This document shows positions 1 to 64,000 of a DNA stretch of 64,000 nt, one piece after another. The translations under genes and the position numbers were made by a program. The notes under the pieces are model-generated. The model was not told the DNA's origin and ran no database searches. It was given only the letters and a program-made list of their open reading frames with translations. This DNA is from Mesorhizobium loti (GTDB taxonomy: Bacteria; Pseudomonadota; Alphaproteobacteria; Rhizobiales; Rhizobiaceae). The DNA lies in assembly GCF_013170705.1 (NCBI RefSeq), contig NZ_CP033334.1, positions 992,001 to 1,056,000 on the forward strand. Reading direction: 5' to 3'. Position 1 is the stretch's first letter, and each line of letters begins with the position of its first letter.

Positions 1-33
1 ACGAGACCGGAACAAAATGGCAATGCCTCTTTT

Positions 34-184
34 CCCTTCTCCCCTTGTGGGAGAAGGTGGATCGGCGCGTTAGCGCCGAGACGGATGAGGGGTGTTCCAG
101 CGGAGTGAGGCGTTGGCGTCCCCTGGAGCACCCCTCATCCGTCGCCTTCGGCGACACCTTCTCCCACAAGGGGAGAAGGGAAGG
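34..184. repeat. palindromic intergenic repeat, copy A1
   Basis: Nested inverted repeat of about 150 bp. The outer arms (about 36-60 and 156-180) are complementary and contain CTTCTCCCCTTGTGGGAG. A second pair inside contains GGATGAGGGGTG and CACCCCTCATCC. A near-identical copy lies at 21966-22117. Its position just beyond the coaE stop means it could fold in the transcript and end it. It belongs to the short palindromic repeats typical of rhizobial genomes. Any open frame in it is a by-product of its GC content. Confidence 0.85.
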
Positions 185-189
185 AAGCG

Positions 190-777
190 TCAGCGACATC
201 CGATCAATTCCGCAATGATCGCATCGACCGCCGCCCGCGCTGCATCCAGCCCCTGGCCGGTGTCGATGATGAAATCCGCCAGCCGGCGCTTCTCCTCATC
301 CGGCACCTGCTTGGCCAGTATGGCCGCCAGTTTCTCTTCCGTCATGCCCGGCCGCGCCAGCACGCGCTGGCGCTGCACTTCGGCGGGCGCGGTGACGACG
401 ACGACCTTGTCGACACGGCCACGGCCGCCGGTTTCGAACAGCAGCGGGATGTCGAGCACGGCGATCGATTCGCCGGCGTTACGATGCCTGGCCAGGAAGG
501 CGTCGGCGTCGGCGCGGACCAGCGGATGGATAATGGCTTCCAGTTGCTTCAGCGCGGCGGCATCGCCAAGGACGCGCGCGCCAAGTTTCGCGCGATCGAC
601 CACGCCGCCACTCGTGGTGCCGGGAAAGGCGGCCTCCACCAAAGGCGCCGCCGCGCCCGCATAGAGCCGATGCACCGTCTCGTCGGAATCGTGGACCGGC
701 ACGCCGGCCTCGGCGAACATCTTCGCCGTCGTCGACTTGCCCATGCCGATCGAGCCGGTCAGGCCGAGCACGATCAT
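190..777 (-). CDS. coaE: dephospho-CoA kinase
   Basis: Last step of coenzyme A synthesis: ATP-dependent phosphorylation of dephospho-CoA at the 3'-OH of the ribose, in the cytosol. The protein has 195 aa, the usual size. The P-loop GSIGMGKST is at residues 8-16, a conserved acidic HDSDE segment is at about 29-33, and DIPLLFETG lies mid-protein. The ATG overlaps the aroE stop by 4 nt (ATGA), so it is the last visible gene of a maf-aroE-coaE operon. In related genomes dnaQ often follows, which would be outside the window. Confidence 0.96.
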
Positions 778-1616
778 GGTTTCGGCACCAGATCGGCGAC
801 AATGAGCGCGCGCAGCTCGGCCGTGACCTGCGGCCTGACGCCGAACCAGTGTTCGAAGCCGGGCACGGCCTGGTTGAGCAGCATGCCGAGACCGTCGACC
901 GTTTTCAGCCCCCTGGCGCGCGACGCGGCAAGCAGCGGCGTCTCCAGCGGCACATAGACGAGGTCGGTGACGACGGCATGGTCCGGCAGCAAGGCCGGAT
1001 CGGCGGAGAGGCCTTCATTGCCGACCATGCCGAGCGCGGTGGTGTTGACCAGCAGGCCGGCGTCGGCCAGCAATTCGTCGGTCGCCGCCGTGCCGTGCGC
1101 CGAAACGCCGGCGCCGAAACGGTTGCTCAGTTCCTGTGCCCGGGCCAGCGTGCGGTTGACGATGCGGATATCGGCGACGCCACGCTGCTTCAGCGCCTGG
1201 ATGACGGCGCGCGACGCGCCGCCGGCGCCAAGCACGACCGCGGGTCCGGTGTTCGCCCAGCCCGGCGCGTAATCATCGAGGTTGGCGGCAAAGCCGTGGC
1301 CATCGGTGTTGCCGCCCCACAGGACGCCGTCCTCGAACCACAGCGTGTTGACGGCGCCGATCTCCTCGGCCGCCTGGTCGCGGCGGTGGACGAGGGCGAA
1401 GGCGGCTTCCTTGTGCGGGATGGTGACATTGCCGCCGCGAAACCCGTTTGCCTGCAATGTCGCGATGAATTCGGCAAAATCCCGCGGCGCCACGTCGATG
1501 GCCTCGTAGCTGCCATTGATGCCGTGCTTGGCCAGCCAGTGGCCGTGAATCTTCGGCGAGCGCGAATGCTTGATCGGATGGCCGGTGACGAAGGCCCTTT
1601 TCGTTGCCTCAGCCAT
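774..1616 (-). CDS. aroE: shikimate dehydrogenase (NADP+)
   Basis: Reduces 3-dehydroshikimate to shikimate in the chorismate pathway. The N-terminal substrate domain carries [20 protein letters not shown] with the catalytic Lys, and GNTDGHGF with the catalytic Asp. The Rossmann domain carries [11 protein letters not shown]. The frame extends upstream to 1745, but I place the ATG at 1616 (MAEATKRAF). That start gives 280 aa, the normal family length, and an 8-nt overlap (ATGGCTGA) with the maf stop. It also overlaps coaE by 4 nt, so the three genes are translationally coupled. Confidence 0.96.
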
Positions 1617-2208
1617 CGATGGCTCCCAGTGTGCGCAGTTCCGCCAGCAGCGGCAAAAGCGGCAGGCCGACAATGGTGAAGTGGTCGCCCTCGATCTTCT
1701 CGAAAAGCTGGATGCCTTCACCTTCGATCTGATAGGCGCCGACACTGGACAGCGCCCTGGCGCGGACGCGGGCGAGGTGGCGGCCGATAAAGCCGGGGTC
1801 GAGCTTGCGCATGGTCATGGAGGCGATACCGACATGGCGCCACAGCACCTTGCCGTCACGGACCAGCACCGCGGCGCTGTTGAGCTGATGCGTCCTGCCC
1901 GATAGCGCCAGGAGATGGCGGCGCGCACCCTCCATGTCGGCCGGCTTGTGGAACACTTCATCGCCGAGCGACAAGGTCTGGTCGCAGCCAAGCACCAGCG
2001 CGCCGGGCCAGCGCTCGCTGACCTCGGTGGCCTTCGCCTCGGCCAGCACCAGGGCGACATCCTCGGGCGAAACCCCGCTGTCCTGCAACGGCGCTTCGAG
2101 CGCGCGCTCATCGACATCGGCGGGCACCGCCTCTATGTCGAGCCCGGCATTGACGAGCATCGCCTTGCGGAACGGACTGCCGGAGGCGAGGATGATTTTT
2201 TCGGTCAT
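1609..2208 (-). CDS. maf: Maf-family nucleotide pyrophosphatase
   Basis: House-cleaning hydrolase that converts non-canonical or methylated nucleoside triphosphates to monophosphates. The protein has 199 aa from the ATG at 2208 ([15 protein letters not shown]). The N-terminal nucleotide-binding motif reads ASGSPFRK instead of the more common SPRR form, a conservative change. GCDQTL carries the catalytic Asp. The longer frame to 2328 has no Maf homology in its extra part and is rejected. First gene of the maf-aroE-coaE operon. Confidence 0.93.
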
Positions 2209-2351
2209 GGTTTGTGCCTGGATATTTGTGGTTGGGATGCTGGCTGAGTGGCGTGCATTCGACCGCCGCACCCCTTGGCCACCGTCACGGCATGGCGTGA
2301 CCTTCGAGCTTCGCGACGGTGGATGCAAACAAACCCGCAGCCCGGCCCCAA

Positions 2352-3173
2352 TTATCTGTTCTTCCCTCTCAGGGCAACGATCGCCGCGGCCGTTTCCTCG
2401 ATCGAGCGGCGGCTGACATCGATCATCGGCCAGCCATGGCGGGTACAGATCTGTCGGGCATAGGCGAGCTCCTCGTTGATCGCCGCGCGGTCGACATAGT
2501 CGGTCGGCACGTAGGAGCTGCTGTTGCCGAGGATACGGTTCTGGCGGACATGCGAGATGCGCTCCGCGGTGGCGATCAGCCCGACGATCAGCGGTGTCTT
2601 GGCGGCGACCAGGCTTTCGGGCACCGGCACGCCAAGCACGATCGGTATGTTGGCGGTCTTGATGCCGCGATTGGCGAGATAGATGCTGGTCGGCGTCTTG
2701 GAGGTGCGCGAGATGCCGATCAGCACGACATCGGCATCATCCATGTTGAGCGGCAACTGGCCGTCATCATGGTCCATGGTGAAGTTGAGAGCGTCGATGC
2801 GGCGGAAATATTCGGCATCGAGGACGTGCTGGGCGCCGACGCGCCGGCCGGCAGGCGTGCCGAGATAGGACTGGAAGACGGTGAGCACCGGCTCCAGCAC
2901 GGAGACACAGGGCAGGCCCATGGTGGCGCAGCGCTCGTCGATGCCGCGCGCCAGCTTCTGGTCGACGACCGTATAGAGGATGATGCCCGGCTCCTCCTCT
3001 ATGTCCTCGAACACCTTGGCCACCTGCTTTTCGGTGCGGATGAGCGGGTAGATGTGCTCGATGGCGCGCGCATCCTTGTATTGCGCGGAGGCCGCCCGCC
3101 CGGCGGCGAGCAGCGTTTCGCCGGTCGCATCGGAAATCAGATGCAGGTGAAAGAAGCTCTGGGGTTTGTTCAC
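2352..3173 (-). CDS. ppsR: pyruvate, phosphate dikinase regulatory protein (DUF299)
   Basis: Bifunctional kinase/phosphorylase of the DUF299 family that inactivates PPDK (or PEP synthase) by ADP-dependent phosphorylation and reactivates it with phosphate. The start is the GTG at 3173 (VNKPQSFF), with AGGTGA five bases upstream. This gives 273 aa, the family length. The N-terminal DATGETL is followed by the nucleotide-binding motif GISRTSKTP. The longer frame to 3497 would run across the putative origin and is not supported. The gene is divergent from hemE, the arrangement known on one side of alphaproteobacterial oriC. Confidence 0.94.
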
Positions 3174-3576
3174 AGGGATCACCTGGGGCTGTGGGCGGAT
3201 GTGGATAAGGTCGAATGGAAAGGCAGGGTCGTGGGGGGCGACTGTATCAGATGCCGGTTTGTCCACAATTCGATCCTCTGTCAGCTTCGCCGAGCGGCTG
3301 GGGACAAATCTGGGGACGGGCGCTTTTGCCTTCCGACCATCCACAGGGCCGGTTTTTTGCGGGATGTTCCAAGGCTTTGACTCCAATGATAGATTCCGGA
3401 CTGTCCCCAGAACGGTGCAGCCGGGAGAGAGAAGCGCGCGACAATATGCTTGCTGGCTTTTTGCCTGACGAAGCGGGACAGGTGACAACCACCACAACCA
3501 ACAGACTCTTAGAATCAGAAGAATCTTAGATATAAGAATCTTTGATTATAGGAAGGCTGGGAGAGGCGAGCGTTCA
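3174..3576. other. oriC: putative chromosomal replication origin (oriC)
   Basis: The 403-bp gap between divergent ppsR (DUF299) and hemE, the location of oriC in Caulobacter and Sinorhizobium meliloti. Seen here: a perfect DnaA box TGTGGATAA at 3200-3208 (minus orientation), a one-mismatch box TTGTCCACA at 3259-3267, and weaker boxes TTGTTCACA at 3166-3174 and CCATCCACA at 3337-3345. GTCCCCAG occurs three times (3298-3305 and 3310-3317 on the minus strand, 3403-3410 on the plus strand). The hemE-proximal end (3505-3555) is AT-rich with AAGAATCTT repeated at 3519-3527 and 3534-3542. No gene is visible in it. Confidence 0.85.
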
Positions 3577-4608
3577 ATGCCCAAAAGCCGGATCATGCTG
3601 GACGTCCTGAAGGGCGAGGCAGTGTTTCCGCCTCCGCTCTGGATGATGCGTCAGGCCGGGCGCTATCTGCCTGAGTATCGTGAAACACGCAGGCGCGCCG
3701 GTTCGTTCCTTGATCTCTGCTACGATCCCGATCTCGCCGTCGAAGTGACGCTGCAGCCGATCGAGCGCTTCGGCTTCGATGCCTCGATCCTGTTCTCGGA
3801 CATCCTTGTCGTTCCGCATGCGCTTGGCCGCGACGTGCGCTTCGAAGAAGGGCGAGGACCGCTTTTGACGCCGATCTCGGTTGCCGAGATCATGGCTCTG
3901 GAAAGCGATGTGTTTCACGTGAATCTCGAACCGGTCTATGAGACGGTTCGCCGGTTGCGGGCAAAGCTGCCTGAAGAAACCACCCTGATCGGCTTCTGCG
4001 GCGCGCCGTGGACGGTGGCGACCTACATGATTGCCGGCCATGGAACCCCCGACCAGGCGCCGGCGCGGCTGTTCGCCTATCGTGAGCCGGCGGCGGTTCA
4101 ACAGCTCCTGAAGGTGCTGGCGGATCATTCGGCGGCCTATCTGATCCGCCAGATCGAGGCCGGTGCCGACGTCGTGCAGATTTTCGATTCCTGGTCGGGC
4201 GTGCTCGACGACGCGTCGTTCGACCAGTTTTGCGTCTGGCCGGTGGCCGAGATCGTCAGGCAGGTTCGGGCGGTCCATCCCGATGTCCCGATCATCGGTT
4301 TTCCCAAGGGTGCCGGCGCCCGCTACCGGACCTATCGCCAGAAGACCGGCGTGACGGGGCTGGGGATCGACTGGACGGTACCGCTGGCGGCGGCGAAGGA
4401 TCTGCAGCGCTCGGGGGCCGTTCAGGGCAATCTCGATCCCTTGCGGCTCGTGGCTGGCGGCAAGGCGCTGTCCGATGGCGTCGAGACCATCCTGAAAGCG
4501 CTGAGTGACGGACCGCTGATCTTCAATCTAGGCCACGGCATCACGCCGGAGACACCGATCGCGCATGTCGAGGCAATGGTGAAACAGGTGAGGAGCGCGG
4601 TACGCTGA
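3577..4608 (+). CDS. hemE: uroporphyrinogen decarboxylase
   Basis: Decarboxylates the four acetate side chains of uroporphyrinogen III to give coproporphyrinogen III in haem synthesis. The protein has 343 aa. Signature 1 is at about 22-33 ([17 protein letters not shown]) and signature 2 is [14 protein letters not shown]. The start has GGGAGAGG upstream. The gene overlaps hemJ by 1 nt (TGATG). A near-consensus parS sequence lies inside it at 3911-3926. It is the first gene next to the putative origin. Confidence 0.97.
3911..3926. promoter_or_regulatory. degenerate parS-like site inside hemE
   Basis: TGTTTCACGTGAATCT differs from the consensus TGTTTCACGTGAAACA at two positions, one of them in the 14-bp core. 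It encodes part of VFHVNLE in hemE. ParB binding here is inferred only from similarity. Confidence 0.5.
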
Positions 4609-5144
4609 TGGCCGAGATGAACAACACCAACAGCACCGGCCAGGCGATGATACGCATGGTCATCGGCATCGGCGTCCTGATTGTGCTGACGGCGCTTCTG
4701 TTTTTGGTCGCACCCGAAGGCTTCTACCCCTGGGCAAAGGCGATCCATATCCTCGCCGTCATCTCCTGGATGGCCGGCATGCTCTATCTGCCGCGGCTGT
4801 TCGTCTATCACGTCGATGCCGAGAAAGGTTCAGTGCAGTCGGAGACCTTCAAGGTGATGGAGCGGCGCCTGCTGCGCGGCATCATCAATCCGGCGATGAT
4901 CGTTACCTGGGTGTTCGGGCTGTGGCTTGCCTGGAAAGTCTTTGGCTTCCAGGGCGGCTGGCTGCACGCCAAGATCGGCCTGGTGCTTCTGTTGTCCGGT
5001 GTCCATGGCTATCTGGCGGGCGCGGCGCGGAAATTCGCTGAGGATCGCAATGAAAAGTCCGCGAAGCACTGGCGGATGATCAACGAAATCCCCACATTGC
5101 TGATGATCGCAATCGTGATCCTGGTAGTCGTCAAGCCGTTCTGA
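4608..5144 (+). CDS. hemJ: protoporphyrinogen oxidase HemJ
   Basis: Inner-membrane haem protein that oxidises protoporphyrinogen IX to protoporphyrin IX in bacteria lacking HemG and HemY. The 178-aa protein has four hydrophobic segments, at roughly 13-33, 42-62, 98-116 and 157-176. The family features AIHILAVISWMAGMLYLPRLFVYH (read as AIHILAVISWMAGMLYLPRL then FVYH) and ERRLLRGI are visible. The start overlaps the hemE stop by 1 nt, so the two haem genes are one operon. Confidence 0.93.
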   Translation: MAEMNNTNSTGQAMIRMVIGIGVLIVLTALLFLVAPEGFYPWAKAIHILAVISWMAGMLYLPRLFVYHVDAEKGSVQSETFKVMERRLLRGIINPAMIVTWVFGLWLAWKVFGFQGGWLHAKIGLVLLLSGVHGYLAGAARKFAEDRNEKSAKHWRMINEIPTLLMIAIVILVVVKPF

Positions 5145-5150
5145 CGCAGG

Positions 5151-5174
5151 CCGCGCGAAAGCGGTCGCGGTTTT
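5151..5174 (+). terminator. possible terminator after hemJ
   Basis: Just past the hemJ stop, CCGCG and CGCGG flank a short loop and are followed by TTTT. The stem is only 5 bp as drawn, so efficiency is uncertain. It would separate hemE-hemJ from rho. Confidence 0.45.
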
Positions 5175-5361
5175 AGGTTACGACATGCCGCGCTCCAGGC
5201 CTTTTTCGGCCCGCAAAACGCGGCTTGCTCTTTCATCCGACCGACGATAAAAGACGGGTCTTCCTTCCCGTCATGCGCCGCCCCCTCATTGTTTTCGGCC
5301 GCGCCCGGCATTTGTCGCATCCCGCCGATATTTTTTCCCAAAGCTCACCCAGAGTCCGTCT

Positions 5362-6627
5362 ATGCAAGAAATGAAGCTTACCGAATTCAAGAACAAGAAA
5401 CCGCCGGAGCTGATCGCTTACGCCGAATCGCTCGAGGTCGAGAATGCCAGCGTCATGCGCAAGCAGGAGCTGATGTTCGCGATCCTGAAGAAACTGGCCG
5501 CCCAGGACGTCGAGATCATCGGCGACGGCGTGGTCGAAGTGCTTCAGGACGGTTTCGGCTTCCTGCGCTCGGCCAACGCCAACTATCTGCCGGGTCCCGA
5601 CGACATCTATATTTCGCCGTCGCAAATCCGTCGCTTTTCCTTGAAGACCGGCGATACGGTCGAAGGGCCGATCCGCAGCCCGAAAGAGGGCGAGCGCTAT
5701 TTCGCGCTGCTCAAGGTCAACACCATCAATTTCGACGATCCCGAAAAGATCCGTCACAAGATCCACTTCGACAATCTGACGCCGCTCTATCCGACCTCGC
5801 GGCTGAAGATGGAGATGGAGGTTCCGACCTCCAAGGACATCTCGCCGCGCGTCATCGACCTGGTGGCGCCGCTCGGCAAGGGCCAGCGCGCCCTGATCGT
5901 CGCGCAGCCGCGCACCGGCAAGACGGTGCTGCTGCAGAACATCGCCCACTCGATCACCACCAATCACCCCGAATGCTATCTGATCGTGCTTTTGATCGAT
6001 GAGCGACCGGAAGAAGTGACCGACATGCAGCGTTCGGTGAAGGGCGAGGTCGTGTCCTCGACCTTCGACGAGCCGGCGGTGCGCCACGTCCAGGTCGCCG
6101 AAATGGTGATCGAAAAGGCCAAGCGCCTGGTCGAACATGGCCGCGACGTCGTCATCCTGCTCGATTCCATCACCCGTCTCGGCCGCGCCTACAACACCGT
6201 GGTGCCGTCATCCGGCAAGGTGCTGACCGGCGGTGTCGACGCCAACGCGCTGCAGCGCCCGAAGCGCTTCTTCGGTGCGGCGCGTAACATCGAGGAAGGC
6301 GGCTCGCTGACCATCATCGCCACGGCGCTGATCGATACCGGCAGCCGCATGGACGAAGTCATCTTCGAAGAGTTCAAGGGCACTGGCAATTCGGAAATCG
6401 TGCTCGACCGCAAGGTCGCCGACAAGCGCATCTATCCGGCCATGGACATATTGAAGTCCGGCACCCGCAAGGAGGACCTGCTGGTTCCACGCTCCGACCT
6501 GCAGAAGATCTTCGTGCTGCGCCGCATCCTGGCGCCGATGGGAACCACCGACGCGATCGAGTTCCTCATCGACAAGTTGAAGCAGACCAAGACCAACGCC
6601 GATTTCTTCGATTCGATGAACACGTAA
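5362..6627 (+). CDS. rho: transcription termination factor Rho
   Basis: Hexameric RNA-dependent ATPase that ends transcription at Rho-dependent sites. The 421-aa protein has the N-terminal domain ([14 protein letters not shown]), a cold-shock-like RNA-binding domain with DGFGFLRS at about 67-74, Walker [10 protein letters not shown] at about 180, and [15 protein letters not shown]. The 217-bp leader upstream has no other gene. Long leaders that allow Rho autoregulation are known in other bacteria, but nothing here proves it. Confidence 0.97.
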
Positions 6628-6633
6628 AGCGCT

Positions 6634-6690
6634 TACTCTCCCCCCTTGTGGGGAGGGTCGATCCGCGCAGCGGAGCGGGGTGGGCCAGCG
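6634..6690. repeat. partial GC-rich palindromic repeat between rho and the next gene
   Basis: CCCCCCTTGTGGGGAGGG is a short hairpin followed by GCGCAGCGGAGC. It resembles the left end of rhizobial intergenic repeats. It lies between two convergent genes and may serve as a transcript end for either. Confidence 0.5.
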
Positions 6691-6704
6691 CCGGGGCCGG
6701 CGGT

Positions 6705-8723
6705 TCACTTTCGCCGCAACAACCGCTCCAGTTCCTCGGCATCCGTCACCGCCGGCAGGCAGACCTGGCCGGTGCAAAGCCAGGCGCCCGGCCTGTTGGT
6801 CGGCGGGAAGATGCCGCCGGGCAGCAGCGGTCGATTCGCTTCCGAACCAATCGTCGTAATGATGTCGACGCGGCGTGGGTCAGGGCATCGATTCGCTACC
6901 GGAACGAGCTTCGGATCTTCCAGCCTGTCCACGATGACCAGTTTCAGAGGCTCGATTGCAAGCGAACAGGCATTGACGATGCCCGCCTGGCCGTAAGCCT
7001 GATGCGCGGCACGGCCGGCCGCGTGCTCGGCGACCTGCCAGGCCTTTTCGTGCAGGTCGAGATCGCCAGTGACCGAGGCTAGCCGGACCAGCGCTTCGAT
7101 GATCTGGCTGGTGGCTGACGAAATGGCCTCGTCGACATCGCCCCTGATGCGGATCGGCACGTCGGTGCTGTCCGAAGCGGTCAGGTAGTACCCCGTCCCC
7201 GTGGCGTCGGCGTGCCAGCGGTCGAGTTGTTCGACGAACCCGCTGGCCTGATCGACATAATCCCAATCGCCTGACGCCTCGAACAGCGAGATCGCGGCGT
7301 TGGCCATGGCGGCATAGTCGCTCGACAGAGCGGGGAAGAGCTTTCTCGGGCCGAGCATGGAATGCGGCAGGCGCTTGTCGTGGCTGGCCGCGACGATATG
7401 GGCAAAGGCCTTTGCCGCCACTTCGATCCAGTCGGGCCGGTTCAGCGAGCGGCCGGCCCCGGCGAGCGCGGCTATCATCTGGCCGTTCCAGTCGGTGAGG
7501 GTCTTTGCATCCAGGCCCGGCCTGACTCGCTCCTCCCGGGCGGCGAGAAGCCGCGCCTTGAGCGGGATCAATCGTTCCCGGTCGGCCACGCCCCGGGCTT
7601 GCTGGGCGCGGGTTTGGTGGACAATCGGCTTGCCTTCCCAGCCATGCGGGCTAGAGAGCGTGAAGTAATTGAAAAACAAAGAAGAATCGTCGCCGAGGAC
7701 GGCTTCCACTTCCTCTCGGCTCCAGGTGTAGAAAAGACCTTCCTCACCATCACTGTCGGCGTCGAGGCTGGCGGCGAAAGCCCCGCCGTCAACGCGCATC
7801 TCGCGCATAAGCCACCCGACGGTCTCTTCGATTCGTATCCGGAACAAATCACTGCCGCTCGCGGCATAGGCCCAGTTGCAGAAGCGAATGAGCTCCGCAT
7901 TGTCGTAGAGCATCTTCTCGAAATGCGGCACCAGCCATTCGGCATCGGTCGAGTAGCGGCTGAGCCCGCCGCCAATGTGATCATAAATGCCGCCGGCGAG
8001 CATCTGTTCGAGGCTGACGAGCACGTCGTCGCGATGCGTGGCGTTGCCATCGCGCAGCCAGGACAGCCATAGGGTGAGCATGAATGGCGCGTTGGGGAAT
8101 TTCGGGGCGCCGCGCAGGCCGCCAAGGTCGCGGTCGATCATGCCGTCGATGCGGCCTGCGAGGTCGCTCAGCGTACCGCGGTCAAGGCTTTCCTTGGCGT
8201 GCGTGCCGGAGAGCCGCGCTTCGACATGGCTGGTCAGGCCGTCGGCGCTCTGGTTCAGGCTGGCGCGCTTTTCCCGCCAGGCCTTGTCGACCGCTTCCAT
8301 CACCTGAGTGAATCCCGGGCGGCCATAGCGCGACTCGCGCGGGAAATAGGTGCCGCCCCAGAAGGGCTTGCCGTCGGGGGTCAGGAACATGGTCAGCGGC
8401 CAGCCGCCTTGTTCGCCCATCGAGGACAAGGCCGCCATATAGATCTGGTCGATGTCCGGGCGCTCCTCGCGGTCGACCTTGATATTGACGAACAGACGGT
8501 TCATGACGGCGGCGACCGCGTCATTCTCGAAGCTTTCATGGGCCATGACATGGCACCAGTGGCAGGCGGCATAGCCGACGGAAAGCAGGATCGGCTTGTC
8601 GAGGGCCTTGGCTTCCTCGAGCGAAGCCGGCGACCAGGCCCGCCAATGGACGGGATTGCCGCTGTGTTGCTGCAGATAGGGGCTGGCCTCGTCGGCAAGC
8701 AGGTTTTGCGCGGGCAATGTCAC
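6705..8723 (-). CDS. thioredoxin-domain protein, YyaL/DUF255 family
   Basis: Large cytosolic protein of 672 aa. The N-terminal DUF255 thioredoxin-like domain (about 1-160) carries SPYLQQH, NPVHW and the redox motif CHWCH (residues 55-59). A long alpha/alpha-barrel region like N-acylglucosamine 2-epimerase follows (GGIYDHIGGGLSRYSTD, HFEKMLYDNA). The molecular function of the family is not established. A sugar-isomerase-like or redox role is often suggested. The start is GTG at 8723. The promoter region is shared with divergent mnmE. Confidence 0.9.
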   Translation of the reverse strand: MTLPAQNLLADEASPYLQQHSGNPVHWRAWSPASLEEAKALDKPILLSVGYAACHWCHVMAHESFENDAVAAVMNRLFVNIKVDREERPDIDQIYMAALSSMGEQGGWPLTMFLTPDGKPFWGGTYFPRESRYGRPGFTQVMEAVDKAWREKRASLNQSADGLTSHVEARLSGTHAKESLDRGTLSDLAGRIDGMIDRDLGGLRGAPKFPNAPFMLTLWLSWLRDGNATHRDDVLVSLEQMLAGGIYDHIGGGLSRYSTDAEWLVPHFEKMLYDNAELIRFCNWAYAASGSDLFRIRIEETVGWLMREMRVDGGAFAASLDADSDGEEGLFYTWSREEVEAVLGDDSSLFFNYFTLSSPHGWEGKPIVHQTRAQQARGVADRERLIPLKARLLAAREERVRPGLDAKTLTDWNGQMIAALAGAGRSLNRPDWIEVAAKAFAHIVAASHDKRLPHSMLGPRKLFPALSSDYAAMANAAISLFEASGDWDYVDQASGFVEQLDRWHADATGTGYYLTASDSTDVPIRIRGDVDEAISSATSQIIEALVRLASVTGDLDLHEKAWQVAEHAAGRAAHQAYGQAGIVNACSLAIEPLKLVIVDRLEDPKLVPVANRCPDPRRVDIITTIGSEANRPLLPGGIFPPTNRPGAWLCTGQVCLPAVTDAEELERLLRRK

Positions 8724-8788
8724 AATGGAACTCGGGCAACTCGGTTCAACGTGTCGCGAAAGCTAGGGCGGTTCAGCAGAGCGGGCAA

Positions 8789-10120
8789 ATGATTTCAGGC
8801 GATTCCATTGTGGCGCTGTCCAGCGGCCGGCTTCCGGCTGGCGTTGCCGTGCTGCGCATTTCCGGTCCACAGACTCGATTCGTTGTCGAAACGATTGCCG
8901 GCGGTATGGTTAAAGCCCGCGCGGCGGTTCTGCGCAGGTTCAGGGCACCGGATGGATCCGTGCTGGACAGCGGGCTTGTCGTCTTTTTTCCGGGCCCGGC
9001 CAGCTTCACCGGAGAGGACGTGGCCGAATTCCACGTCCATGGCGGACGTGCCGTCGTGGCCAGAATGCTGGAGGCGATCGTCGCTTTTGACGGCGTCAGG
9101 CAAGCGGAACCAGGAGAATTCACGCGTCGAGCCTTTCTCAACGGCAAGGTGGACCTGGTGGAGACCGAGGCGCTGGCGGATCTGGTCAATGCCGAGACCG
9201 AGGCGCAGCGCCGCTTTGCCATCCGGAATGCCGAGGGCGCTCAGAGCGCGCTTTATCTCGGCTGGCGTCGGCGGCTGATCCATGCGCGCGCCATGATCGA
9301 GGCCGAGATCGACTTCGCCGATGAGGACGATGTGCCGGGTTCCGTTTCGGATACGGTTTGGTCTGACGTGCGGGCGATGATCGCGGAAATCGATCGCCAT
9401 GTCGCCGGATTTCGCACCGCCGAGATCATCCGCGACGGGTTCGAGGTGGTCATCCTCGGTGCGCCGAACGCCGGCAAGTCGAGTCTGTTCAACGCCTTGG
9501 CGCGGCGCGATGCAGCTATTGTAACGGATGAGCCGGGCACGACACGGGACCTGCTCGAGGTGCTGCTTGATCTCGACGGGATGCGCGTCAGGCTGACGGA
9601 TACGGCCGGGCTGCGCGATGCGCCGGGCAAGGTGGAGGCGATCGGCATCGAAAAGGCGCTGGCCAAGGCGGATCGCGCTGATCTCTTGCTGTTGCTGGAA
9701 GACATTCTGTCTCCTGGGGATGTCGGCCCATTGCCGGGTGCCGCAGCTTTGCTTCGGGTTGGCACCAAGGTCGACCTGCTGGATGAGCAGGCGGCTCAGG
9801 AAGCCGCCAGCCGTTATGACCTCGTCATTTCAACCGTAAGGGGGACTGGCGTGGAAGCCTTGCTTGCTGAAATCGGTCGGCGCGCGGCGGAAGCGGTCGG
9901 AGATATCGGCGATGTTCTGCCATCGCGCCTGCGCCATGTCGAATTGCTCGGCGAAGCCAATCGTCATCTGCTTCGCGCCACCGATGACGGCGCCGAGGGC
10001 CAGGAGCTGCGCGCCGAGGAATTGCGGCTGGGGGCGGATCGCCTGGGCCGGATCGTCGGCGCCATCGATGTCGAGGATATGCTCGATGTGATCTTCGGGC
10101 AGTTCTGCATCGGGAAATGA
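8789..10120 (+). CDS. mnmE: tRNA uridine-5-carboxymethylaminomethyl(34) synthesis GTPase MnmE
   Basis: With MnmG it modifies the wobble uridine of several tRNAs. I choose the ATG at 8789 (MISGDSIVAL), giving 443 aa. The in-frame extension to 8717 runs into the divergent gene and is not conserved-looking. The N-terminal tetrahydrofolate-binding domain (FTGEDVAEFHVHGG) precedes an inserted G domain with GAPNAGKSSL, the G3 DTAGLRD and GTKVD. The C-terminus is the invariant CIGK. A parS-like site begins at the stop codon. Confidence 0.96.
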   Translation: MISGDSIVALSSGRLPAGVAVLRISGPQTRFVVETIAGGMVKARAAVLRRFRAPDGSVLDSGLVVFFPGPASFTGEDVAEFHVHGGRAVVARMLEAIVAFDGVRQAEPGEFTRRAFLNGKVDLVETEALADLVNAETEAQRRFAIRNAEGAQSALYLGWRRRLIHARAMIEAEIDFADEDDVPGSVSDTVWSDVRAMIAEIDRHVAGFRTAEIIRDGFEVVILGAPNAGKSSLFNALARRDAAIVTDEPGTTRDLLEVLLDLDGMRVRLTDTAGLRDAPGKVEAIGIEKALAKADRADLLLLLEDILSPGDVGPLPGAAALLRVGTKVDLLDEQAAQEAASRYDLVISTVRGTGVEALLAEIGRRAAEAVGDIGDVLPSRLRHVELLGEANRHLLRATDDGAEGQELRAEELRLGADRLGRIVGAIDVEDMLDVIFGQFCIGK

Positions 10121-10133
10121 CTCACGTGAAACA
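10118..10133. promoter_or_regulatory. parS-type site 1
   Basis: TGACTCACGTGAAACA, two mismatches to TGTTTCACGTGAAACA, both in the left half. It starts on the mnmE stop codon. The same 16-mer recurs exactly at 10409 and 10438. Confidence 0.75.
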
Positions 10134-10197
10134 ATGAGTTGGGTCGGAGACTGGCTCGGGTGCTCGGCGCTGATAGTTGAGCGGCGACATTAACAGG

Positions 10198-10381
10198 TTC
10201 GTCATCCTAGGGCGAAGCAAGGAGCGAAGCGACGCGGCGTAGACCTTAGGATCCATGCCGGGATTCCGACGCTCCGCAGCGGTGCAGGATTTGTTCCGCT
10301 GCACCCTGCATCCAAGGTCACGGATGGATCCTCGGGTCTCCGCGACGCCGCTGCGCGGCTGCTCCGCCCGTGGATGACGAA
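10198..10381. repeat. 184-bp repeat with 10-bp terminal inverted repeats
   Basis: The ends TTCGTCATCC (10198-10207) and GGATGACGAA (10372-10381) are perfect inverted repeats. Inside are more complementary pairs (GGATCCATGCC, CTGCACCCTGCATCC). It looks like a non-coding MITE-like rhizobial repeat. The minus-strand open frame through it does not resemble a protein. It separates parS-type site 1 from sites 2 and 3. Confidence 0.75.
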
Positions 10382-10408
10382 GTTGGGATCCCTCGCAATG
10401 CGTGGGCA

Positions 10409-10424
10409 TGACTCACGTGAAACA
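10409..10424. promoter_or_regulatory. parS-type site 2
   Basis: TGACTCACGTGAAACA, identical to the sites at 10118 and 10438. Non-coding, in the 475-bp gap between mnmE and mnmG. Confidence 0.75.
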
Positions 10425-10437
10425 GCTGCGACAGCTG

Positions 10438-10453
10438 TGACTCACGTGAAACA
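10438..10453. promoter_or_regulatory. parS-type site 3
   Basis: TGACTCACGTGAAACA, the third exact copy, 29 bp from site 2 start to start. Between them is CAGCTGCGACAGCTGTGA, so the copies may have arisen by short tandem duplication. Confidence 0.75.
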
Positions 10454-10502
10454 TGGCGCTACGCTCACCCCCTCCTCACAAGGGGGAGGGTAGGTAATCC
10501 TT

Positions 10503-10518
10503 TGTTTCACGTGAAACT
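10503..10518. promoter_or_regulatory. parS site 4, perfect 14-bp core
   Basis: TGTTTCACGTGAAACT contains the perfect palindrome GTTTCACGTGAAAC (10504-10517). It matches the parS consensus at 15 of 16 positions. It is non-coding, about 80 bp before the mnmG start. Confidence 0.9.
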
Positions 10519-10595
10519 TCCCGCGAAGTTTTCTTGACAGGCTCGCCCTGCGGGGACATGTGTCCCTCAATCTTTTGAGTCCCGGGAAATTCGAA

Positions 10596-12485
10596 ATGAC
10601 CGATCACTATGATGTGGTTGTGGTGGGCGGCGGCCATGCGGGTTGCGAGGCGGCCAGCGCAGCCGCGCGCGCCGGGGCCAGGACCGCGCTGGTGACGCTG
10701 CGCTTCGATACGATCGGCGTCATGTCGTGCAATCCGGCGATCGGCGGCCTCGGCAAGGGCCATCTGGTGCGCGAGATCGACGCCATGGATGGCCTGATGG
10801 GCCGCTTGGCGGACGCGGCGGGCATCCAGTTCCGGCTGCTCAACCGGCGCAAAGGCCCGGCGGTCCGCGGACCCCGCACCCAGGCCGACAGGAAGCTCTA
10901 TCGTCTTGCGATGCAAGAAGCGATTCGGCAGCAGAACGATCTCGACGTGGTCGAGGCCGAGGTTTTGGATTTCGAAATCGACAACGGCAAGATCGCCGCC
11001 GTCCTGCTGGGGGACGGCCGCCGTCTGGCATGCGGCGCCGTGGTGCTGACAACCGGCACCTTCCTGCGCGGGCTCATCCATATCGGCGATAAGAAGATTG
11101 TTGCCGGCCGCATGAACGAGCAGGCAAGCCTCGGCCTGTCGGCGACCATGGACCGGGCAGGGTTCCGGCTCGGCCGGCTGAAGACCGGGACGCCGCCACG
11201 GCTGGACGGAAAAACCATCGACTGGGCTTCGCTGGACCGCCAGGCGGCGGATGAAGATCCGGTTCCGTTCTCGCTGATGACCGACCGCATCGAGACACCG
11301 CAGATCGACTGCGGCATCACGCGCACGACGCCAGCCACGCATGAACTGATCCGCGCCAACCTTGGCCGCTCCGCCATGTATTCCGGCTCGATCGAAGGCG
11401 TCGGCCCGCGCTACTGCCCGTCGATTGAAGACAAGATCGTCAAGTTCGGCGACCGGGACGGCCATCAGATCTTTCTCGAGCCGGAAGGGCTCGACGACGA
11501 TACGGTCTATCCGAACGGGATTTCGACTTCGCTGCCCGAGGATGTGCAGCTCGATATCCTCAAGACCATTCCGGGGCTGGAGCGCGCGGTCATGCTGCAG
11601 CCCGGTTATGCCATTGAATATGATCATGTCGATCCGCGCGAACTGCATCAGACACTGGAGACCAAACGGGTTGCCGGACTGTTCCTGGCCGGGCAGATCA
11701 ACGGCACGACCGGGTATGAGGAGGCCGCCGGCCAAGGCTTGCTTGCGGGGCTCAACGCGGCGAGGCGAGCGGCGGGCGGCGAGCAGATCGTGCTCAGCCG
11801 CACCGAGGCCTATATCGGTGTCATGGTCGATGACCTCACCAGCCGCGGCATCAGCGAGCCTTATCGGATGTTTACCTCGCGCGCCGAATTCCGCCTGTCG
11901 CTGCGAGCCGACAATGCCGATGAGCGGCTGACGCCGCTGGCGGAGAGGCTGGGGATCGCTTCGGCGCAACGGAGCCAACGCTATGGCGATGTGATGCAGC
12001 GTCTCGACGCGGCGCGGGCGTTGGCCAAGGCCCTGACCATGACGCCCAATGAGGCGGCGCGGCACGGGCTGGAGATCAATCGCGACGGCGTACGCCGGTC
12101 CGCTTATGAATTGCTGGCCTATCCCAGCGTCGACGTTGCCTGGCTGGCCAGGATAGAGCCGAAATTTGCCGCGATCGATGCAAAGACCGCCGAGCGCCTC
12201 GAAACGGAGGCGAAATATTCCGTCTATCTTGATCGCCAGAAGACGGATGTCGCGCAGATTCGCCATGAGGAGAGCCGACTGATCCCCGAGACGGTCGATT
12301 TCACAAGTGTTCCCGGGCTGTCGAACGAGCTGAAGCAGAAAATGCAGGCACGTCGGCCTCGTTCCATCGCGGATGCCCAGCGCATGGAGGGCATGACGCC
12401 GGCGGCGCTGGCGATCATCGTCGCCCATGTCCGCCACCATGAAAGCGCGCAAAGGCTCCAGGGCGACCAAAGGGACGTTGCGTGA
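10596..12485 (+). CDS. mnmG: tRNA uridine-5-carboxymethylaminomethyl(34) synthesis enzyme MnmG
   Basis: FAD- and NADH-dependent partner of MnmE in wobble-uridine modification. The protein has 629 aa from the ATG at 10596 ([13 protein letters not shown]). A GTG at 10560 would add 12 residues before the conserved start. The FAD-binding [10 protein letters not shown] is at about 10-19, the family motif [20 protein letters not shown] follows, and [13 protein letters not shown] is in the C-terminal half. It overlaps rsmG by 4 nt (GTGA). A 694-codon antisense frame is a shadow. Confidence 0.96.
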
Positions 12486-13114
12486 GCTCTTTTTCCCTGG
12501 AGAGCCTGGAGGCCGCCGCCGGCCCGGTTTCACGTGAAACATTCGATCGCCTGGTGGCATTCGAACAGATGTTCCAGAAATGGAACCGCAGCATCAATCT
12601 CGTGGCGCAGTCGACCTCGGCCGATGTCTGGCAGCGCCATATATTGGACAGCGCACAGCTCGCCCGCATAGAACCCGGTGCCGTGCGTTGGGCCGACATC
12701 GGTTCCGGCGGCGGATTTCCAGGCCTTGTCATGGCTTTCCTGCTCGCCGAGCGCCCAGGGGCCAGCATCAATCTGGTGGAAAGCAACCGCAAAAAGGCTT
12801 CGTTCCTGCAGGCTGTCGTCGGCCAGTTCAACCTGCCGGCTCGGATCGTGGCGCGCCGCATCGAGGACAGCCATGCGCTTGTTGCGGCGCCGCAGATCGT
12901 CACGGCGCGGGCCCTGGCCTCGCTTTCGGTCCTTCTCGACCTGTCGGCGCCCTGGTTGACATCAGGCGCGCGCGGGCTGTTCCACAAAGGCCGGGATTAT
13001 CGCGCGGAAGTGCAAGAAAGCGTTAACCGATGGTCCTTCGATCTGGTAGAACATCGCAGTGTGACGGACCCGCATGGCGTCATCCTTGAACTGTCAAATC
13101 TGCGACCTGTCTGA
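12482..13114 (+). CDS. rsmG: 16S rRNA (guanine(527)-N7)-methyltransferase
   Basis: SAM-dependent methyltransferase acting on G527 of 16S rRNA. The protein has 210 aa. The GTG start overlaps the mnmG stop by 4 nt. The SAM-binding motif is [14 protein letters not shown] at about 64-77, followed by [12 protein letters not shown] and ARALASL. The N-terminal PVSRETFDR is encoded across a perfect parS core (12527-12540). It is part of the mnmG-rsmG-parA-parB string. Confidence 0.95.
12526..12541. promoter_or_regulatory. parS site 5, perfect 14-bp core inside rsmG
   Basis: GGTTTCACGTGAAACA contains the perfect core GTTTCACGTGAAAC and encodes VSRET of RsmG. A parS site at this place in rsmG (gidB) is known in several bacteria. 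About 600 bp upstream of parA. Confidence 0.92.
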
Positions 13115-13147
13115 TCTTCGACTTGTCGAGCTATCTGGCGACCCAAA

Positions 13148-13969
13148 ATGAATTTCTGGCATAAACCCATGATGAAGAATGGCCCCCGAATCATCACCGT
13201 AGCCAACCAGAAGGGCGGTGTCGGCAAGACCACCACCGCCATCAACCTAGCCACCGCCTTGGCCGCAATCGGCGAAAAGGTTCTGATCGTCGATCTCGAT
13301 CCGCAAGGCAATGCCAGCACCGGCCTCGGTATCGACCGCAAGGACCGGACCGTGTCATCCTACGATGTGCTGACGGGCGAGCTGGAGTTGGAAGCCGCGG
13401 CCATTCCGACAGCCGTGCCTGGCCTGTCCATCGTGCCGTCGACGCTCGATCTGCTCGGTATCGAGATGGAGATCGCCTCGGCGCCGGACCGGGTGCTGCG
13501 GCTGCGCAATGCCTTGCGTGCGGCCTCGGCGCGTTCGGCCGGGTTCGGCTATGTGCTGATCGACTGCCCGCCGTCGCTCAATCTGCTCACGCTCAACTCG
13601 ATGGCGGCCGCCGATTCGGTGCTGGTGCCGCTGCAATGCGAGTTCTTCGCGCTCGAAGGCCTGAGCCAGCTGCTGGAGACTGTCGAGCAGGTGCGCCGTT
13701 CGATCAATCCGGACCTCACCATCCAGGGCATCGTGCTGACCATGTATGACGGCCGCAACAATCTGGCCAACCAGGTGGTCCAGGATGTGCGGCAGCACAT
13801 GGGCGACAAGGTCTACGAGACGATCATCCCGCGCAATGTGCGGGTGTCCGAGGCGCCGTCCTATGGCAAGCCAGCGATCCTCTATGACCTCAAATGCTCG
13901 GGCAGCCAGGCCTATCTGCAACTGGCCTCGGAAGTGATCCGCCGCGAGCGTAAATTCCGCGCCGCTTGA
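13148..13969 (+). CDS. parA: chromosome partitioning ATPase ParA
   Basis: DNA-bound ATPase that moves ParB-parS complexes during chromosome segregation. The deviant Walker A KGGVGKTTT is at residues 22-30, Walker A' VDLDPQGNAS follows at about 51-60, and Walker B is VLIDCPPSLNLLT. The length is 273 aa from the ATG at 13148. The ATG at 13169 (MMKNGPRIITV) is also possible, because neither has a strong ribosome binding site. It lies 33 nt after rsmG and is followed by parB. Confidence 0.96.
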   Translation: MNFWHKPMMKNGPRIITVANQKGGVGKTTTAINLATALAAIGEKVLIVDLDPQGNASTGLGIDRKDRTVSSYDVLTGELELEAAAIPTAVPGLSIVPSTLDLLGIEMEIASAPDRVLRLRNALRAASARSAGFGYVLIDCPPSLNLLTLNSMAAADSVLVPLQCEFFALEGLSQLLETVEQVRRSINPDLTIQGIVLTMYDGRNNLANQVVQDVRQHMGDKVYETIIPRNVRVSEAPSYGKPAILYDLKCSGSQAYLQLASEVIRRERKFRAA

Positions 13970-14034
13970 TTAGATCGGATGCATAATTAACAGCCGATTC
14001 GATACCGAAACGATCTGAAGAACCTGGAATAGAG

Positions 14035-14922
14035 ATGAGCGAAGACCTTTCGAGGAAAAGACTGGGGCGTGGCCTGGCGGCACTGATCGGCGAGATCGAT
14101 CGCCCGGCGGCACCGGAAAAGCCCGGCATGAGCGCGGACGGCAAGGTGCCGATCGAGTTCGTCAGCCCGAACCCGAAAAATCCGCGCCGGCATTTTGGCG
14201 ACGCCGAACTGACCGATCTTGCCCAGTCGATCCGCGAGCACGGCGTGGTGCAGCCGGTGGTGGCGCGACCGTCGCCGACGCAGGCTGGCCGCTACGAGAT
14301 CATCGCCGGCGAGCGCCGCTGGCGCGCCGCGCAGCGCGCCGGGCTGACCGAGATCCCGGTCATCATCAGGGATGTCAACGACCGTACGGCGCTGGAACTG
14401 GCGATCATCGAGAATGTGCAGCGCACCGACCTCAACGCGGTCGAGGAGGCGCTGGGTTACCAGCAGCTGATCGACGATCACGGCTACACCCAGGCCGACC
14501 TCGGCAATGTCATCGGCAAGAGCCGCAGCCATGTCGCCAACACGCTCAGGCTGCTGAAGTTGCCGGAGGTGATCCGCGACATGCTGGTCGACGGCGCGCT
14601 GTCGGCCGGCCACGCCCGCACGCTGGTGACGGCGGAGGATCCGGCGGGTCTCGCCAAGCGCATCGTCGAGGAAGGCCTTTCGGTGCGCCAGGCCGAGGCG
14701 CTGGCCCAGATGCCGGCCGGTCCGACGCCGTCCAAGCCGAAGCAGGCGCAAGCCGCGCCGGAAAAGGATACCGACACGCTGGCGCTGGAAAAGCTGATGA
14801 CCGATACGCTCGGCATGATCGTGTCCATAGATCACAAGGGCAAGGGCGGCGAACTTCGTGTTTCCTACCGCTCGCTGGAGCAACTCGATGAACTGTGCCG
14901 GAGATTGAAGCAGGAACGGTAA
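14035..14922 (+). CDS. parB: chromosome partitioning protein ParB
   Basis: CTP-dependent clamp that loads at parS and spreads. The N-terminal KRLGRGLAALIGE (about 7-19) is the ParA-contacting segment. PNPKNPRRHF, EHGVVQPVVARP and the CTP-binding GERRWRAAQRAG follow at about 43-105. The helix-turn-helix around YTQADLGNVIGKSRSHVANTL binds DNA (first part YTQADLGNVIGKSR). The C-terminal dimer domain contains VSIDHKGKGGELRVSY. The length of 295 aa is usual. An excellent terminator follows. Confidence 0.96.
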   Translation: MSEDLSRKRLGRGLAALIGEIDRPAAPEKPGMSADGKVPIEFVSPNPKNPRRHFGDAELTDLAQSIREHGVVQPVVARPSPTQAGRYEIIAGERRWRAAQRAGLTEIPVIIRDVNDRTALELAIIENVQRTDLNAVEEALGYQQLIDDHGYTQADLGNVIGKSRSHVANTLRLLKLPEVIRDMLVDGALSAGHARTLVTAEDPAGLAKRIVEEGLSVRQAEALAQMPAGPTPSKPKQAQAAPEKDTDTLALEKLMTDTLGMIVSIDHKGKGGELRVSYRSLEQLDELCRRLKQER

Positions 14923-14944
14923 TTAGCCGGCGAATTTCTTTCGA

Positions 14945-14980
14945 AAACAAGGGCGAGCTGCCAGGTCCGCCCTTGTTTAT
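14945..14980 (+). terminator. Rho-independent terminator after parB
   Basis: AAACAAGGGCG (14945-14955) pairs perfectly with CGCCCTTGTTT (14968-14978) across a 12-nt loop. The stem ends in a T-run. It lies 22 nt past the parB stop and should end the mnmG-rsmG-parA-parB transcript. Confidence 0.88.
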
Positions 14981-15013
14981 GGCGCTGATGGTTGGGCAAA
15001 GGACCGAAGCGTT

Positions 15014-15147
15014 GATCTCCCGCTCGAGGGGAGATGGCCGGCAGTATGACCAGGTGTCGGCCTCCATTCGCCGCAAGGAAGTCGCATCCAGTCGCACCGA
15101 CCCCCTCTGTCGCCTTTGGCGACATCTCCCCCTCGAGGGGGGAGATT
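15014..15147. repeat. palindromic intergenic repeat, copy B1
   Basis: Begins GATCTCCCGCTCGAGGGGAG and ends with the complementary CTCCCCCTCGAGGGGGGAGAT. The interior has GACCCCCTCTGTCGCC. A second copy, B2, lies at 23551-23702. With the terminator it fills most of the 462-bp gap between parB and the DUF1326 gene. The rest (15148-15384) is AT-richer, presumably promoter DNA, with no gene seen. Confidence 0.8.
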
Positions 15148-15384
15148 ATCCGTACTGCCGCGGCCTCGCGCTCTCCACCGCTAGTGGCAGCGCCTGTCGC
15201 AAGCCCTGCCACCGCGGCTTGACAGTGCCGGGCAACGGAGTAGCCTGAATTAGATATGGCTTAATTATCTGCCCTAGCGTGCCGGTCAGTCGCGGCGAGG
15301 GCTACTTGCCATTCCTGCAAGTGTCGTGAAATGGCACCGCCTCGCCGAATATGCCGACGCGCCTGACGCAAGTGGGAGGTGCAA

Positions 15385-16011
15385 ATGGCAGTCCGTTGGC
15401 AATTGTCGGGAAGTTACTTCGAGAATTGTAGCTGCGACGTCGTGTGTCCTTGCCTGCTGTCCACCAACGCGCAGCTGACTTCGAAGCCGACGAGAGGCGT
15501 TTGCGACGTCGGTTTGGTCTTCCATATCGATACGGGCAATTACGGCGACGTTGGATTGGATGGGCTCAGCGTCGCGATGGTTGCCCACACGCCGGGTCCG
15601 ATGGCAAACGGCAATTGGACGGCCGCCGCCTATATCGACGAACGGGCCGATGACCGGCAGACCGAGGCGCTGGGTGCCATCTTCACGGGTGCCGCTGGCG
15701 GCCCCATGGCGGTGCTGGCACCCATGATCGGCACGAATCTCGGTGCCAGGAAAGTGCCGATAGACTACCGGATAAACGGCAAGAAGCGGTCGGCGGAGAT
15801 TGCCGGCGTCATGCGGTTGGCGGTCGAGCCGCTGCCGACAATGCGCGAGGACGGGCAGATGTGGGCGGCCACCGGCCATCCGGTCAATCCCGACTGGCTC
15901 GCCCTGGCGATGGGGGCCGAAGGCAGCACATTCGGCGACCATGGCATGAGCTGGGACAATTCCCGCCGAAACGGACATTACGCCCCGATCAATTGGTCCG
16001 GCCAGCAGTAG
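15385..16011 (+). CDS. DUF1326 domain protein with Cys-rich N-terminus
   Basis: A 208-aa protein of the DUF1326 family, whose function is not established. The ATG at 15385 has GGGAGGTG just upstream. An in-frame GTG two codons earlier lies inside that Shine-Dalgarno sequence. The N-terminus carries ENCSCDVVCPC, with Cys at 15, 17, 21 and 23, a plausible metal or redox site. There is no signal peptide. A DUF2182 membrane gene follows after 33 nt. The two families are often neighbours, which suggests a joint role, perhaps in metal handling. Confidence 0.85.
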   Translation: MAVRWQLSGSYFENCSCDVVCPCLLSTNAQLTSKPTRGVCDVGLVFHIDTGNYGDVGLDGLSVAMVAHTPGPMANGNWTAAAYIDERADDRQTEALGAIFTGAAGGPMAVLAPMIGTNLGARKVPIDYRINGKKRSAEIAGVMRLAVEPLPTMREDGQMWAATGHPVNPDWLALAMGAEGSTFGDHGMSWDNSRRNGHYAPINWSGQQ

Positions 16012-16044
16012 CTGTTGGCCGGATAGCATGGAACGGGCTCGTCC

Positions 16045-16833
16045 ATGGCGCCGACGTTACAGCGATACGTCCTTCTCGCGCTGCTGATCGCAATCGCGGC
16101 GGCGGCGTGGGCCTTGCTTGTCTGGCAGCGGATGGGCATGGACGCGGACATGCGCATGGAAATGGGCTCACTCACCATGGGCATGAAGGCGCCGCTGTTT
16201 CTCGCCGTCTGGATGATCATGATGATTGCCATGATGTTTCCAACCGCCGCGCCCATGATCCTGACGTTTCACCAGGTCCAGGCCGGCAAACAGAGCCGGG
16301 GCGAGACCTTTGTCTCGAGCTGGGTGTTCGTAGCCGGGTACATGCTGGTTTGGGGCGTGATGGGTGCTGTCGCCTTTGCCGGTGCGGCGGGTGCGGAGAT
16401 GCTTGCCGGGCGTGCGGGATTGTCGACGGCGGCGGCCGCGCGCATTGGCGGGGCGCTGCTGATGATCGCGGGCGCCTATCAACTCTCGCCCCTGAAAGAT
16501 CTCTGCCTGGCCAAATGCCGTACGCCGATCGGCTTCATCCTGACCGCATGGCGCGATGGCCACTGGGGCGCGGTCCGCATGGGCCTGGAGCATGGGCTTT
16601 TCTGCCTAGGCTGCTGCTGGCTTTTGTTTCTGGCCCTCTTTCCCCTCGGGATCATGAACGTCGCCGCAATGGCAGTGGTCACCTTGCTGGTCCTTGCGGA
16701 AAAAACCCTCCCGTCAGGAGAGGGGATCGCAAAGCTGTCGGGTGTCGCCCTGCTGCTCTACGGCGCGGCGGTGCTGGTCTTTCCGCAGGCGCTGCCCACC
16801 TTTCAGCCGGCGGGCGCCATGATGATGAATTGA
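16045..16833 (+). CDS. DUF2182 predicted metal-binding integral membrane protein
   Basis: A 262-aa polytopic inner-membrane protein with about six or seven hydrophobic segments. It is unusually Met-rich: MGMDADMRMEMGSLTMGM at about 31-48 and MIMMIAMMFPTAAPM just after. Cys pairs occur in CLAKC and CLGCC. The family is described as predicted metal-binding, and the substrate is unknown. It is probably co-transcribed with the DUF1326 gene. Met and Cys clusters of this kind suggest copper, which is inference. The gene converges on holA. Confidence 0.87.
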   Translation: MAPTLQRYVLLALLIAIAAAAWALLVWQRMGMDADMRMEMGSLTMGMKAPLFLAVWMIMMIAMMFPTAAPMILTFHQVQAGKQSRGETFVSSWVFVAGYMLVWGVMGAVAFAGAAGAEMLAGRAGLSTAAAARIGGALLMIAGAYQLSPLKDLCLAKCRTPIGFILTAWRDGHWGAVRMGLEHGLFCLGCCWLLFLALFPLGIMNVAAMAVVTLLVLAEKTLPSGEGIAKLSGVALLLYGAAVLVFPQALPTFQPAGAMMMN

Positions 16834-16860
16834 CCAAGGGAAGCAGGGAGCAGCATTCTC

Positions 16861-17904
16861 CTACCGCTGCCCCAGCCTCGCGCTCTCCACCGCAATCCCC
16901 AGCAGCGCCTGCCGTGCCAGCGCCACCGACAGATCCGGCCGCCGCCGCGTCTGCAGCACTGCCGTCTGCAGCCGCGTCAGCGCGCGGCTCAGCGCCTCGC
17001 TGCTCCAGCGCTCGAGCGCTTTTTCCACCAACTTGCGTCGCGAGAAGAAAACCGGCGGGCGCGCGCCGGCAACGACCGAGGCGGCGTTGCGGCCGGCAGA
17101 ATCCATCTGGCCGCGCATGACCTGGATCTGCTGCAATTGCCGCATCGCCGAGGACAGTACCAGGAAAGGCGGGCCGCCGGACTGGCAGTGGCGGGTGAAG
17201 GCGGTGTCGAAATCGCCGACCTTGCCTTCGAGAAGCGCATCGACCGCATCATCGAACGAGGCGCCGGACACGTCGCCCGACATCGCCCGCACCTCTTCCA
17301 GCCCGATCTCCTTCTGACCGTGGGCATAGAGGACGAGCTTTTCGATCTCGCCTCGCGAAGCCAGCCGGTCGCCGCCGAGATTGCGGCGCAGTGCCTGCCG
17401 GGCCTCCAGCGTCATCGACATGCCGGCCTTGCGCAGCTCGTCATCGATGACCGTGTCGATATCCCTCGCCTCATCGGCGTAGCACGGCAACGCCATGGCG
17501 TTGTCCGCGCCCTCGACCACGGCGCGCAGCCCAACGCCCTTCTTGAGATCGCCGGCCTCGATCAGGATGATGGCATCGCGCGCGGGTTCCGCCGTCAGCG
17601 CCTTCACGTCCTCGGCCAGCGCCTTCTGGCCGGTGGCATTGCGCACCCAAAGCAGGCGCCGGTCGGAAAACATCGGCACGGTGCGGGCCTCGTCGAGCAG
17701 TCGGCCCTCGTCGCGGTCGACCTCGGAACCTTCGAGCCTCACCACGGAGAAGGGATCGTCGAGCGGCAGGCCGGTCTTCTCGGCAAAGGCTTTCGCGCGC
17801 TCGGAAACAAGCCCGCGATCGGGGCCATAAAGCAGGACGATAGAGATGCGCGGATCGGGCTTCGCGAGCCACGAATCGACCTCGAAAGCTTTCTTCTGTG
17901 CCAT
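16861..17904 (-). CDS. holA: DNA polymerase III subunit delta
   Basis: Clamp-loader subunit that opens the beta clamp. The 347-aa protein begins MAQKKAFEVDSWL and has the degenerate nucleotide-fold segment LLYGPDRGLVSERA at about 24-37. ALRRNLGGDRLASRGEIEKL follows in the middle domain, and the C-terminal collar domain ends the protein. In many Rhizobiales it follows leuS and lptE and lies directly beside parB. Here neither leuS nor lptE is upstream, and the DUF1326-DUF2182 pair lies between it and parB. Confidence 0.93.
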   Translation of the reverse strand: MAQKKAFEVDSWLAKPDPRISIVLLYGPDRGLVSERAKAFAEKTGLPLDDPFSVVRLEGSEVDRDEGRLLDEARTVPMFSDRRLLWVRNATGQKALAEDVKALTAEPARDAIILIEAGDLKKGVGLRAVVEGADNAMALPCYADEARDIDTVIDDELRKAGMSMTLEARQALRRNLGGDRLASRGEIEKLVLYAHGQKEIGLEEVRAMSGDVSGASFDDAVDALLEGKVGDFDTAFTRHCQSGGPPFLVLSSAMRQLQQIQVMRGQMDSAGRNAASVVAGARPPVFFSRRKLVEKALERWSSEALSRALTRLQTAVLQTRRRPDLSVALARQALLGIAVESARLGQR

Positions 17905-19545
<1,641 letters not shown>

Positions 19546-19548
19546 GCC

Positions 19549-20562
19549 ATGCCGAGACGGACCATGATCGAGGCCATCCGCGACGCCATGGATGTGTCGA
19601 TGGGACGCGACGAGAAGGTCGTCGTGTTCGGCGAGGATGTCGGCTTTTTCGGCGGCGTCTTCCGCTGCACGCAGGGTCTGCAGGCCAAATACGGCAAGAG
19701 CCGCTGCTTCGACGCGCCGATCAACGAATCCGGCATTGTCGGCTCGGCCATCGGCATGGCTGCGTACGGTCTCAAACCCTGCGTGGAAATTCAGTTTGCC
19801 GACTACATGTATCCGGCCTACGACCAGCTGACCCAGGAAGCGGCCCGGCTGCGCTACCGCTCGAACGGCGATTTCACCTGCCCGATCGTGGTGCGCATGC
19901 CGACCGGCGGCGGCATCTTCGGCGGCCAGACGCACAGCCAGAGCCCCGAGGCCCTGTTCACCCATGTGTCGGGGCTGAAGACGGTGGTGCCGTCCAACCC
20001 GTATGATGCCAAGGGGCTGCTGATCGCGGCGATCGAGGATCCCGATCCGGTGATCTTCCTCGAGCCGAAACGGCTCTACAACGGTCCCTTCGACGGCCAT
20101 CACGACCGGCCGGTGACGCCGTGGTCGAAACATGAGCTCGGCGAAGTCGCCGATGGCCACTACACCGTGCCGCTCGGCAAGGCGGCGATCCGCAGGGCCG
20201 GCTCGGCCATCACCGTGCTCGCCTACGGCACCATGGTCTATGTCGCGCAAGCCGCGGCCGAGGAGACCGGCATCGATGCCGAGATCATCGATCTGCGGAC
20301 GCTGTTGCCGCTCGACCTCGATACGATAGTCGCCTCGGTGAAGAAGACCGGGCGCTGCGTCGTCGTGCATGAGGCGACGCTGACCTCAGGCTTTGGCGCC
20401 GAGCTTTCGGCGCTCGTCCAGGAAAACTGCTTCTATCATCTGGAGGCGCCGGTGGCGCGGGTCGCCGGCTGGGACACGCCCTATCCGCACGCGCAGGAAT
20501 GGGACTATTTCCCCGGTCCCGCCCGGGTCGGCCGCGCTCTAATCGAAACCTTGGAAGCCTAA
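19549..20562 (+). CDS. bkdA2: branched-chain 2-oxoacid dehydrogenase E1 component, beta subunit
   Basis: Pairs with BkdA1 to form the E1 heterotetramer. The 337-aa protein begins 3 nt after the bkdA1 stop. The transketolase-like domain carries GEDVGFFGGVF at about 25-35 and PINESGIVGSAIGMA. The C-terminal transketolase domain carries GRCVVVHEATLTSGFGAEL. Length and motifs are normal for the branched-chain rather than the pyruvate enzyme. Confidence 0.95.
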   Translation: MPRRTMIEAIRDAMDVSMGRDEKVVVFGEDVGFFGGVFRCTQGLQAKYGKSRCFDAPINESGIVGSAIGMAAYGLKPCVEIQFADYMYPAYDQLTQEAARLRYRSNGDFTCPIVVRMPTGGGIFGGQTHSQSPEALFTHVSGLKTVVPSNPYDAKGLLIAAIEDPDPVIFLEPKRLYNGPFDGHHDRPVTPWSKHELGEVADGHYTVPLGKAAIRRAGSAITVLAYGTMVYVAQAAAEETGIDAEIIDLRTLLPLDLDTIVASVKKTGRCVVVHEATLTSGFGAELSALVQENCFYHLEAPVARVAGWDTPYPHAQEWDYFPGPARVGRALIETLEA

Positions 20563-20579
20563 AGTGGGAGAGGCCTGAC

Positions 20580-21911
20580 ATGGGCGAACACATCATCAAG
20601 CTGCCCGATGTCGGCGAGGGCGTCGCCGAGGCCGAGCTGGTCGAGTGGCACGTCAAGGTCGGCGACATCGTGCGCGAGGACACCGTGCTTGCCGCCGTGA
20701 TGACCGACAAGGCGACGGTCGAAATCCCTTCGCCGGTCGATGGCGAGATCCTGTGGCTGGGCGCCGAGATCGGCGACACGGTGGCGATCGGCTCGCCGAT
20801 CGTGCGGCTGAAAGTTGCGGGCGAGGGCAATGTAACGCCTAAGGGTGGCGCCAAGGCCGAGGCGGCGGTGGCCGAGCCCCCGGTGAAGCTTCCGACGCCG
20901 AAGCCCGAGAGCGCGGCGCCGGACGCGAAGACCAAGCCAAAGGCCAGCAGCCCGGAGGCGAAACCCGCGCCGGCCATTTCGAAAAGTATCGGGCGCACGT
21001 CCGTTGCCGGCGCCCCGCGCCCGGAGGGCGAAAAACCGCTGGCGTCGCCGGCCGTGCGCCTGCGCGCGAAAGAGGCGGGCATCGACCTCAGGCAGGTCGC
21101 GGGAAGCGGCCCGGCCGGCCGCATCGGCCACGAGGACATCGAGGCCTTCCTGGCGCGCGGGCCGCAAGTGGCCAAGGCATCGGGCCTTGCCCGCAACGAC
21201 ACGGTCGAGGACATCAAGGTGGTCGGTCTGCGGCGCAGGATCGCCGAGAAGATGACGCTGTCCAAGTCGCGCATCCCGCACATCACCTATGTCGAGGAAA
21301 TCGACGTCACCGCGCTGGAGGAATTGCGCGCCGCGCTCAACAAGGAGAAGCGCGCCGCCAGGGGTGGGGTGGAGAGGCCGAAGCTGACGCTGCTGCCATT
21401 CCTGATGCGGGCGATGGTCAAGGCGATATCAGACCAGCCCAACCTCAATTCCCTGTTCGACGACGAAGCCGGCATCATCCACCAGCATGGCGGCATCCAT
21501 ATCGGCATCGCCGCGCAGACGCCGTCGGGGCTGGTGGTGCCTGTCGTCAAGCATGCCGAGGCGCGCGACATCTGGGATTGCGGCGCCGAGGTCAACAGGC
21601 TGGCCGAGGCGGCCAAGTCCGGCACGGCGACCCGCGAGGAGTTGTCGGGCTCGACCATCACCATCACCTCGCTCGGCGCGATGGGCGGCGTGGCGACGAC
21701 CCCGGTCATAAACCATCCGGAAGTGGCGATCATCGGCGTCAACAAGATGATGGTGCGGCCGGTGTGGGACGGCACGCAGTTCATCCCGCGCAAGATGATG
21801 AACCTGTCGTCGAGCTTCGACCACCGGGTCATCGACGGCTGGGATGCGGCCGTGTTCATCCAGCGCATCAAGGCGCTGCTGGAAACACCGGCGCTGATTT
21901 TCGTGGATTGA
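20580..21911 (+). CDS. bkdB: branched-chain 2-oxoacid dehydrogenase E2 acyltransferase
   Basis: Transfers the acyl group from lipoamide to CoA. The 443-aa protein starts at the ATG at 20580 (MGEHIIKLPDVGEG), with GTGGGAGAGG upstream. A single lipoyl domain spans residues 1-80, with the lipoylated Lys in MTDKATVEIPS. An Ala/Pro/Lys-rich linker follows, then the E1/E3-binding domain (ASPAVRLRAKEAGIDL) and the catalytic domain ending SSFDHRVIDGWDAAVF with catalytic His and Asp. It lies 17 nt after bkdA2. Confidence 0.95.
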   Translation: MGEHIIKLPDVGEGVAEAELVEWHVKVGDIVREDTVLAAVMTDKATVEIPSPVDGEILWLGAEIGDTVAIGSPIVRLKVAGEGNVTPKGGAKAEAAVAEPPVKLPTPKPESAAPDAKTKPKASSPEAKPAPAISKSIGRTSVAGAPRPEGEKPLASPAVRLRAKEAGIDLRQVAGSGPAGRIGHEDIEAFLARGPQVAKASGLARNDTVEDIKVVGLRRRIAEKMTLSKSRIPHITYVEEIDVTALEELRAALNKEKRAARGGVERPKLTLLPFLMRAMVKAISDQPNLNSLFDDEAGIIHQHGGIHIGIAAQTPSGLVVPVVKHAEARDIWDCGAEVNRLAEAAKSGTATREELSGSTITITSLGAMGGVATTPVINHPEVAIIGVNKMMVRPVWDGTQFIPRKMMNLSSSFDHRVIDGWDAAVFIQRIKALLETPALIFVD

Positions 21912-21965
21912 GGGCGATGAGTTGATCGAAACGGTTCAGAAGGCGCCAGCGTCGGGGTTTGAGCT

Positions 21966-22117
21966 CCCCCTTCTCCCCTTGTGGGAGAAGGTGTCGCCGA
22001 AGGCGACGGATGAGGGGTGTTCCAGCGGAGTGAGGCGTCGGCGTTCCCTGGAGCACCCCTCATCCGTCTCGGCGCTGTCGCGCCGATCCACCTTCTCCCA
22101 CAAGGGGAGAAGGGAAG
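21966..22117. repeat. palindromic intergenic repeat, copy A2, inside the bkd operon
   Basis: Same element as 34-184. The outer arms carry CTTCTCCCCTTGTGGGAG and its complement. Aligned by its arms, A2 equals the reverse complement of A1, but the central segment (GGAGTGAGGCG) is in the other orientation. It lies between bkdB and the E3 gene, 34 nt before the E3 start. Confidence 0.85.
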
Positions 22118-22151
22118 GCGCGTATCGACCGTCGCTGAAGGGACAGCCAAC

Positions 22152-23546
22152 ATGAAAGAAATCTCCTGCAAGCTGCTCGTCATAGGCGCCGGTCCGGGCG
22201 GCTATATCTGCGCCATCCGTGCCGGCCAGCTCGGCGTCGATACGGTCATCGTAGAAGCGGGCAAGCCCGGCGGCACCTGCCTCAATGTCGGCTGCATTCC
22301 GTCGAAGGCGCTGATCCATGCGGCGGAGGAGTTCGAGAAAGTGTCGCACATGGCTGGCGGCAAGAGCCCGCTCGGCATTTCGGTCACCGCGCCCGCGCTC
22401 GACCTTGCCAGGACCGTCGCCTGGAAGGACGGCATTGTCAGCCGGCTCAACAGCGGCGTTGCCGGCCTGCTCAAGAAGGCTGGCGTGAAGACCGTGCAGG
22501 GCTGGGCAACGTTCCGCGACGGCAAGACCGTCGAGGTCGAGACCGAGACCGGAAGCCAGATGATCCACGCCGAAACCATCGTCATCGCCACCGGCTCGGC
22601 GCCGGTCGAGCTGCCTTTTCTTCCCTTTGGCGGGCCTGTCATATCGTCCACGCAAGCGCTGGCCTTGAGCGAGGTCCCCAGGAAGCTCGCCGTGGTGGGC
22701 GGTGGCTATATCGGGCTGGAGCTCGGCATGGCCTTCGCGAAAATGGGCGCCAAGGTCACGGTGGTCGAGGCCTTGCCGCGCGTGCTGGCGCAATATGACG
22801 CCGAACTGACCCGGCCTGTCGTCAAGCGGCTCGCCGCGCTCGGGATCGAGGTGATGACAGACGCAAAGGCCAAGGGCCTGTCGACGAAGGGCGATGCCCT
22901 GCTGGTCGAGACAGCGGATCGCAAGAGTGCCAAGGTTGCCGCGGACAAGATCCTGGTGACCGTGGGACGCAAGCCGGTGACGGAAGGCTGGGGCCTCGAC
23001 CAGATCGACCTCGACATGTCAGGCAAATTCATCAAGGTCGACGACCAGTGCCGCACCTCGATGCGCGGCATCTTCGCCATCGGCGACGTCACCGGCGAGC
23101 CGATGCTGGCGCACCGGGCGATGGCCCAAGGCGAAATGGTGGCCGAGATCGTCGCCGGGCACAAGCGCGGCTGGGACAAGCGCTCGATTCCCGCCGTCTG
23201 CTTCACCGATCCCGAGCTGGTGACATCAGGGCTGTCGCCCGAAGAGGCCAAGGCGCAGGGCGAGGTCAAGATCGGCCTGTTCCCGTTCGCCGCCAACGGA
23301 CGGGCGATGACGAAGATGGGGGAGGATGGCTTCGTCCGCGTCGTCGCCCGCGCGGACAACCATCTGGTGCTCGGCATCCAGGCGGTCGGGCAAGGCGTGT
23401 CGGAACTGTCGGCGGCTTTCGGGCTGGCGCTGGAAATGGGCGCGCGGCTGGAGGACATCGCCGGCACGATCCACGCGCATCCGACGCAAGGCGAGGGCTT
23501 CCAGGAAGCGGCGCTGAAGGCGCTGGGCCACGCACTGCATATTTAG
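22152..23546 (+). CDS. lpdV: dihydrolipoyl dehydrogenase (E3) of the branched-chain complex
   Basis: FAD enzyme that reoxidises lipoamide with NAD+. The 464-aa protein starts at the ATG at 22152 ([14 protein letters not shown]). The longer frame from 22017 begins inside repeat A2 and is not real. FAD-binding [17 protein letters not shown] is at about 11-27, the redox disulphide is [13 protein letters not shown], the NAD-binding segment is [12 protein letters not shown], and the C-terminal interface has HAHPTQGE. Its place after bkdB suggests use by this complex. Confidence 0.93.
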
Positions 23547-23550
23547 AGGG

Positions 23551-23702
23551 TGATCTCCCCCCTCGAGGGGGAGATGGCCGGCAGGCCAGAGGGGGTCGGT
23601 TCGACTGGATGCGGCCTTCTTGCGACAGAAGGAAGCTGGCGCTTCACGCGGCGACCCCCTCTGTCGCCTTCGGCGACATCTCCCCCTCAAGGGGGGAGAT
23701 CA
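23551..23702. repeat. palindromic intergenic repeat, copy B2
   Basis: Begins GATCTCCCCCCTCGAGGGGG and ends with the complement before GATCAG. The interior pair is GAGGGGGTCG and CGACCCCCTC. It is related to B1 (15014-15147). It fills the gap between two convergent genes and could act as a terminator for both. Confidence 0.82.
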
Positions 23703-23707
23703 GATGC

Positions 23708-24811
23708 TCAGCTCGCCAGCCGGCTTACCATCTCGTGCTGTGCATACGCCCGGCCAAAGCGGTTGGCCAGAAATGCATCCAGCGCGATCTCTTCCTGCTT
23801 GACGAAACCGGTCGCCGGCAGGCTGCCGTCGGCCAGCATGTCAAGCACGGCGCAGATGCCGGACGCCGTGGTGATCTGGATGGCGCTGCGCACCTGGTTG
23901 CCGACGCGCTGCGAATAGATCTTGTTGGCGTAGGTTTCCTGCAGCAGGCGGCCATTGCGGCGGCCGGATACGGTGACGAAGACGATGACCACGTCCTGCA
24001 GCGTCGCCGGCAAAGCACTTTCGAAAATGTCCTTCAGCACGTCGCGGCGGTGGCGCAGGCCGAGATCGTTGAGCAGCGCCTTCATGATCGCGGCATGGCC
24101 GGGATAGCGGATGGTGCGGTAGTTCAGCGTGCGCACCTTGCCCTTCAGCGTCTCGGCCAAGGTGCCCAGCCCGCCAGACGTGTTGAAGGCCTCGTAGGTG
24201 ACGCCGTCGAGCGAGAATTCCTCGCGCTCCTCCAGCGGCGGCACTTCGACCAGCTCGCCCTCGACGATCGCCTCGCAGGGCTCGCAATATTCGTTGATGA
24301 CGCCGTCGGTGCTCCAGGTCAGATTGTAGTTCAGCGCGTTGGACGGGTATTGCGGCAAGGCTCCGACGCGCATGCGCACGCTTTCGAGCGTGTCGAAACG
24401 GCTGGCGAGATCGTTGGCGACGATGGAGATGAAGCCCGGCGCCAGGCCACATTGCGGAATGAAGGCGCTCTTGCCCGAACGCGCCAGTTCCTTGACGCGA
24501 CGGGTCGAGACGACGTCCTCGGTGAGGTCGAGATAGTGCACGCCGGCGCTGGCCGCCGCCTCGGCGATGCGCGTGGTGAGATGGAAGGGGGCGGCGCTGA
24601 GCACCGCGAATTTGCCGGCGAGCGCCGCTTCGAGCGCGCCGACCGCCGCGATGTCGAGTTCGAGCGTCTCGACGCCGGCGGGCACTTCGGCTGCGGCGAG
24701 CTGCGCCGCCGAGCGGTCGACAAGGGCAACATGGTAGTCGCCCGTCGCGGCGAGCATCCCGGCAATGGTCGAGCCGATCTTGCCGGCGCCGACGATAACG
24801 ATGTTGTTCAT
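23708..24811 (-). CDS. saccharopine dehydrogenase-family protein, probable L-lysine 6-dehydrogenase
   Basis: A 367-aa NAD(P)-dependent enzyme with an N-terminal Rossmann motif IVIVGAGKIGSTIAGML at about 4-20. The body has AAPFHLTTRIAEAA, YLDLTEDV, PQCGLAPGF and YPSNALNYNLTWS. From memory these resemble the Agrobacterium lysine 6-dehydrogenase, which oxidatively deaminates lysine to the semialdehyde. I choose the ATG at 24811, with AGGGG upstream. A TTG two codons earlier is possible. The divergent Lrp/AsnC regulator fits amino-acid control. Other saccharopine-dehydrogenase functions cannot be excluded. Confidence 0.82.
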   Translation of the reverse strand: MNNIVIVGAGKIGSTIAGMLAATGDYHVALVDRSAAQLAAAEVPAGVETLELDIAAVGALEAALAGKFAVLSAAPFHLTTRIAEAAASAGVHYLDLTEDVVSTRRVKELARSGKSAFIPQCGLAPGFISIVANDLASRFDTLESVRMRVGALPQYPSNALNYNLTWSTDGVINEYCEPCEAIVEGELVEVPPLEEREEFSLDGVTYEAFNTSGGLGTLAETLKGKVRTLNYRTIRYPGHAAIMKALLNDLGLRHRRDVLKDIFESALPATLQDVVIVFVTVSGRRNGRLLQETYANKIYSQRVGNQVRSAIQITTASGICAVLDMLADGSLPATGFVKQEEIALDAFLANRFGRAYAQHEMVSRLAS

Positions 24812-24873
24812 GATCAATAACCCCTGTCAGTTCAATCCGTCGGGAATCATCGCAGCTTGCCTGTCGAAAGGAA

Positions 24874-25362
24874 GTGTGGAATCTGGCGGATCGAACCCTA
24901 ATATTAGCCGATTTGCCGAATGGATTCGTCGAAATGCTCAGTGAAGCCGAACAGGCCCTGCTTTCCCTGCTGCGCGCCAACGCACGCGCCTCGACGGCCG
25001 AACTGGCGCGGCGGCTCGGCGTGTCGCGCACCACGGTGCAGAGCCGGATCGAACGGCTGGAGCAGCGCGGCATCATTGCAGGCTACGGCGTCAGGCTCTC
25101 GGCCGACTATGAGCAAGGGCTGGTCAAGGCACATGTGCTGCTCACCGTCACGCCGAAGCTTGCCGACAGAGTGGTGCGGGCTCTGCAGGCGCTGCCGCCG
25201 GTCAGGACGCTGCATTCCGTCAGCGGCAATTTCGACATGATCGTCATTGTCGACGCCCCGTCGATCCGCGACCTCGACGCGCTGCTCGACCAGATCGGCG
25301 CCATGGAGGGGGTCGAGCGGACCTCATCGTCGATCATCCTGTCGACGCGCATCGACCGGTGA
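24874..25362 (+). CDS. Lrp/AsnC-family transcriptional regulator
   Basis: N-terminal winged helix-turn-helix (LLSLLRANARASTAELARR, then VSRTTVQSRIERLEQRGII) and a C-terminal ligand-binding RAM domain (LVKAHVLLTVTP). The length is 162 aa from the GTG at 24874, which has AAAGGAA in front. An ATG at 24934 (MLSEAEQALL) would give 142 aa and cannot be ruled out. It is transcribed away from the lysine dehydrogenase-like gene across about 60 bp, so it most likely regulates that gene. Confidence 0.88.
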   Translation: MWNLADRTLILADLPNGFVEMLSEAEQALLSLLRANARASTAELARRLGVSRTTVQSRIERLEQRGIIAGYGVRLSADYEQGLVKAHVLLTVTPKLADRVVRALQALPPVRTLHSVSGNFDMIVIVDAPSIRDLDALLDQIGAMEGVERTSSSIILSTRIDR

Positions 25363-25412
25363 GTGTCGGGGCCGGCTGTGTGGGGCCGGATCGTCCGTGA
25401 ACAATTCCACCC

Positions 25413-25428
25413 CTTACTGATTTGTAAG
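25413..25428. promoter_or_regulatory. proposed response-regulator operator a
   Basis: CTTACTGATTTGTAAG is an inverted repeat CTTAC-N6-GTAAG. A good -10 hexamer TATGAT (25447-25452) follows after 18 nt, so the right half-site occupies the -35 position. Related sites with the same 16-bp layout lie at 34011-34026 and 37534-37549. It is upstream of the membrane-peptide and glycosyltransferase operon. Confidence 0.6.
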
Positions 25429-25446
25429 AACCCGGCAAGGCGGCAG

Positions 25447-25452
25447 TATGAT
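25447..25452 (+). promoter_or_regulatory. probable -10 element of the glycosyltransferase operon
   Basis: TATGAT, five of six to TATAAT, 18 nt after operator a and about 80 nt before the first start codon. There is no good -35, as expected for a promoter that needs an activator bound at -35. Confidence 0.5.
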
Positions 25453-25532
25453 TGACGAGGCAGTGTCGCGCCTGAACCGCTGCGGCTAAGACCGTCCCAA
25501 GCCGAAAGCCTGTCGTGTTCCGAGAGGTGGCT

Positions 25533-25685
25533 TTGTCCGTACCGCGCAATATTCCCGTCCGGGCTGGCCGGTGGATCTGGATCACGACCGGCATCGCGTT
25601 GCTGGCCATTGCCTTGCTGCTGATCGTCATGTCCGGAAACGAGCCGATACCAGAATACGGCAGCCATCTGTTCTGGTTCTGGTAG
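25533..25685 (+). CDS. small membrane peptide, 50 aa
   Basis: Short gene not recognised as a named family. A TTG start at 25533 is preceded by AGAGG at 5 nt spacing. In-frame GTG codons at 25527 and 25515 are alternatives. The product has a basic N-terminus (VPRNIPVRAGRW), one hydrophobic helix at about 14-33 (ITTGIALLAIALLLIVM) and an aromatic tail HLFWFW. The stop is 7 nt before the GT39 gene, so the two are probably co-transcribed. It could be a small partner of the glycosyltransferase, which is inference. Confidence 0.62.
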   Translation: MSVPRNIPVRAGRWIWITTGIALLAIALLLIVMSGNEPIPEYGSHLFWFW

Positions 25686-25692
25686 CGCCCAC

Positions 25693-27312
25693 ATGCAGTA
25701 CGACGAGACCTGGCGAGGTGCCGGGGTTCCCACATGGTCCACATCCGGCGCGGCGTGCTCCTTTCCGGCGTACCCGATTTCTCAGATGGCACTTCTCGTC
25801 TTCTTCTTCCTGATCTTCAGGATAGGGCTTGCGTCGGTCATCCCACTTTCGATTGACGAAGCCTATGCGGTGGTGGTGTCGCGCAGCCACTCGCTTTCCT
25901 ATTTCGATCATCCTCCGATCGGCTTCGCGCTTGCCCGGTTCATGGCGGATATTTCCGGCTGCGAATGCCGGCTTTTGGTGAGACTTCCCTATGTGTTGCT
26001 CGGCTCCGCGTCGGCGTTGCTGCTGTTCGCGCTGACCCGATACGCCTATGGCGCCGTTGCCGCATTCTGGGCCGTGGCCTGGTATACGGTCGCTCCGTTC
26101 TTTCTTATTTCCGCCGGCCATTTCGTCGTTCCCGACGGGCCGCTTGATTTCTTTCTGCTGGCCGCCGCCTGCCTGGCCGCACCGATGCTTCTCGGCGCTG
26201 AAACCCGGTTTGCCCTTCTGCGCTGGTGTGCGGCCGGCGTCGCGCTCGGGCTGGCGCTGATGTCGAAATATCAGGCCGGTCTGTTCTGCATGTCCGCCCT
26301 GCTGGTCCTGCTGCTGACGAAGCCCGGACGGGACCAGCTTCGAACCGCCGGGCCATGGGTGGCCGGCGCCATTGCGACACTTGGTCTGCTGCCGGTCATA
26401 ATATGGAACGTGGATCATGCCTGGATTTCCCTGGCATTCCAGTCCGGCCGGGGTACCGCCAACGAAGGCCATCTCCTGCATCCCGGCAACCTTGCCGTGA
26501 CATTGCTCGGCCAGGCGCTCTATGTTTGGCCGCCGATCTGGCTGGTCGCCATGGCGTGCCTGTGGCGAGGCGCCTGGGCCGGCTCGGCAACGGATCGCTT
26601 CTTCGTGCTGCTTTCGGCGCTGCCCGTCGTGTTCTTCGACCTGATCGCCCTGTTCAGTGCCCACTCGCTGCCGCACTGGTCGATGAGTGGCTTCCTATTT
26701 GCCTTTCCGCTCGTCGGCCAATGGTGCGGCGCATTTTCGATGCGCAGGCGAACGCTGCTCATCGTGTCCATCGTTATCGCCGCCGCTGTCGTTCCGCTTC
26801 TGGCCACCGGGTTTGCGGTGCAGGCGACAACCGGCGCCTTGACCAGGCCATTTTTCCAGAGGGCGCCGAAGTTCGACGTCAACTGGCAGCTCGTCGACTG
26901 GTCCGCGCTGACGGACAGCAAGGTTGCCGACGAGATCAGGCGCGCCAACGGATATGTCGTTGCCTCGAACTGGATGCAGGCGGCAAAGCTTGGCTACGAA
27001 CTTGGCCCGGACATTCCGGTCGACGTGCTTCCTGGAGATCCGCGCCACTTCCAGTTCATGGACCGCAGGCGACTCGCCACCCAAGCCACCGGCTTCTTCA
27101 TCGGCGCCATGAATTTCCGCGACGACGAGGCCGCCCAGGAAAAAGCCTATCGCGACAATCTCGGCGGCCTGTTCGTCGTCGACGGCGACGCCCGGCACAT
27201 AACGCAACGGATCTCCGGATTTCCGGTCTTCGACATGCTGATCCTGCCGGTGAAGCGCGTAGCGCCGCCGCTCTCCAAGGCCGATGGGCAGCCGTCCGGG
27301 GGACAGCCATGA
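25693..27312 (+). CDS. GT39-family (ArnT/PMT-like) membrane glycosyltransferase
   Basis: Polytopic inner-membrane protein of 539 aa with about ten or more transmembrane segments in the first 380 residues and a soluble C-terminal domain. The first periplasmic loop has SIDEAYAVVVSRSHSLSYFD with the acidic pair (DE) expected for catalysis in GT39/GT83 enzymes, followed by HPPIG. Such enzymes move a sugar from a polyprenyl-phosphate donor to lipid A, a glycan or a protein. It overlaps the next gene by 4 nt (ATGA). With that gene it forms a donor-synthesis and transfer pair. The acceptor is unknown. Confidence 0.85.
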   Translation: MQYDETWRGAGVPTWSTSGAACSFPAYPISQMALLVFFFLIFRIGLASVIPLSIDEAYAVVVSRSHSLSYFDHPPIGFALARFMADISGCECRLLVRLPYVLLGSASALLLFALTRYAYGAVAAFWAVAWYTVAPFFLISAGHFVVPDGPLDFFLLAAACLAAPMLLGAETRFALLRWCAAGVALGLALMSKYQAGLFCMSALLVLLLTKPGRDQLRTAGPWVAGAIATLGLLPVIIWNVDHAWISLAFQSGRGTANEGHLLHPGNLAVTLLGQALYVWPPIWLVAMACLWRGAWAGSATDRFFVLLSALPVVFFDLIALFSAHSLPHWSMSGFLFAFPLVGQWCGAFSMRRRTLLIVSIVIAAAVVPLLATGFAVQATTGALTRPFFQRAPKFDVNWQLVDWSALTDSKVADEIRRANGYVVASNWMQAAKLGYELGPDIPVDVLPGDPRHFQFMDRRRLATQATGFFIGAMNFRDDEAAQEKAYRDNLGGLFVVDGDARHITQRISGFPVFDMLILPVKRVAPPLSKADGQPSGGQP

Positions 27313-28466
27313 ACCAGGCCACCACCTATCAGGACGCCCCCGTGGCGTTGACGGCGGACAGCGCGTTCCCCGTCATGCATGGTGGCCCGGAAGTGACGAT
27401 CGTCATTCCGACGCTGAACGAGCGCGCCAACATCGGCCTGCTGGTGGCCCGGCTGCGGCAATCGCTGGCGCGCATCGATTGGGAAGTGGTCTTTGTCGAT
27501 GACGACTCGAAGGACGGCACGATCCTGGCGGTTCATGATATTGCCGCTGGCGATCACCGGGTTCGCGGCATCAGGCGCATTGCTCGGCGAGGCCTCGCCG
27601 GAGCTTGCCTTGAGGGCATCCTGTCGAGCTCGGCGCCGATCGTCGCCGTGATGGACGGTGACCTGCAACACGACGAAACATGCCTGCCCGCGATGTTGGC
27701 GATGCTGCAAGGCGGTGAGGCCGACCTGGTGATTGCCAGCCGTTACGGGAGCGACGGCAGCGCCCAGGGCGGATTCACCAGGCTGCGGTCGAGCGTCAGC
27801 CGGCTGGCGACGTATCTTGCGCGTCTGCTGCTGAGAACGCCGATCCATGATCCGATGAGCGGGTTCTTCATGCTGCGCAGGGAAATCGTCGACGCGGTGG
27901 CGCCCCGGCTGTCGCGGCAAGGTTTCAAGATCCTGCTCGACATTGTCGCGTCTTCGTCAACCGCCATCAGGATCAAGGAAATCCCTTACGTGTTTGCGCC
28001 GCGGCTGCACGGACAGAGCAAGCTCGACTCCCTGGTCGCGCTTGAATATGCCGGCCTGCTGGTCGCGAAAATGTCGGGAGACCTGATCTCCACGCGCTTC
28101 CTTGCCTTTGGCCTGGTCGGGTCCGCCGGCGTTGTCGTCCATCTCGCGGTCCTGCATGCATTGCTGCCGCACGGCCTGTCGTTTGTCGTCGCCCAGACAG
28201 CAGCCATGTTCACGGCGATGGCCTTCAACTACACGCTGAACAACGCCTTCACCTATCGCGACCAGCGCCGGCGCGGCTGGCGGTTCCTGACCGGCCTGCT
28301 TATGTTCGCGGCGCTTTGCAGCTTCGGCGTCGTGGCCGGTGTCGGCGTGTCGACGCTTCTCTACAGCGGCCACTCACGCTGGTGGGTCGCCGGCCTTGCC
28401 GGCGCAATCGTGGGCTCGGCATGGAACTACATCACCAACTCCGCAATCACCTGGCGCCGCCAATAG
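27309..28466 (+). CDS. GT2 polyprenyl-phosphate glycosyltransferase fused to GtrA domain
   Basis: A 385-aa protein. The N-terminal GT2 domain (about 30-250) is like dolichol-phosphate mannose synthase: TIVIPTLNERANI, FVDDDSKDGT, and DGDLQHDET with the metal-binding Asp residues. The C-terminal GtrA domain has about four transmembrane segments (FLAFGLVGSAGVVVHLAVL, FNYTLNNAFTY). It would charge a polyprenyl phosphate with a sugar and help flip it. The start is the ATG at 27309, overlapping the GT39 stop. A much longer frame from 26226 reads through the GT39 gene and is rejected. Confidence 0.9.
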   Translation: MNQATTYQDAPVALTADSAFPVMHGGPEVTIVIPTLNERANIGLLVARLRQSLARIDWEVVFVDDDSKDGTILAVHDIAAGDHRVRGIRRIARRGLAGACLEGILSSSAPIVAVMDGDLQHDETCLPAMLAMLQGGEADLVIASRYGSDGSAQGGFTRLRSSVSRLATYLARLLLRTPIHDPMSGFFMLRREIVDAVAPRLSRQGFKILLDIVASSSTAIRIKEIPYVFAPRLHGQSKLDSLVALEYAGLLVAKMSGDLISTRFLAFGLVGSAGVVVHLAVLHALLPHGLSFVVAQTAAMFTAMAFNYTLNNAFTYRDQRRRGWRFLTGLLMFAALCSFGVVAGVGVSTLLYSGHSRWWVAGLAGAIVGSAWNYITNSAITWRRQ

Positions 28467-28575
28467 AGCGGTTCCCCGTTGCACGGAAACGCTTTATTTC
28501 CTTGCCTTGACGCGCGTCCGGACGGAAACCCGTTAGGCACTTTCCGGAGATTGCTCCAACCGAGGCCGACCACGC

Positions 28576-29127
28576 ATGTATCAATTCGACGCCGCGATCA
28601 CCGCCTGGATCAACACATGGGCCGGACATGCTTCGACGATTGATTCCGTGATGATCGGGGTCTCGACGGCAGGCGTGCCGCTGCTGGTGCTGGCGGTCGT
28701 GGCGCAGTGGTGGGTGCCGCGTGCCGATCCGGCCATCCGTCATGTCCTGATAGCGGCCGGTCTTTCTTTCCTTATCGGGCTTGGCATCAACCAGCTGATC
28801 CTGCTGTTCGTGCAACGGGTTCGCCCTTACGAAGCGCATGTCACGCACCTGATCATCGACAGGACCGTCGATTTCTCGTTCCCGTCCGACCATGCGACGG
28901 CAAGTTTCGCCATCGCGGCGGCCTTTCTTGTCCACGGCCTGTCCCGGCGCGGATTCTGGTTCCTTGCGGCCGCGCTGCTGATCGGGCTGTCGCGCGTCTA
29001 TCTCGGTACCCACTACGCCAGCGACATTCTCGGTGGCGCCGCGACCGGCTTTCTGGCCGCGGGCCTGGTTCGCCTCGCGTACCGGGAAAACACCCGGCTC
29101 GATCGGCTGGTCACTGGAATACTTTGA
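28576..29127 (+). CDS. PAP2-family phosphatase, possibly undecaprenyl-diphosphatase type
   Basis: A 183-aa integral membrane phosphatase with about five or six helices. The three PAP2 motifs are visible: QRVRPYEAH (around residue 79), FPSDHATAS (around 98) and SRVYLGTHYASD (around 139). PSDH instead of PSGH is the BcrC-like variant. It probably recycles polyprenyl diphosphate or dephosphorylates a lipid in the periplasm. It lies 109 bp after the glycosyltransferase gene, with a possible promoter of its own (TTGACG near 28507). Confidence 0.88.
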   Translation: MYQFDAAITAWINTWAGHASTIDSVMIGVSTAGVPLLVLAVVAQWWVPRADPAIRHVLIAAGLSFLIGLGINQLILLFVQRVRPYEAHVTHLIIDRTVDFSFPSDHATASFAIAAAFLVHGLSRRGFWFLAAALLIGLSRVYLGTHYASDILGGAATGFLAAGLVRLAYRENTRLDRLVTGIL

Positions 29128-29342
29128 AGGAGCCCGCCGACAGCTGTCGGGATCGCTGCCGGCGAACCTCGACCTTATGGATTCCAAGTGGCGCCGATAG
29201 CGGATTTCTTCATGGTCTTTTCCCGTTTTTGCTTGGTTGTGAAGCCGCCGGCCATTGGCCTTTCGGGCGGCTGAACGAGCCTAGGCCGTGGAGTTTTCGG
29301 CGGGCCGGCCGCGAGTTTACAGATAAGTAACCGACGTCCAGC

Positions 29343-31997
29343 TCACAGGTCGCGCAACTGTTCCGCCGCCCGTCCCGCCGATGGGCTGGCGGACCAAACG
29401 GCGGCAACCACCGAAGCGGCCACGAGGCCGAGCATGATCGCCAGATAAAGCCAGGGGATCGACAATGCCTCGGGTGGCGGATCGAAAACGCCGGTCAGCA
29501 GCTTGACCAGCATCCACGCCGTCAGCAGGCCCGAAAGCAGGCCAAACACCATACCGCCGACAAGGATCAGCAGACCTTCGCTCCACAGGAAGGCCGCGAG
29601 CTGGCGCGGCTTGGCGCCGATCGCGGCGAGGATGGCGAAAGGCCGGCGGCGCTCGAGGAATCCCAGGGCCAGCATCAGCCCGCCGGCGGCGGCGGCCATG
29701 ACGACAGCGAAGCCCAGTTCGATTGTCGTCAAGCCGCCGAGGTCGACCGCGGTCAGGCTCGAGCCGATGAGATGTGCTGCCTGGCCGATATCGACCACCT
29801 TCAGCGACGGATCGGATGTGAGCATCGACGAAGCCTGCCGCGCGAGCGCCGCAGGATCCGCCTTGGCGCGCATGAGCACGTATTCGGACGCATCGGAGCC
29901 GGTCATGCGGGCGACATAGGCCGAATTGGCGACAAGGAAGGAATCCTTGGGCGCGGTCGGAAATTCGCGGGCGACGCCGATGAACTTGAAGGCCACGGGA
30001 TGATACTGGTGATCCCTGGCATCGATGAGCCGCAAATTGATGGTATCGCCCTGCTGGAGCTGGAAATCCTGCACGGTCTCTTCCGACACCAGGACACCGT
30101 CTGGCGTCGCGGCGAGCAGGGCAAGCGTGCCGGCCGCGCTGGCGCCGCTGAAATAGACATCGGAAAGACTGGTTGCGTGTCCGATTCGGCTGGGGTCGAT
30201 GCCATAGAGGTCCTGCAGATCCGCGCCGACATAGGCGAAACGATGCTGCATGGGTTCCGCCGCCGCCGCGCTGGGCAGCGAGGCGAGAGCCGCCAAGTGC
30301 GTCCCTGCGGGCTTGTCCGTCGTGCCGAAGACGGTGACATCGGAACCGTTGGTGAGCTCGGCGTCGATGCGCGCCTGGGCATTGTAGGTGGTGTTGAAGA
30401 TGGCGGTCGACGCGGCGAAGGAGATCGCCAGCGCGGTCATGGCAATGCCGATCGTCAGCCGCCCCGATTGCCGCGACAGGGCGGCCGAAACAACGGGCGC
30501 CAATGTTCCCGATGCCGGAGCAACCGCCATGCGCAGAAGCGCGCCGTTGCGGGCGATGACCGTGGCCGACAGCCGGATCGTCAGCAGCGCCATGCCGACC
30601 CAGAACAGGGCCGGCGCGATGAACGCCTTGTAGTCCACCGCCGTTGCCGCCACGCCTTCGGGCGCGAGCACGACCTGGTATCCGGTGCTCGCCGACTGCC
30701 AGAAGAACAATCCCGCCGCCGCGAGCAACAGGATGTCCAGCCACAGGCGCTGCCACAGTGGCGCCTGTAGCCGGCTCACGGTGCGCCGCGCCGCGCTGAC
30801 GGTCGCCCAGCGCGCATCGCGCCAAGCCGGATAGAGAAAGGCGATGAACCCGACCAGCAGCCCGAGGGAGGCGACAAGAAGCAATGTCGGGCCGTCAACG
30901 CCAGGCGTTGCCTTGAAACCTGGTCCGATACCGGAAAGGAGCGCTGCGGCGGCCAGGCCAATGGCGGTTCCACCTATTGCCGCCATGGCGGCTTCGGTGG
31001 CGGACAGAAACAGGATGTCCTTGGTCGTCGCGCCGCGGACGCGCAGCAGCGCCTGTTCCGTGCGTCGGCGTGCGGCGCCGGACGCGGTGACCGCAAAGGT
31101 AAGCGCGACCGCCAGCGCGATGCCGGGCAACCCGAGAAACAGGAACAGCACGGAGGCGTACAGCGCATCCTCGCGGACCGCCCCGAGGCGCGAGCCGAGA
31201 TTGTCGGCCACGATCGCCTGGCCGGCGACCCTTGCCTCGAGATTGCGCTGGGCGTCGGTGACAAATGTATAGGCCGTGACGGGATCCGGCGGCAGCGCCT
31301 CACGGGCAAGCCGTACATGCAATTGCAGCCGGGTGGTGTCGGGGCGGGCCTTCTGCTGCGGATCGAACAATTGCCGCCAAATGTCCCGCGGCAGGATCAG
31401 GACATTGTCGGGCGGGGCCCGCGGCGCTGCCTGGGGCGGCAGGCCGACAGCCTGGAACAGGGCGTCGGCGTCCGGCAGGTCGACCACGCCGGCAATTCTC
31501 ACCTCCGCCGGCGGCAGGCCCATCCGCTGGATCGAGATGGTGTCGCCGGGACCGACATGAAGGTTGGCGGCTGTCTGCTGGGCAATCAGCGCGCCGTCAA
31601 GTGTGCCGGAAAGCGAGCGGATTTCCGCCGGGAAATCGCCGGAATACCGGCTGTCGAAAGCAACCGCCTGACCGGGGCCGGTGGTCTGGGTCGTATCGCC
31701 GGTCCGAGCCTCGAAGCCGGCGACGTCGGCATAGCGCACCTGATGCACGGCCTTGACCGGAACAGCTTGCGCCAGCGCCTTGCCGATGAGGTCCGGATCG
31801 GCACCGGGGATCACTTGCACCTGCCAGTCGATTGGAACCGCGGACACGGCGCGTCCGGTCATCGATGCACCGGCCCCGGCGAGGAAGAGCGACATCGTGG
31901 CCAGCAAGGCGACCGACAGCGCGATGCCGGCCGCGGCGCCGGCCACGCGCAGGAAGCGGCGGGCGAGCACACCGCGGATCCACAGCAGGACCATCAT
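29343..31997 (-). CDS. FtsX-like ABC transporter permease, 884 aa
   Basis: Large MacB/LolE-type permease with two FtsX-like blocks. It has an N-terminal helix (GIALSVALLATMSLFLAGAG) with a large periplasmic domain, three helices around 275-385, a mid-protein segment and second periplasmic domain around 430-740, and three C-terminal helices (LTTIELGFAVVMAAAAGGLM onward). Such permeases move lipids, lipoproteins or peptides out of the membrane by a lever mechanism. The start overlaps the stop of the ATPase gene upstream by 4 nt (ATGA). The substrate is unknown. Confidence 0.88.
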   Translation of the reverse strand: MMVLLWIRGVLARRFLRVAGAAAGIALSVALLATMSLFLAGAGASMTGRAVSAVPIDWQVQVIPGADPDLIGKALAQAVPVKAVHQVRYADVAGFEARTGDTTQTTGPGQAVAFDSRYSGDFPAEIRSLSGTLDGALIAQQTAANLHVGPGDTISIQRMGLPPAEVRIAGVVDLPDADALFQAVGLPPQAAPRAPPDNVLILPRDIWRQLFDPQQKARPDTTRLQLHVRLAREALPPDPVTAYTFVTDAQRNLEARVAGQAIVADNLGSRLGAVREDALYASVLFLFLGLPGIALAVALTFAVTASGAARRRTEQALLRVRGATTKDILFLSATEAAMAAIGGTAIGLAAAALLSGIGPGFKATPGVDGPTLLLVASLGLLVGFIAFLYPAWRDARWATVSAARRTVSRLQAPLWQRLWLDILLLAAAGLFFWQSASTGYQVVLAPEGVAATAVDYKAFIAPALFWVGMALLTIRLSATVIARNGALLRMAVAPASGTLAPVVSAALSRQSGRLTIGIAMTALAISFAASTAIFNTTYNAQARIDAELTNGSDVTVFGTTDKPAGTHLAALASLPSAAAAEPMQHRFAYVGADLQDLYGIDPSRIGHATSLSDVYFSGASAAGTLALLAATPDGVLVSEETVQDFQLQQGDTINLRLIDARDHQYHPVAFKFIGVAREFPTAPKDSFLVANSAYVARMTGSDASEYVLMRAKADPAALARQASSMLTSDPSLKVVDIGQAAHLIGSSLTAVDLGGLTTIELGFAVVMAAAAGGLMLALGFLERRRPFAILAAIGAKPRQLAAFLWSEGLLILVGGMVFGLLSGLLTAWMLVKLLTGVFDPPPEALSIPWLYLAIMLGLVAASVVAAVWSASPSAGRAAEQLRDL

Positions 31998-32677
31998 GCC
32001 GCGGCCGCCCCTGGCCGATGCCCGGTGGTGAGCCGGCCGTGATCCATCGTCCAGCGCGTTGCCATGCGGTTGGCCATGGCTTCGTCATGCGTGGCAACCA
32101 CCAGGGCGATGTCGGTGCCGTCCAGGCGGTCGAGCACGGCGTCGAAGAAGCGCAGCGCCGTTCGGCTGTCCAACTGCCCGGTGGGCTCATCGGCCAGCAC
32201 AAGCTTTGGAGCCATTGCCAGGGCGCGCGCCATGGCAATGCGCTGGGCCTGGCCACCGGACAGTTCCTCCGGCAGCTTGTCGCCGAGTTCGCCGAGGCCG
32301 AACGATCGCAGAAGCGATGCCACGATGTCGTTGGCGCCGGTATTCTCGCCGGCCAGCAGCAAGGGCAGACCGACGTTCTGGGCAGCGGTGAGGGCGGGAA
32401 ACAGGCTGGGCGACTGGAATACGAAGCCGATCTGGCGTGGCCTCAGGGTCTCGAACGCTCCAAGCCCCGGCCATCCGACGGTACCGGCCGTCGGCCGGTC
32501 GAGGCCGCCAAGAATATGCAGCAAGGTCGTCTTGCCGCTGCCCGAAGGTCCGACAAGCGCGATGCGCGCGCCTGAGGCGATCTCGCAGTCGACATCACGC
32601 AGCACGTCGATCCGGCCGGCGTTGCCATCCTGGAAGTCTCTCCCTAGGCCTTTTGCGACGACGAGTGTCTCAGCCAC
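31994..32677 (-). CDS. ABC transporter ATP-binding protein (first of two)
   Basis: A 227-aa LolD/MacB-type ATPase with all motifs: Walker A GPSGSGKTT, Q-loop FVFQSP, signature LSGGQAQR, Walker B LVLADEPTGQLD and H-loop ATHDE. The start is the GTG at 32677, with GGGAGG 7 nt upstream. An ATG five codons earlier overlaps that Shine-Dalgarno sequence. The start overlaps the preceding ATPase stop by 8 nt (GTGGCTGA), which gives tight coupling. Confidence 0.9.
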   Translation of the reverse strand: MAETLVVAKGLGRDFQDGNAGRIDVLRDVDCEIASGARIALVGPSGSGKTTLLHILGGLDRPTAGTVGWPGLGAFETLRPRQIGFVFQSPSLFPALTAAQNVGLPLLLAGENTGANDIVASLLRSFGLGELGDKLPEELSGGQAQRIAMARALAMAPKLVLADEPTGQLDSRTALRFFDAVLDRLDGTDIALVVATHDEAMANRMATRWTMDHGRLTTGHRPGAAAA

Positions 32678-33332
32678 GGTCGATCCTCCCATCCTTCAGC
32701 CTGATGACGCGATCGGCTTTCCGTGCCAGCGCCCTGCTGTGGGTCGCCAGAAGCGTCGCCAGTCCCGCGTCGCGTCGCGCCTCGAAATGAGCGATCAGCC
32801 GGGATTCGGTCTCGCTATCGACCTCCGCAGTCGGCTCGTCGGCGATCAGGATCGGCGGATCGGCGGCCAGCGCGACGGCGAGGCCCGCGCGCGCCGTCTC
32901 GCCGCCGGACAATTCGGTCGGAAAAGCGCGTGCGCGATGCGAAAGGCCGACACTTTCCAGCAGGCTGGCCGTCCGCCGGTCGTCCGGCTTCCTGGCCAGC
33001 AGCATCTGCAATCGTAGGTTCTGTTCGACGGTCAAGTGGCCGAACAGGTTTCCCGATTGCAGCAGAATGCCGAAGCTGGCGGCGCGAACGCGCGTGCGAT
33101 GCGCCTCCGGACGCCGGGTCAGCCGGACGCCGGCCACCTCGACATAGCCGCCATCCGGTTCATCGAGGCCGGTCACGCAGGCCAGCAAGGTGGATTTGCC
33201 GCTGCCTGAGGGGCCGACCAGGGCGACGATCTCGCCGGCGGCGACGTGGAAACTGACGCCTCGCAATGCGGCCGTCTCGTCGTCGCCGATATGGAAAAAA
33301 CGATAGATTTCATGCACGTCCACCGCGTGCAT
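32670..33332 (-). CDS. ABC transporter ATP-binding protein (second of two)
   Basis: A 220-aa ATPase related to but distinct from its neighbour. Walker A is GPSGSGKST, the Q-loop is ILLQSGN, the signature is LSGGETAR, Walker B is ILIADEPTAEVD and the H-loop is ATHSR. All are intact, so two active ATPases probably form a heterodimer under the single large permease. The ATG lies one base after the stop of the secreted-protein gene upstream. The four genes 33936-29343 form one operon. Confidence 0.9.
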   Translation of the reverse strand: MHAVDVHEIYRFFHIGDDETAALRGVSFHVAAGEIVALVGPSGSGKSTLLACVTGLDEPDGGYVEVAGVRLTRRPEAHRTRVRAASFGILLQSGNLFGHLTVEQNLRLQMLLARKPDDRRTASLLESVGLSHRARAFPTELSGGETARAGLAVALAADPPILIADEPTAEVDSETESRLIAHFEARRDAGLATLLATHSRALARKADRVIRLKDGRIDRG

Positions 33333-33333
33333 C

Positions 33334-33936
33334 TCATTTCCACCGGAACGAGTTGGACATTAGTTGCCACTGGTCGACATTGTCGGCGCCCTTGGGCGCG
33401 TAGAGTTCGAGTGCCACGAGCTTGCCGTCCTTGAAATAGAGATAGCGCTCATTCTCGAGGCGGACCTGCCGGTTGGTGACCGCGTTCGGTTCGGAGTTCG
33501 ATGTGTAGACGATGCGGATCGCGGCGCCGGCCGGCAGCTTGACCTGCTTGACGGCGCTCACCCGCACGGCGCGTCCGGCGGCTTCGAGCTTGGCGACATA
33601 GTCCGCCTTGGCGCTGTCGACGGTCGGCGCGGCATTGGCCCTGGAAACGGAGACAACGACGCCGTCCAGCTTGTCGACAAAGCTGGCGCCGTCGGCACGA
33701 TCCGATCGTGCCCAGCCCTCCGGCACCTTCAGGGTGAAGCCTTCCGGCGAGGTATAGTCGATGAAGACCTGCGTATCGGGAATGTCGCCCGGAGGGTTCT
33801 TCTCCGGCCGGATGGGCTTCTCGGCGGCCGAGGCCGGCAAGCAGCCAAGCGCCAGAACCAGACTTGTCGTGCCCAGGCACGCCGCGACCGCGAGTGCCGG
33901 CAGGACGCCGATGGCTTTCCGAAAGTGGGGAATCAT
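33334..33936 (-). CDS. secreted protein, first gene of the ABC exporter operon
   Basis: A 200-aa protein of no family I recognise. The ATG at 33936 (MIPHFRKAIGV) opens a signal peptide with a hydrophobic core to about residue 38 and a signal peptidase I-like site PASA/AEKP near residue 36. A cysteine in VAAC earlier in the core could be read as a lipobox, less likely. The mature part is a compact alpha/beta protein with EGFTLKVPEGWARSDR, reminiscent of PsbP/DUF-type lipoproteins. It may work in the periplasm with the exporter encoded next. Confidence 0.78.
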   Translation of the reverse strand: MIPHFRKAIGVLPALAVAACLGTTSLVLALGCLPASAAEKPIRPEKNPPGDIPDTQVFIDYTSPEGFTLKVPEGWARSDRADGASFVDKLDGVVVSVSRANAAPTVDSAKADYVAKLEAAGRAVRVSAVKQVKLPAGAAIRIVYTSNSEPNAVTNRQVRLENERYLYFKDGKLVALELYAPKGADNVDQWQLMSNSFRWK

Positions 33937-34010
33937 TTTCCACGGCCTTTCGATGGAAGGTGAGGTCCATCCAGTATGCCGCCGCAAGCTTACGGACGGG
34001 TCGCCAGTCC

Positions 34011-34026
34011 CATACGTTTTTGTAAG
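34011..34026. promoter_or_regulatory. proposed response-regulator operator b
   Basis: On the minus strand this reads CTTACAAAAACGTATG, matching operator c at 13 of 16 positions and the CTTAC-N6-GTA(A/T)G layout of operator a. Its near end is 75 nt upstream of the secreted-protein start. A weak -10 candidate (TAAGCT) follows at the same 18-nt spacing as at operator a. Confidence 0.6.
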
Positions 34027-34063
34027 TTATCGGCGCTTTGCAAGCTTTTGGCTCGCTGCGGCC

Positions 34064-35443
34064 TCAGGGCGCTTGCGATCTTACGAGTGGGAAGCTCACC
34101 ACAACGGCAAGGCCGGGCCGGCAATCGTCAAGGGCGATGGATGCCCCGTGCAGATCGGCGATGGCCCTGACAAGACTGAGGCCAAGGCCGCTGCCCGGGG
34201 TCGAGCGGCTGTGGTCCAACCGGTAGAGCCGCTGAAATACCCTTTCGCGCTCCTCCGGAGGAATGCCGGGTCCGTCGTCGGCGACGCTGGCGAGGACACG
34301 CTCACCCTGATGTGCCACCGACAATTTGATGGTCGTGCCGGGCGGGCAATGGCGCAGCGCATTCTCGACCAGATTGGCGAACATCTGCGTCAACAGTTCC
34401 CTGTCGCCGTGGATACGGTCTCCGCTTCCGTTCAATTGCGAGAACGATAGTACCTTTCCGTCGTCCTCGGCGACGTCGGCGTAGATCTCGGCCATGGTCC
34501 GCAGGATATCGTCGAGGTCGACATCGGTAAAGCGGGCCCTGCGCGCGCCGGCTTCGATCTGGGCGATCCGCAACAGGGCATCGAAGGTCTCGTTGATCTG
34601 ATAGCCCTCGGCGCGCGCATCGGCGAGGTCGTCGGAGACGTCCTGATCCCGCGCGGCCTTGTCGGCGGCGCCTTCCAGGATCATCTGCAGCCGGTTGAGC
34701 GGCGTCTTCAAATCGTGCGCGATGTTGGTGCTGACCTGTTTCATGCCGTCGACCAGGCCCGACAGCCGGTCGAGCGCCGCATTGACCTGGCCGGAAACCA
34801 TGTCGATGTCGTCGCCATTGCCGGTCAGCGGGATGCGCGTGTCGAGCCGGCCATGCGAGACGTCGACCATGGTGGCGGCTATGCCGTCGAGACGGCGCTG
34901 GACGCGCGAGGCGAGCAGGGCGCCGCCGGCGATCGCCAGCCCGGTGATGATCAGGGTTGCCCACCCGAAGCTCATCAGAATGATCGTCTCCAGTTCCTCC
35001 GTCTCGGACAGGCTGAAGGCGATGGTCAGATTGTTGCCGCCGACCGAACCGGAATAGGCGCGGTATTCGGTATCCGGAGGCAGGCCGGGCATTTCGGCCC
35101 CGAACATCGAAAAGCCGTCGGGAAGCTCCGCCGCGGTGAAGTTGCCGGCCAGACGGTTGCCGGCCGCGTCGGTCAGCGAAAAAAGCTGCTCCTTCCTCGG
35201 GCTGCGCGTGGAGTGGCTTTGGACGGTCTCCACCAGTTCCTTGAGGTCGTTGTCGGCATAGGTCGCGGCGATGACGGAGTAGGTTTCCTTGATGCTGTCA
35301 TCGAGCTGATCGGCAAGATCGGCGCTCATCATCTGGTAGACGATGGCGCCCGCCAGAACGAAGGCCAGCATGAACAGGAAAGCAAACGTCAAGGCGAGCC
35401 GGAACGGCGTGCTGCGCAGCAGGCGGGCCCAGGTTCCGGTCAT
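34064..35443 (-). CDS. two-component sensor histidine kinase
   Basis: Inner-membrane kinase of 459 aa. TM1 is at about 17-38, a periplasmic sensor region is at about 39-152, and TM2 is at about 153-178. HAMP follows to about 235. The H-box NIAHDLKTPLNRL holds the phosphoacceptor His243, and the ATPase domain has NLVENALRH, DDGPGIP and GSGLGLSLV. The start overlaps the response-regulator stop by 4 nt (ATGA). The periplasmic region is acidic (EMPGLPPDTEYRAY, SETEELE), which could sense cations or peptides, but the signal is not known. Confidence 0.94.
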   Translation of the reverse strand: MTGTWARLLRSTPFRLALTFAFLFMLAFVLAGAIVYQMMSADLADQLDDSIKETYSVIAATYADNDLKELVETVQSHSTRSPRKEQLFSLTDAAGNRLAGNFTAAELPDGFSMFGAEMPGLPPDTEYRAYSGSVGGNNLTIAFSLSETEELETIILMSFGWATLIITGLAIAGGALLASRVQRRLDGIAATMVDVSHGRLDTRIPLTGNGDDIDMVSGQVNAALDRLSGLVDGMKQVSTNIAHDLKTPLNRLQMILEGAADKAARDQDVSDDLADARAEGYQINETFDALLRIAQIEAGARRARFTDVDLDDILRTMAEIYADVAEDDGKVLSFSQLNGSGDRIHGDRELLTQMFANLVENALRHCPPGTTIKLSVAHQGERVLASVADDGPGIPPEERERVFQRLYRLDHSRSTPGSGLGLSLVRAIADLHGASIALDDCRPGLAVVVSFPLVRSQAP

Positions 35444-36123
35444 GACGCGAGCGGTGCGTGCAGGCTGTAACCGGTGTTGCGGACGGTGTGGATGAGCTGG
35501 GTTTCGAACGGCTTGTCGATCTTGGCCCGCAGCCGGCTGATATGGGTCTCCACGACACTGGTCTTGGGGTCGAAATGAAAGTCCCAGACGCGCTCCAGAA
35601 GCATGGTGCGGGTGATAACGCGGCCTTCGCCGCGCATCAGCACCTCCAGCAGGCTGAACTCGCGGGGCTGCAGGTCGATCGGCTGGCCCTGCCTGGCAAC
35701 GCGGCGCATGATGAGGTCCATTTCGAGGTCGCCGACTCGCAGAACGGTCTTCTGCTCCAACGCCGCGGGCCGGCGGCCAAGGGCGTTTATGCGGGCGAGA
35801 AGCTCCGAAAAGGCGAAGGGCTTGACCAGATAGTCGTCGCCGCCGGCTTCCAGCCCCTCGACGCGGTCGTCGACGCCGCCGACGGAGGTGAGAAAGATGG
35901 CCGGCGTGCGCACGCCGGCGGCGCGGACCGCCTTGATCATCGACAGGCCGTCGAGACCCGGGATCATGCGATCGGCTATGATCACATCATAGACGCCGCT
36001 GGTCGCCGCGAAAAGCGCGTCATGGCCATCGCGCAGGAGGTCGCAGACATGGCCGGCCTCGGTCAATCCCCTGACGATGTAGTCCGCCGTCCTGTGGTCG
36101 TCCTCGACAAGAAGAAGTCGCAT
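35440..36123 (-). CDS. OmpR-family response regulator
   Basis: A 227-aa protein. The receiver domain has the acidic pocket EDD at 7-9, phosphoacceptor Asp51 (VIIADRMIPG) and the conserved Lys in LVKPF. The C-terminal winged helix has LQPREFSLLEVLMR and HTVRNTGYSL, as in the CusR/CopR/QseB branch. These regulators bind inverted or direct half-sites near -35. I propose the CTTAC-N6-GTA(A/T)G sites at 25413, 34011 and 37534 as its targets. First gene of the regulator-kinase operon. Confidence 0.94.
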   Translation of the reverse strand: MRLLLVEDDHRTADYIVRGLTEAGHVCDLLRDGHDALFAATSGVYDVIIADRMIPGLDGLSMIKAVRAAGVRTPAIFLTSVGGVDDRVEGLEAGGDDYLVKPFAFSELLARINALGRRPAALEQKTVLRVGDLEMDLIMRRVARQGQPIDLQPREFSLLEVLMRGEGRVITRTMLLERVWDFHFDPKTSVVETHISRLRAKIDKPFETQLIHTVRNTGYSLHAPLAS

Positions 36124-36228
36124 TGGCTTATCCGGGTGATTGCCGATATCGGGGACAGGCTATCACCGGGACGGGTCCGTTCCTAGGACGGTCAGGGAAT
36201 GGCAAGCCACGCAGTGCATGCCGAAGCC

Positions 36229-37023
36229 TCAATCCGATTCCAGCAGGATCTCGTCGGCGTCGTCGGCGGTTCTCTTCAACGTCATGTAGAGAACCAGGGC
36301 GACGATGCAGCCGAGGAAGATCACGCTGGTAAAAGTGGTGCCGAAACCAAGGCCGCCATATTCGACCGGCTGCGACAGCAGGTCGCCAAAGGACGCGCCG
36401 AGCGGCCGCGTCAGGATATAGGCAAGCCAGAAGGCCAGGATGGCGTCCAGATGGAGGAGATAGTAGGCAAGCGCGATGAGCGCGATCACGCCGCCGAACA
36501 GGAGGCCCGTGGTCAGATAGCCCATGTCGAAGCTTTCCGCGACCAGGTCGCCGGCGGCGGTGCCGAGCGAGAAGGTGAAGAGGATCGCCAGCCAATAGAA
36601 GATCTCGCGCCTGGTCGTGAAGATGGTGTGGATCGAGAGCGTCCGCTCGCTGGCGTACCAGACCGCGAACGTCGCCGCGAGCACCACGCTGAAGGCAATC
36701 GTGGTGGTCTGCAGGCGCACGCCGAAATTGTCGACGAGGTTGTCGGTGATCAGCGTGCCGACGACGCTGATCAGCACCACCGCCAGCCAGTAGGCCCAGG
36801 GTACGTAGCGTTTCTGCGCGAACTGCAGGACAAGGGCGACGACCAGAACGCCGGTCATGATCAGCGATGTGGCGGTCAGCCCGAGCCCGAGGTTGACGGC
36901 CAGATAGTCGGCCGCCGTCTCGCCCATGGTCACCGCCATCAGCTTGATCAGCCAGAAATCGAGGGTGACATCCGGAACCCTGTTCTGGGCCGGCCCGGCG
37001 GGCTGCTTGTTGCTGGGGAGCAT
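36229..37023 (-). CDS. polytopic membrane protein, COG4705/DUF347-like
   Basis: A 264-aa inner-membrane protein with seven or eight hydrophobic helices and repeated helix pairs carrying DFWLIKLMAVTMGETAADYL and ITDNLVDNFG (the DUF347-type repeat). Acidic residues inside the helices (GETAAD, GTLITDN, GDLVAES, SFGDLL) look like a cation or proton path. The function of the family is unknown. The start is the ATG at 37023 after CAGGACTT. The frame extends further to 37164, but that part lacks family features. It is upstream of the two-component genes on the same strand. Confidence 0.83.
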   Translation of the reverse strand: MLPSNKQPAGPAQNRVPDVTLDFWLIKLMAVTMGETAADYLAVNLGLGLTATSLIMTGVLVVALVLQFAQKRYVPWAYWLAVVLISVVGTLITDNLVDNFGVRLQTTTIAFSVVLAATFAVWYASERTLSIHTIFTTRREIFYWLAILFTFSLGTAAGDLVAESFDMGYLTTGLLFGGVIALIALAYYLLHLDAILAFWLAYILTRPLGASFGDLLSQPVEYGGLGFGTTFTSVIFLGCIVALVLYMTLKRTADDADEILLESD

Positions 37024-37127
37024 GGCTGAAGTCCTGAGGTTGGTGGTCGTGGCGGGATGAAAGCGCATCGCGAGGGATTCATGCGATCCGCCCCTGTTCG
37101 ATGCATGTCTTTCTCGATCGCCCGCAC

Positions 37128-37150
37128 ACCCTCGGATGATCCCCGAGGGT
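37128..37150. other. stem-loop between the small secreted gene and the membrane gene
   Basis: ACCCTCGG (37128-37135) pairs with CCGAGGGT (37143-37150) over a 7-nt loop. There is no T-run in the minus direction, so it is a transcript-stabilising hairpin or weak terminator for the gene ending at 37168. Confidence 0.4.
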
Positions 37151-37167
37151 GCTTTGGACGGCATGGA

Positions 37168-37416
37168 TTACTTGCCCATGACCTTCATCGCCTGGGCGAA
37201 GAAGTCGTCGGCGCGCTTGTCGTCATCCGCGTTGCAGCGCTCGATGCCCTTGGTCTCCAGTTCCGAGACCCTGTTCTTGTCCGCGTCGTTGAGCTTGGCC
37301 GCCGCCTCCGCCGCGCGCAGTGCCTTCAGCGTCGCCTCGCAAGGCGCGGGGGCCGCGAAAACCGGACCGGATGCGGCGAGGAGGCCCAATGCGACCGCAA
37401 ACGCAAATTTTCTCAT
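37168..37416 (-). CDS. small secreted protein, 82 aa
   Basis: The ATG at 37416 opens a clear signal peptide (MRKFAFAVALGLLAASGPVFA) with cleavage expected after FA-A at about residue 22. The 60-residue mature part is helical and charged, with two Cys (about 26 and 61) that could form a disulphide. I do not recognise a family. Operator c lies 118 nt upstream in the orientation that best matches operator b, so it is a candidate effector of the two-component system. Confidence 0.72.
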   Translation of the reverse strand: MRKFAFAVALGLLAASGPVFAAPAPCEATLKALRAAEAAAKLNDADKNRVSELETKGIERCNADDDKRADDFFAQAMKVMGK

Positions 37417-37533
37417 GAAACCATTCCCTGTCTGATGCCGGTGGTCCGGCTGCCGTAAAATGAAGCCGGCCCCAAGATGGCGTGCTGGCATTCGAACGAT
37501 AGGGAAGCGACTTCACTCCAGCCTGTCCGGCGG

Positions 37534-37549
37534 CATACAAATTTGTAAG
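37534..37549. promoter_or_regulatory. proposed response-regulator operator c
   Basis: CATACAAATTTGTAAG, with a perfect 12-bp palindrome TACAAATTTGTA at its centre. On the minus strand it reads CTTACAAATTTGTATG, 13 of 16 identical to operator b. It lies between the small secreted gene (minus) and the methyltransferase gene (plus), 118 and 132 nt from their starts. Confidence 0.6.
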
Positions 37550-37681
37550 AATGGACATGGGCCGCGCAAAAGGCCTTTACGAACCGCGCGCGCTGCGCTG
37601 ATAGAAGCCATCGCCTTGTATCCGCCATCAATGGCGTGCCCCAGTGCCCGAACCTGAAATCCGTGCCCCAGGAAAACCCGA

Positions 37682-38317
37682 ATGACCTATGCTTCCCTCA
37701 AGCCGGTTTCGAAGGCGTTCGTCCAACGCAAACGGCTGATCTTCGTGCGGGTGGCGGCGGTGCTGGCGGTGCTGCTCCTGTTTCTCACCAAGCCGGCGCT
37801 CACCGAGGGCTCGGAAAGTCACGAGGCCGTCGAATTCTTCGGCTTCTGCCTGGTGCTGGTCTGCGTCGCCGGCCGGCTCTGGAGCATTCTCTATGTCGGC
37901 GGCAAGAAGAACGAGGAGCTGGTTTCAACCGGCCCGTTCTCCATGAGCCAGAACCCGCTCTATTTCTTTTCGACGGTCGGCGCGGTCGGCATCGGTTTGC
38001 TCTATGGCTCGCTGGTGGCGGCGGCAGTCCTTGGCCTTGCCAGCTTTCTCATCTTCCGCGTCACGGCGCGCAAGGAAGCCGAATATCTCCTGGGCAAGTT
38101 CGGCCCGGCCTATGCGGCCTACATCAAGGCGACGCCCCGGTTCTGGCCGAATCCGCTGCTCTACCGTGACAATGACGAGCTGCAGTTCTCGACGCGCGCG
38201 CTCAAGCGCACCTTCTATGACGGGCTTTATTTCCTGGCCATCTTCCCGGCCATCGAGCTGATCGAGTATTTCCGCGAGACGGGCATGCTGTTCCCGGCCT
38301 TCGTCACGCTCTACTGA
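37682..38317 (+). CDS. membrane methyltransferase, ICMT/PEMT family
   Basis: A 211-aa membrane protein with about five helices. It has the C-terminal SAM-binding pattern of isoprenylcysteine/phospholipid methyltransferases: GPFSMSQNPLYF, then RVTARKEAEYLLGKFG and YAAYIKATPRFWP. In bacteria these enzymes methylate small lipids or unknown substrates. Here it lies beside the envelope locus and could be under operator c. It converges on the oxidase gene. Confidence 0.85.
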   Translation: MTYASLKPVSKAFVQRKRLIFVRVAAVLAVLLLFLTKPALTEGSESHEAVEFFGFCLVLVCVAGRLWSILYVGGKKNEELVSTGPFSMSQNPLYFFSTVGAVGIGLLYGSLVAAAVLGLASFLIFRVTARKEAEYLLGKFGPAYAAYIKATPRFWPNPLLYRDNDELQFSTRALKRTFYDGLYFLAIFPAIELIEYFRETGMLFPAFVTLY

Positions 38318-38344
38318 CCCGCCATTAACCGATTGATCTTCCGG

Positions 38345-39649
38345 TCATGCGGCGCTTCGGCTGTCGAGCAACCTGTAATACTGGCTGAAGGCGAAGACGC
38401 CGATCTTGCGCAAGGCATGCAGCGCATAGCGGTCGGGTGCGGTGACCGGGAACGGCAGGTCGGCCGGCGCGGTGCCCAGGGCGAGATCGGCCAGCAGCCG
38501 GCCTGTCGTCGTGCAGGCGGCAACACCGCGTCCGTTGCAGCCAAGCGCGGTGAACAGGCCAGGCGCCAGCATGTGGATATGCGGCATCGTGTCCTTGGTG
38601 ATCGCGACCTTGCCGCTCCAGACGAATTCGACAGGGACGCCCGCGGCCTGCGGGAAGATGCGGGCAAGGGCGGCCTTCAGGGGCGCCGCATCGTCCATGG
38701 TCGGATTGTCATCGACCGGGGAGCGGCCGCCCATCACCAGCCGGCCTTCATGGTCGAGGCGGAAATAGAGCAGGAGCCGCCTGGTGTCGGCGACGCCCTG
38801 GCCGCCCGGCAGGATGGTGCGGCGCAGCGCCGGCGCCAGCGGCTGCGTGGCGATCTGGAAGCTGGTCACCGGGATGACGGTCTGGCGCAGCCCTGGCCAC
38901 AGGTTTCCGGTGTAGGCGTTGGTGGCCAGCACGACCTGTCGCGCACGGACCGAGGCCTGCCCGAGATCGAGCCGCCAGTTGTCACCTTCGCGCCTGAGGC
39001 CGAGCGCCGGCGAACGCGCCAGCACGGTGGCGCCCTGCGACATGGCGGCGGCGGCCAGGCCACGCGCGTAGCTCAGCGGCTGCAGCACACCGCCGCGCGG
39101 GTCGAACCAGCCGCCATGATAGGCCTCGGGCGCCGAGCCGGTGAGATCGGCCATTTGCTGGCGGTCGAGCAGGCGCGCCTCGACGCCCCTGGCGTGCCAT
39201 TGCCGGAAGCGGGGCGTCACGATGTCCGAAAAAGGCCTGGGTCCATGCGCGCCCTGGATCCAGCCGCTGCGCTCGGCGTGGCAGTCGATGCGGTACTTCT
39301 CGATGAGATCGACGACCAGATCGCCGCCGGCACCAAAGGTCTCGGTGATGGCCCTGCCCAGTTTCCGGCCGAACCTGGCTTCGAGCGTGTCGGGATCGTG
39401 CTTCAGCCCGGCGATGATCTGCCCGCCATTGCGCCCGGAAGCGCCCCAGCCGGGTTCACTGGCCTCCACCACGATCACCTTCCTGCCGGCCTGCGACAAA
39501 TGAAGGGCGGCGCTCAAGCCCGTATAGCCGGCACCGACAATGGCGACGTCGGCCACGGCATCGCCTTTTGCCCCGGCATAGAGCGGGGCGGGGATGGCGG
39601 TCGCGGCCCACAGGCTGGCCGGCAAGGCTTGGGGTGGGTCAACAGGCAT
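38345..39649 (-). CDS. FAD-dependent oxidoreductase, PuuB/DadA-like
   Basis: A 434-aa flavoprotein of the DAO family. The N-terminal FAD-binding motif VAIVGAGYTGLSAALHL is at about 35-51, and GWGASGRNGGQI is characteristic of gamma-glutamylputrescine oxidase-like enzymes. The C-terminal GCNGRGVAACTTTGRLLADL closes the FAD site. It would oxidise an amine to an imine or aldehyde. It is the last gene of the polyamine-type ABC importer operon, 108 nt after the binding-protein gene. The true substrate is unknown. Confidence 0.88.
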   Translation of the reverse strand: MPVDPPQALPASLWAATAIPAPLYAGAKGDAVADVAIVGAGYTGLSAALHLSQAGRKVIVVEASEPGWGASGRNGGQIIAGLKHDPDTLEARFGRKLGRAITETFGAGGDLVVDLIEKYRIDCHAERSGWIQGAHGPRPFSDIVTPRFRQWHARGVEARLLDRQQMADLTGSAPEAYHGGWFDPRGGVLQPLSYARGLAAAAMSQGATVLARSPALGLRREGDNWRLDLGQASVRARQVVLATNAYTGNLWPGLRQTVIPVTSFQIATQPLAPALRRTILPGGQGVADTRRLLLYFRLDHEGRLVMGGRSPVDDNPTMDDAAPLKAALARIFPQAAGVPVEFVWSGKVAITKDTMPHIHMLAPGLFTALGCNGRGVAACTTTGRLLADLALGTAPADLPFPVTAPDRYALHALRKIGVFAFSQYYRLLDSRSAA

Positions 39650-39757
39650 GTCTACTCCGGCGAGATCGTGCGATGCGCCGCCTCAATCGCGGGCGGCGTC
39701 CTTGGGCCGATGCTCCGGCGTGGCGGGTTTCGGATCAGCCACGCCGGTCGGCGCGGT

Positions 39758-40802
39758 TCACTGCAGCATCAGCTGGTTCCACTTTTCCTCATAGGCGACA
39801 GAATATTTGTCGGCTTCGCCCTCGTTGAGGATCAGCATGTCCTTGATGTTGTCGGGCGACATGACGAGTATCTTCTTCGTGTCGGCATCGGCGCCCGCTG
39901 TCGCGCTGCTCAGCACCGGGCCATAGGTCCTGAGCGCGAGCAGCTTAGCCTGCTGGGCTTCCGCGAGCGCGAAATCGATCGCCTCATGCGCCAGCTCGAC
40001 ATTGGGCGACCCCTTGGGAATGACCCACCAGTTCGCCCAGGCGATGCCGTCCTTGTAGGTGAAGCCGACGGGCGCGCCTTCCGCTTCCGCCGCCAGCACG
40101 CGGCCGCTCCAGGCCGAGGACAGCGCCAGCTCGCCCGAGGAGAGCAGTTGCGGCGGCTGCGCGCCGCTGCCCCACCAGACGGTGACATGCGGTTTCAGCT
40201 CCTTGATCTTGGCCATCGCCATGTCGGCCTTCTCGGTCGTGTAGGGGAACACTTCCGAAGGCTTGAGGCCGGAGGCCAGCAGGGCGGCCTCGTAATTGTA
40301 GTAGAAGAAGCGGTAGAGGCCGCGCGGGCCGGGAAAGCGCTTCACGTCCCAGAAGTCGGCCCAGGATTGCGGTCCGGCATCCGGGAATGCCGTCTTCGAC
40401 CAGGCGATGACGGTGGCGCCGGTCGAGGTGGCGATGCCGTTGGGGGCGACCCAGCCTTTTTCGAGTGCCGCGGCATTGGGGATTTTCGAAACGTCGATCG
40501 GTTCGAGGAAGCCTTCATTGGCGCCCTGCCAGACCGTGCGGCCGCCGACGTCGACGAGATCCCACTCGACCGCCTTGGCCTGGACCATGGCCTTGATCTT
40601 GGCGGTCTCTGTCGGCGAGGTGTTGACCACCGGAATGCCCTTGAGCTGGCCGAACGGGTCGATGAAAGCCGCTTTTTCGGCGTTGGACAGGGCGCCACCC
40701 CAGGAGGTGAAGGTGAAAGGCCGGTCCGCCGCGCGCGCCAGTCGAGGAAGACCCGTCGCGCCGGCCAGCACGCCGCCCGCTGCCGTCAGAAGGAAAGTAC
40801 GC

Positions 40803-40810
<8 letters not shown>
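39758..40810 (-). CDS. ABC transporter substrate-binding protein, polyamine (PotD) type
   Basis: Periplasmic binding protein of 350 aa. The ATG at 40810 (MHRRTFLLTAAGG) starts a Tat-like signal peptide with RR and an ARA/AD cleavage site near residue 28. The mature protein has FTFTSWGGAL and VEWDLVDVGGRT, as in the spermidine/putrescine family. It overlaps the ATPase stop by 8 nt. A longer frame to 40885 adds no family sequence. Confidence 0.9.
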
Positions 40811-41911
<1,101 letters not shown>

Positions 41912-41915
<4 letters not shown>

Positions 41916-42712
41916 CGGCTCGGGCTCCCGGATTTGCGGCTGAGAATCTGCGCCAGCGCGAACAGGACGATGGCCAGCGCGATCATCACCGTCGCGGCGA
42001 CAGCGATGACCGGCGTGAATTCAAGCCGGATCGATTCCCAGATCTTCACCGGCAGCGTTTTCGAGGCATAGCCGGCCATGAACACGGCGATGATCACTTC
42101 ATCGAAGGAGGTGATGAAGGAGAAGATGGCGCCACCGACGATGCCCGGCGTGATGTTGGGCAATGTGACGGTGCGGAAGATCCGCCATGGGCCGGCACCA
42201 AGGCCGGCGGCGGCACGCAGCCAGTTGTCGTCGACGGCGCGCAGGGCGATGCCGACATTGATGACGACGAAAGGCAGGGCCAGTATGGCATGGCCGAGGC
42301 TCATGCCAAGGATGGTGCCGCTCAGGCCGACATCGAGCGCGCTGCGGTAGAGCGCCACCGCCGTGACGATGACCGGCACGATCATCGGCGCCAGGAACAG
42401 GCCGGTGACGAGGGTGCGCAGGCGGCCGTCGATGCGGCGCAGGCCGATCGCCGCGAGCGTGCCGAGCACCACCGCGATGATCGTGGCCAGCATGGCGACC
42501 TCGACGCTGTTGATGAGCGACGTGCGCCATTCCGGATCGGCGAGGAAGCGCTCGTACCAGACGCCGGACCATGCGCGGGGCGGCAGATAGATGAAGCTCG
42601 CCTTGTTGAAGGAGGCCGGCACCACGGCAAGGATCGGCAGCACGAGGAAGGCGAGCACCAGGCTGGCGCCGGCGTTGGCTGACACGCGGAGCAGGAGTGG
42701 CAACCTGTTCAT
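41912..42712 (-). CDS. ABC transporter permease, PotC type
   Basis: A 266-aa inner-membrane permease with six helices. The start is the ATG at 42712 (MNRLPLLLRVSA), overlapping the PotB-type gene by 4 nt. The EAA loop is GLGAGPWRIFRTVTLPNITP at about 180-199. A 577-codon frame reaching 43645 reads through its neighbour and is rejected. It forms the channel with the next permease. Confidence 0.92.
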
Positions 42713-43590
42713 CGTGCGAACAGCCCCCTCTCGATCGGCAGCAGCCGGGCGGCCAGCGCCATCAGCACCAGCACGATGGCGAGCAGTGCCAGCGAGCCGG
42801 CGGCGGCGAGCGACCAGGCGAGGCGGTCGTTGACGAAGCTGGCGATCAGCATCGACAGCGTGATGGCATTCGAGCCGCCAAGCAGGGCGGGCGTGATGAA
42901 GAAGCCGAGCGACAGCAGGAAGACGAAGGTCGCGCCGCCGGCAAGGCCGGGCAGGCAGAGCGGCAGGTAGATGCGCCGGAAGGTGTCGACGAGGCTGGCG
43001 CCGAGCCCATCGCTTGCCAGCAGCAGGCGGCGGTCGATGCGGACCATGGCGCCGTAGAGCGGCAGGATCATGTAAGGCAGGAGGATGTGGATCATGCCGA
43101 CCAGCACGCCGACATTGTTGAACAGCAGCGCCAGCGGCGAGTCGGTGATGCCGGTCGCCATCAACAGCCGGTTGATCGGCCCGTTGCGCTCCAGAAGCAG
43201 CATCCAGGAGAAGGTGCGCACCAGCACCGAGATCCAGAAGGGAAACAGCACACCGTAAAGAGCGAGGCCGAACCAGACACCGTCGAGGCGCGACAGTACA
43301 TAGGCGACCGGCCAGGCGAGCAAAGTGCAGAGCGCGGTGACCACGATCGCGACGACGAAGGTGTTCCACATCACCTGGCGGTAGACCGCGCTTTCGGCCA
43401 GCACGCCGAAGGTCGCGAAAGGTCCGGCCGGGTCGGTGAAGGCCAGCGAGAAAAGTCGCGCCAGCGGCACCACGAACAGCAACGCCAGCACGATCAGAGC
43501 CGGGCCGAGCAGGCATGCGGTCTCGACATGCCGGCGCGACGGCAAGGCGGCCCGCGCTCTCGGCTCCGGCAAGGTGCTTGTTACCGTCAC
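42709..43590 (-). CDS. ABC transporter permease, PotB type
   Basis: A 293-aa permease with six helices. The start is the GTG at 43590 (VTVTSTLPEPRARA), overlapping the acyl-CoA dehydrogenase stop by 4 nt (GTGA). The EAA loop is DGLGASLVDTFRRIYLPLCL at about 196-215. It is translationally coupled both to a catabolic enzyme upstream and to the second permease downstream. Confidence 0.92.
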   Translation of the reverse strand: MTVTSTLPEPRARAALPSRRHVETACLLGPALIVLALLFVVPLARLFSLAFTDPAGPFATFGVLAESAVYRQVMWNTFVVAIVVTALCTLLAWPVAYVLSRLDGVWFGLALYGVLFPFWISVLVRTFSWMLLLERNGPINRLLMATGITDSPLALLFNNVGVLVGMIHILLPYMILPLYGAMVRIDRRLLLASDGLGASLVDTFRRIYLPLCLPGLAGGATFVFLLSLGFFITPALLGGSNAITLSMLIASFVNDRLAWSLAAAGSLALLAIVLVLMALAARLLPIERGLFAR

Positions 43591-44762
43591 GCCCAGGCCA
43601 CCTCGCTGAAGACGCCGATGCCGCGCTTGCGGATCTGGCCGGCAACGACCACGCGCTGGATTTCCGACGTGCCTTCCCATATGCGGTCGACGCGGATGTC
43701 GCGATAGAGCCGCTCGACCGGGTTCTCGCGCATGTAGCCGCGCCCGCCCAGCACCTGCAGCGCCTTGTCGATGACGCGGCCGGCGGCTTCCGAGCAGTAG
43801 AGTTTCAACGCGCTGGCATGGGCGTGCACGCGCTTGCGGTCGAGGCCCTGGTCGATCTCCCAGGCGACGCGGTAGAGCATCGACTTGGCGGCGAAGATCT
43901 CGACCGCCATGTCGGCCAGCATGAATTCCACGCCCTGGAAATCGCGGATAGGCCGGTCGAACTGGTGGCGAGAGGTGGCATAGTCATTGGCGATCTCGGC
44001 GGCGCGGGTCGCGGCACCCACGGCATGCGAGGCGATCTGCAGGCGCGCCTCGACGAACCAGTCCTTGGTCAGCTCGAGCCCCTGGCCGATCTTGCCGAGC
44101 ATCTTGTCCTCGCCGACCGTGGTGCCCTCGAAACGCAATTCGGCATGGTCGAAGGCGAAATTGTGCATGAATTTCGGCGAGCGCAGATGCACCATGTTGT
44201 TTACCGGCTTGTCGACCAGGAACAAGGTCGGCTTGTCGGGATCGTCGTCGACATGGGCATGCACGATGACGAAATCGGATGCGTTGTAGGAGGTGACGAA
44301 CCATTTCTCGCCGGTCAGGTGCCACTGGCCATTTTTCAAGCGCGCGCTGGTCTTGACCCGGCGCGGGTCGGAGCCGGCCTCCGGCTCGGTGATGGCGAAG
44401 GCGCCACGGCGATGGCCGTGCGAGGACGGGATCAGATAGTCGTGCTTCTGCGTCTCGGTACCGAATTTCAGGCTCACCGGCGGGCGCCAGACACAACTCC
44501 ACAGGCCATTGGTGACGCGGCCGAGCTGTTCCTCGATCGCCGTCTGCTCGACCATGGTCAGGCCGAGGCCGCCATTTTCCCTCGAGTGGTTGATGCCGGC
44601 CAGCCCCCAGTCGCGCACCTGCTGCCGGACAGCCTCCCGGCGCTCCATCGGCAGTTCGCCGTGCTCGTCGGTGACCGCTTCCAGCGGTAGCAGCACCTGG
44701 TCGCAGAAGTCGCGCCCCTTCTTCGACAGTTCCTTTTCGCGCGGGCTGAGATCGAAGTTCAT
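43587..44762 (-). CDS. acyl-CoA dehydrogenase family protein
   Basis: A 391-aa FAD enzyme. AFAITEPEAGSDPR and WHLTGEKWFVTSYNASD form the FAD and substrate region, ARLQIASHAVGAA follows, and the C-terminal QVLGGRGYMRENPVERLYRD and EGTSEIQR carry the conserved Gly-Gly and Glu region. It introduces a double bond into an acyl-CoA. The 4-nt overlap with the importer permease implies that the imported compound, or its product, is handled as a CoA thioester. The substrate is not known. Confidence 0.92.
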   Translation of the reverse strand: MNFDLSPREKELSKKGRDFCDQVLLPLEAVTDEHGELPMERREAVRQQVRDWGLAGINHSRENGGLGLTMVEQTAIEEQLGRVTNGLWSCVWRPPVSLKFGTETQKHDYLIPSSHGHRRGAFAITEPEAGSDPRRVKTSARLKNGQWHLTGEKWFVTSYNASDFVIVHAHVDDDPDKPTLFLVDKPVNNMVHLRSPKFMHNFAFDHAELRFEGTTVGEDKMLGKIGQGLELTKDWFVEARLQIASHAVGAATRAAEIANDYATSRHQFDRPIRDFQGVEFMLADMAVEIFAAKSMLYRVAWEIDQGLDRKRVHAHASALKLYCSEAAGRVIDKALQVLGGRGYMRENPVERLYRDIRVDRIWEGTSEIQRVVVAGQIRKRGIGVFSEVAWA

Positions 44763-44785
44763 GGCAGTCCTCTAAAAGCAGTTCA

Positions 44786-46915
44786 TCAGGTCGGGCGCCC
44801 GGCGTTGCGGCCGAGCAGGAGCGCGTCGACGGCCATGCAGCCATGGTCGGAAACCAGGAGCGGGTTGACGTCCATCTCGTCGATGAGGTCGCCGAGATCG
44901 GCGGCGAGCATCGAGAACCGGGCCAGGGCGGCATGGAGCGCTGCCCTGTCGACGGCCGGCCGGCCGCGCCCACCGTCGAGCAGCGGGCTTGTCTTCAGCC
45001 TGACGACCAGGGCTTGCGCCTGTTCGAGACTGAGCGGCGGCAAGGCGACCGCGCGGTCCCTGAGCGCTTCGATCCAGATGCCGCCGGAGGCAATGACCAG
45101 ATACGGCCCGAACTGTTGGTCGCGGATCAGGCCGAATGCGATCTCGACGCCCTTGGGCGCCATTTCGGCAACCAGCACCTGCGGACCGAGCCGCGCCGTC
45201 ATGTCGGCATAGGCGACTGCCAGCGCCGATTCATCGGCCAGGCCGAGGCGGACGCCGCCGAGATCGGATTTGTGCTGGATGCCGGGGGCGGCGGTCTTCA
45301 AGGCAATGGGAAAGCCGATCTTTCGCGCTGCGGCGACAACGTCCTCCGGCGTGGCGGCGGCGATCGCACGCGGCGTGGCGATGCCATAGTCGGCCAGCAG
45401 CGCCAGCGCTTCGCTTTCGCCGAACGGCTTCTCCTGGCCAAGGCGCCGGCGCCAGCGCTCGCGGACCTCGCGTGGCACGGCATCGGGATGGGTATGGGTC
45501 GCCGCGCGCCGGTCGCGAAACGCCAGCAGATTGCGGATGGCCTGCAGGCCTTCATCGGTGCCGTCGATGACCGGCACGCCGGCCTCCGTGGTCGACAAGG
45601 CGAGTGCGCGGTGGTTCACCGTGGCGTAGTTGCTGACCACGGCAACCGGCTTGCCGGTCTTGGCGTGAGAACGGATCACGGCGCGGGTAAAGCCTTCGGC
45701 GACGTAGGAGCCGTCGCGTATGTCCTGGAACAGCACGCCGATGGCGGTGTCGGGGTCGGCGAGCATGGAGTCCATGCAGGCCTCGACATGCGTCTCGAAG
45801 TCGAGGCCCGAGCCCCAGACATCGAGCGGGTTCGCCGGCTGCAGACCGCTGTCGAGATGCAGACGCAACCCCTCCTTCGTCCGCTCCGAGATGGCTGCGA
45901 ACGGCACGCCGGCCTTTGCCGCGAGGTCGGCGACCATTTCGCGTTCACCGCCGGAATCGTGCAGGCTGGCAAGGCCGCCGCTGGCGGCTGGCCGGCCGGC
46001 CGAAAACAGAGCGAGATTGGCGGCGAGCTGGTCCAGCGTCTCGACGCTGAAGACGCCCCATTTGTCGAACAGCGCCTCGTAGGCGGCATTGTCGCCGGCA
46101 ATCGCGCCGCTGTGGCTGGCGGCGAAGCCGGCGCTCAATTCCGTTCGCCCGACCTTGAGGACAACGACCGGAATGCCGAGCCGGTCGGCCTTTTCCAGGC
46201 AGCGGGCAAAATCGTCCGGCCGGCGCGCGGTTTCGAGAAACAGGCCGATGACCGACGTGTCGGGCTGGTCGAGCGCCCAGTCGACATAGTCTGATGTCGT
46301 CGTCGTCAGTTCGCGGCCGCTGGACACGCAAAGCTGGAATCTCAGCCGCTGGTCGTTGTAGGCGAGCGCGGAAAAGGCCGAGCCCGATTGCGTGATCAGC
46401 GCCACGCCGCCGGGCTTCATGGCGAGACTGGAGGCAAAGCCGGAGACGCGCAGGCCGATGCCGGGGTTGCAGAAGCCCATGCCGTTGCCGCCGCAAATGA
46501 CGATGCCGGCCTCGCGGGCGATTTCGGTCAGCCGGCCGGCGAGCGGGTCATTGGCCGCCCCGGTCAGGTCGCAGCTGGCGAAGATGGTGACCGCCCTGGC
46601 GCCATGGCGGGCGGCCGCCAGCAGGTTGTCCTCGAGATAGTCATTGGCGACGCCGAGCACGACATGGTCGACCCTCTCCGGCAGGCTCGCCAGATCGGGA
46701 AAACACGGCACGCCTTCCACGACGTCGTATTTCGGGTTGATGGCGTAGAGCCGGCCAGAGTAGCCATCCATCGCCGCGGCGCGCACCATGGTATTGCCCG
46801 GCGTGTTGGGGCGCACGGACGCACCGACGAAGGCGATCGACGCCGGCCGCAACAGCGGATCGAGACGATGTCCTGCGTTCGTCATGCCACCGAGGGCGGC
46901 AGGAATCCCAGCCAA
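44786..46915 (-). CDS. acyl-CoA synthetase, NDP-forming (acetate-CoA ligase family)
   Basis: A 709-aa single-chain enzyme. The CoA-binding domain is at about 20-140 (PASIAFVGASVRPNTPGNTM), then the succinyl-CoA ligase-like flavodoxin domain with GVALITQSGSAF and the active-site His (AASHSGAIAGD), then a C-terminal ATP-grasp (GFPIALKTAAPGIQHKSDLGG). It makes an acyl-CoA with ATP, releasing ADP. I choose the TTG at 46915, because GGAGGA lies 6 nt upstream. GTG 46930 and ATG 46885 are alternatives. It lies 23 nt before the acyl-CoA dehydrogenase gene. Confidence 0.88.
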   Translation of the reverse strand: MAGIPAALGGMTNAGHRLDPLLRPASIAFVGASVRPNTPGNTMVRAAAMDGYSGRLYAINPKYDVVEGVPCFPDLASLPERVDHVVLGVANDYLEDNLLAAARHGARAVTIFASCDLTGAANDPLAGRLTEIAREAGIVICGGNGMGFCNPGIGLRVSGFASSLAMKPGGVALITQSGSAFSALAYNDQRLRFQLCVSSGRELTTTTSDYVDWALDQPDTSVIGLFLETARRPDDFARCLEKADRLGIPVVVLKVGRTELSAGFAASHSGAIAGDNAAYEALFDKWGVFSVETLDQLAANLALFSAGRPAASGGLASLHDSGGEREMVADLAAKAGVPFAAISERTKEGLRLHLDSGLQPANPLDVWGSGLDFETHVEACMDSMLADPDTAIGVLFQDIRDGSYVAEGFTRAVIRSHAKTGKPVAVVSNYATVNHRALALSTTEAGVPVIDGTDEGLQAIRNLLAFRDRRAATHTHPDAVPREVRERWRRRLGQEKPFGESEALALLADYGIATPRAIAAATPEDVVAAARKIGFPIALKTAAPGIQHKSDLGGVRLGLADESALAVAYADMTARLGPQVLVAEMAPKGVEIAFGLIRDQQFGPYLVIASGGIWIEALRDRAVALPPLSLEQAQALVVRLKTSPLLDGGRGRPAVDRAALHAALARFSMLAADLGDLIDEMDVNPLLVSDHGCMAVDALLLGRNAGRPT

Positions 46916-47094
46916 ATCTCTTCCTCCCACGGCTCGTTCCCAAAGCCATCTCGTCCCGGCGCTCTGGTTTTGGTTTTGCGAGCTGTCGGACCGATGGCGA
47001 CTATAGAACCGGGAAACGTTCGCGCACGCTCCGAATAGTCACGAGGCGATGACCTGCAGTCATGGGGGTAAGGGCAAACGCGGCCATCGGCGGT

Positions 47095-48018
47095 TCAGCC
47101 AGTGAGGATTTCCCGTTTCAGCACGGCCATTTCATTGAGCAGCCAGTCGCGCACCAGCACGGCCGGCTTGCGCAGCGGGCGCCGTGCCGTTGCCGCCAGG
47201 TAATAGTGGTCGCCGGTGCGCAACTCATGCCTGCCGCCCTTGACCAGGCCCTTCTGCAACAGTTCGTGGGCCACGACATGCCACCAGCCGAGCGCCATGC
47301 CGCGACCCTTGATCGCCGATTGGACGACCAGCGTGTAGTCGGAGAAGGTCAGGCTGCGGCTGCCCACCGGCTGTGGATAGTCGAACTGCGCGAGATAGTG
47401 CTGCCAGGGAATGCGCAGCGCGCCGGAGAGATGAGCGAGCGTGTGCCGGCTGAGATCGCTGCAATCGTCGAGGCTGCCGTGCTCGGCCAGGTAGGACGGG
47501 CTGCACACCGGCAGCACGACCTCTTCCATCAGCGCCCAGCTCTGTTGTTCGGCATTGGGCGGCTGGTTATAGCGGATGGCGAGATCGACATCCTCGATCG
47601 GGCCGGTCGGCTCGCCGCGCACCAGCTGGAAGCGCAGATCGATGCCGGGAAAGCTGGCTTGGAAACGGTCGAAGCGCGGCATGAACCAGTGCATGGCGAA
47701 GGCCGATGACAGCGACAGCGTCACCGTTCCGGCCTCGCCCTGGCGCGCCCTGATATCGTCGAGCGCGATCTCGATCTGCTGGAAGCCGCTGCCGACGGCG
47801 CCATAGAGCAAGCGGCCGTCATCGGTCAGGTCGATGCCGGTCGGCGCACGCACGAACAGCTTGACGTCGAGATGGCTTTCCAGCCGCGCGATCATGCGGC
47901 TGATCGCCGACTGGGTGACGTTGAACTCGCGCGCCGCGCTGGTGAAGTTGAGATGGCGCGCGGCTGCCTCGAACATGAAGATCGCATTGGGCGAGGGCAG
48001 CAGCTTGCGCAGGGTCAT
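47095..48018 (-). CDS. LysR-family transcriptional regulator
   Basis: A 307-aa regulator with an N-terminal winged helix (FEAAARHLNFTSAAREF, VTQSAISRMIARLE) and a periplasmic-binding-like effector domain, GcvA-like. The ATG at 48018 overlaps the TetR gene stop by 4 nt. The 179-bp gap downstream, before the synthetase, contains TGACCTGCAGTCA (about 47050-47062), a possible operator, so it may control the importer operon as well as itself. Confidence 0.92.
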   Translation of the reverse strand: MTLRKLLPSPNAIFMFEAAARHLNFTSAAREFNVTQSAISRMIARLESHLDVKLFVRAPTGIDLTDDGRLLYGAVGSGFQQIEIALDDIRARQGEAGTVTLSLSSAFAMHWFMPRFDRFQASFPGIDLRFQLVRGEPTGPIEDVDLAIRYNQPPNAEQQSWALMEEVVLPVCSPSYLAEHGSLDDCSDLSRHTLAHLSGALRIPWQHYLAQFDYPQPVGSRSLTFSDYTLVVQSAIKGRGMALGWWHVVAHELLQKGLVKGGRHELRTGDHYYLAATARRPLRKPAVLVRDWLLNEMAVLKREILTG

Positions 48019-48662
48019 GGCCGTTGGCTCGTTTCGGTACCGAAACTTTTTGGGAAGAAGGCGCGGAGATAAGCCCAGCAGATGGCGCGGGCGCGCGTCC
48101 AGTCGGTCTTGCCTTGCCCGTCGCCAACCTGGCTTTCGATCCACAGCCCATCGAAAATGGCGCTCAGCCCGCCGGCGACCAGCCGGTAGTCCGCGGCCGG
48201 CGGCTCCTTTTGGGCGAGGGCCGATATCAGCGGTTCGAGCCGCGCCAGATAGGCCCTGTTGAGTTCGCTGAACCGCGCCCGGTAGTCGGCGTTGCGCGAG
48301 GTTTCGGCCCAGAACGCCGTCCACACGGCGATGTGCCTGTCGTCGGTGACATCGGAACCGAGGTCGAGATCGATCAGCGCCGCGAGCTTGGCCGCGGCAT
48401 CGTCATGGGCGTCGCTGCGCGCATGCCAGGCCGCGCGGTATTCCTCGACCAGGGCGTCGAGCGCGGCCAGAAGCAGGCGGTCCTTGGTCTCGAAGTGGAA
48501 CGAGACCAGGCCGTAGCCGCAGCCGGCCTCGCGCGCGACATCGGCCAGCGTCACGCCCGGCAGGCCTTTCCGTGCGATAACGGTGATCGCCGCCTGGGTC
48601 AGGCTTTGCCGCCGGCGCGCGACCTTTTCGGCATCGCGGCTTTTCTTGTCGGGCTTGCTCAA
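48015..48662 (-). CDS. TetR-family transcriptional regulator (BetI-like)
   Basis: A 215-aa repressor. The HTH is in AAITVIARKGLPGVTLADVA, then GLVSFHFETKDRLLLAAL, as in the BetI group. I choose the TTG at 48662 because GGGAGAA lies 8 nt upstream. The frame continues to 48716 without an ATG. It is co-transcribed with the LysR gene (4-nt overlap) and divergent from the aminotransferase. The palindrome at 48833-48848 is its likely operator. Confidence 0.87.
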   Translation of the reverse strand: MSKPDKKSRDAEKVARRRQSLTQAAITVIARKGLPGVTLADVAREAGCGYGLVSFHFETKDRLLLAALDALVEEYRAAWHARSDAHDDAAAKLAALIDLDLGSDVTDDRHIAVWTAFWAETSRNADYRARFSELNRAYLARLEPLISALAQKEPPAADYRLVAGGLSAIFDGLWIESQVGDGQGKTDWTRARAICWAYLRAFFPKSFGTETSQRP

Positions 48663-48832
48663 TGGCGACGTTCTCCCTGGAGTGGTTTCGTATCCGGTTT
48701 TCGGCCGGCGAAGCAATGCTTGGTGGATGGCCGTGCGTGCAGGCGATCACTGGAGGCGGTGGGCCTTCCATCTCCCTTTCGGGAGCGTTGGCGCTGCCCC
48801 TCATGCGACGGTCCACTGGCACAATCATCATT

Positions 48833-48848
48833 GACTGATCAATCAGTC
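48833..48848. promoter_or_regulatory. palindromic operator between TetR and aminotransferase genes
   Basis: GACTGATCAATCAGTC has perfect 7-bp arms (GACTGAT/ATCAGTC) around CA. It resembles BetI-type operators rich in TGATCAATCA. It lies 69 nt before the aminotransferase start and 171 nt from the TetR start. Confidence 0.65.
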
Positions 48849-48916
48849 TACGAGATTATCGGCCAGCCGCAACCGGAAACGCAGGAACGGTTGCCAGGAA
48901 AACAGGAAGCCGTGCC

Positions 48917-50308
48917 ATGCCGCCGCAGGACCTCGCCAACGACCAACGCGCAGCGCTCGACGCGCGCCACCTGATCCATCCCTGGACCGATTTCCGCGAG
49001 CAGCCGGTGCTGATCCTGGAGGAGGGCAATGGCGTCCATGTCCGCGACAGCAACGGCCACCGGATGATCGACGGCATCGGCGGCATGTGGTGCGTCAACA
49101 TCGGCTATGGCCGCAAGGAGATGGCGCAGGCGATCGCCGCCCAGGCGGAGAAGCTCTGCTATTATTCGCCGTTCGGCTTCCTCTCCAACACGCCGTCGAT
49201 CGAGCTGGCGGCAAAGCTAGCCTCCTACGCGCCCGGCGACCTGACCCGCGTCTTCTTCACCACCGGCGGCTCGACCGCGGTCGATACCGCGATGCGGCTG
49301 GCGAGCTTCTATTTCAATGTCACCGGACGGCCCGGCAAGCGCCACATCATCACACGCGATCTCGCCTATCACGGCTCGACGCATCTCAGCGCCTCGCTGT
49401 CGGGCAAGCCGTCCGACCGAGGGCTGATCGACCTTGTCGAGGGCACGATCCACCATATCTCGGCGCCCAATCCCTACCGGCGCCCGGAAGGCGTGTCGGC
49501 CGAGGCATTCCTCGATCAGAAGGTGCAGGAGCTCGAGGACAAGATCCTGGAGCTTGGCTCCGAGAACGTCGCCTGCTTCATTGCCGAGCCGATCCTGGCC
49601 TCGGGCGGCGTCATCGTGCCGCCTGCGGGGTATCACAGCCGCACGCTGGAGGTCTGCCGGCGCCATGACGTGCTCTACATCTCGGATGAGGTCGTCACCG
49701 GTTTCGGCCGCAACGGCGCGATCTTTGCCTCGGAACCGGTCTATGGCATCGTGCCCGACATGATCACCTGCGCCAAGGGGCTGACGTCGGGCTATGTGCC
49801 GCTGGGCGCGGTGATGGTGTCCGACCGCCTCTACCGGCAGATCGCGGAAACGACCGAAGGCAGGATCTTCGCCAACGGCTTCACCTATTCCTCGCATCCG
49901 GTCGCCTGCGCCGCCGGCCTGAAGAATCTGGAGATCATGGAGCGCGAGGGGATTTGCGCCCATGTTCGCGAGGTCGGCCCCTATTTCCAGGCCGCGCTGA
50001 AGCCGCTGATGGACTCGCCGATCGTCGGCGACGTGCGCGGCAGCCACCTGATGGCCTGCGTGGAATATGTCAGCGACAAGAACGCCAGGACCGTGCCGCC
50101 GCAGGCCTGGCAGATCGCCCAGCGCATCATCCGCGAGACCATGCCGCGCGGGCTCATGGTGCGGCCGATGGGTTCGATGGTGATCATGTCGCCGCCGCTC
50201 ATCATCACCAGGGCCGAGATCGACGAATTGGTCGCCATCCTGCGCGAAGCGACGGAGGTGGTGACGGAACAGCTGCGACAGGAAGGCCTGCTGCCGCTAA
50301 AATCATGA
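48917..50308 (+). CDS. class III (omega) aminotransferase, PLP-dependent
   Basis: A 463-aa enzyme moving an amino group from a terminal amine or beta-alanine/GABA-like donor to pyruvate or a 2-oxoacid. Features are [15 protein letters not shown] (PLP phosphate cup) at about 115-129, [10 protein letters not shown], the [11 protein letters not shown]sp, and the PLP Lys in [16 protein letters not shown]. The start ATG is at 48917. It is divergent from the TetR-LysR pair, and its product would suit the oxidase and CoA enzymes across the promoter. The natural donor is unknown. Confidence 0.92.
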
Positions 50309-50337
50309 CACTGCAATTTTCAAACGGAGATGACCCC

Positions 50338-51393
50338 ATGCCAGCTTCGCTGCCGACCAGCAGGGCCAGCGTGACAGTCTTCACAGCCGCTGACGCATCC
50401 GTCTGGGCGGACCTCACGGCGGCCATGCCGGCGGAGATCGGCGATCGTCTGGCCGGCCTGCGGGAGATTGCCGGCGTCACCGGCGTGGCGCGATACAGGG
50501 AAGGCCGCCCGGAGGCGATCATGGTCGGCCAGCGGCGGCCGTCGGCGGCGATGATGCGCATTGCCCTCTACTGGTCCGCCGCCAGCTTCATCGCGGGTGA
50601 CGGCCCGTGCCTGCTGGAGGCGCTGGAGGCGGAGGCGCTTGTGCAAGATCTGCGATGCCTGCGCGCCGACGAGGATATGGCGCTGCGAATCGGCGGCCAA
50701 TGGGAACGCCAGGACGGGTTCCTGCAACGCTGGATCGGCGCCGGGCCGACGCGCCGGCCGGAGGGTATACCGCCGTCCTGGCCGCAGACGGCGGGCTTCA
50801 CCTGCGGACCGTCGGCGCTCGCCATGGCCATGGCTGGCCTCGACCCGGCCTTGTTGCCGGATCGGGCGCTGGAGGTCGAGCTGTGGCGCGAGGCCACCAC
50901 CATCATCGGCCCGAGCGGCCCGGGCGGCTGCGACCCCTACGGTCTGGCGCTGGCGGCGCACCGGCGCGGGTTGCAGGTCGAAATGTTCATGAGCAGCGCC
51001 GGGCCGATCTTCCTCGACCGTGCCGCCTCGGAGGAGAGGCGCGGGCTGATGCGCTTCGTGCAGGCCGGTTTCAAACGCGACGCCGAAGCCGCGTCATTGC
51101 CGATCGAGACGCGCGCCTTTGTCATCGAGGAAATCGGGCAGGCGCTCGATCGCGGCCTGTTGGCGCTGGTGCTGATCGATCAGGCGCCGATGATGGGCTA
51201 CACCTGCCCGCACTGGGTGCTCGTCCATGGCCATGGCGACGGCATCTACTTCCTCAACGATCCCTGGATCGAGCCTGACCGGCTCGAACGGAAGATGGAC
51301 GTTGTCGACCTTCCGGTCATCGCGGCGGAGCTTGAGCGGATGGCCTGGTACGGCAATCCGGCCTACCGCGCCGCTGTGCTGGTTGGGCGATAG
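50338..51393 (+). CDS. peptidase C39-like family protein
   Basis: A 351-aa protein with a papain-like C39 fold in the C-terminal 220 residues. The candidate catalytic Cys is in TAGFTCGPSALAMAMAG (around residue 155), the His in CPHWVLVHGHGDG, and the Asp in FLNDPW. The N-terminal 130 residues are unrelated to known domains I recognise. The ATG at 50338 has GGAGAT 7 nt upstream. An earlier ATG at 50305 overlaps the aminotransferase stop (ATGA). The family resembles DUF3335. No peptide substrate gene is visible nearby. Confidence 0.78.
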   Translation: MPASLPTSRASVTVFTAADASVWADLTAAMPAEIGDRLAGLREIAGVTGVARYREGRPEAIMVGQRRPSAAMMRIALYWSAASFIAGDGPCLLEALEAEALVQDLRCLRADEDMALRIGGQWERQDGFLQRWIGAGPTRRPEGIPPSWPQTAGFTCGPSALAMAMAGLDPALLPDRALEVELWREATTIIGPSGPGGCDPYGLALAAHRRGLQVEMFMSSAGPIFLDRAASEERRGLMRFVQAGFKRDAEAASLPIETRAFVIEEIGQALDRGLLALVLIDQAPMMGYTCPHWVLVHGHGDGIYFLNDPWIEPDRLERKMDVVDLPVIAAELERMAWYGNPAYRAAVLVGR

Positions 51394-51416
51394 CGTTCGG
51401 CTCATCCGCCCCGGGT

Positions 51417-51902
51417 CTAGGCTCCCAGCGGATAAGGCATGTAGCCGACGAAGCCGGCGATCTTCCAGGTTCCGTCGACCTTCCTGCAGAAGTACAGCGT
51501 CTGCCATTTCAGCCGGTCGACGCTGCCATCCGCCTTGGCAACGGAGCCATCGAATTTCTTGTGCAGCACGGCGCGGTCGCCGTCGACATCGATGTCGCGC
51601 AGATTGGTGACGCGAAACAGCGCCTCGCGCAGCGGCTCGGCGAATTTGGTCGCGGCCGTCTCCCGGGCCTGGCGCAGCCACTCGTCGCGATAGATTTCCA
51701 GCCTCGGGAACTGCAGCCGCCAGGCATCGGCGTTGGCGAGGAAATGCGCATGCATGCCGAAGAAGCTTTCGGCGACGAAGTCATTCTCGACCATGGACCA
51801 GTCCTGGCCGATGAAGGCGTCGATGTCGCGCCGCACCAGCATTTCCCACAGCGCGTGGCGGTCGGCGTCGCCTGGTGGGAACGGGTTCTTGTCGAAAGTC
51901 AT
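51417..51902 (-). CDS. NTF2/SnoaL-like protein, function unknown
   Basis: A 161-aa cytosolic protein. The ATG at 51902 (MTFDKNPFPPGDADRH) gives a compact protein with the helical start and curved sheet of NTF2-like folds (HALWEMLVRRDIDAFIGQDW and KWQTLYFCRKVDGTWKIAGF). No catalytic residues can be assigned. Longer in-frame sequence to 52130 crosses the promoter region and is not used. It is divergent from ridA across the 17-bp motif at 51992. Confidence 0.75.
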   Translation of the reverse strand: MTFDKNPFPPGDADRHALWEMLVRRDIDAFIGQDWSMVENDFVAESFFGMHAHFLANADAWRLQFPRLEIYRDEWLRQARETAATKFAEPLREALFRVTNLRDIDVDGDRAVLHKKFDGSVAKADGSVDRLKWQTLYFCRKVDGTWKIAGFVGYMPYPLGA

Positions 51903-51991
51903 CCGCGGTTTCTCCGGTCTCGCATAGGCACCTGTCCGTACCGGCCGCGAGGCCGTCCGGCAAGCGCGCACGATGCAAGCGCTCTTGTAAT

Positions 51992-52008
51992 AAAGCAACA
52001 CGGATTTC
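51992..52008. promoter_or_regulatory. proposed RpiR operator, site 1
   Basis: AAAGCAACACGGATTTC, one mismatch to the 17-mer at 57356-57372 beside the rpiR gene. The first nine bases (AAAGCAACA) also form an inverted repeat with TGTTGCTTT at 52015-52023. It lies between the divergent NTF2-like and RidA genes. Confidence 0.6.
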
Positions 52009-52122
52009 GAAGAATGTTGCTTTCCAACAAGGACCCTATCGGGACCGGCCCGATCGCGGTAAATCTGCGCCGAAGCGGGTGCCGCCCTTGTGCCCTGCCG
52101 CGTGATCAGAGGAGGCCGTCCC

Positions 52123-52488
52123 TTGCCCAAGCAGACTTTTGGAACATCCCATGTGCCGCTGTCGCCCGCCGTGCGGGCCGGCGATTTCGTCTATGTCTCC
52201 GGCCAGGTCCCGGTCGGCGGTGACGGCATCGTGGTCAAGGGCGGCATTACCGAGCAGACCGAGCAGGTGCTTGCCAATGTGAAGGCAGCGCTGGCATTGG
52301 CCGGCTGCACCCTGGACGACGTGGTGAAGACCACCGTGTGGCTGGAAGACGCGCGCGATTTCGGCGCCTTCAACGCGGTCTATGCCCGGCACTTCCCGAA
52401 GAATCCGCCAGCGCGCACCACGGTGGAATCGCGGCTGATGATCGACATCAAGATCGAAGTCGAGGCGGTCGCCTACCGGCCGGCCTGA
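52123..52488 (+). CDS. RidA-family deaminase
   Basis: A 121-aa protein of the YjgF/YER057c/UK114 group that hydrolyses reactive enamines or imines to oxoacids and ammonia. The TTG start at 52123 has a strong AGAGGAGG 7 nt upstream. AGDFVYVSGQVP, the Lys/Glu-containing VKGGITEQTEQVLANVKAAL and PARTTVESRL are the family pattern, with the conserved Arg and Glu. It precedes the amidohydrolase by 31 nt, so the pair is probably one operon in a nitrogen-compound pathway. Confidence 0.92.
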   Translation: MPKQTFGTSHVPLSPAVRAGDFVYVSGQVPVGGDGIVVKGGITEQTEQVLANVKAALALAGCTLDDVVKTTVWLEDARDFGAFNAVYARHFPKNPPARTTVESRLMIDIKIEVEAVAYRPA

Positions 52489-52519
52489 TAAAGGACGCCA
52501 CGTAGCGGAGGGTCTTCCC

Positions 52520-53755
52520 ATGCAATTCGACCTCCTGCTCAGGGGTGGCCGGCTGATCGATCCGGCATCCGGGCTCGACGCGCCGCGCGATGTCGCCATC
52601 GCCAATGGCCGGGTCGCGGCGATCGACCCCGACATCCCGGCGGATCGCGCCGCGCAGGTCGTCGACGCGACCGGCTGCATCGTCACGCCCGGCCTCGTCG
52701 ACCTGCACAGCCACGTCTATTGGGGCGGCACTTCGCTTGGCGTCGATGCCGACCGGCTGGCGGCCAAGAGCGGCACCACCACCTTCATCGATGCCGGCAG
52801 TGCGGGCGCCGGCAACTTTCTCGGCTTCCGCCGCCATGTCATGGAGCGCTCCAGGGTGCGCATCCTGGCCTATGTCAACATTTCCTTTGCCGGCATCTTC
52901 GGTTTCTCGCAGACCGTGTCGGTCGGCGAGTGCAGCGATCTCAGGCTATGCGAACCGCGCGAGGTGGTTGCCGCCGCGCGCGAGCACGCCGACGTGGTCG
53001 TCGGCGTGAAAGTCCGCTCCGGCAAGCATGCCGGCGGCACCAGCGGCATCGCGCCTGTCGATCTCGCCCTGGAGGCCGCCGACAAGGCGGGCCTGCCGCT
53101 GATGGCGCATATAGACGAGCCGCCGCCCGGCCGCTCGGAAGTGCTGCCGCGCCTGCGGCGGGGCGATATCCTCACCCATTGCTTCCGGCCGTTCCCCAAC
53201 GCGCCGGTCTTCGCCTCCGGCGCGGTGCGGCCCGACATGCGGCTGGCGCGGGAGCGTGGCGTGATCTTCGATCTCGGCCACGGCATGGGTTCGTTCGACT
53301 TCGAGGTTGCCCGCGCCATGCTCGCCGAGGGGCTGGCGCCCGATGTCATCTCGAGCGACGTGCACCTTTACTGCGTCGACGGGCCGGCCTTCGACATACT
53401 GGTCTGCATGTCGAAACTCCTGGCGCTCGGCATGCCGCTGGTCGAGGTCCTGCGGGCCGCGACGCAAGGGCCGGCGCGGGCGATCGCACGGCCGGATCTC
53501 GGCACGCTGGCGGTCGGCACCGTCGGCGACGTCGCTGTCCTCCGCCAGCGGCCAGGCCGCTTCACCTTCGTCGACGCGGTCGGCGCTTCGCTGGTCGCCG
53601 ATCAGCGGCTGGTCTCGGAAGGCATCGTCATCGGCGGCACCTGGTGGCCGAACGAGGCGGCGAACGATGCCAGCGAAACCGAGCGTTTCGAGCCGCATGC
53701 CAACCACACGCATGTCGAGGTCGCCGCCCGGCATTTCGGGCATCGGCACGAATGA
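52520..53755 (+). CDS. amidohydrolase/deacetylase-family metal-dependent hydrolase
   Basis: A 411-aa protein with the amidohydrolase fold. The metal site is LVDLHSHVYWG (around residue 65), VGVKVRSGKHAG with a Lys likely carbamylated, MAHIDEPP, LTHCFRP and ISSDVHLYC with the catalytic Asp. It belongs to the dihydroorotase-like EF0837/AHA_3915 group, annotated as deacetylase. It probably cleaves an amide or cyclic imide. It is downstream of RidA in the same operon. Confidence 0.9.
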   Translation: MQFDLLLRGGRLIDPASGLDAPRDVAIANGRVAAIDPDIPADRAAQVVDATGCIVTPGLVDLHSHVYWGGTSLGVDADRLAAKSGTTTFIDAGSAGAGNFLGFRRHVMERSRVRILAYVNISFAGIFGFSQTVSVGECSDLRLCEPREVVAAAREHADVVVGVKVRSGKHAGGTSGIAPVDLALEAADKAGLPLMAHIDEPPPGRSEVLPRLRRGDILTHCFRPFPNAPVFASGAVRPDMRLARERGVIFDLGHGMGSFDFEVARAMLAEGLAPDVISSDVHLYCVDGPAFDILVCMSKLLALGMPLVEVLRAATQGPARAIARPDLGTLAVGTVGDVAVLRQRPGRFTFVDAVGASLVADQRLVSEGIVIGGTWWPNEAANDASETERFEPHANHTHVEVAARHFGHRHE

Positions 53756-53770
53756 GATCGCGCGGCGTGG

Positions 53771-54352
53771 TTACGCCGCCCCCACGACGCTCAGGAAACG
53801 CTCGATGCCTGTCGCGGTCAAAAGCTCGATCCGCTCACGGATGAGGTCGTCGCTCCAGTTCCACCACTCCAGCGACTGCAGGCGTAGGATGATATCGGGT
53901 GCGAACCGGTACCGCATGGTGCGAGCCGGATTTCCGACCGCGATTGCATAGGGCGGAATGTCCCGGGTGACGATGCTGCCGGCACCGAGAACCGCTCCAT
54001 TGCCGATCGTGACGCCGCTCAGGACGATACAGCGAGCGCCGATCCACACGTCATGGCCGACCGTGATCGGCCCCTTGCCCACGGTTCCATCGCCGTTGCG
54101 GATCTTGCCGTTCACAGACTGGATCGGAAAGGTGGTCGCGGTGTCCACGCGGTGCTCGGCCGCGCAGATAAAGAGAACATCCGGGCCAATCGAACAGAAC
54201 GATCCTATGCGCACCGGCACGTCTTCTCGCGGAACGAAGAACGATTTCTTGCTGAGACCGTAGGTATGGCGACCGATCTCGACGCCAGGCAGCGGAGGCA
54301 ACGGGTCCTTCTTCAATCCCAGTTTTATGCGAAGTCCTCTCAGCAGCCCCAT
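53771..54352 (-). CDS. CatB-related O-acetyltransferase (left-handed beta-helix)
   Basis: A 193-aa trimeric xenobiotic-acetyltransferase-like protein. The ATG at 54352 has a strong GGGGGAGG 5 nt upstream. Hexapeptide repeats run from about residue 45 to 150 ([43 protein letters not shown]). Acetyl-CoA and a sugar or antibiotic OH are the usual substrates. It is flanked by convergent and same-strand genes with no obvious partner. Confidence 0.87.
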
Positions 54353-54462
54353 CGGTTCCTCCCCCGGGTTGCCGGGCACTATAGCGGAAATCCTCCCTTC
54401 TGAGAGGCCGCTCCCATCCGCTCGGCGATCGCTCCTCCCAACGAGGAGGAGATCGGGCAGCC

Positions 54463-56253
54463 TCACTGCCCGGAATTGCTCGGCTTCCCGTAAACCGGCG
54501 TCGCGATCCCCTCCATACGCGCCTTGATCTGCAGCGCCACATATTTGGAGTAGAAACGCGACAGCGCCAGGTTGCCGCCGTGGAACCACAGCGCTTCCTG
54601 CGCCGTCGGCTTCCACATGTTGCGCAGCTCGCCCTGCCAGGGGCCGGGGTCGCCCTTGACGCCGGAGCCGAGACCCCAGCAGGGCCCGACCTTGTCGGCG
54701 ACCTCGCGCGAGACGAGCGCGGCCACATTCTCGTTCATCGACTGGTAGCCGGTGCAGGCGATGATGGCGTCGGCCTCGAGTTCGCTGCCGTCCTCGAACA
54801 GAATGCCGTGTTTGGTCAGCGACTTGATGGCGATACCGCTGCGGATGCCGATCTTGCCGTCGATGATCAGGTCCGAGGCGCCGACATCGATGTAATAGCC
54901 CGAGCCGGTGCGGTAGGCCTTCATCAGCAGGCCGGTCTCGTCGTCGCCGAAATCGATGGCGAAGCCCGAGGCGCGCAAGCGGTCATAGAAGGCGGCGTCG
55001 CGCGCCCGGATGACATCGTAGAGCGCGCGCTGGCCCTTCGGCACCAGGGCAAATGGCGTCGAGGCGACGATCATGTCGGCCTTTTCGGTGGTGATGCCGC
55101 GCGCCAGCGCGTTCTCCGAAAAGATCTCGAAGCCGACCTCCATCAGCGTATCCGACTTGACCACGGTGGTCGGCGAGCGCTGGATCATGGTGACGTCGGC
55201 GCCGCTTTCCCAGAGGTCGACGCAGACATCATGTCCCGAACTTGCCGCGCCGATGACCGCAACACGTCTGCCGCGGAACTTGTCGCCGCTGGCATACTGG
55301 CTGGAATGCAGCAGCTCGCCCTTGAACTCATCGGCGCCGGCCAGGTCGATCTTTCGTGGCGGGCCATAGGCGCCGGTGGCGAAGACGATGTGTTTCGGCT
55401 TCAGCGTGATCTGCCGGCCGACGCGGTCGACGACCACGGTCCACTCCTTCTTTGCCTCGTCATAGGAAGCGCCGAGGCATTTCGTGGCGACCCAGTAGTT
55501 GAGCTCCATGACGCGCGTGTACATTTCCAGCCAGTCGCCCATCTTGTCCTTGGGTGTGAAGACGGGCCAGTTTTCCGGGAACGGAATATAGGGCAGATGG
55601 TCGTACCAGACGGGATCGTGCAGCACGAGCGTGCGGTAGCGGTTGCGCCACGAATCGCCGGGCCTGGCGTTCTTCTCGATGACGATGGTGGGCACGCCGA
55701 GCTGCCTCAGCCGTGCGCCCAGCATGATGCCGCCCTGGCCGCCGCCGATGACCAGGCAGTAGGGTTGCTCGGAGGCGCCGAGCTCGCGCGTCTCGCGCGC
55801 CCTCGCCTCCGACCAGGTCTCGCGTTCGGGGTCGGCCTTGTGGCGCACGCCGAGCGGCCGCTCTGCGCCCTTGCGTTCCTCGAATCCCTTGAGGTCGGTC
55901 ATCGCCGTGAACAGCGTACGGCAGCGGCCGTTGCGCAGGCGCATGATGCCTTGGCCGGAAGCCACCGCGGTCTCGAATGTGAACCAGGCTTCGATCGTGC
56001 CTTCGTCCGAAGTCGCTTCGCCGGTGACCCGCCACGCGGTGGGTCTTGTCGTCGCCAGCGTTGCCGCGAGCATGTCGGCAATGGCCTCACGGCCTTCCAT
56101 GGTCGTGACGTTCCAGGTGAAGGTCAGAAGATCGCGCCAGTAGCAATCGTCGACGAACAGGTTGGCCGCCGCTGCCACGTCGCCGGCCGCGAGCGCCTGC
56201 GCAAGGGATTCGAGCCACGCGGCTGCCTGTTTCGTCGGTGCTGTTTCGAGCAT
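54463..56253 (-). CDS. NTF2-like domain fused to flavin-dependent monooxygenase
   Basis: A 596-aa protein. The N-terminal 130 residues are NTF2/SnoaL-like ([20 protein letters not shown]). A flavin monooxygenase follows: FAD-binding [20 protein letters not shown] at about 168-187, a NADP-binding [17 protein letters not shown], and [13 protein letters not shown] near the end. It would oxygenate an amine, ketone or N-heterocycle. The gene starts 24 nt after the rpiR stop, so both are one transcript. Confidence 0.87.
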
Positions 56254-56277
56254 GTCTTCCCCTCTTCCTGCAATGAA

Positions 56278-57222
56278 CTAATCCCCGAGCGGCTCCATCT
56301 CCTTGCCGGTGCGGTGGATCTGGGCGTTGTACTTGATGCGGCGCACCGTCTCGCGTGCGGACCCGTCGAGCTTGTAGGCCGAGGCCACCGCCAGCAGGTC
56401 GATCGCCGCCAGGAAGGCGAAGCGCGAGGCCGTCGGCTTCAGCGTGTCGGGATATTCGGGCACCGCCACCGTGAGCCTGACGTCGCAGGCGCGGGCCAGA
56501 TCAGTGTCGGGCGCGGTCACGGCGATCGCGTTGGCGCGGTAATGCTTGGCGAGTTCGACGGCCTCGATCACCTCGCGCGTGCGCCCGGTCGCCGAAATGG
56601 CGATCACCAGGTCGCCGGGCTTCAGCGTCGAGGCGGTCATCCGCATCAGATAGGGGTCGCACTGGGCGCTGACCGTGATGCCGTAGCGAAACAGCCGATA
56701 CTGGGTCTCCTGCGCCAGCGCCGAGGAACTGCCACCAAGGCCGAAGACAGTGACCTGCCGCGCCTTGGCGATCAGCTCGGCGGCCTTCTGCAGCTCACCC
56801 GGGTCGAGCTGCCGTTCGGCCTCCTGCAGCGCCCGGCGCGCCTCGCCGAAGACGGCGTTCCAGAACGGCATGCCATTGTCGTTGCTGACGGTCGGCGACT
56901 TGGCCAGGTACAGCGCGCCGACGACGAGGCTCTGCGCCAGCTTCAGCTTGAAATCGCGCACCCCCTCGCAGCCGATGGCGCGGCAGAAGCGGGTCACCGT
57001 CGGTTCGCTCACCCCGGCGCGTTCGGCAATCGCCGCATTGGAAGCGTCGACGGCGTATTTGACATCGTCGAGCACGACATCGGCGACGCGGCGTTCGGCC
57101 GGGCGCAGCTCGGCGTAGGAATCCTTGACCAGCGAGATGATGTCGGGAATACGCCGGACAGGCTCGAGATCCTCCGGATCGGTGCTCAAGGCGCTGTCTT
57201 CCCTGTTGTCAGCTTCGGTCAT
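56278..57222 (-). CDS. MurR/RpiR-family transcriptional regulator
   Basis: A 314-aa regulator. The N-terminal HTH_6 domain (about 25-100) has the helix in AIAERAGVSEPTVTRFCRAIG, and the C-terminal SIS sugar-isomerase-like domain (about 150-290) has VFGLGGSSSALAQETQYRL and VIAISATGRTREVIEAVEL. SIS ligands are often phosphosugars, but in this setting an amide or nitrogen compound is possible. It probably acts at the 17-bp motifs of 51992 and 57356. First gene of the rpiR-monooxygenase transcript, divergent from the importer operon. Confidence 0.9.
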   Translation of the reverse strand: MTEADNREDSALSTDPEDLEPVRRIPDIISLVKDSYAELRPAERRVADVVLDDVKYAVDASNAAIAERAGVSEPTVTRFCRAIGCEGVRDFKLKLAQSLVVGALYLAKSPTVSNDNGMPFWNAVFGEARRALQEAERQLDPGELQKAAELIAKARQVTVFGLGGSSSALAQETQYRLFRYGITVSAQCDPYLMRMTASTLKPGDLVIAISATGRTREVIEAVELAKHYRANAIAVTAPDTDLARACDVRLTVAVPEYPDTLKPTASRFAFLAAIDLLAVASAYKLDGSARETVRRIKYNAQIHRTGKEMEPLGD

Positions 57223-57532
57223 GAAGTCGGTCTTCCCTGCCCTTTTCGACCTGACCTCTTAACATGTTTGCACGCTGTCGTTCCATGCGCCCGGCCACGC
57301 TGCAACCGTTGCGTGCCGCAAGGCATGTTTGCATCCATTTCGCCGAGTATGTAGGAAAGCAACACGCATTTCAAGACGAAGAAAACCGTTCAAAAACAAA
57401 GTACTGCAGATGGACAGGAGTTTTGGCGATACAGGTATCACCGCGAGCGCTTGACAGCAAAGTAGGATAGTTACAAACTGATTTTTGGCAGTCCGATGAC
57501 CATTGGATCATCGCGCAATCTCCGAGGGGCGG
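57223..57532. other. 310-bp divergent promoter region between rpiR and the importer operon
   Basis: No gene is supported. It contains the 17-bp motif (57356-57372), AT-rich DNA at 57360-57415 and a -35-like TTGACA at 57451-57456 without a convincing -10. Confidence 0.6.
57356..57372. promoter_or_regulatory. proposed RpiR operator, site 2
   Basis: AAAGCAACACGCATTTC, one mismatch to the 17-mer at 51992-52008. With the preceding G it gives GAAA-N10-TTTC, an inverted repeat comparable to the spaced GGAA/TTCC sites of some RpiR regulators. It lies 133 nt from the rpiR start and 160 nt from the importer start. Confidence 0.6.
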
Positions 57533-58366
57533 ATGAACGCGGGCGAGACAACAACGCCGAAACTTGGCGTGCAGGCAGCGACCAAGATCTATCACACGGC
57601 ATCCGGCGACCTGCTGGCGCTGGACCGCTGCAGCCTGGACATCCGAGCCAATGAAATCGTCTCGATCGTCGGCCCGTCCGGTTGCGGCAAGACCACGCTT
57701 TTGTGGTCGATGTCGGGCCTGCACGGCCTGACCAGCGGCGAGATCCGGCTCGACGGCAAGGCGATCACCGGCCCGCATCCCGATATCGGCATCGTCTTCC
57801 AGGAAGCCAACCTCTTGCCCTGGCGCAATCTCGACGCCAACATCCGCTTCCCCTTCGAGATCAAGGGCGAGAAGCCGGACCGTGCCTGGATCGCGCATCT
57901 CCTGAACCGGGTCGGCCTGGACGGCTTTGGCGGCAAGTTCCCGCGCGAGCTTTCGGGCGGCATGCAGCAGCGCGCGGCGATCGTGCGGGCGCTGGCGCTG
58001 AAGCCCTCGGTGCTGTTGATGGACGAGCCGTTCGGCGCCCTCGACAGCTTTACCCGCGAGGAGATGAACCGGCTGGTCGAGGAGATCTGGCTCGACACCA
58101 AGACCACCATCGTCTTCATAACCCACAGCATCGAGGAGGCGATCTTTCTCTCCGACCGTGTGGTGGTGCTCAGCGCCCGGCCGGGCCGGGTCGCGAAGGA
58201 ATATCGCGTGCCGTTCGCGCGGCCGCGCTCGCTGGAGATCATGGCGACCAAGGAAGTCTTCGACCTCACCAACCGGATCAAGATGGACATTGTCGGCGAG
58301 CGCGCCAGGCCGAAGGCACCGGAACAGGAGCGCACCAGCGCCGAGATCGTGAGGATCAGGCCGTGA
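57533..58366 (+). CDS. ABC transporter ATP-binding protein, SsuB/NrtD type
   Basis: A 277-aa ATPase. Walker A is GPSGCGKTT, the Q-loop is IVFQEANLLPW, the signature is LSGGMQQR, Walker B is LLMDEPFGALD and the H-loop is ITHSIEEA, as in the nitrate/sulfonate/taurine group. I choose the ATG at 57533, with GAGGGG directly upstream. An in-frame ATG at 57503 would add 10 residues. It overlaps the permease gene by 4 nt (GTGA). Confidence 0.92.
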   Translation: MNAGETTTPKLGVQAATKIYHTASGDLLALDRCSLDIRANEIVSIVGPSGCGKTTLLWSMSGLHGLTSGEIRLDGKAITGPHPDIGIVFQEANLLPWRNLDANIRFPFEIKGEKPDRAWIAHLLNRVGLDGFGGKFPRELSGGMQQRAAIVRALALKPSVLLMDEPFGALDSFTREEMNRLVEEIWLDTKTTIVFITHSIEEAIFLSDRVVVLSARPGRVAKEYRVPFARPRSLEIMATKEVFDLTNRIKMDIVGERARPKAPEQERTSAEIVRIRP

Positions 58367-59205
58367 GCGACGCGATCCCCGAATTCTCCAAATCCAAGCC
58401 GGGCGACGGCAAGGATGTCAGCCTGACCAATCTGTCGGCCTTCGCCAGCGGACCCGGCATCAAGTCGGGCAAGGAAGTGGCGGCCATCATCGCCGTTGCG
58501 GTGATCATCATCGGCGGCATCGAGCTGGCGCTGCGGCTGTTCCACGTGCCGCTCTACATCATGCCGCCGCCAAGCTCGATCGCCTACGCGCTGTTCGACG
58601 AGTTCCCGCTGATCGCGCCGCATCTCGGCTATACGCTGGTCGAGCTCTTGTCCGGCTTTGCCATCGGCGCCGTCGTCGGCCTGGTGCTGGCCGCCGTCAT
58701 CACCCAGTTCCCCTTCGCGGAAAAGATCGTCGCGCCATACATCCTGCTGCTGGTCACCACGCCGATGCTGGCGCTGGTGCCGCTGCTCATCCTGCGCTTC
58801 GGCTTCGGCTACACGCCGCGCATCATCGCGGTGGCGCTGGCGGCCGGGCCGATGGTGATGATCAACGCCGCCACCGGCTTTCGCCGCGTCGACAGTGCCA
58901 AGATCGCGCTCGCCCGCTCCTACGGCGCCAGCACCTTGCAGATATTCTGGAAGATCCGCGCGCCGATGGCGCTGCCGATGATCCTGGTCGGGCTGATGAT
59001 CGGCGCCATCTTCGGCCTGCTCACCGCCGTCGGCGCCGAGATGGTCGGCGGCGGCTTCGGTCTCGGCAACCGGCTCACCACCTATTCGTCGATGATCCAG
59101 ATGCCGCAGTTCTTCGCCGTGGTGCTGATCCTGTCGACGCTCGGCATCCTGATCTACGTGCTGTTCTTCCTCATCGGCAAGAAATGGGCGAGCTGGGAGG
59201 CATAG
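58363..59205 (+). CDS. ABC transporter permease, SsuC/TauC type
   Basis: A 280-aa inner-membrane permease. The GTG start at 58363 overlaps the ATPase stop. There are six helices, the first near AAIIAVAVIIIGGIELAL. The EAA loop is SYGASTLQIFWKIRAPMALP at about 187-206. A 507-codon frame running from 57682 through the ATPase gene is a shadow. Confidence 0.92.
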   Translation: MSDAIPEFSKSKPGDGKDVSLTNLSAFASGPGIKSGKEVAAIIAVAVIIIGGIELALRLFHVPLYIMPPPSSIAYALFDEFPLIAPHLGYTLVELLSGFAIGAVVGLVLAAVITQFPFAEKIVAPYILLLVTTPMLALVPLLILRFGFGYTPRIIAVALAAGPMVMINAATGFRRVDSAKIALARSYGASTLQIFWKIRAPMALPMILVGLMIGAIFGLLTAVGAEMVGGGFGLGNRLTTYSSMIQMPQFFAVVLILSTLGILIYVLFFLIGKKWASWEA

Positions 59206-59272
59206 CAGAGGGTATCGACGGCGCCCGGGAGGCGGGCGACAAGAAACTGACGTCAAACAAAAGGGGAAAGCG

Positions 59273-60436
59273 ATGACCAAAGACAATTCGATCCGCCAGG
59301 CGGGGATCTCCCGCCGCTATTTCCTGCAGGTCACCGGCGCCGGCCTGGTGACGGCAACGGCGCTTGGCGCCACCGGCCTCAAGGCCAGGGCCGAGGCCTA
59401 CGGCAAGTTCACCTGGATCTCGCCGCGCGGCACGCTCGAGGTGCTCGACGACTATCCCTACTGGGCGGCGAAGAAGGCCGGCTATTTCGACGGGCTCGAC
59501 ACCGACATGCAGCCGGGACCTTCGGACGGTACGGCGACGGTGAAGTTCGTCGATGTCGGCCAGGCGGATATGGGCTTCCCCTCGCCCGGCGTGTTCTCCT
59601 TCGCCATCCAGAACGGTATGAAGCTGAAGTCGGTGTTCCATATGGGCGCGCGCGACACGTTCAGCATCGCCTTCCGCAAGGGCGAGGGATCGAACGACCT
59701 CAAGAAGCTGGAAGGCAAGACCATACTGCTCGGCTCCGCCGCCTGGCAGTCGATCACCGATCCGCTGCTGGCCGCGCAAGGCGTGGACATCAAGAAGGTC
59801 AAATATGTCGAGGCCGGCTGGCCGACCTGGGGCACTGCCCTTGCCGGCGGCCAGGGTGACGCGGCCCTTTCATGGGAAGGACTGCGCGCCGAATGGATCG
59901 CCAAGGGCCTCGACTTCGAATACTGGCTCGGCGTCGAGCATTCCAAGCTGCCGGCCAACACCTTCGTCGTGCGGAGCGCCGATCTCGAGGATGCCGACAA
60001 GAAGGCGTTCCTGGAAAAGTACCTGCGCGGCTGGGCGATGGGCCTCGAATTCGGCTACCAGAACCCGCGCGCTGCGGTCGAGGCGGTGTTCGAGCAGTTC
60101 CCGACGCTGGCCAAGAATCTAGGGCCGGAGCTTGGCACCACGTCGATCCTGCAGCAGATCAACGTCTTCCGTGGCGACATGGACAAGCGCGGCGGCTGGG
60201 GCTCGCACGACATGGCGAGCTGGCAGGGCTTCTTCGACGAGATCCACAAGATCGGCCAGATCACCAATCCGGTGAAGGCCGAGGATGTCTGCACCAACGA
60301 CCTGATCCCGGCGGCCAACGACTTCGACAAGGCCAAGGTCAAGGCCGATGCCGACGGCGTCAAGCTGTCGGAAGGCTTTGCCGCGCTCGATGTCGAGAAG
60401 ATCAAGGCGCATCTGTTCGATTCGGCGGTCAAGTAG
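59273..60436 (+). CDS. ABC transporter substrate-binding protein, NMT1/SsuA type
   Basis: A 387-aa periplasmic binding protein. ISRRYFLQVTGAGLVTATAL is a Tat signal sequence with SRRYFLQ, cleaved near ARA/EA. The mature part has the NMT1/SsuA layout (DYPYWAAKKAGYFDGLD, DVGQADMGFPSPG). The start has AAAGGGGAAAGC upstream. The ligand is not known. Pyrimidine-, sulfonate- and amide-type substrates occur in this family. Confidence 0.9.
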   Translation: MTKDNSIRQAGISRRYFLQVTGAGLVTATALGATGLKARAEAYGKFTWISPRGTLEVLDDYPYWAAKKAGYFDGLDTDMQPGPSDGTATVKFVDVGQADMGFPSPGVFSFAIQNGMKLKSVFHMGARDTFSIAFRKGEGSNDLKKLEGKTILLGSAAWQSITDPLLAAQGVDIKKVKYVEAGWPTWGTALAGGQGDAALSWEGLRAEWIAKGLDFEYWLGVEHSKLPANTFVVRSADLEDADKKAFLEKYLRGWAMGLEFGYQNPRAAVEAVFEQFPTLAKNLGPELGTTSILQQINVFRGDMDKRGGWGSHDMASWQGFFDEIHKIGQITNPVKAEDVCTNDLIPAANDFDKAKVKADADGVKLSEGFAALDVEKIKAHLFDSAVK

Positions 60437-60511
60437 GGACTGGCGGCAGCAGAACCGGGCGGCGACAGGGTTGCCGCCCGCACTTCATTGAAGAAAGCAT
60501 GGGAGGCTGAT

Positions 60512-61600
60512 GTGGCCGACAAGGTAAAAGTGCTGGTGGTGGGCCTGGGCAATATGGGTGCGTCGCATGCCAGCGCCTATCACCGCTCCGAGGGTTTTCA
60601 GATCGTCGGCATCATGAGCCGCTCGATCAAGAGCAACACGAAGATCCCGGCGGAATTAGCCGGCTATCCGCTCTACGAGGATTTCGACCTGGCGCTGAAG
60701 GAGACAAAGCCGGACGCCGTCTCGATCAACAGCTGGCCGAACACCCATGCCGAATATGCGCTGAAGGCGATCGCGGCCAATTGCCATGTGTTCATGGAAA
60801 AGCCGCTCGCCACCAATATCGAGGATGCCGAAAAGGTCGTGGCGGCGGCACGGGCCAAGAACCGCAAGCTGGTGCTCGGCTACATCCTGCGCGTCCACCC
60901 CTCTTGGATCAAGTTCATCGAGGTCGGCAAGACGCTCGGCAAGCCGCTGGTGATGCGTCTCAACCTCAACCAGCAGAGCAGCGGCAGTGCCTGGCACTGG
61001 CACAAGAACCTGATCGATTCGCTGATCCCGATCGTCGATTGCGGCGTGCACTATGTCGACGTCATGTGCCAGCTGACCGGCGCCAAGCCCGTACGTGTGC
61101 ACGGCATCGGCGCCAAGCTCTGGGCGGAGGCCGACAAGCAGAATTACGGCCATCTGCACGTCACCTTCGATGACGGCTCGGTCGGCTGGTACGAGGCCGG
61201 CTGGGGCCCGATGATGAGCGAGACGGCCTATTTCGTGAAGGATGTTGTCGGCCCCAAGGGCGCGGTGTCGATCGTCGCCGGCCAGGCGGCGGGCACGGCC
61301 TCGGACGCCGAGGTTTCCAATTCGGCCGACATCGACCGGCACACCAAGACCGATGCGCTGAAGATCCATTATGCCGCCGTCGACGGCGACAAGAACTTCA
61401 AGAAACCCGACGAGATCGTCAGCATGGAGGACGAGCCCGGCCACCAGGAGCTGTGCGACCGCGAGCAGGCCTTCTTCCTGCGCGCCATTCGCGAGGATCT
61501 CGATCTGACCGAGCAGATGGACGCGGCGGTCAACAGCCTGCGCATCGTGCTCGCCGCCGAACAGAGCATCGAACTCGGCCGGACCGTCGAGCTGGCCTGA
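60512..61600 (+). CDS. Gfo/Idh/MocA-family oxidoreductase
   Basis: A 362-aa NAD(P)-dependent dehydrogenase. The GTG at 60512 has GGGAGG 5 nt upstream. The Rossmann motif VLVVGLGNMGASHASAY is at about 7-23, the EKP motif is VFMEKPLAT, and the C-terminal domain has DCGVHYVDVMCQLTG with the catalytic His. The next upstream TTG (60488) is less likely. Usual substrates are sugars or polyols. Here it is the fourth gene of the importer operon and its substrate is unknown. Confidence 0.9.
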   Translation: MADKVKVLVVGLGNMGASHASAYHRSEGFQIVGIMSRSIKSNTKIPAELAGYPLYEDFDLALKETKPDAVSINSWPNTHAEYALKAIAANCHVFMEKPLATNIEDAEKVVAAARAKNRKLVLGYILRVHPSWIKFIEVGKTLGKPLVMRLNLNQQSSGSAWHWHKNLIDSLIPIVDCGVHYVDVMCQLTGAKPVRVHGIGAKLWAEADKQNYGHLHVTFDDGSVGWYEAGWGPMMSETAYFVKDVVGPKGAVSIVAGQAAGTASDAEVSNSADIDRHTKTDALKIHYAAVDGDKNFKKPDEIVSMEDEPGHQELCDREQAFFLRAIREDLDLTEQMDAAVNSLRIVLAAEQSIELGRTVELA

Positions 61601-61652
61601 GACAATCCGGCCGCTGGTGCTGGAGGAGGCGCCGGCGCCGCAGGAGTTTCAT

Positions 61653-61680
61653 CCTTCTCCCGTCCCTATACGGGAGAAGG
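61653..61680. terminator. strong stem-loop between the oxidoreductase and amidase genes
   Basis: CCTTCTCCCGT (61653-61663) pairs perfectly with ACGGGAGAAGG (61670-61680) over CCCTAT. It resembles the arms of the A-type repeats and may be a fragment of one. No T-run follows in either direction, so it is a hairpin rather than a standard terminator. Confidence 0.5.
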
Positions 61681-61784
61681 TGCCGGCGGGCGGATGAGGG
61701 GCGGCGCTTGCATTTGCAATTGACTGGCAGGGACAGCGCGCATTTCCGGCGCGGTGCCGAGGCATGGAAATTGGGAGGAGAGAC

Positions 61785-63221
61785 ATGGTCACCGACAGTC
61801 TGTTGAAAACCTACGCCGAGTCCGACGCGCTCGACCTGGCCAGGTTGGTGCGCGGCGGCGAGGTTTCGCCGGCCGAACTGGTCGAGGCGGCGATCACACT
61901 GGTCGAGCGGCTCAACCCGGCGCTGAACGCGGTCATCCACCGCTTGTACGACATGGCGCGCGCGCAGGCGCAGACGGTCGACAAATCGGCTCCGTTCGCC
62001 GGCGTACCATTCCTGCTCAAGGAGCTGGCCTCGTCCTGGACAGGTGCGCCCAACACCAATTCTTCCTTCTATTTGAAAGATGTCGTCGCCGATTTCGACA
62101 CCGAAGTGGTCCGCCGCATGAAGGCGGCTGGGCTGGTGCTGGTCGGCAAGTCGAACGCACCTGAAAACGGCTGGTCGATCACGACGGAACCGAAACTCTA
62201 CGGGGTGACGAAGAACCCGTGGAAGGAAGGCATCACGCCCGGCGGCTCGAGCGGCGGCGCGGCGGCGGCGATTGCGTCGCGCATGGTGCCGATCGCCGAA
62301 GCCAGTGACGGCGCCGGCTCGATCCGCATTCCGGCCTCCTGCTGCGGCATTGTCGGCCTGAAACCGTCGCGCGGCCGCGTCAGTCTCGCGCCGTTCGGCG
62401 ACTATTGGTATGGCGGCGCCTATTTTCTCTGCTGCTCGCGCAGTGTGCGCGACACGGCGGCCTATCTCGACGCGGTGGCCGGCGCGCTGCCGGGCGATCC
62501 CTATACGCCACCGGTGCCGGATGGCTCCTGGCTCAGCCTGTCGGCGCGGGCGCCGAAGAGATTGCGCATCGGCTTCTCCGTCACGCCGCCCAACGGCACC
62601 GCCATCGATCCGGAGGTGAAGGCGGCGGTGCTGGCAACCGTGGCGACGCTCGAGCGGCTGGGACACGATGTCGAGGCGCATGACATGCCGCTCGACGCCA
62701 ATGCCGTCTGGGCGACCTACACCAACATGACCTGCGTGCAGACGGCGGCGACCTTCGACTATCTCGAAACGGTGATCGGCAGGCCGGTCACCCCAGGCGA
62801 CGTCGAAGCGGTGACCTGGGCGATCATCGAGCGCGGCCGCGCGACGAGTGGTGTCAGGCACATTTCCGATGTCGAGCAGCTCAGGCAGGTCGGCCGCGAC
62901 ATTGTCGGCGATCTCAACGCCTACGACCTTTTCATCACGCCGACACTGACCCAGTTGCCGCGTCCGCTCGGCTATTACGACATGTCGGAAACCGACATCG
63001 ACCGCTACAATGCCAAATGGGCGGACTCCGTGTTTGCCTTCCCCTTCAACATTTCCGGCCAACCGGCGATCTCGCTGCCGCTCGGATGGTCGAAAGGCGG
63101 GGTGCCGATCGGCGTGCAGCTGGTCGGCCGCTATGGCGACGAGGCGACGGTGCTGGCGGCGTCGGCACAGCTGGAGCAGGAGATGCCGTGGATGGATCGG
63201 CGGCCGGCGGTGAGTGGTTAG
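61785..63221 (+). CDS. amidase (amidase-signature family)
   Basis: A 478-aa hydrolase. The catalytic Lys is in FLLKELAS (around residue 77), the Ser-rich signature is TPGGSSGGAAAAIASR and the nucleophile lies in DGAGSIRIPASCCG. The ATG at 61785 has GGGAGGAG 5 nt upstream. It splits amides to acid and ammonia. It is the fifth gene of the importer direction, 184 nt after the oxidoreductase, so it may have its own promoter. Two amide-cutting enzymes and RidA in one region point to an amide-nitrogen pathway. Confidence 0.92.
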   Translation: MVTDSLLKTYAESDALDLARLVRGGEVSPAELVEAAITLVERLNPALNAVIHRLYDMARAQAQTVDKSAPFAGVPFLLKELASSWTGAPNTNSSFYLKDVVADFDTEVVRRMKAAGLVLVGKSNAPENGWSITTEPKLYGVTKNPWKEGITPGGSSGGAAAAIASRMVPIAEASDGAGSIRIPASCCGIVGLKPSRGRVSLAPFGDYWYGGAYFLCCSRSVRDTAAYLDAVAGALPGDPYTPPVPDGSWLSLSARAPKRLRIGFSVTPPNGTAIDPEVKAAVLATVATLERLGHDVEAHDMPLDANAVWATYTNMTCVQTAATFDYLETVIGRPVTPGDVEAVTWAIIERGRATSGVRHISDVEQLRQVGRDIVGDLNAYDLFITPTLTQLPRPLGYYDMSETDIDRYNAKWADSVFAFPFNISGQPAISLPLGWSKGGVPIGVQLVGRYGDEATVLAASAQLEQEMPWMDRRPAVSG

Positions 63222-63257
63222 GATGTGCCGATATTCAGGTGATGCCGGCCTGCAAGC

Positions 63258-63327
63258 GGCGGTTCCCTGCGCTTCCGGTGCTCACGTACTTTAAGTACGC
63301 TCCGCTCCGGTTCTCGGGAACCACCGC
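63258..63327. repeat. long imperfect palindrome between convergent genes
   Basis: GCGGTTCCC at the left and GGGAACCACCGC at the right are inverted, with GTACTTTAAGTAC at the centre (63286-63298) and GCTTCCGG/CCGGTTCTC between. It could fold over about 70 nt. It separates amidase and the M24 peptidase gene, whose 3' ends converge, and may terminate both. Confidence 0.65.
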
Positions 63328-63412
63328 TTTCGGCGCGGCCTGACCTGAATCTCAACACATCCTACGGCGTGCAGTCCAACAGCGCGCCGCGGCTTCGGTG
63401 CCGAGATGCCAT

Positions 63413-64000
63413 TTACCCAATCGTCTCCAGCCGCCTCGGCAGCCGATTCATCGCAACAGGCCCATCCGCCGTGATCAGGAACTGGTCCTCGAGATTGAAG
63501 CTGGCGAGGCCGTCTATGTAGAGCGGGATCTCGAAGGCCAGCACCATGCCGGCCTCGATCACGACATCGCTGTCGGCCGCGATGAACGGCCATTGCTCGG
63601 AAAACACCGACTGGCCGACGCTGTGGCCGAAATGGCCGCGGCGGTAGGAGCGCAGACCTTGCCGCGCCAGGCTTTCGGTGGTGACGCGGTGGACATGGGC
63701 GAGGGAGTTGCCCGGCACAAGCGCCGCCAGTCCGTCCTCGAAAGCCCGCTCGGCGAGCGCATGCAGTTCGGCCTGGTCGGCGGAAGGCGGCCCGAAGATG
63801 AAATTGCGCGACATGTCGGAGGCGTAGCCGCCGACCGTGCAGACCATGTCGCATTTCAGCGGGTCGCCCGCCACGGCCCTGGCATCGGCGCCCTTGGCCC
63901 GGGCACCCAACGTCACATATTCGGCGGTGGCGACCGGATGCGACAGCCCTGCCGCCGCCTCGGCGACGCCTTTCCGGTAGAGCGCGACGAGATCGGCCTG
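63413..64000 (-). CDS. M24-family peptidase (Xaa-Pro aminopeptidase/creatinase), 5' end outside window
   Basis: The C-terminal 195 codons of a longer gene that runs past 64000 with no stop. It carries metal-ligand motifs of the pita-bread fold: DPLKCDMVCTVGGYASDMSR, FGHSVGQSVFSEQ with a His, and AGMVLAFEIPLYIDG with a Glu. The first visible residues are QADLVALYRKGVAEAA. It would be a dinuclear metallopeptidase or a creatinase-like amidinohydrolase. It faces the amidase across the palindrome at 63258. Confidence 0.87.
   Translation of the reverse strand, partial: QADLVALYRKGVAEAAAGLSHPVATAEYVTLGARAKGADARAVAGDPLKCDMVCTVGGYASDMSRNFIFGPPSADQAELHALAERAFEDGLAALVPGNSLAHVHRVTTESLARQGLRSYRRGHFGHSVGQSVFSEQWPFIAADSDVVIEAGMVLAFEIPLYIDGLASFNLEDQFLITADGPVAMNRLPRRLETIG

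Follow-up and report, generated by a model that had tools for sequence, protein, structure and literature searches.

A conserved promoter array probably joins envelope genes of a Mesorhizobium loti locus to its own CopR-class two-component system

Lipid-carrier and lipid A defence regulons such as Bce/BcrC, PmrAB and ColRS place an FtsX-type ABC unit, PAP2/UppP phosphatases or an ArnT-like transferase under a two-component system, as appears to be the case in the locus described here, but they differ from it in regulator family and operator. Closer operators are found among metal-responsive systems. AgrR of Cupriavidus metallidurans has a published box, written ATKACANNNNTGTMAT or ATTACANNNNTGTAAT; in the accessible part of the AgrR paper (PMC7380067) it shares with our sites a 16-bp inverted repeat with the core TTAC-N6-GTAA, extra in-phase direct half-sites at some operators, and a weak or missing -35 element with the activator just upstream of the promoter. 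In contrast, AgrR's own promoter has the box centred at -43.5 and the others have it a little more upstream (here calculated at about -52.5), and its targets are silver/copper/zinc-type genes. The LciR/CusR family box, ATTACAAnnTTGTAAT, is accompanied by two short conserved elements ahead of the -10, whereas the accessible part of that report describes copper induction and a neighbourhood made up mostly of metal resistance genes, with a single effector gene in Legionella (PMC6989116). Both published boxes are the same inverted repeat, which supports a CopR/CusR/HprR-class regulator on the boxes of this locus. UzcRS of Caulobacter crescentus is likewise alphaproteobacterial, with mostly secreted or membrane targets and a motif, CATTAC-N6-TTAA, that lies 43 or 53 bp upstream of where transcription starts; it differs, in the accessible parts of the two reports, in being a global U/Zn/Cu-responsive regulon with 57 ChIP regions (PMC8963506, PMC12864828). 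None of the rows from the Caulobacter and Phenylobacterium genomes searched, among which UzcR itself was not pinpointed, groups in the clade of our regulator. The switch type is known; we found no description in the literature of this gene set under such a switch.

The window (the whole stretch of 64,000 nucleotides analysed) quite likely contains a self-activating two-component regulon of envelope genes with the promoter array described below (Table 1). Three 16-mers listed in an earlier note on this DNA (sites a, b and c) are exact matches to CTTACNNNNNNGTAWG, the only ones in the window, against a chance expectation of 0.03 (mean of 100 dinucleotide shuffles), and b and c are identical at 13 of 16 positions, as the note had said. 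Its list was incomplete, since a fourth box, site d (TTAC-N6-GTAA at 29317-29330), shows the same promoter layout. Two distal sites have in common a 22-bp stretch that resembles a repeat. Across the 6.87 Mb of the genome the bare 16-mer shows no clear enrichment: it occurs at 12 places, of which 3 are inside the window, vs 7 and 8 strand matches of a reversed control pattern. The case is therefore made by position, architecture and conservation and not by frequency. A reading of the 16-mers as chance palindromes, or as debris of terminators or repeats devoid of a regulatory role, would agree with this lack of clear enrichment and with the repeat-like stretch; the shuffles, the conservation and the fixed array speak against it, and we regard it as extremely improbable.

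Table 1. Sites, predicted promoter elements and genes of the locus, in window coordinates
Feature	Position	Strand	Basis or remark
Site a, inverted repeat CTTAC-N6-GTAAG	25413..25428	+	pattern match and conservation
Half-sites 2 and 3 of array a, GCAAG-N6-GTATG, 11-bp period	25435..25450	+	array alignment
Predicted -10 of promoter a, CAGTGT	25461..25466	+	spacing as in b, c and most boxes elsewhere; less certain than b and c
First gene past site a, a small ORF of 50 aa with one hydrophobic stretch	25533..25685	+	no Pfam family
PMT_2/ArnT-like glycosyltransferase	25693..27312	+	Pfam PF13231; start uncertain, perhaps 25786
Glycosyltransferase, GT2 with GtrA/DPMS membrane domain	27309..28466	+	Pfam PF00535, PF04138
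PAP2 phosphatase	28576..29127	+	nearest NCBIfam model PRK11837 (undecaprenyl-diphosphate phosphatase), 75 bits, cut-off 229
DUF1344 gene remnant, 12 codons	29175..29213	-	comparison with intact relatives
Site d, box with array, TAGGCT at 29283-29278	29316..29331	-	array score 4/5
MacB/FtsX-type permease	29343..31997	-	Pfam PF02687, PF12704
ABC ATPase	31994..32692	-	Pfam
ABC ATPase	32670..33332	-	Pfam
Secreted protein, 200 aa from ATG at 33936	33334..33936	-	no Pfam family above cut-off
Predicted -10 of promoter b, CATACT	33973..33978	-	array scoring
Half-sites 2 and 3 of array b, GCGAC-N6-GTAAG	33989..34004	-	array alignment
Site b, reading CTTACAAAAACGTATG in the direction of the secreted-protein/ABC operon	34011..34026	-	pattern match
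Sensor histidine kinase, HAMP, HisKA and HATPase	34064..35443	-	best NCBIfam model TIGR01386, 182 bits, cut-off 293
Response regulator, CopR/CusR/HprR class	35440..36123	-	best NCBIfam model TIGR01387, 256 bits, cut-off 279
DUF347 (COG4705) membrane protein, 8 predicted helices	36229..37023	-	Pfam PF03988, E 7.8e-57; model pLDDT 80
Small secreted protein, no family	37168..37416	-	Pfam search
Predicted -10 of promoter c, TATCGT	37496..37501	-	T, A and last T conserved in 21 rows
Half-sites 2 and 3 of array c, GACAG-N6-GTGAA	37512..37527	-	conserved in 21 rows
Site c, CTTACAAATTTGTATG read towards the small secreted gene-DUF347-regulator-kinase operon	37534..37549	-	pattern match

All four sites sit in a longer array, CTTAC-N6-GTAWG-N6-half-site-N6-half-site-N10-TAnnnT, in which half-sites 2 and 3 are direct, in phase and repeat with an 11-bp period downstream of the 16-mer. 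The predicted -10 elements of b and c lie 32 nt past the 16-mer, a spacing found in most boxes of other loci, and that of a most probably does so too. TATGAT does begin 18 nt past site a, as had been observed, and it overlaps the third half-site; given that site a is part of the longer array, TATGAT is probably not the -10 it was taken for. The calculated centre of the box consequently falls near -52.5, and the operator of a most probably does not cover the -35 region as had been supposed. Across 21 aligned rows of array c, half-sites 2 and 3 are conserved at 0.90-1.00 per column and the -10 at 0.95 (T), 0.90 (A) and 0.90 (last T), vs 0.75-0.80 in the spacers between elements, 0.62-0.77 upstream and 0.58 downstream. 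Another 16 loci, of which 15 belong to other genera and one to a Mesorhizobium MAG, contain 33 boxes; 24 of these score at least 4/5 at the true offset, vs 0-5 at 24 shifted offsets, with the maximum of 5 at the offset one repeat period away; nine of the 33 have no array. This score was fixed after the 33-site set had been viewed, and in three sets with arrays not seen beforehand 6/12, 6/11 and 10/62 boxes carry the array, vs 0-3 at shifted offsets.

The sites are also kept in relatives. Site c is present in 20 of the 21 same-genus loci examined; the exception, L195, has neither DUF347 nor box within the 2.5 kb before its contig ends. A box with at most one mismatch to TTAC-N6-GTAA precedes the secreted-protein gene of unit b in L040, L181, L184, L042, L051 and L276, and site a reads CTTACCGATTTGTAAG in L040, L181, L185 and L196, the same but ending in A in L197, and CTTACAAATTTGTAAG in L193. 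Judged by this conservation the three 16-mers are functional. The pattern is thus conserved upstream of orthologues, as the earlier note had asked; that it is no commoner elsewhere holds for the array and fails for the bare 16-mer.

Site c is the predicted promoter site of the regulator's own operon. The kinase and regulator genes do lie between the other units, as described before, but they end the unit behind site c and do not stand apart from it. The array read from the + side of c scores 1/5, so control of the methyltransferase, a suggested second target, is unsupported. Behind site a the expected glycosyltransferase unit does follow, but two relatives hold site a and the small ORF and lack the glycosyltransferase genes, which are therefore variable cargo; homologues of the small ORF lie behind the box at all five loci found, the window included. 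The PMT_2/ArnT-like protein scores 19 bits against PRK13279, far under the cut-off. At site d an intact DUF1344 gene lies behind the same box in L040, L181, L184, L193, L197 and L051, and the box precedes DUF1344 at 6/6 loci.

A putative docking site in a fixed, conserved layout before several envelope gene groups makes their joint switching-on probable. Conserved sites support the central proposal of the earlier note, one regulon with envelope and secreted products, most probably under the locus's own two-component system. The kinase would phosphorylate the response regulator, which would bind CTTAC-N6-GTAWG and the two in-phase half-sites and recruit RNA polymerase to the TAnnnT box; we infer such binding, and activation rather than repression. 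Promoter a would then yield the small membrane peptide, the glycosyltransferases and PAP2, promoter b the secreted protein, both ABC ATPases and the FtsX-type permease, and promoter c the small secreted protein, DUF347 and, by positive autoregulation, regulator and kinase; promoter d would have served the DUF1344 gene, now a remnant. An accessory uppP elsewhere in the genome would also be controlled. Lipid export and a single stimulus for the whole regulon are conceivable.

The regulator, with receiver (PF00072) and winged-helix (PF00486) domains, belongs to the OmpR family as had been claimed and, narrowing that claim, is by its sequence of the CopR/CusR/HprR class, its best model being that for heavy-metal regulators at a score under the curated cut-off. 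The inverted repeat is thus the expected operator, and its occurrence with in-phase half-sites before predicted targets is a feature of the class. A metal-detoxification regulon is a possible though doubtful reading: a toxic metal would be sensed as by CopRS, CzcRS, AgrRS and UzcRS and exported or precipitated, with DUF347 as exporter, the phosphatases releasing phosphate and DUF1344 as a CusF-like periplasmic binder. The class of regulator and kinase argues for it, as do a weak match of DUF1344 to CusF (E 3e-4, under the cut-off) and two related plasmid cassettes that adjoin FetAB- or Azt-type metal transport genes, but residues 1-180 of 37 aligned kinases contain no Cys, His or Met column at 80% or more (His77 occurs in 26/37; carboxylate ligands fall outside this criterion), no metal efflux or oxidase gene is among the families behind the boxes of the window, and the GT2, PMT and ABC-FtsX units are left unexplained. 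The accessible part of the Frankia metal paper (PMC4531530) adds a similar pairing of DUF347 with UppP in lead-induced operons, proposed there as an export-precipitation system.

The best reading of the gene content is a small envelope regulon apparently rich in undecaprenyl-phosphate recycling and sugar-transfer genes, whose output we infer to restock or protect undecaprenyl-phosphate-dependent envelope synthesis under surface stress. A stronger version, which we regard as unlikely, is a dedicated undecaprenyl-phosphate supply regulon of alphaproteobacteria, in which a CopR-class system departed from metal control would sense lipid-carrier shortage or blockage at the inner membrane and answer with accessory UppP, PAP2, the FtsX-type ABC unit, glycosyltransferases and DUF347. 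Were it true, carrier defence of the bacitracin type would have a Gram-negative counterpart built on a metal-class regulator, and DUF347 would be a lipid-carrier protein of an undescribed kind. The results link this widespread membrane family with undecaprenyl-pyrophosphate phosphatase and PAP2 genes, which it adjoins in Alphaproteobacteria (L048, L050, L051, L270, L275). They also provide a regulon open to testing, and a precise promoter grammar, for a two-component system of rhizobia and their relatives that is uncharacterised and in some cases lies on a plasmid.

Outside the window the box also precedes the accessory uppP of this genome, with a calculated centre at about -42.5, and it stands before 43 of 46 same-genus copies of uppP. 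Among 61 genomes, 39 hold both this gene and the regulator, 11 neither, and 5 and 6 only one of them (Fisher p=7e-5, shared ancestry ignored). The uppP box is retained in 5 of 6 same-genus genomes with the gene and without the regulator, which speaks against exclusive control by the local regulator. In whole or in part, the boxes might instead be those of a different regulator of this class, for instance a DegP/glnE-linked paralogue (55% identical); the local system would then have come later to the same sites. A 53-56% match, equated with the paralogue by identity alone, occurs in 17/17 regulator-less genomes and may serve the uppP box there, and class members of other bacteria, HprR and CusR, have boxes in common in the accessible part of PMC8249747; this reading is nevertheless quite unlikely, as clusters of boxes surround the local regulator across genera, Thalassospira and Rhodobacter included, and no box at one mismatch or fewer occurs in the 13-kb stretch of the paralogue itself. 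Against a regulon under the local system, related plasmid cassettes show no box with array before PAP2, EptA or glycosyltransferase genes, nor before the single uppP whose upstream side is in view. In favour of it, units b, c and d all occur on a plasmid of Mesorhizobium loti, where an array scoring 5 precedes each of them.

The earlier note proposed that a shared inverted repeat (the box, CTTAC-N6-GTAWG) places three envelope units under the window's own two-component system, and this regulon claim stands after the conservation test and becomes sharper. The mechanism is that of a known regulator class; new are the regulon's gene content and a fourth, decayed target. Both the stimulus and the reading in terms of undecaprenyl-phosphate are inferred. 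The three sites match CTTACNNNNNNGTAWG, with no other match in the window and a mean of 0.03 in the shuffled window; sites b and c share 13 of 16 bases, and TATGAT follows site a after 18 nt, both as originally described. The bare 16-mer pattern occurs at 12 places in the 6.87-Mb genome versus 7 and 8 strand matches for a reversed control, and the core TTAC-N6-GTAA at 18 places versus 40 for its control, so that frequency alone is no proof and the case rests on clustering and conservation. Two distal matches (L036 and L037, at ~4646556 and ~5069496) have 22 identical bases in common, CTTACGAATCCGTAAGTCGCGC; they have neither a close called gene start nor the promoter array described below, and could represent a small repeat. 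A scan of 121 family genomes turned up another palindrome, CTTACGTWWACGTAAG or a near variant, as a single copy in many of them, among the matches listed; in the window's genome (G000:C1:5486065-5486080) it lies 53 bp upstream of a gene whose 113-aa product has a signal-like start.

Boxes and regulator in the window, with array scores in gene direction
Feature	Position	Strand	Downstream unit or content	Array score
Site a	25413-25428	+	small ORF, PMT/GT2 glycosyltransferases, PAP2	4
Site b	34011-34026	-	secreted-protein/ABC operon (unit b)	5
Site c	37534-37549	-	small secreted gene, DUF347, regulator, kinase (unit c)	5
Site d	29316-29331	-	DUF1344 unit (unit d); array layout, TAGGCT	4
Regulator	35440-36123		receiver and winged helix	

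The comparison covered regulator neighbourhoods of up to 18.7 kb in 25 other family genomes (one same-genus) and 20 further same-genus genomes. The resulting 21 same-genus loci (L040, L181-L200) represent 21 of the 43 other same-genus genomes with a regulator match, mostly picked from the highest identities, and site c is kept in 20 of them with at most one mismatch to the core. The single miss, L195, lacks DUF347 and the box alike over the 2.5 kb up to the end of its contig; in L192 the box persists with DUF347 absent. Site b is present in every locus where the secreted-protein/ABC cassette was seen (L040, L181, L184, L042, L051 and plasmid L276). Site a accompanies glycosyltransferase genes in L185 and L193 and the small ORF alone in L040, L181 and L197; L196 keeps the site, with neither detected. 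Outside the genus sample, 14 of 15 loci with a regulator at least 69% identical contain DUF347 (L041-L052, L073-L075; the miss is L044), as against none of 33 with a more distant regulator, some of these contigs being short. Thalassospira L074 has a box upstream of DUF347 and another separating a PAP2-like gene from the regulator, and Rhodobacter L075 has one between the regulator and a divergent small gene-DUF347 pair.

Aligned gene-directed sites extend the box into an array, CTTAC-N6-GTAWG-N6-(GCAAG/GCGAC/GACAG)-N6-(GTATG/GTAAG/GTGAA)-N10-TAnnnT, comprising the box, half-sites 2 and 3 and a -10 element. Over 21 rows at site c, conservation is 0.90-1.00 in the half-sites, 0.95, 0.90 and 0.90 at the T, A and last T of the -10, and likewise 0.81-1.00 in the inner six bases of the repeat, with background averages of 0.75-0.80 in spacers between elements, 0.62-0.77 upstream and 0.58 downstream. 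The five-point array score (counting G and A in each of the two half-sites and YA in the -10) was settled after viewing the listing of a 33-box set, drawn from 16 loci (15 other genera and one Mesorhizobium MAG) and limited to boxes outside called ORFs, at most 450 nt from a called start, with outer bases C/T and G/A required. Scores of at least 4 were reached by 24 of these 33 boxes and by 0-5 at 24 shifted offsets, with the better of two orientations again taken; the count of 5 came from an offset one repeat period away. Sets with arrays unviewed beforehand gave 6 of 12 (other offsets 0-3) and 6 of 11 (0-1), and in an unviewed set from other classes and phyla the count was 10 of 62 (0-2); 0.6% of random window positions score at least 4. 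The methyltransferase side of site c scores 1 versus 5 gene-ward, and the suggestion that this site might serve the methyltransferase is not upheld.

The layout thus seems characteristic of the regulator class, a view also suggested by the published AgrR box, which has in-phase direct half-sites (PMC7380067), and the LciR box, which has two short elements (PMC6989116). If the -10 hexamer occupies -12 to -7, the repeat would be centred at about -52.5 at sites a, b and c; start codons at 33936 (secreted protein) and 37416 (small protein) fit the array positions. Upstream of an accessory uppP outside the window (undecaprenyl-diphosphate phosphatase), a conserved TA read off the alignment lies ~22 nt past the box in most rows, giving a predicted centre near -42.5. 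The two calculated positions are a notable match to the Caulobacter UzcR motif, reported to lie 43 or 53 bp upstream of the start (PMC8963506).

Site d is kept in L040, L181 and L184, upstream of a DUF1344 gene (PF07076, E 2.6e-12) whose secreted product has 84 aa. In the window only a 12-codon DUF1344 remnant follows, with the full array still present (29175-29331). Among the loci searched, the box accompanies DUF1344 in 6 of 6 with the gene, with one mismatch in L051; in L193 and L197 a seemingly orphan box behind the kinase proved to precede it. Since L040, L181 and L184, all with DUF1344 intact, lack the PMT-GT2-PAP2 block, loss of the window's copy may date from the arrival of that block.

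The accessory uppP has its box 75 bp upstream, and no exact box lies near the genome's other uppP. Among 61 same-genus genomes, 43 of 46 copies (in 45 genomes) carry the box, one mismatch being allowed, between -89 and -124 amid diverged flanks; uppP orthologues of two other genera had none. With regulator presence set at E <= 1e-90, 39 genomes have both genes, 5 the regulator only, 6 uppP only and 11 neither (p=7e-5, kinship uncorrected). Retention of the box in 5 of the 6 genomes with uppP only, together with a 53-56% regulator match, taken for a class paralogue, in all 17 regulator-less genomes, argues against a simple one-to-one link. A phosphodiesterase gene, in 5 of the 61 genomes, has the box in 4 of its 5 copies, including the window genome's own, which also has the array.

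Among NCBIfam models the regulator scores best with TIGR01387, heavy-metal response regulator (256 bits, cut-off 279), ahead of the copper/silver regulator and HprR models; the kinase scores best with TIGR01386 (182 bits, cut-off 293). Across 37 sequences, no column in the N-terminal part of the kinase reaches 80% for Cys, His or Met (His77 in 26), so there is no evident soft-metal site of the classical kind, though carboxylate ligands are possible. Of the 83 regulator rows in a tree, 28 form the clade of the window's regulator (support 99/86), and no row from the Caulobacter or Phenylobacterium genome is among them; the regulator is thus not evidently UzcR, with no row assigned to UzcR itself. 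A paralogue of 55% identity (L065, G000:C1:5508689-5509357) is linked to degP-like and glnE-like genes and groups with L026, L028 and L029 beside Caulobacter/Phenylobacterium rows L263 and L260, which likewise adjoin degP-like genes; matches of ~55% are the best in most other family genomes. Neighbouring genes encode DUF347, PEMT-like, PMT/ArnT-like and GT2-GtrA glycosyltransferase, PAP2, two ABC ATPase and MacB/FtsX permease proteins. Almost every name attached to the nearest DUF347 proteins is Mesorhizobium, and the nearest regulator locus with a name is too, which makes this the very probable genus of the window's organism. The DUF347 model (pLDDT 80, 8 predicted helices, 16-row alignment) gave weak matches only.

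Seven annotated plasmid loci were sampled from 291 records with a match. Pfam confirmed DUF347 in five (L270, L271, L273, L275, L276); it was assumed from size and position in L272 and not seen in L274. Boxes upstream of the small gene-DUF347 pair, and of the regulator where present, score 3-5; L272 has none directly upstream of the regulator. No PAP2, EptA or glycosyltransferase gene in the seven loci lies behind a box with an array; in L272 a one-mismatch match that separates EptA from an ABC gene has no array, and the sole plasmid uppP with its upstream side in view (L275) has no box. On the M. loti 582 plasmid, units b, c and d stand in one row, each with array score 5. By annotation, PAP2 and UppP lie nearby on the Rhizobium L51/94 and R. 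rhododendri plasmids, GT2 and GT39 on that of Rhizobium CCGE532, and zinc transport genes on that of S. numidicum; the gene content common to the cassettes points to envelope lipids. On two Agrobacterium plasmids (L271, L272) the system's neighbours are, by annotation, EptA (lipid A phosphoethanolamine transferase), DgkA (diacylglycerol kinase) and PAP2, none of them behind a box with an array; the gene set is like that of polymyxin-type resistance.
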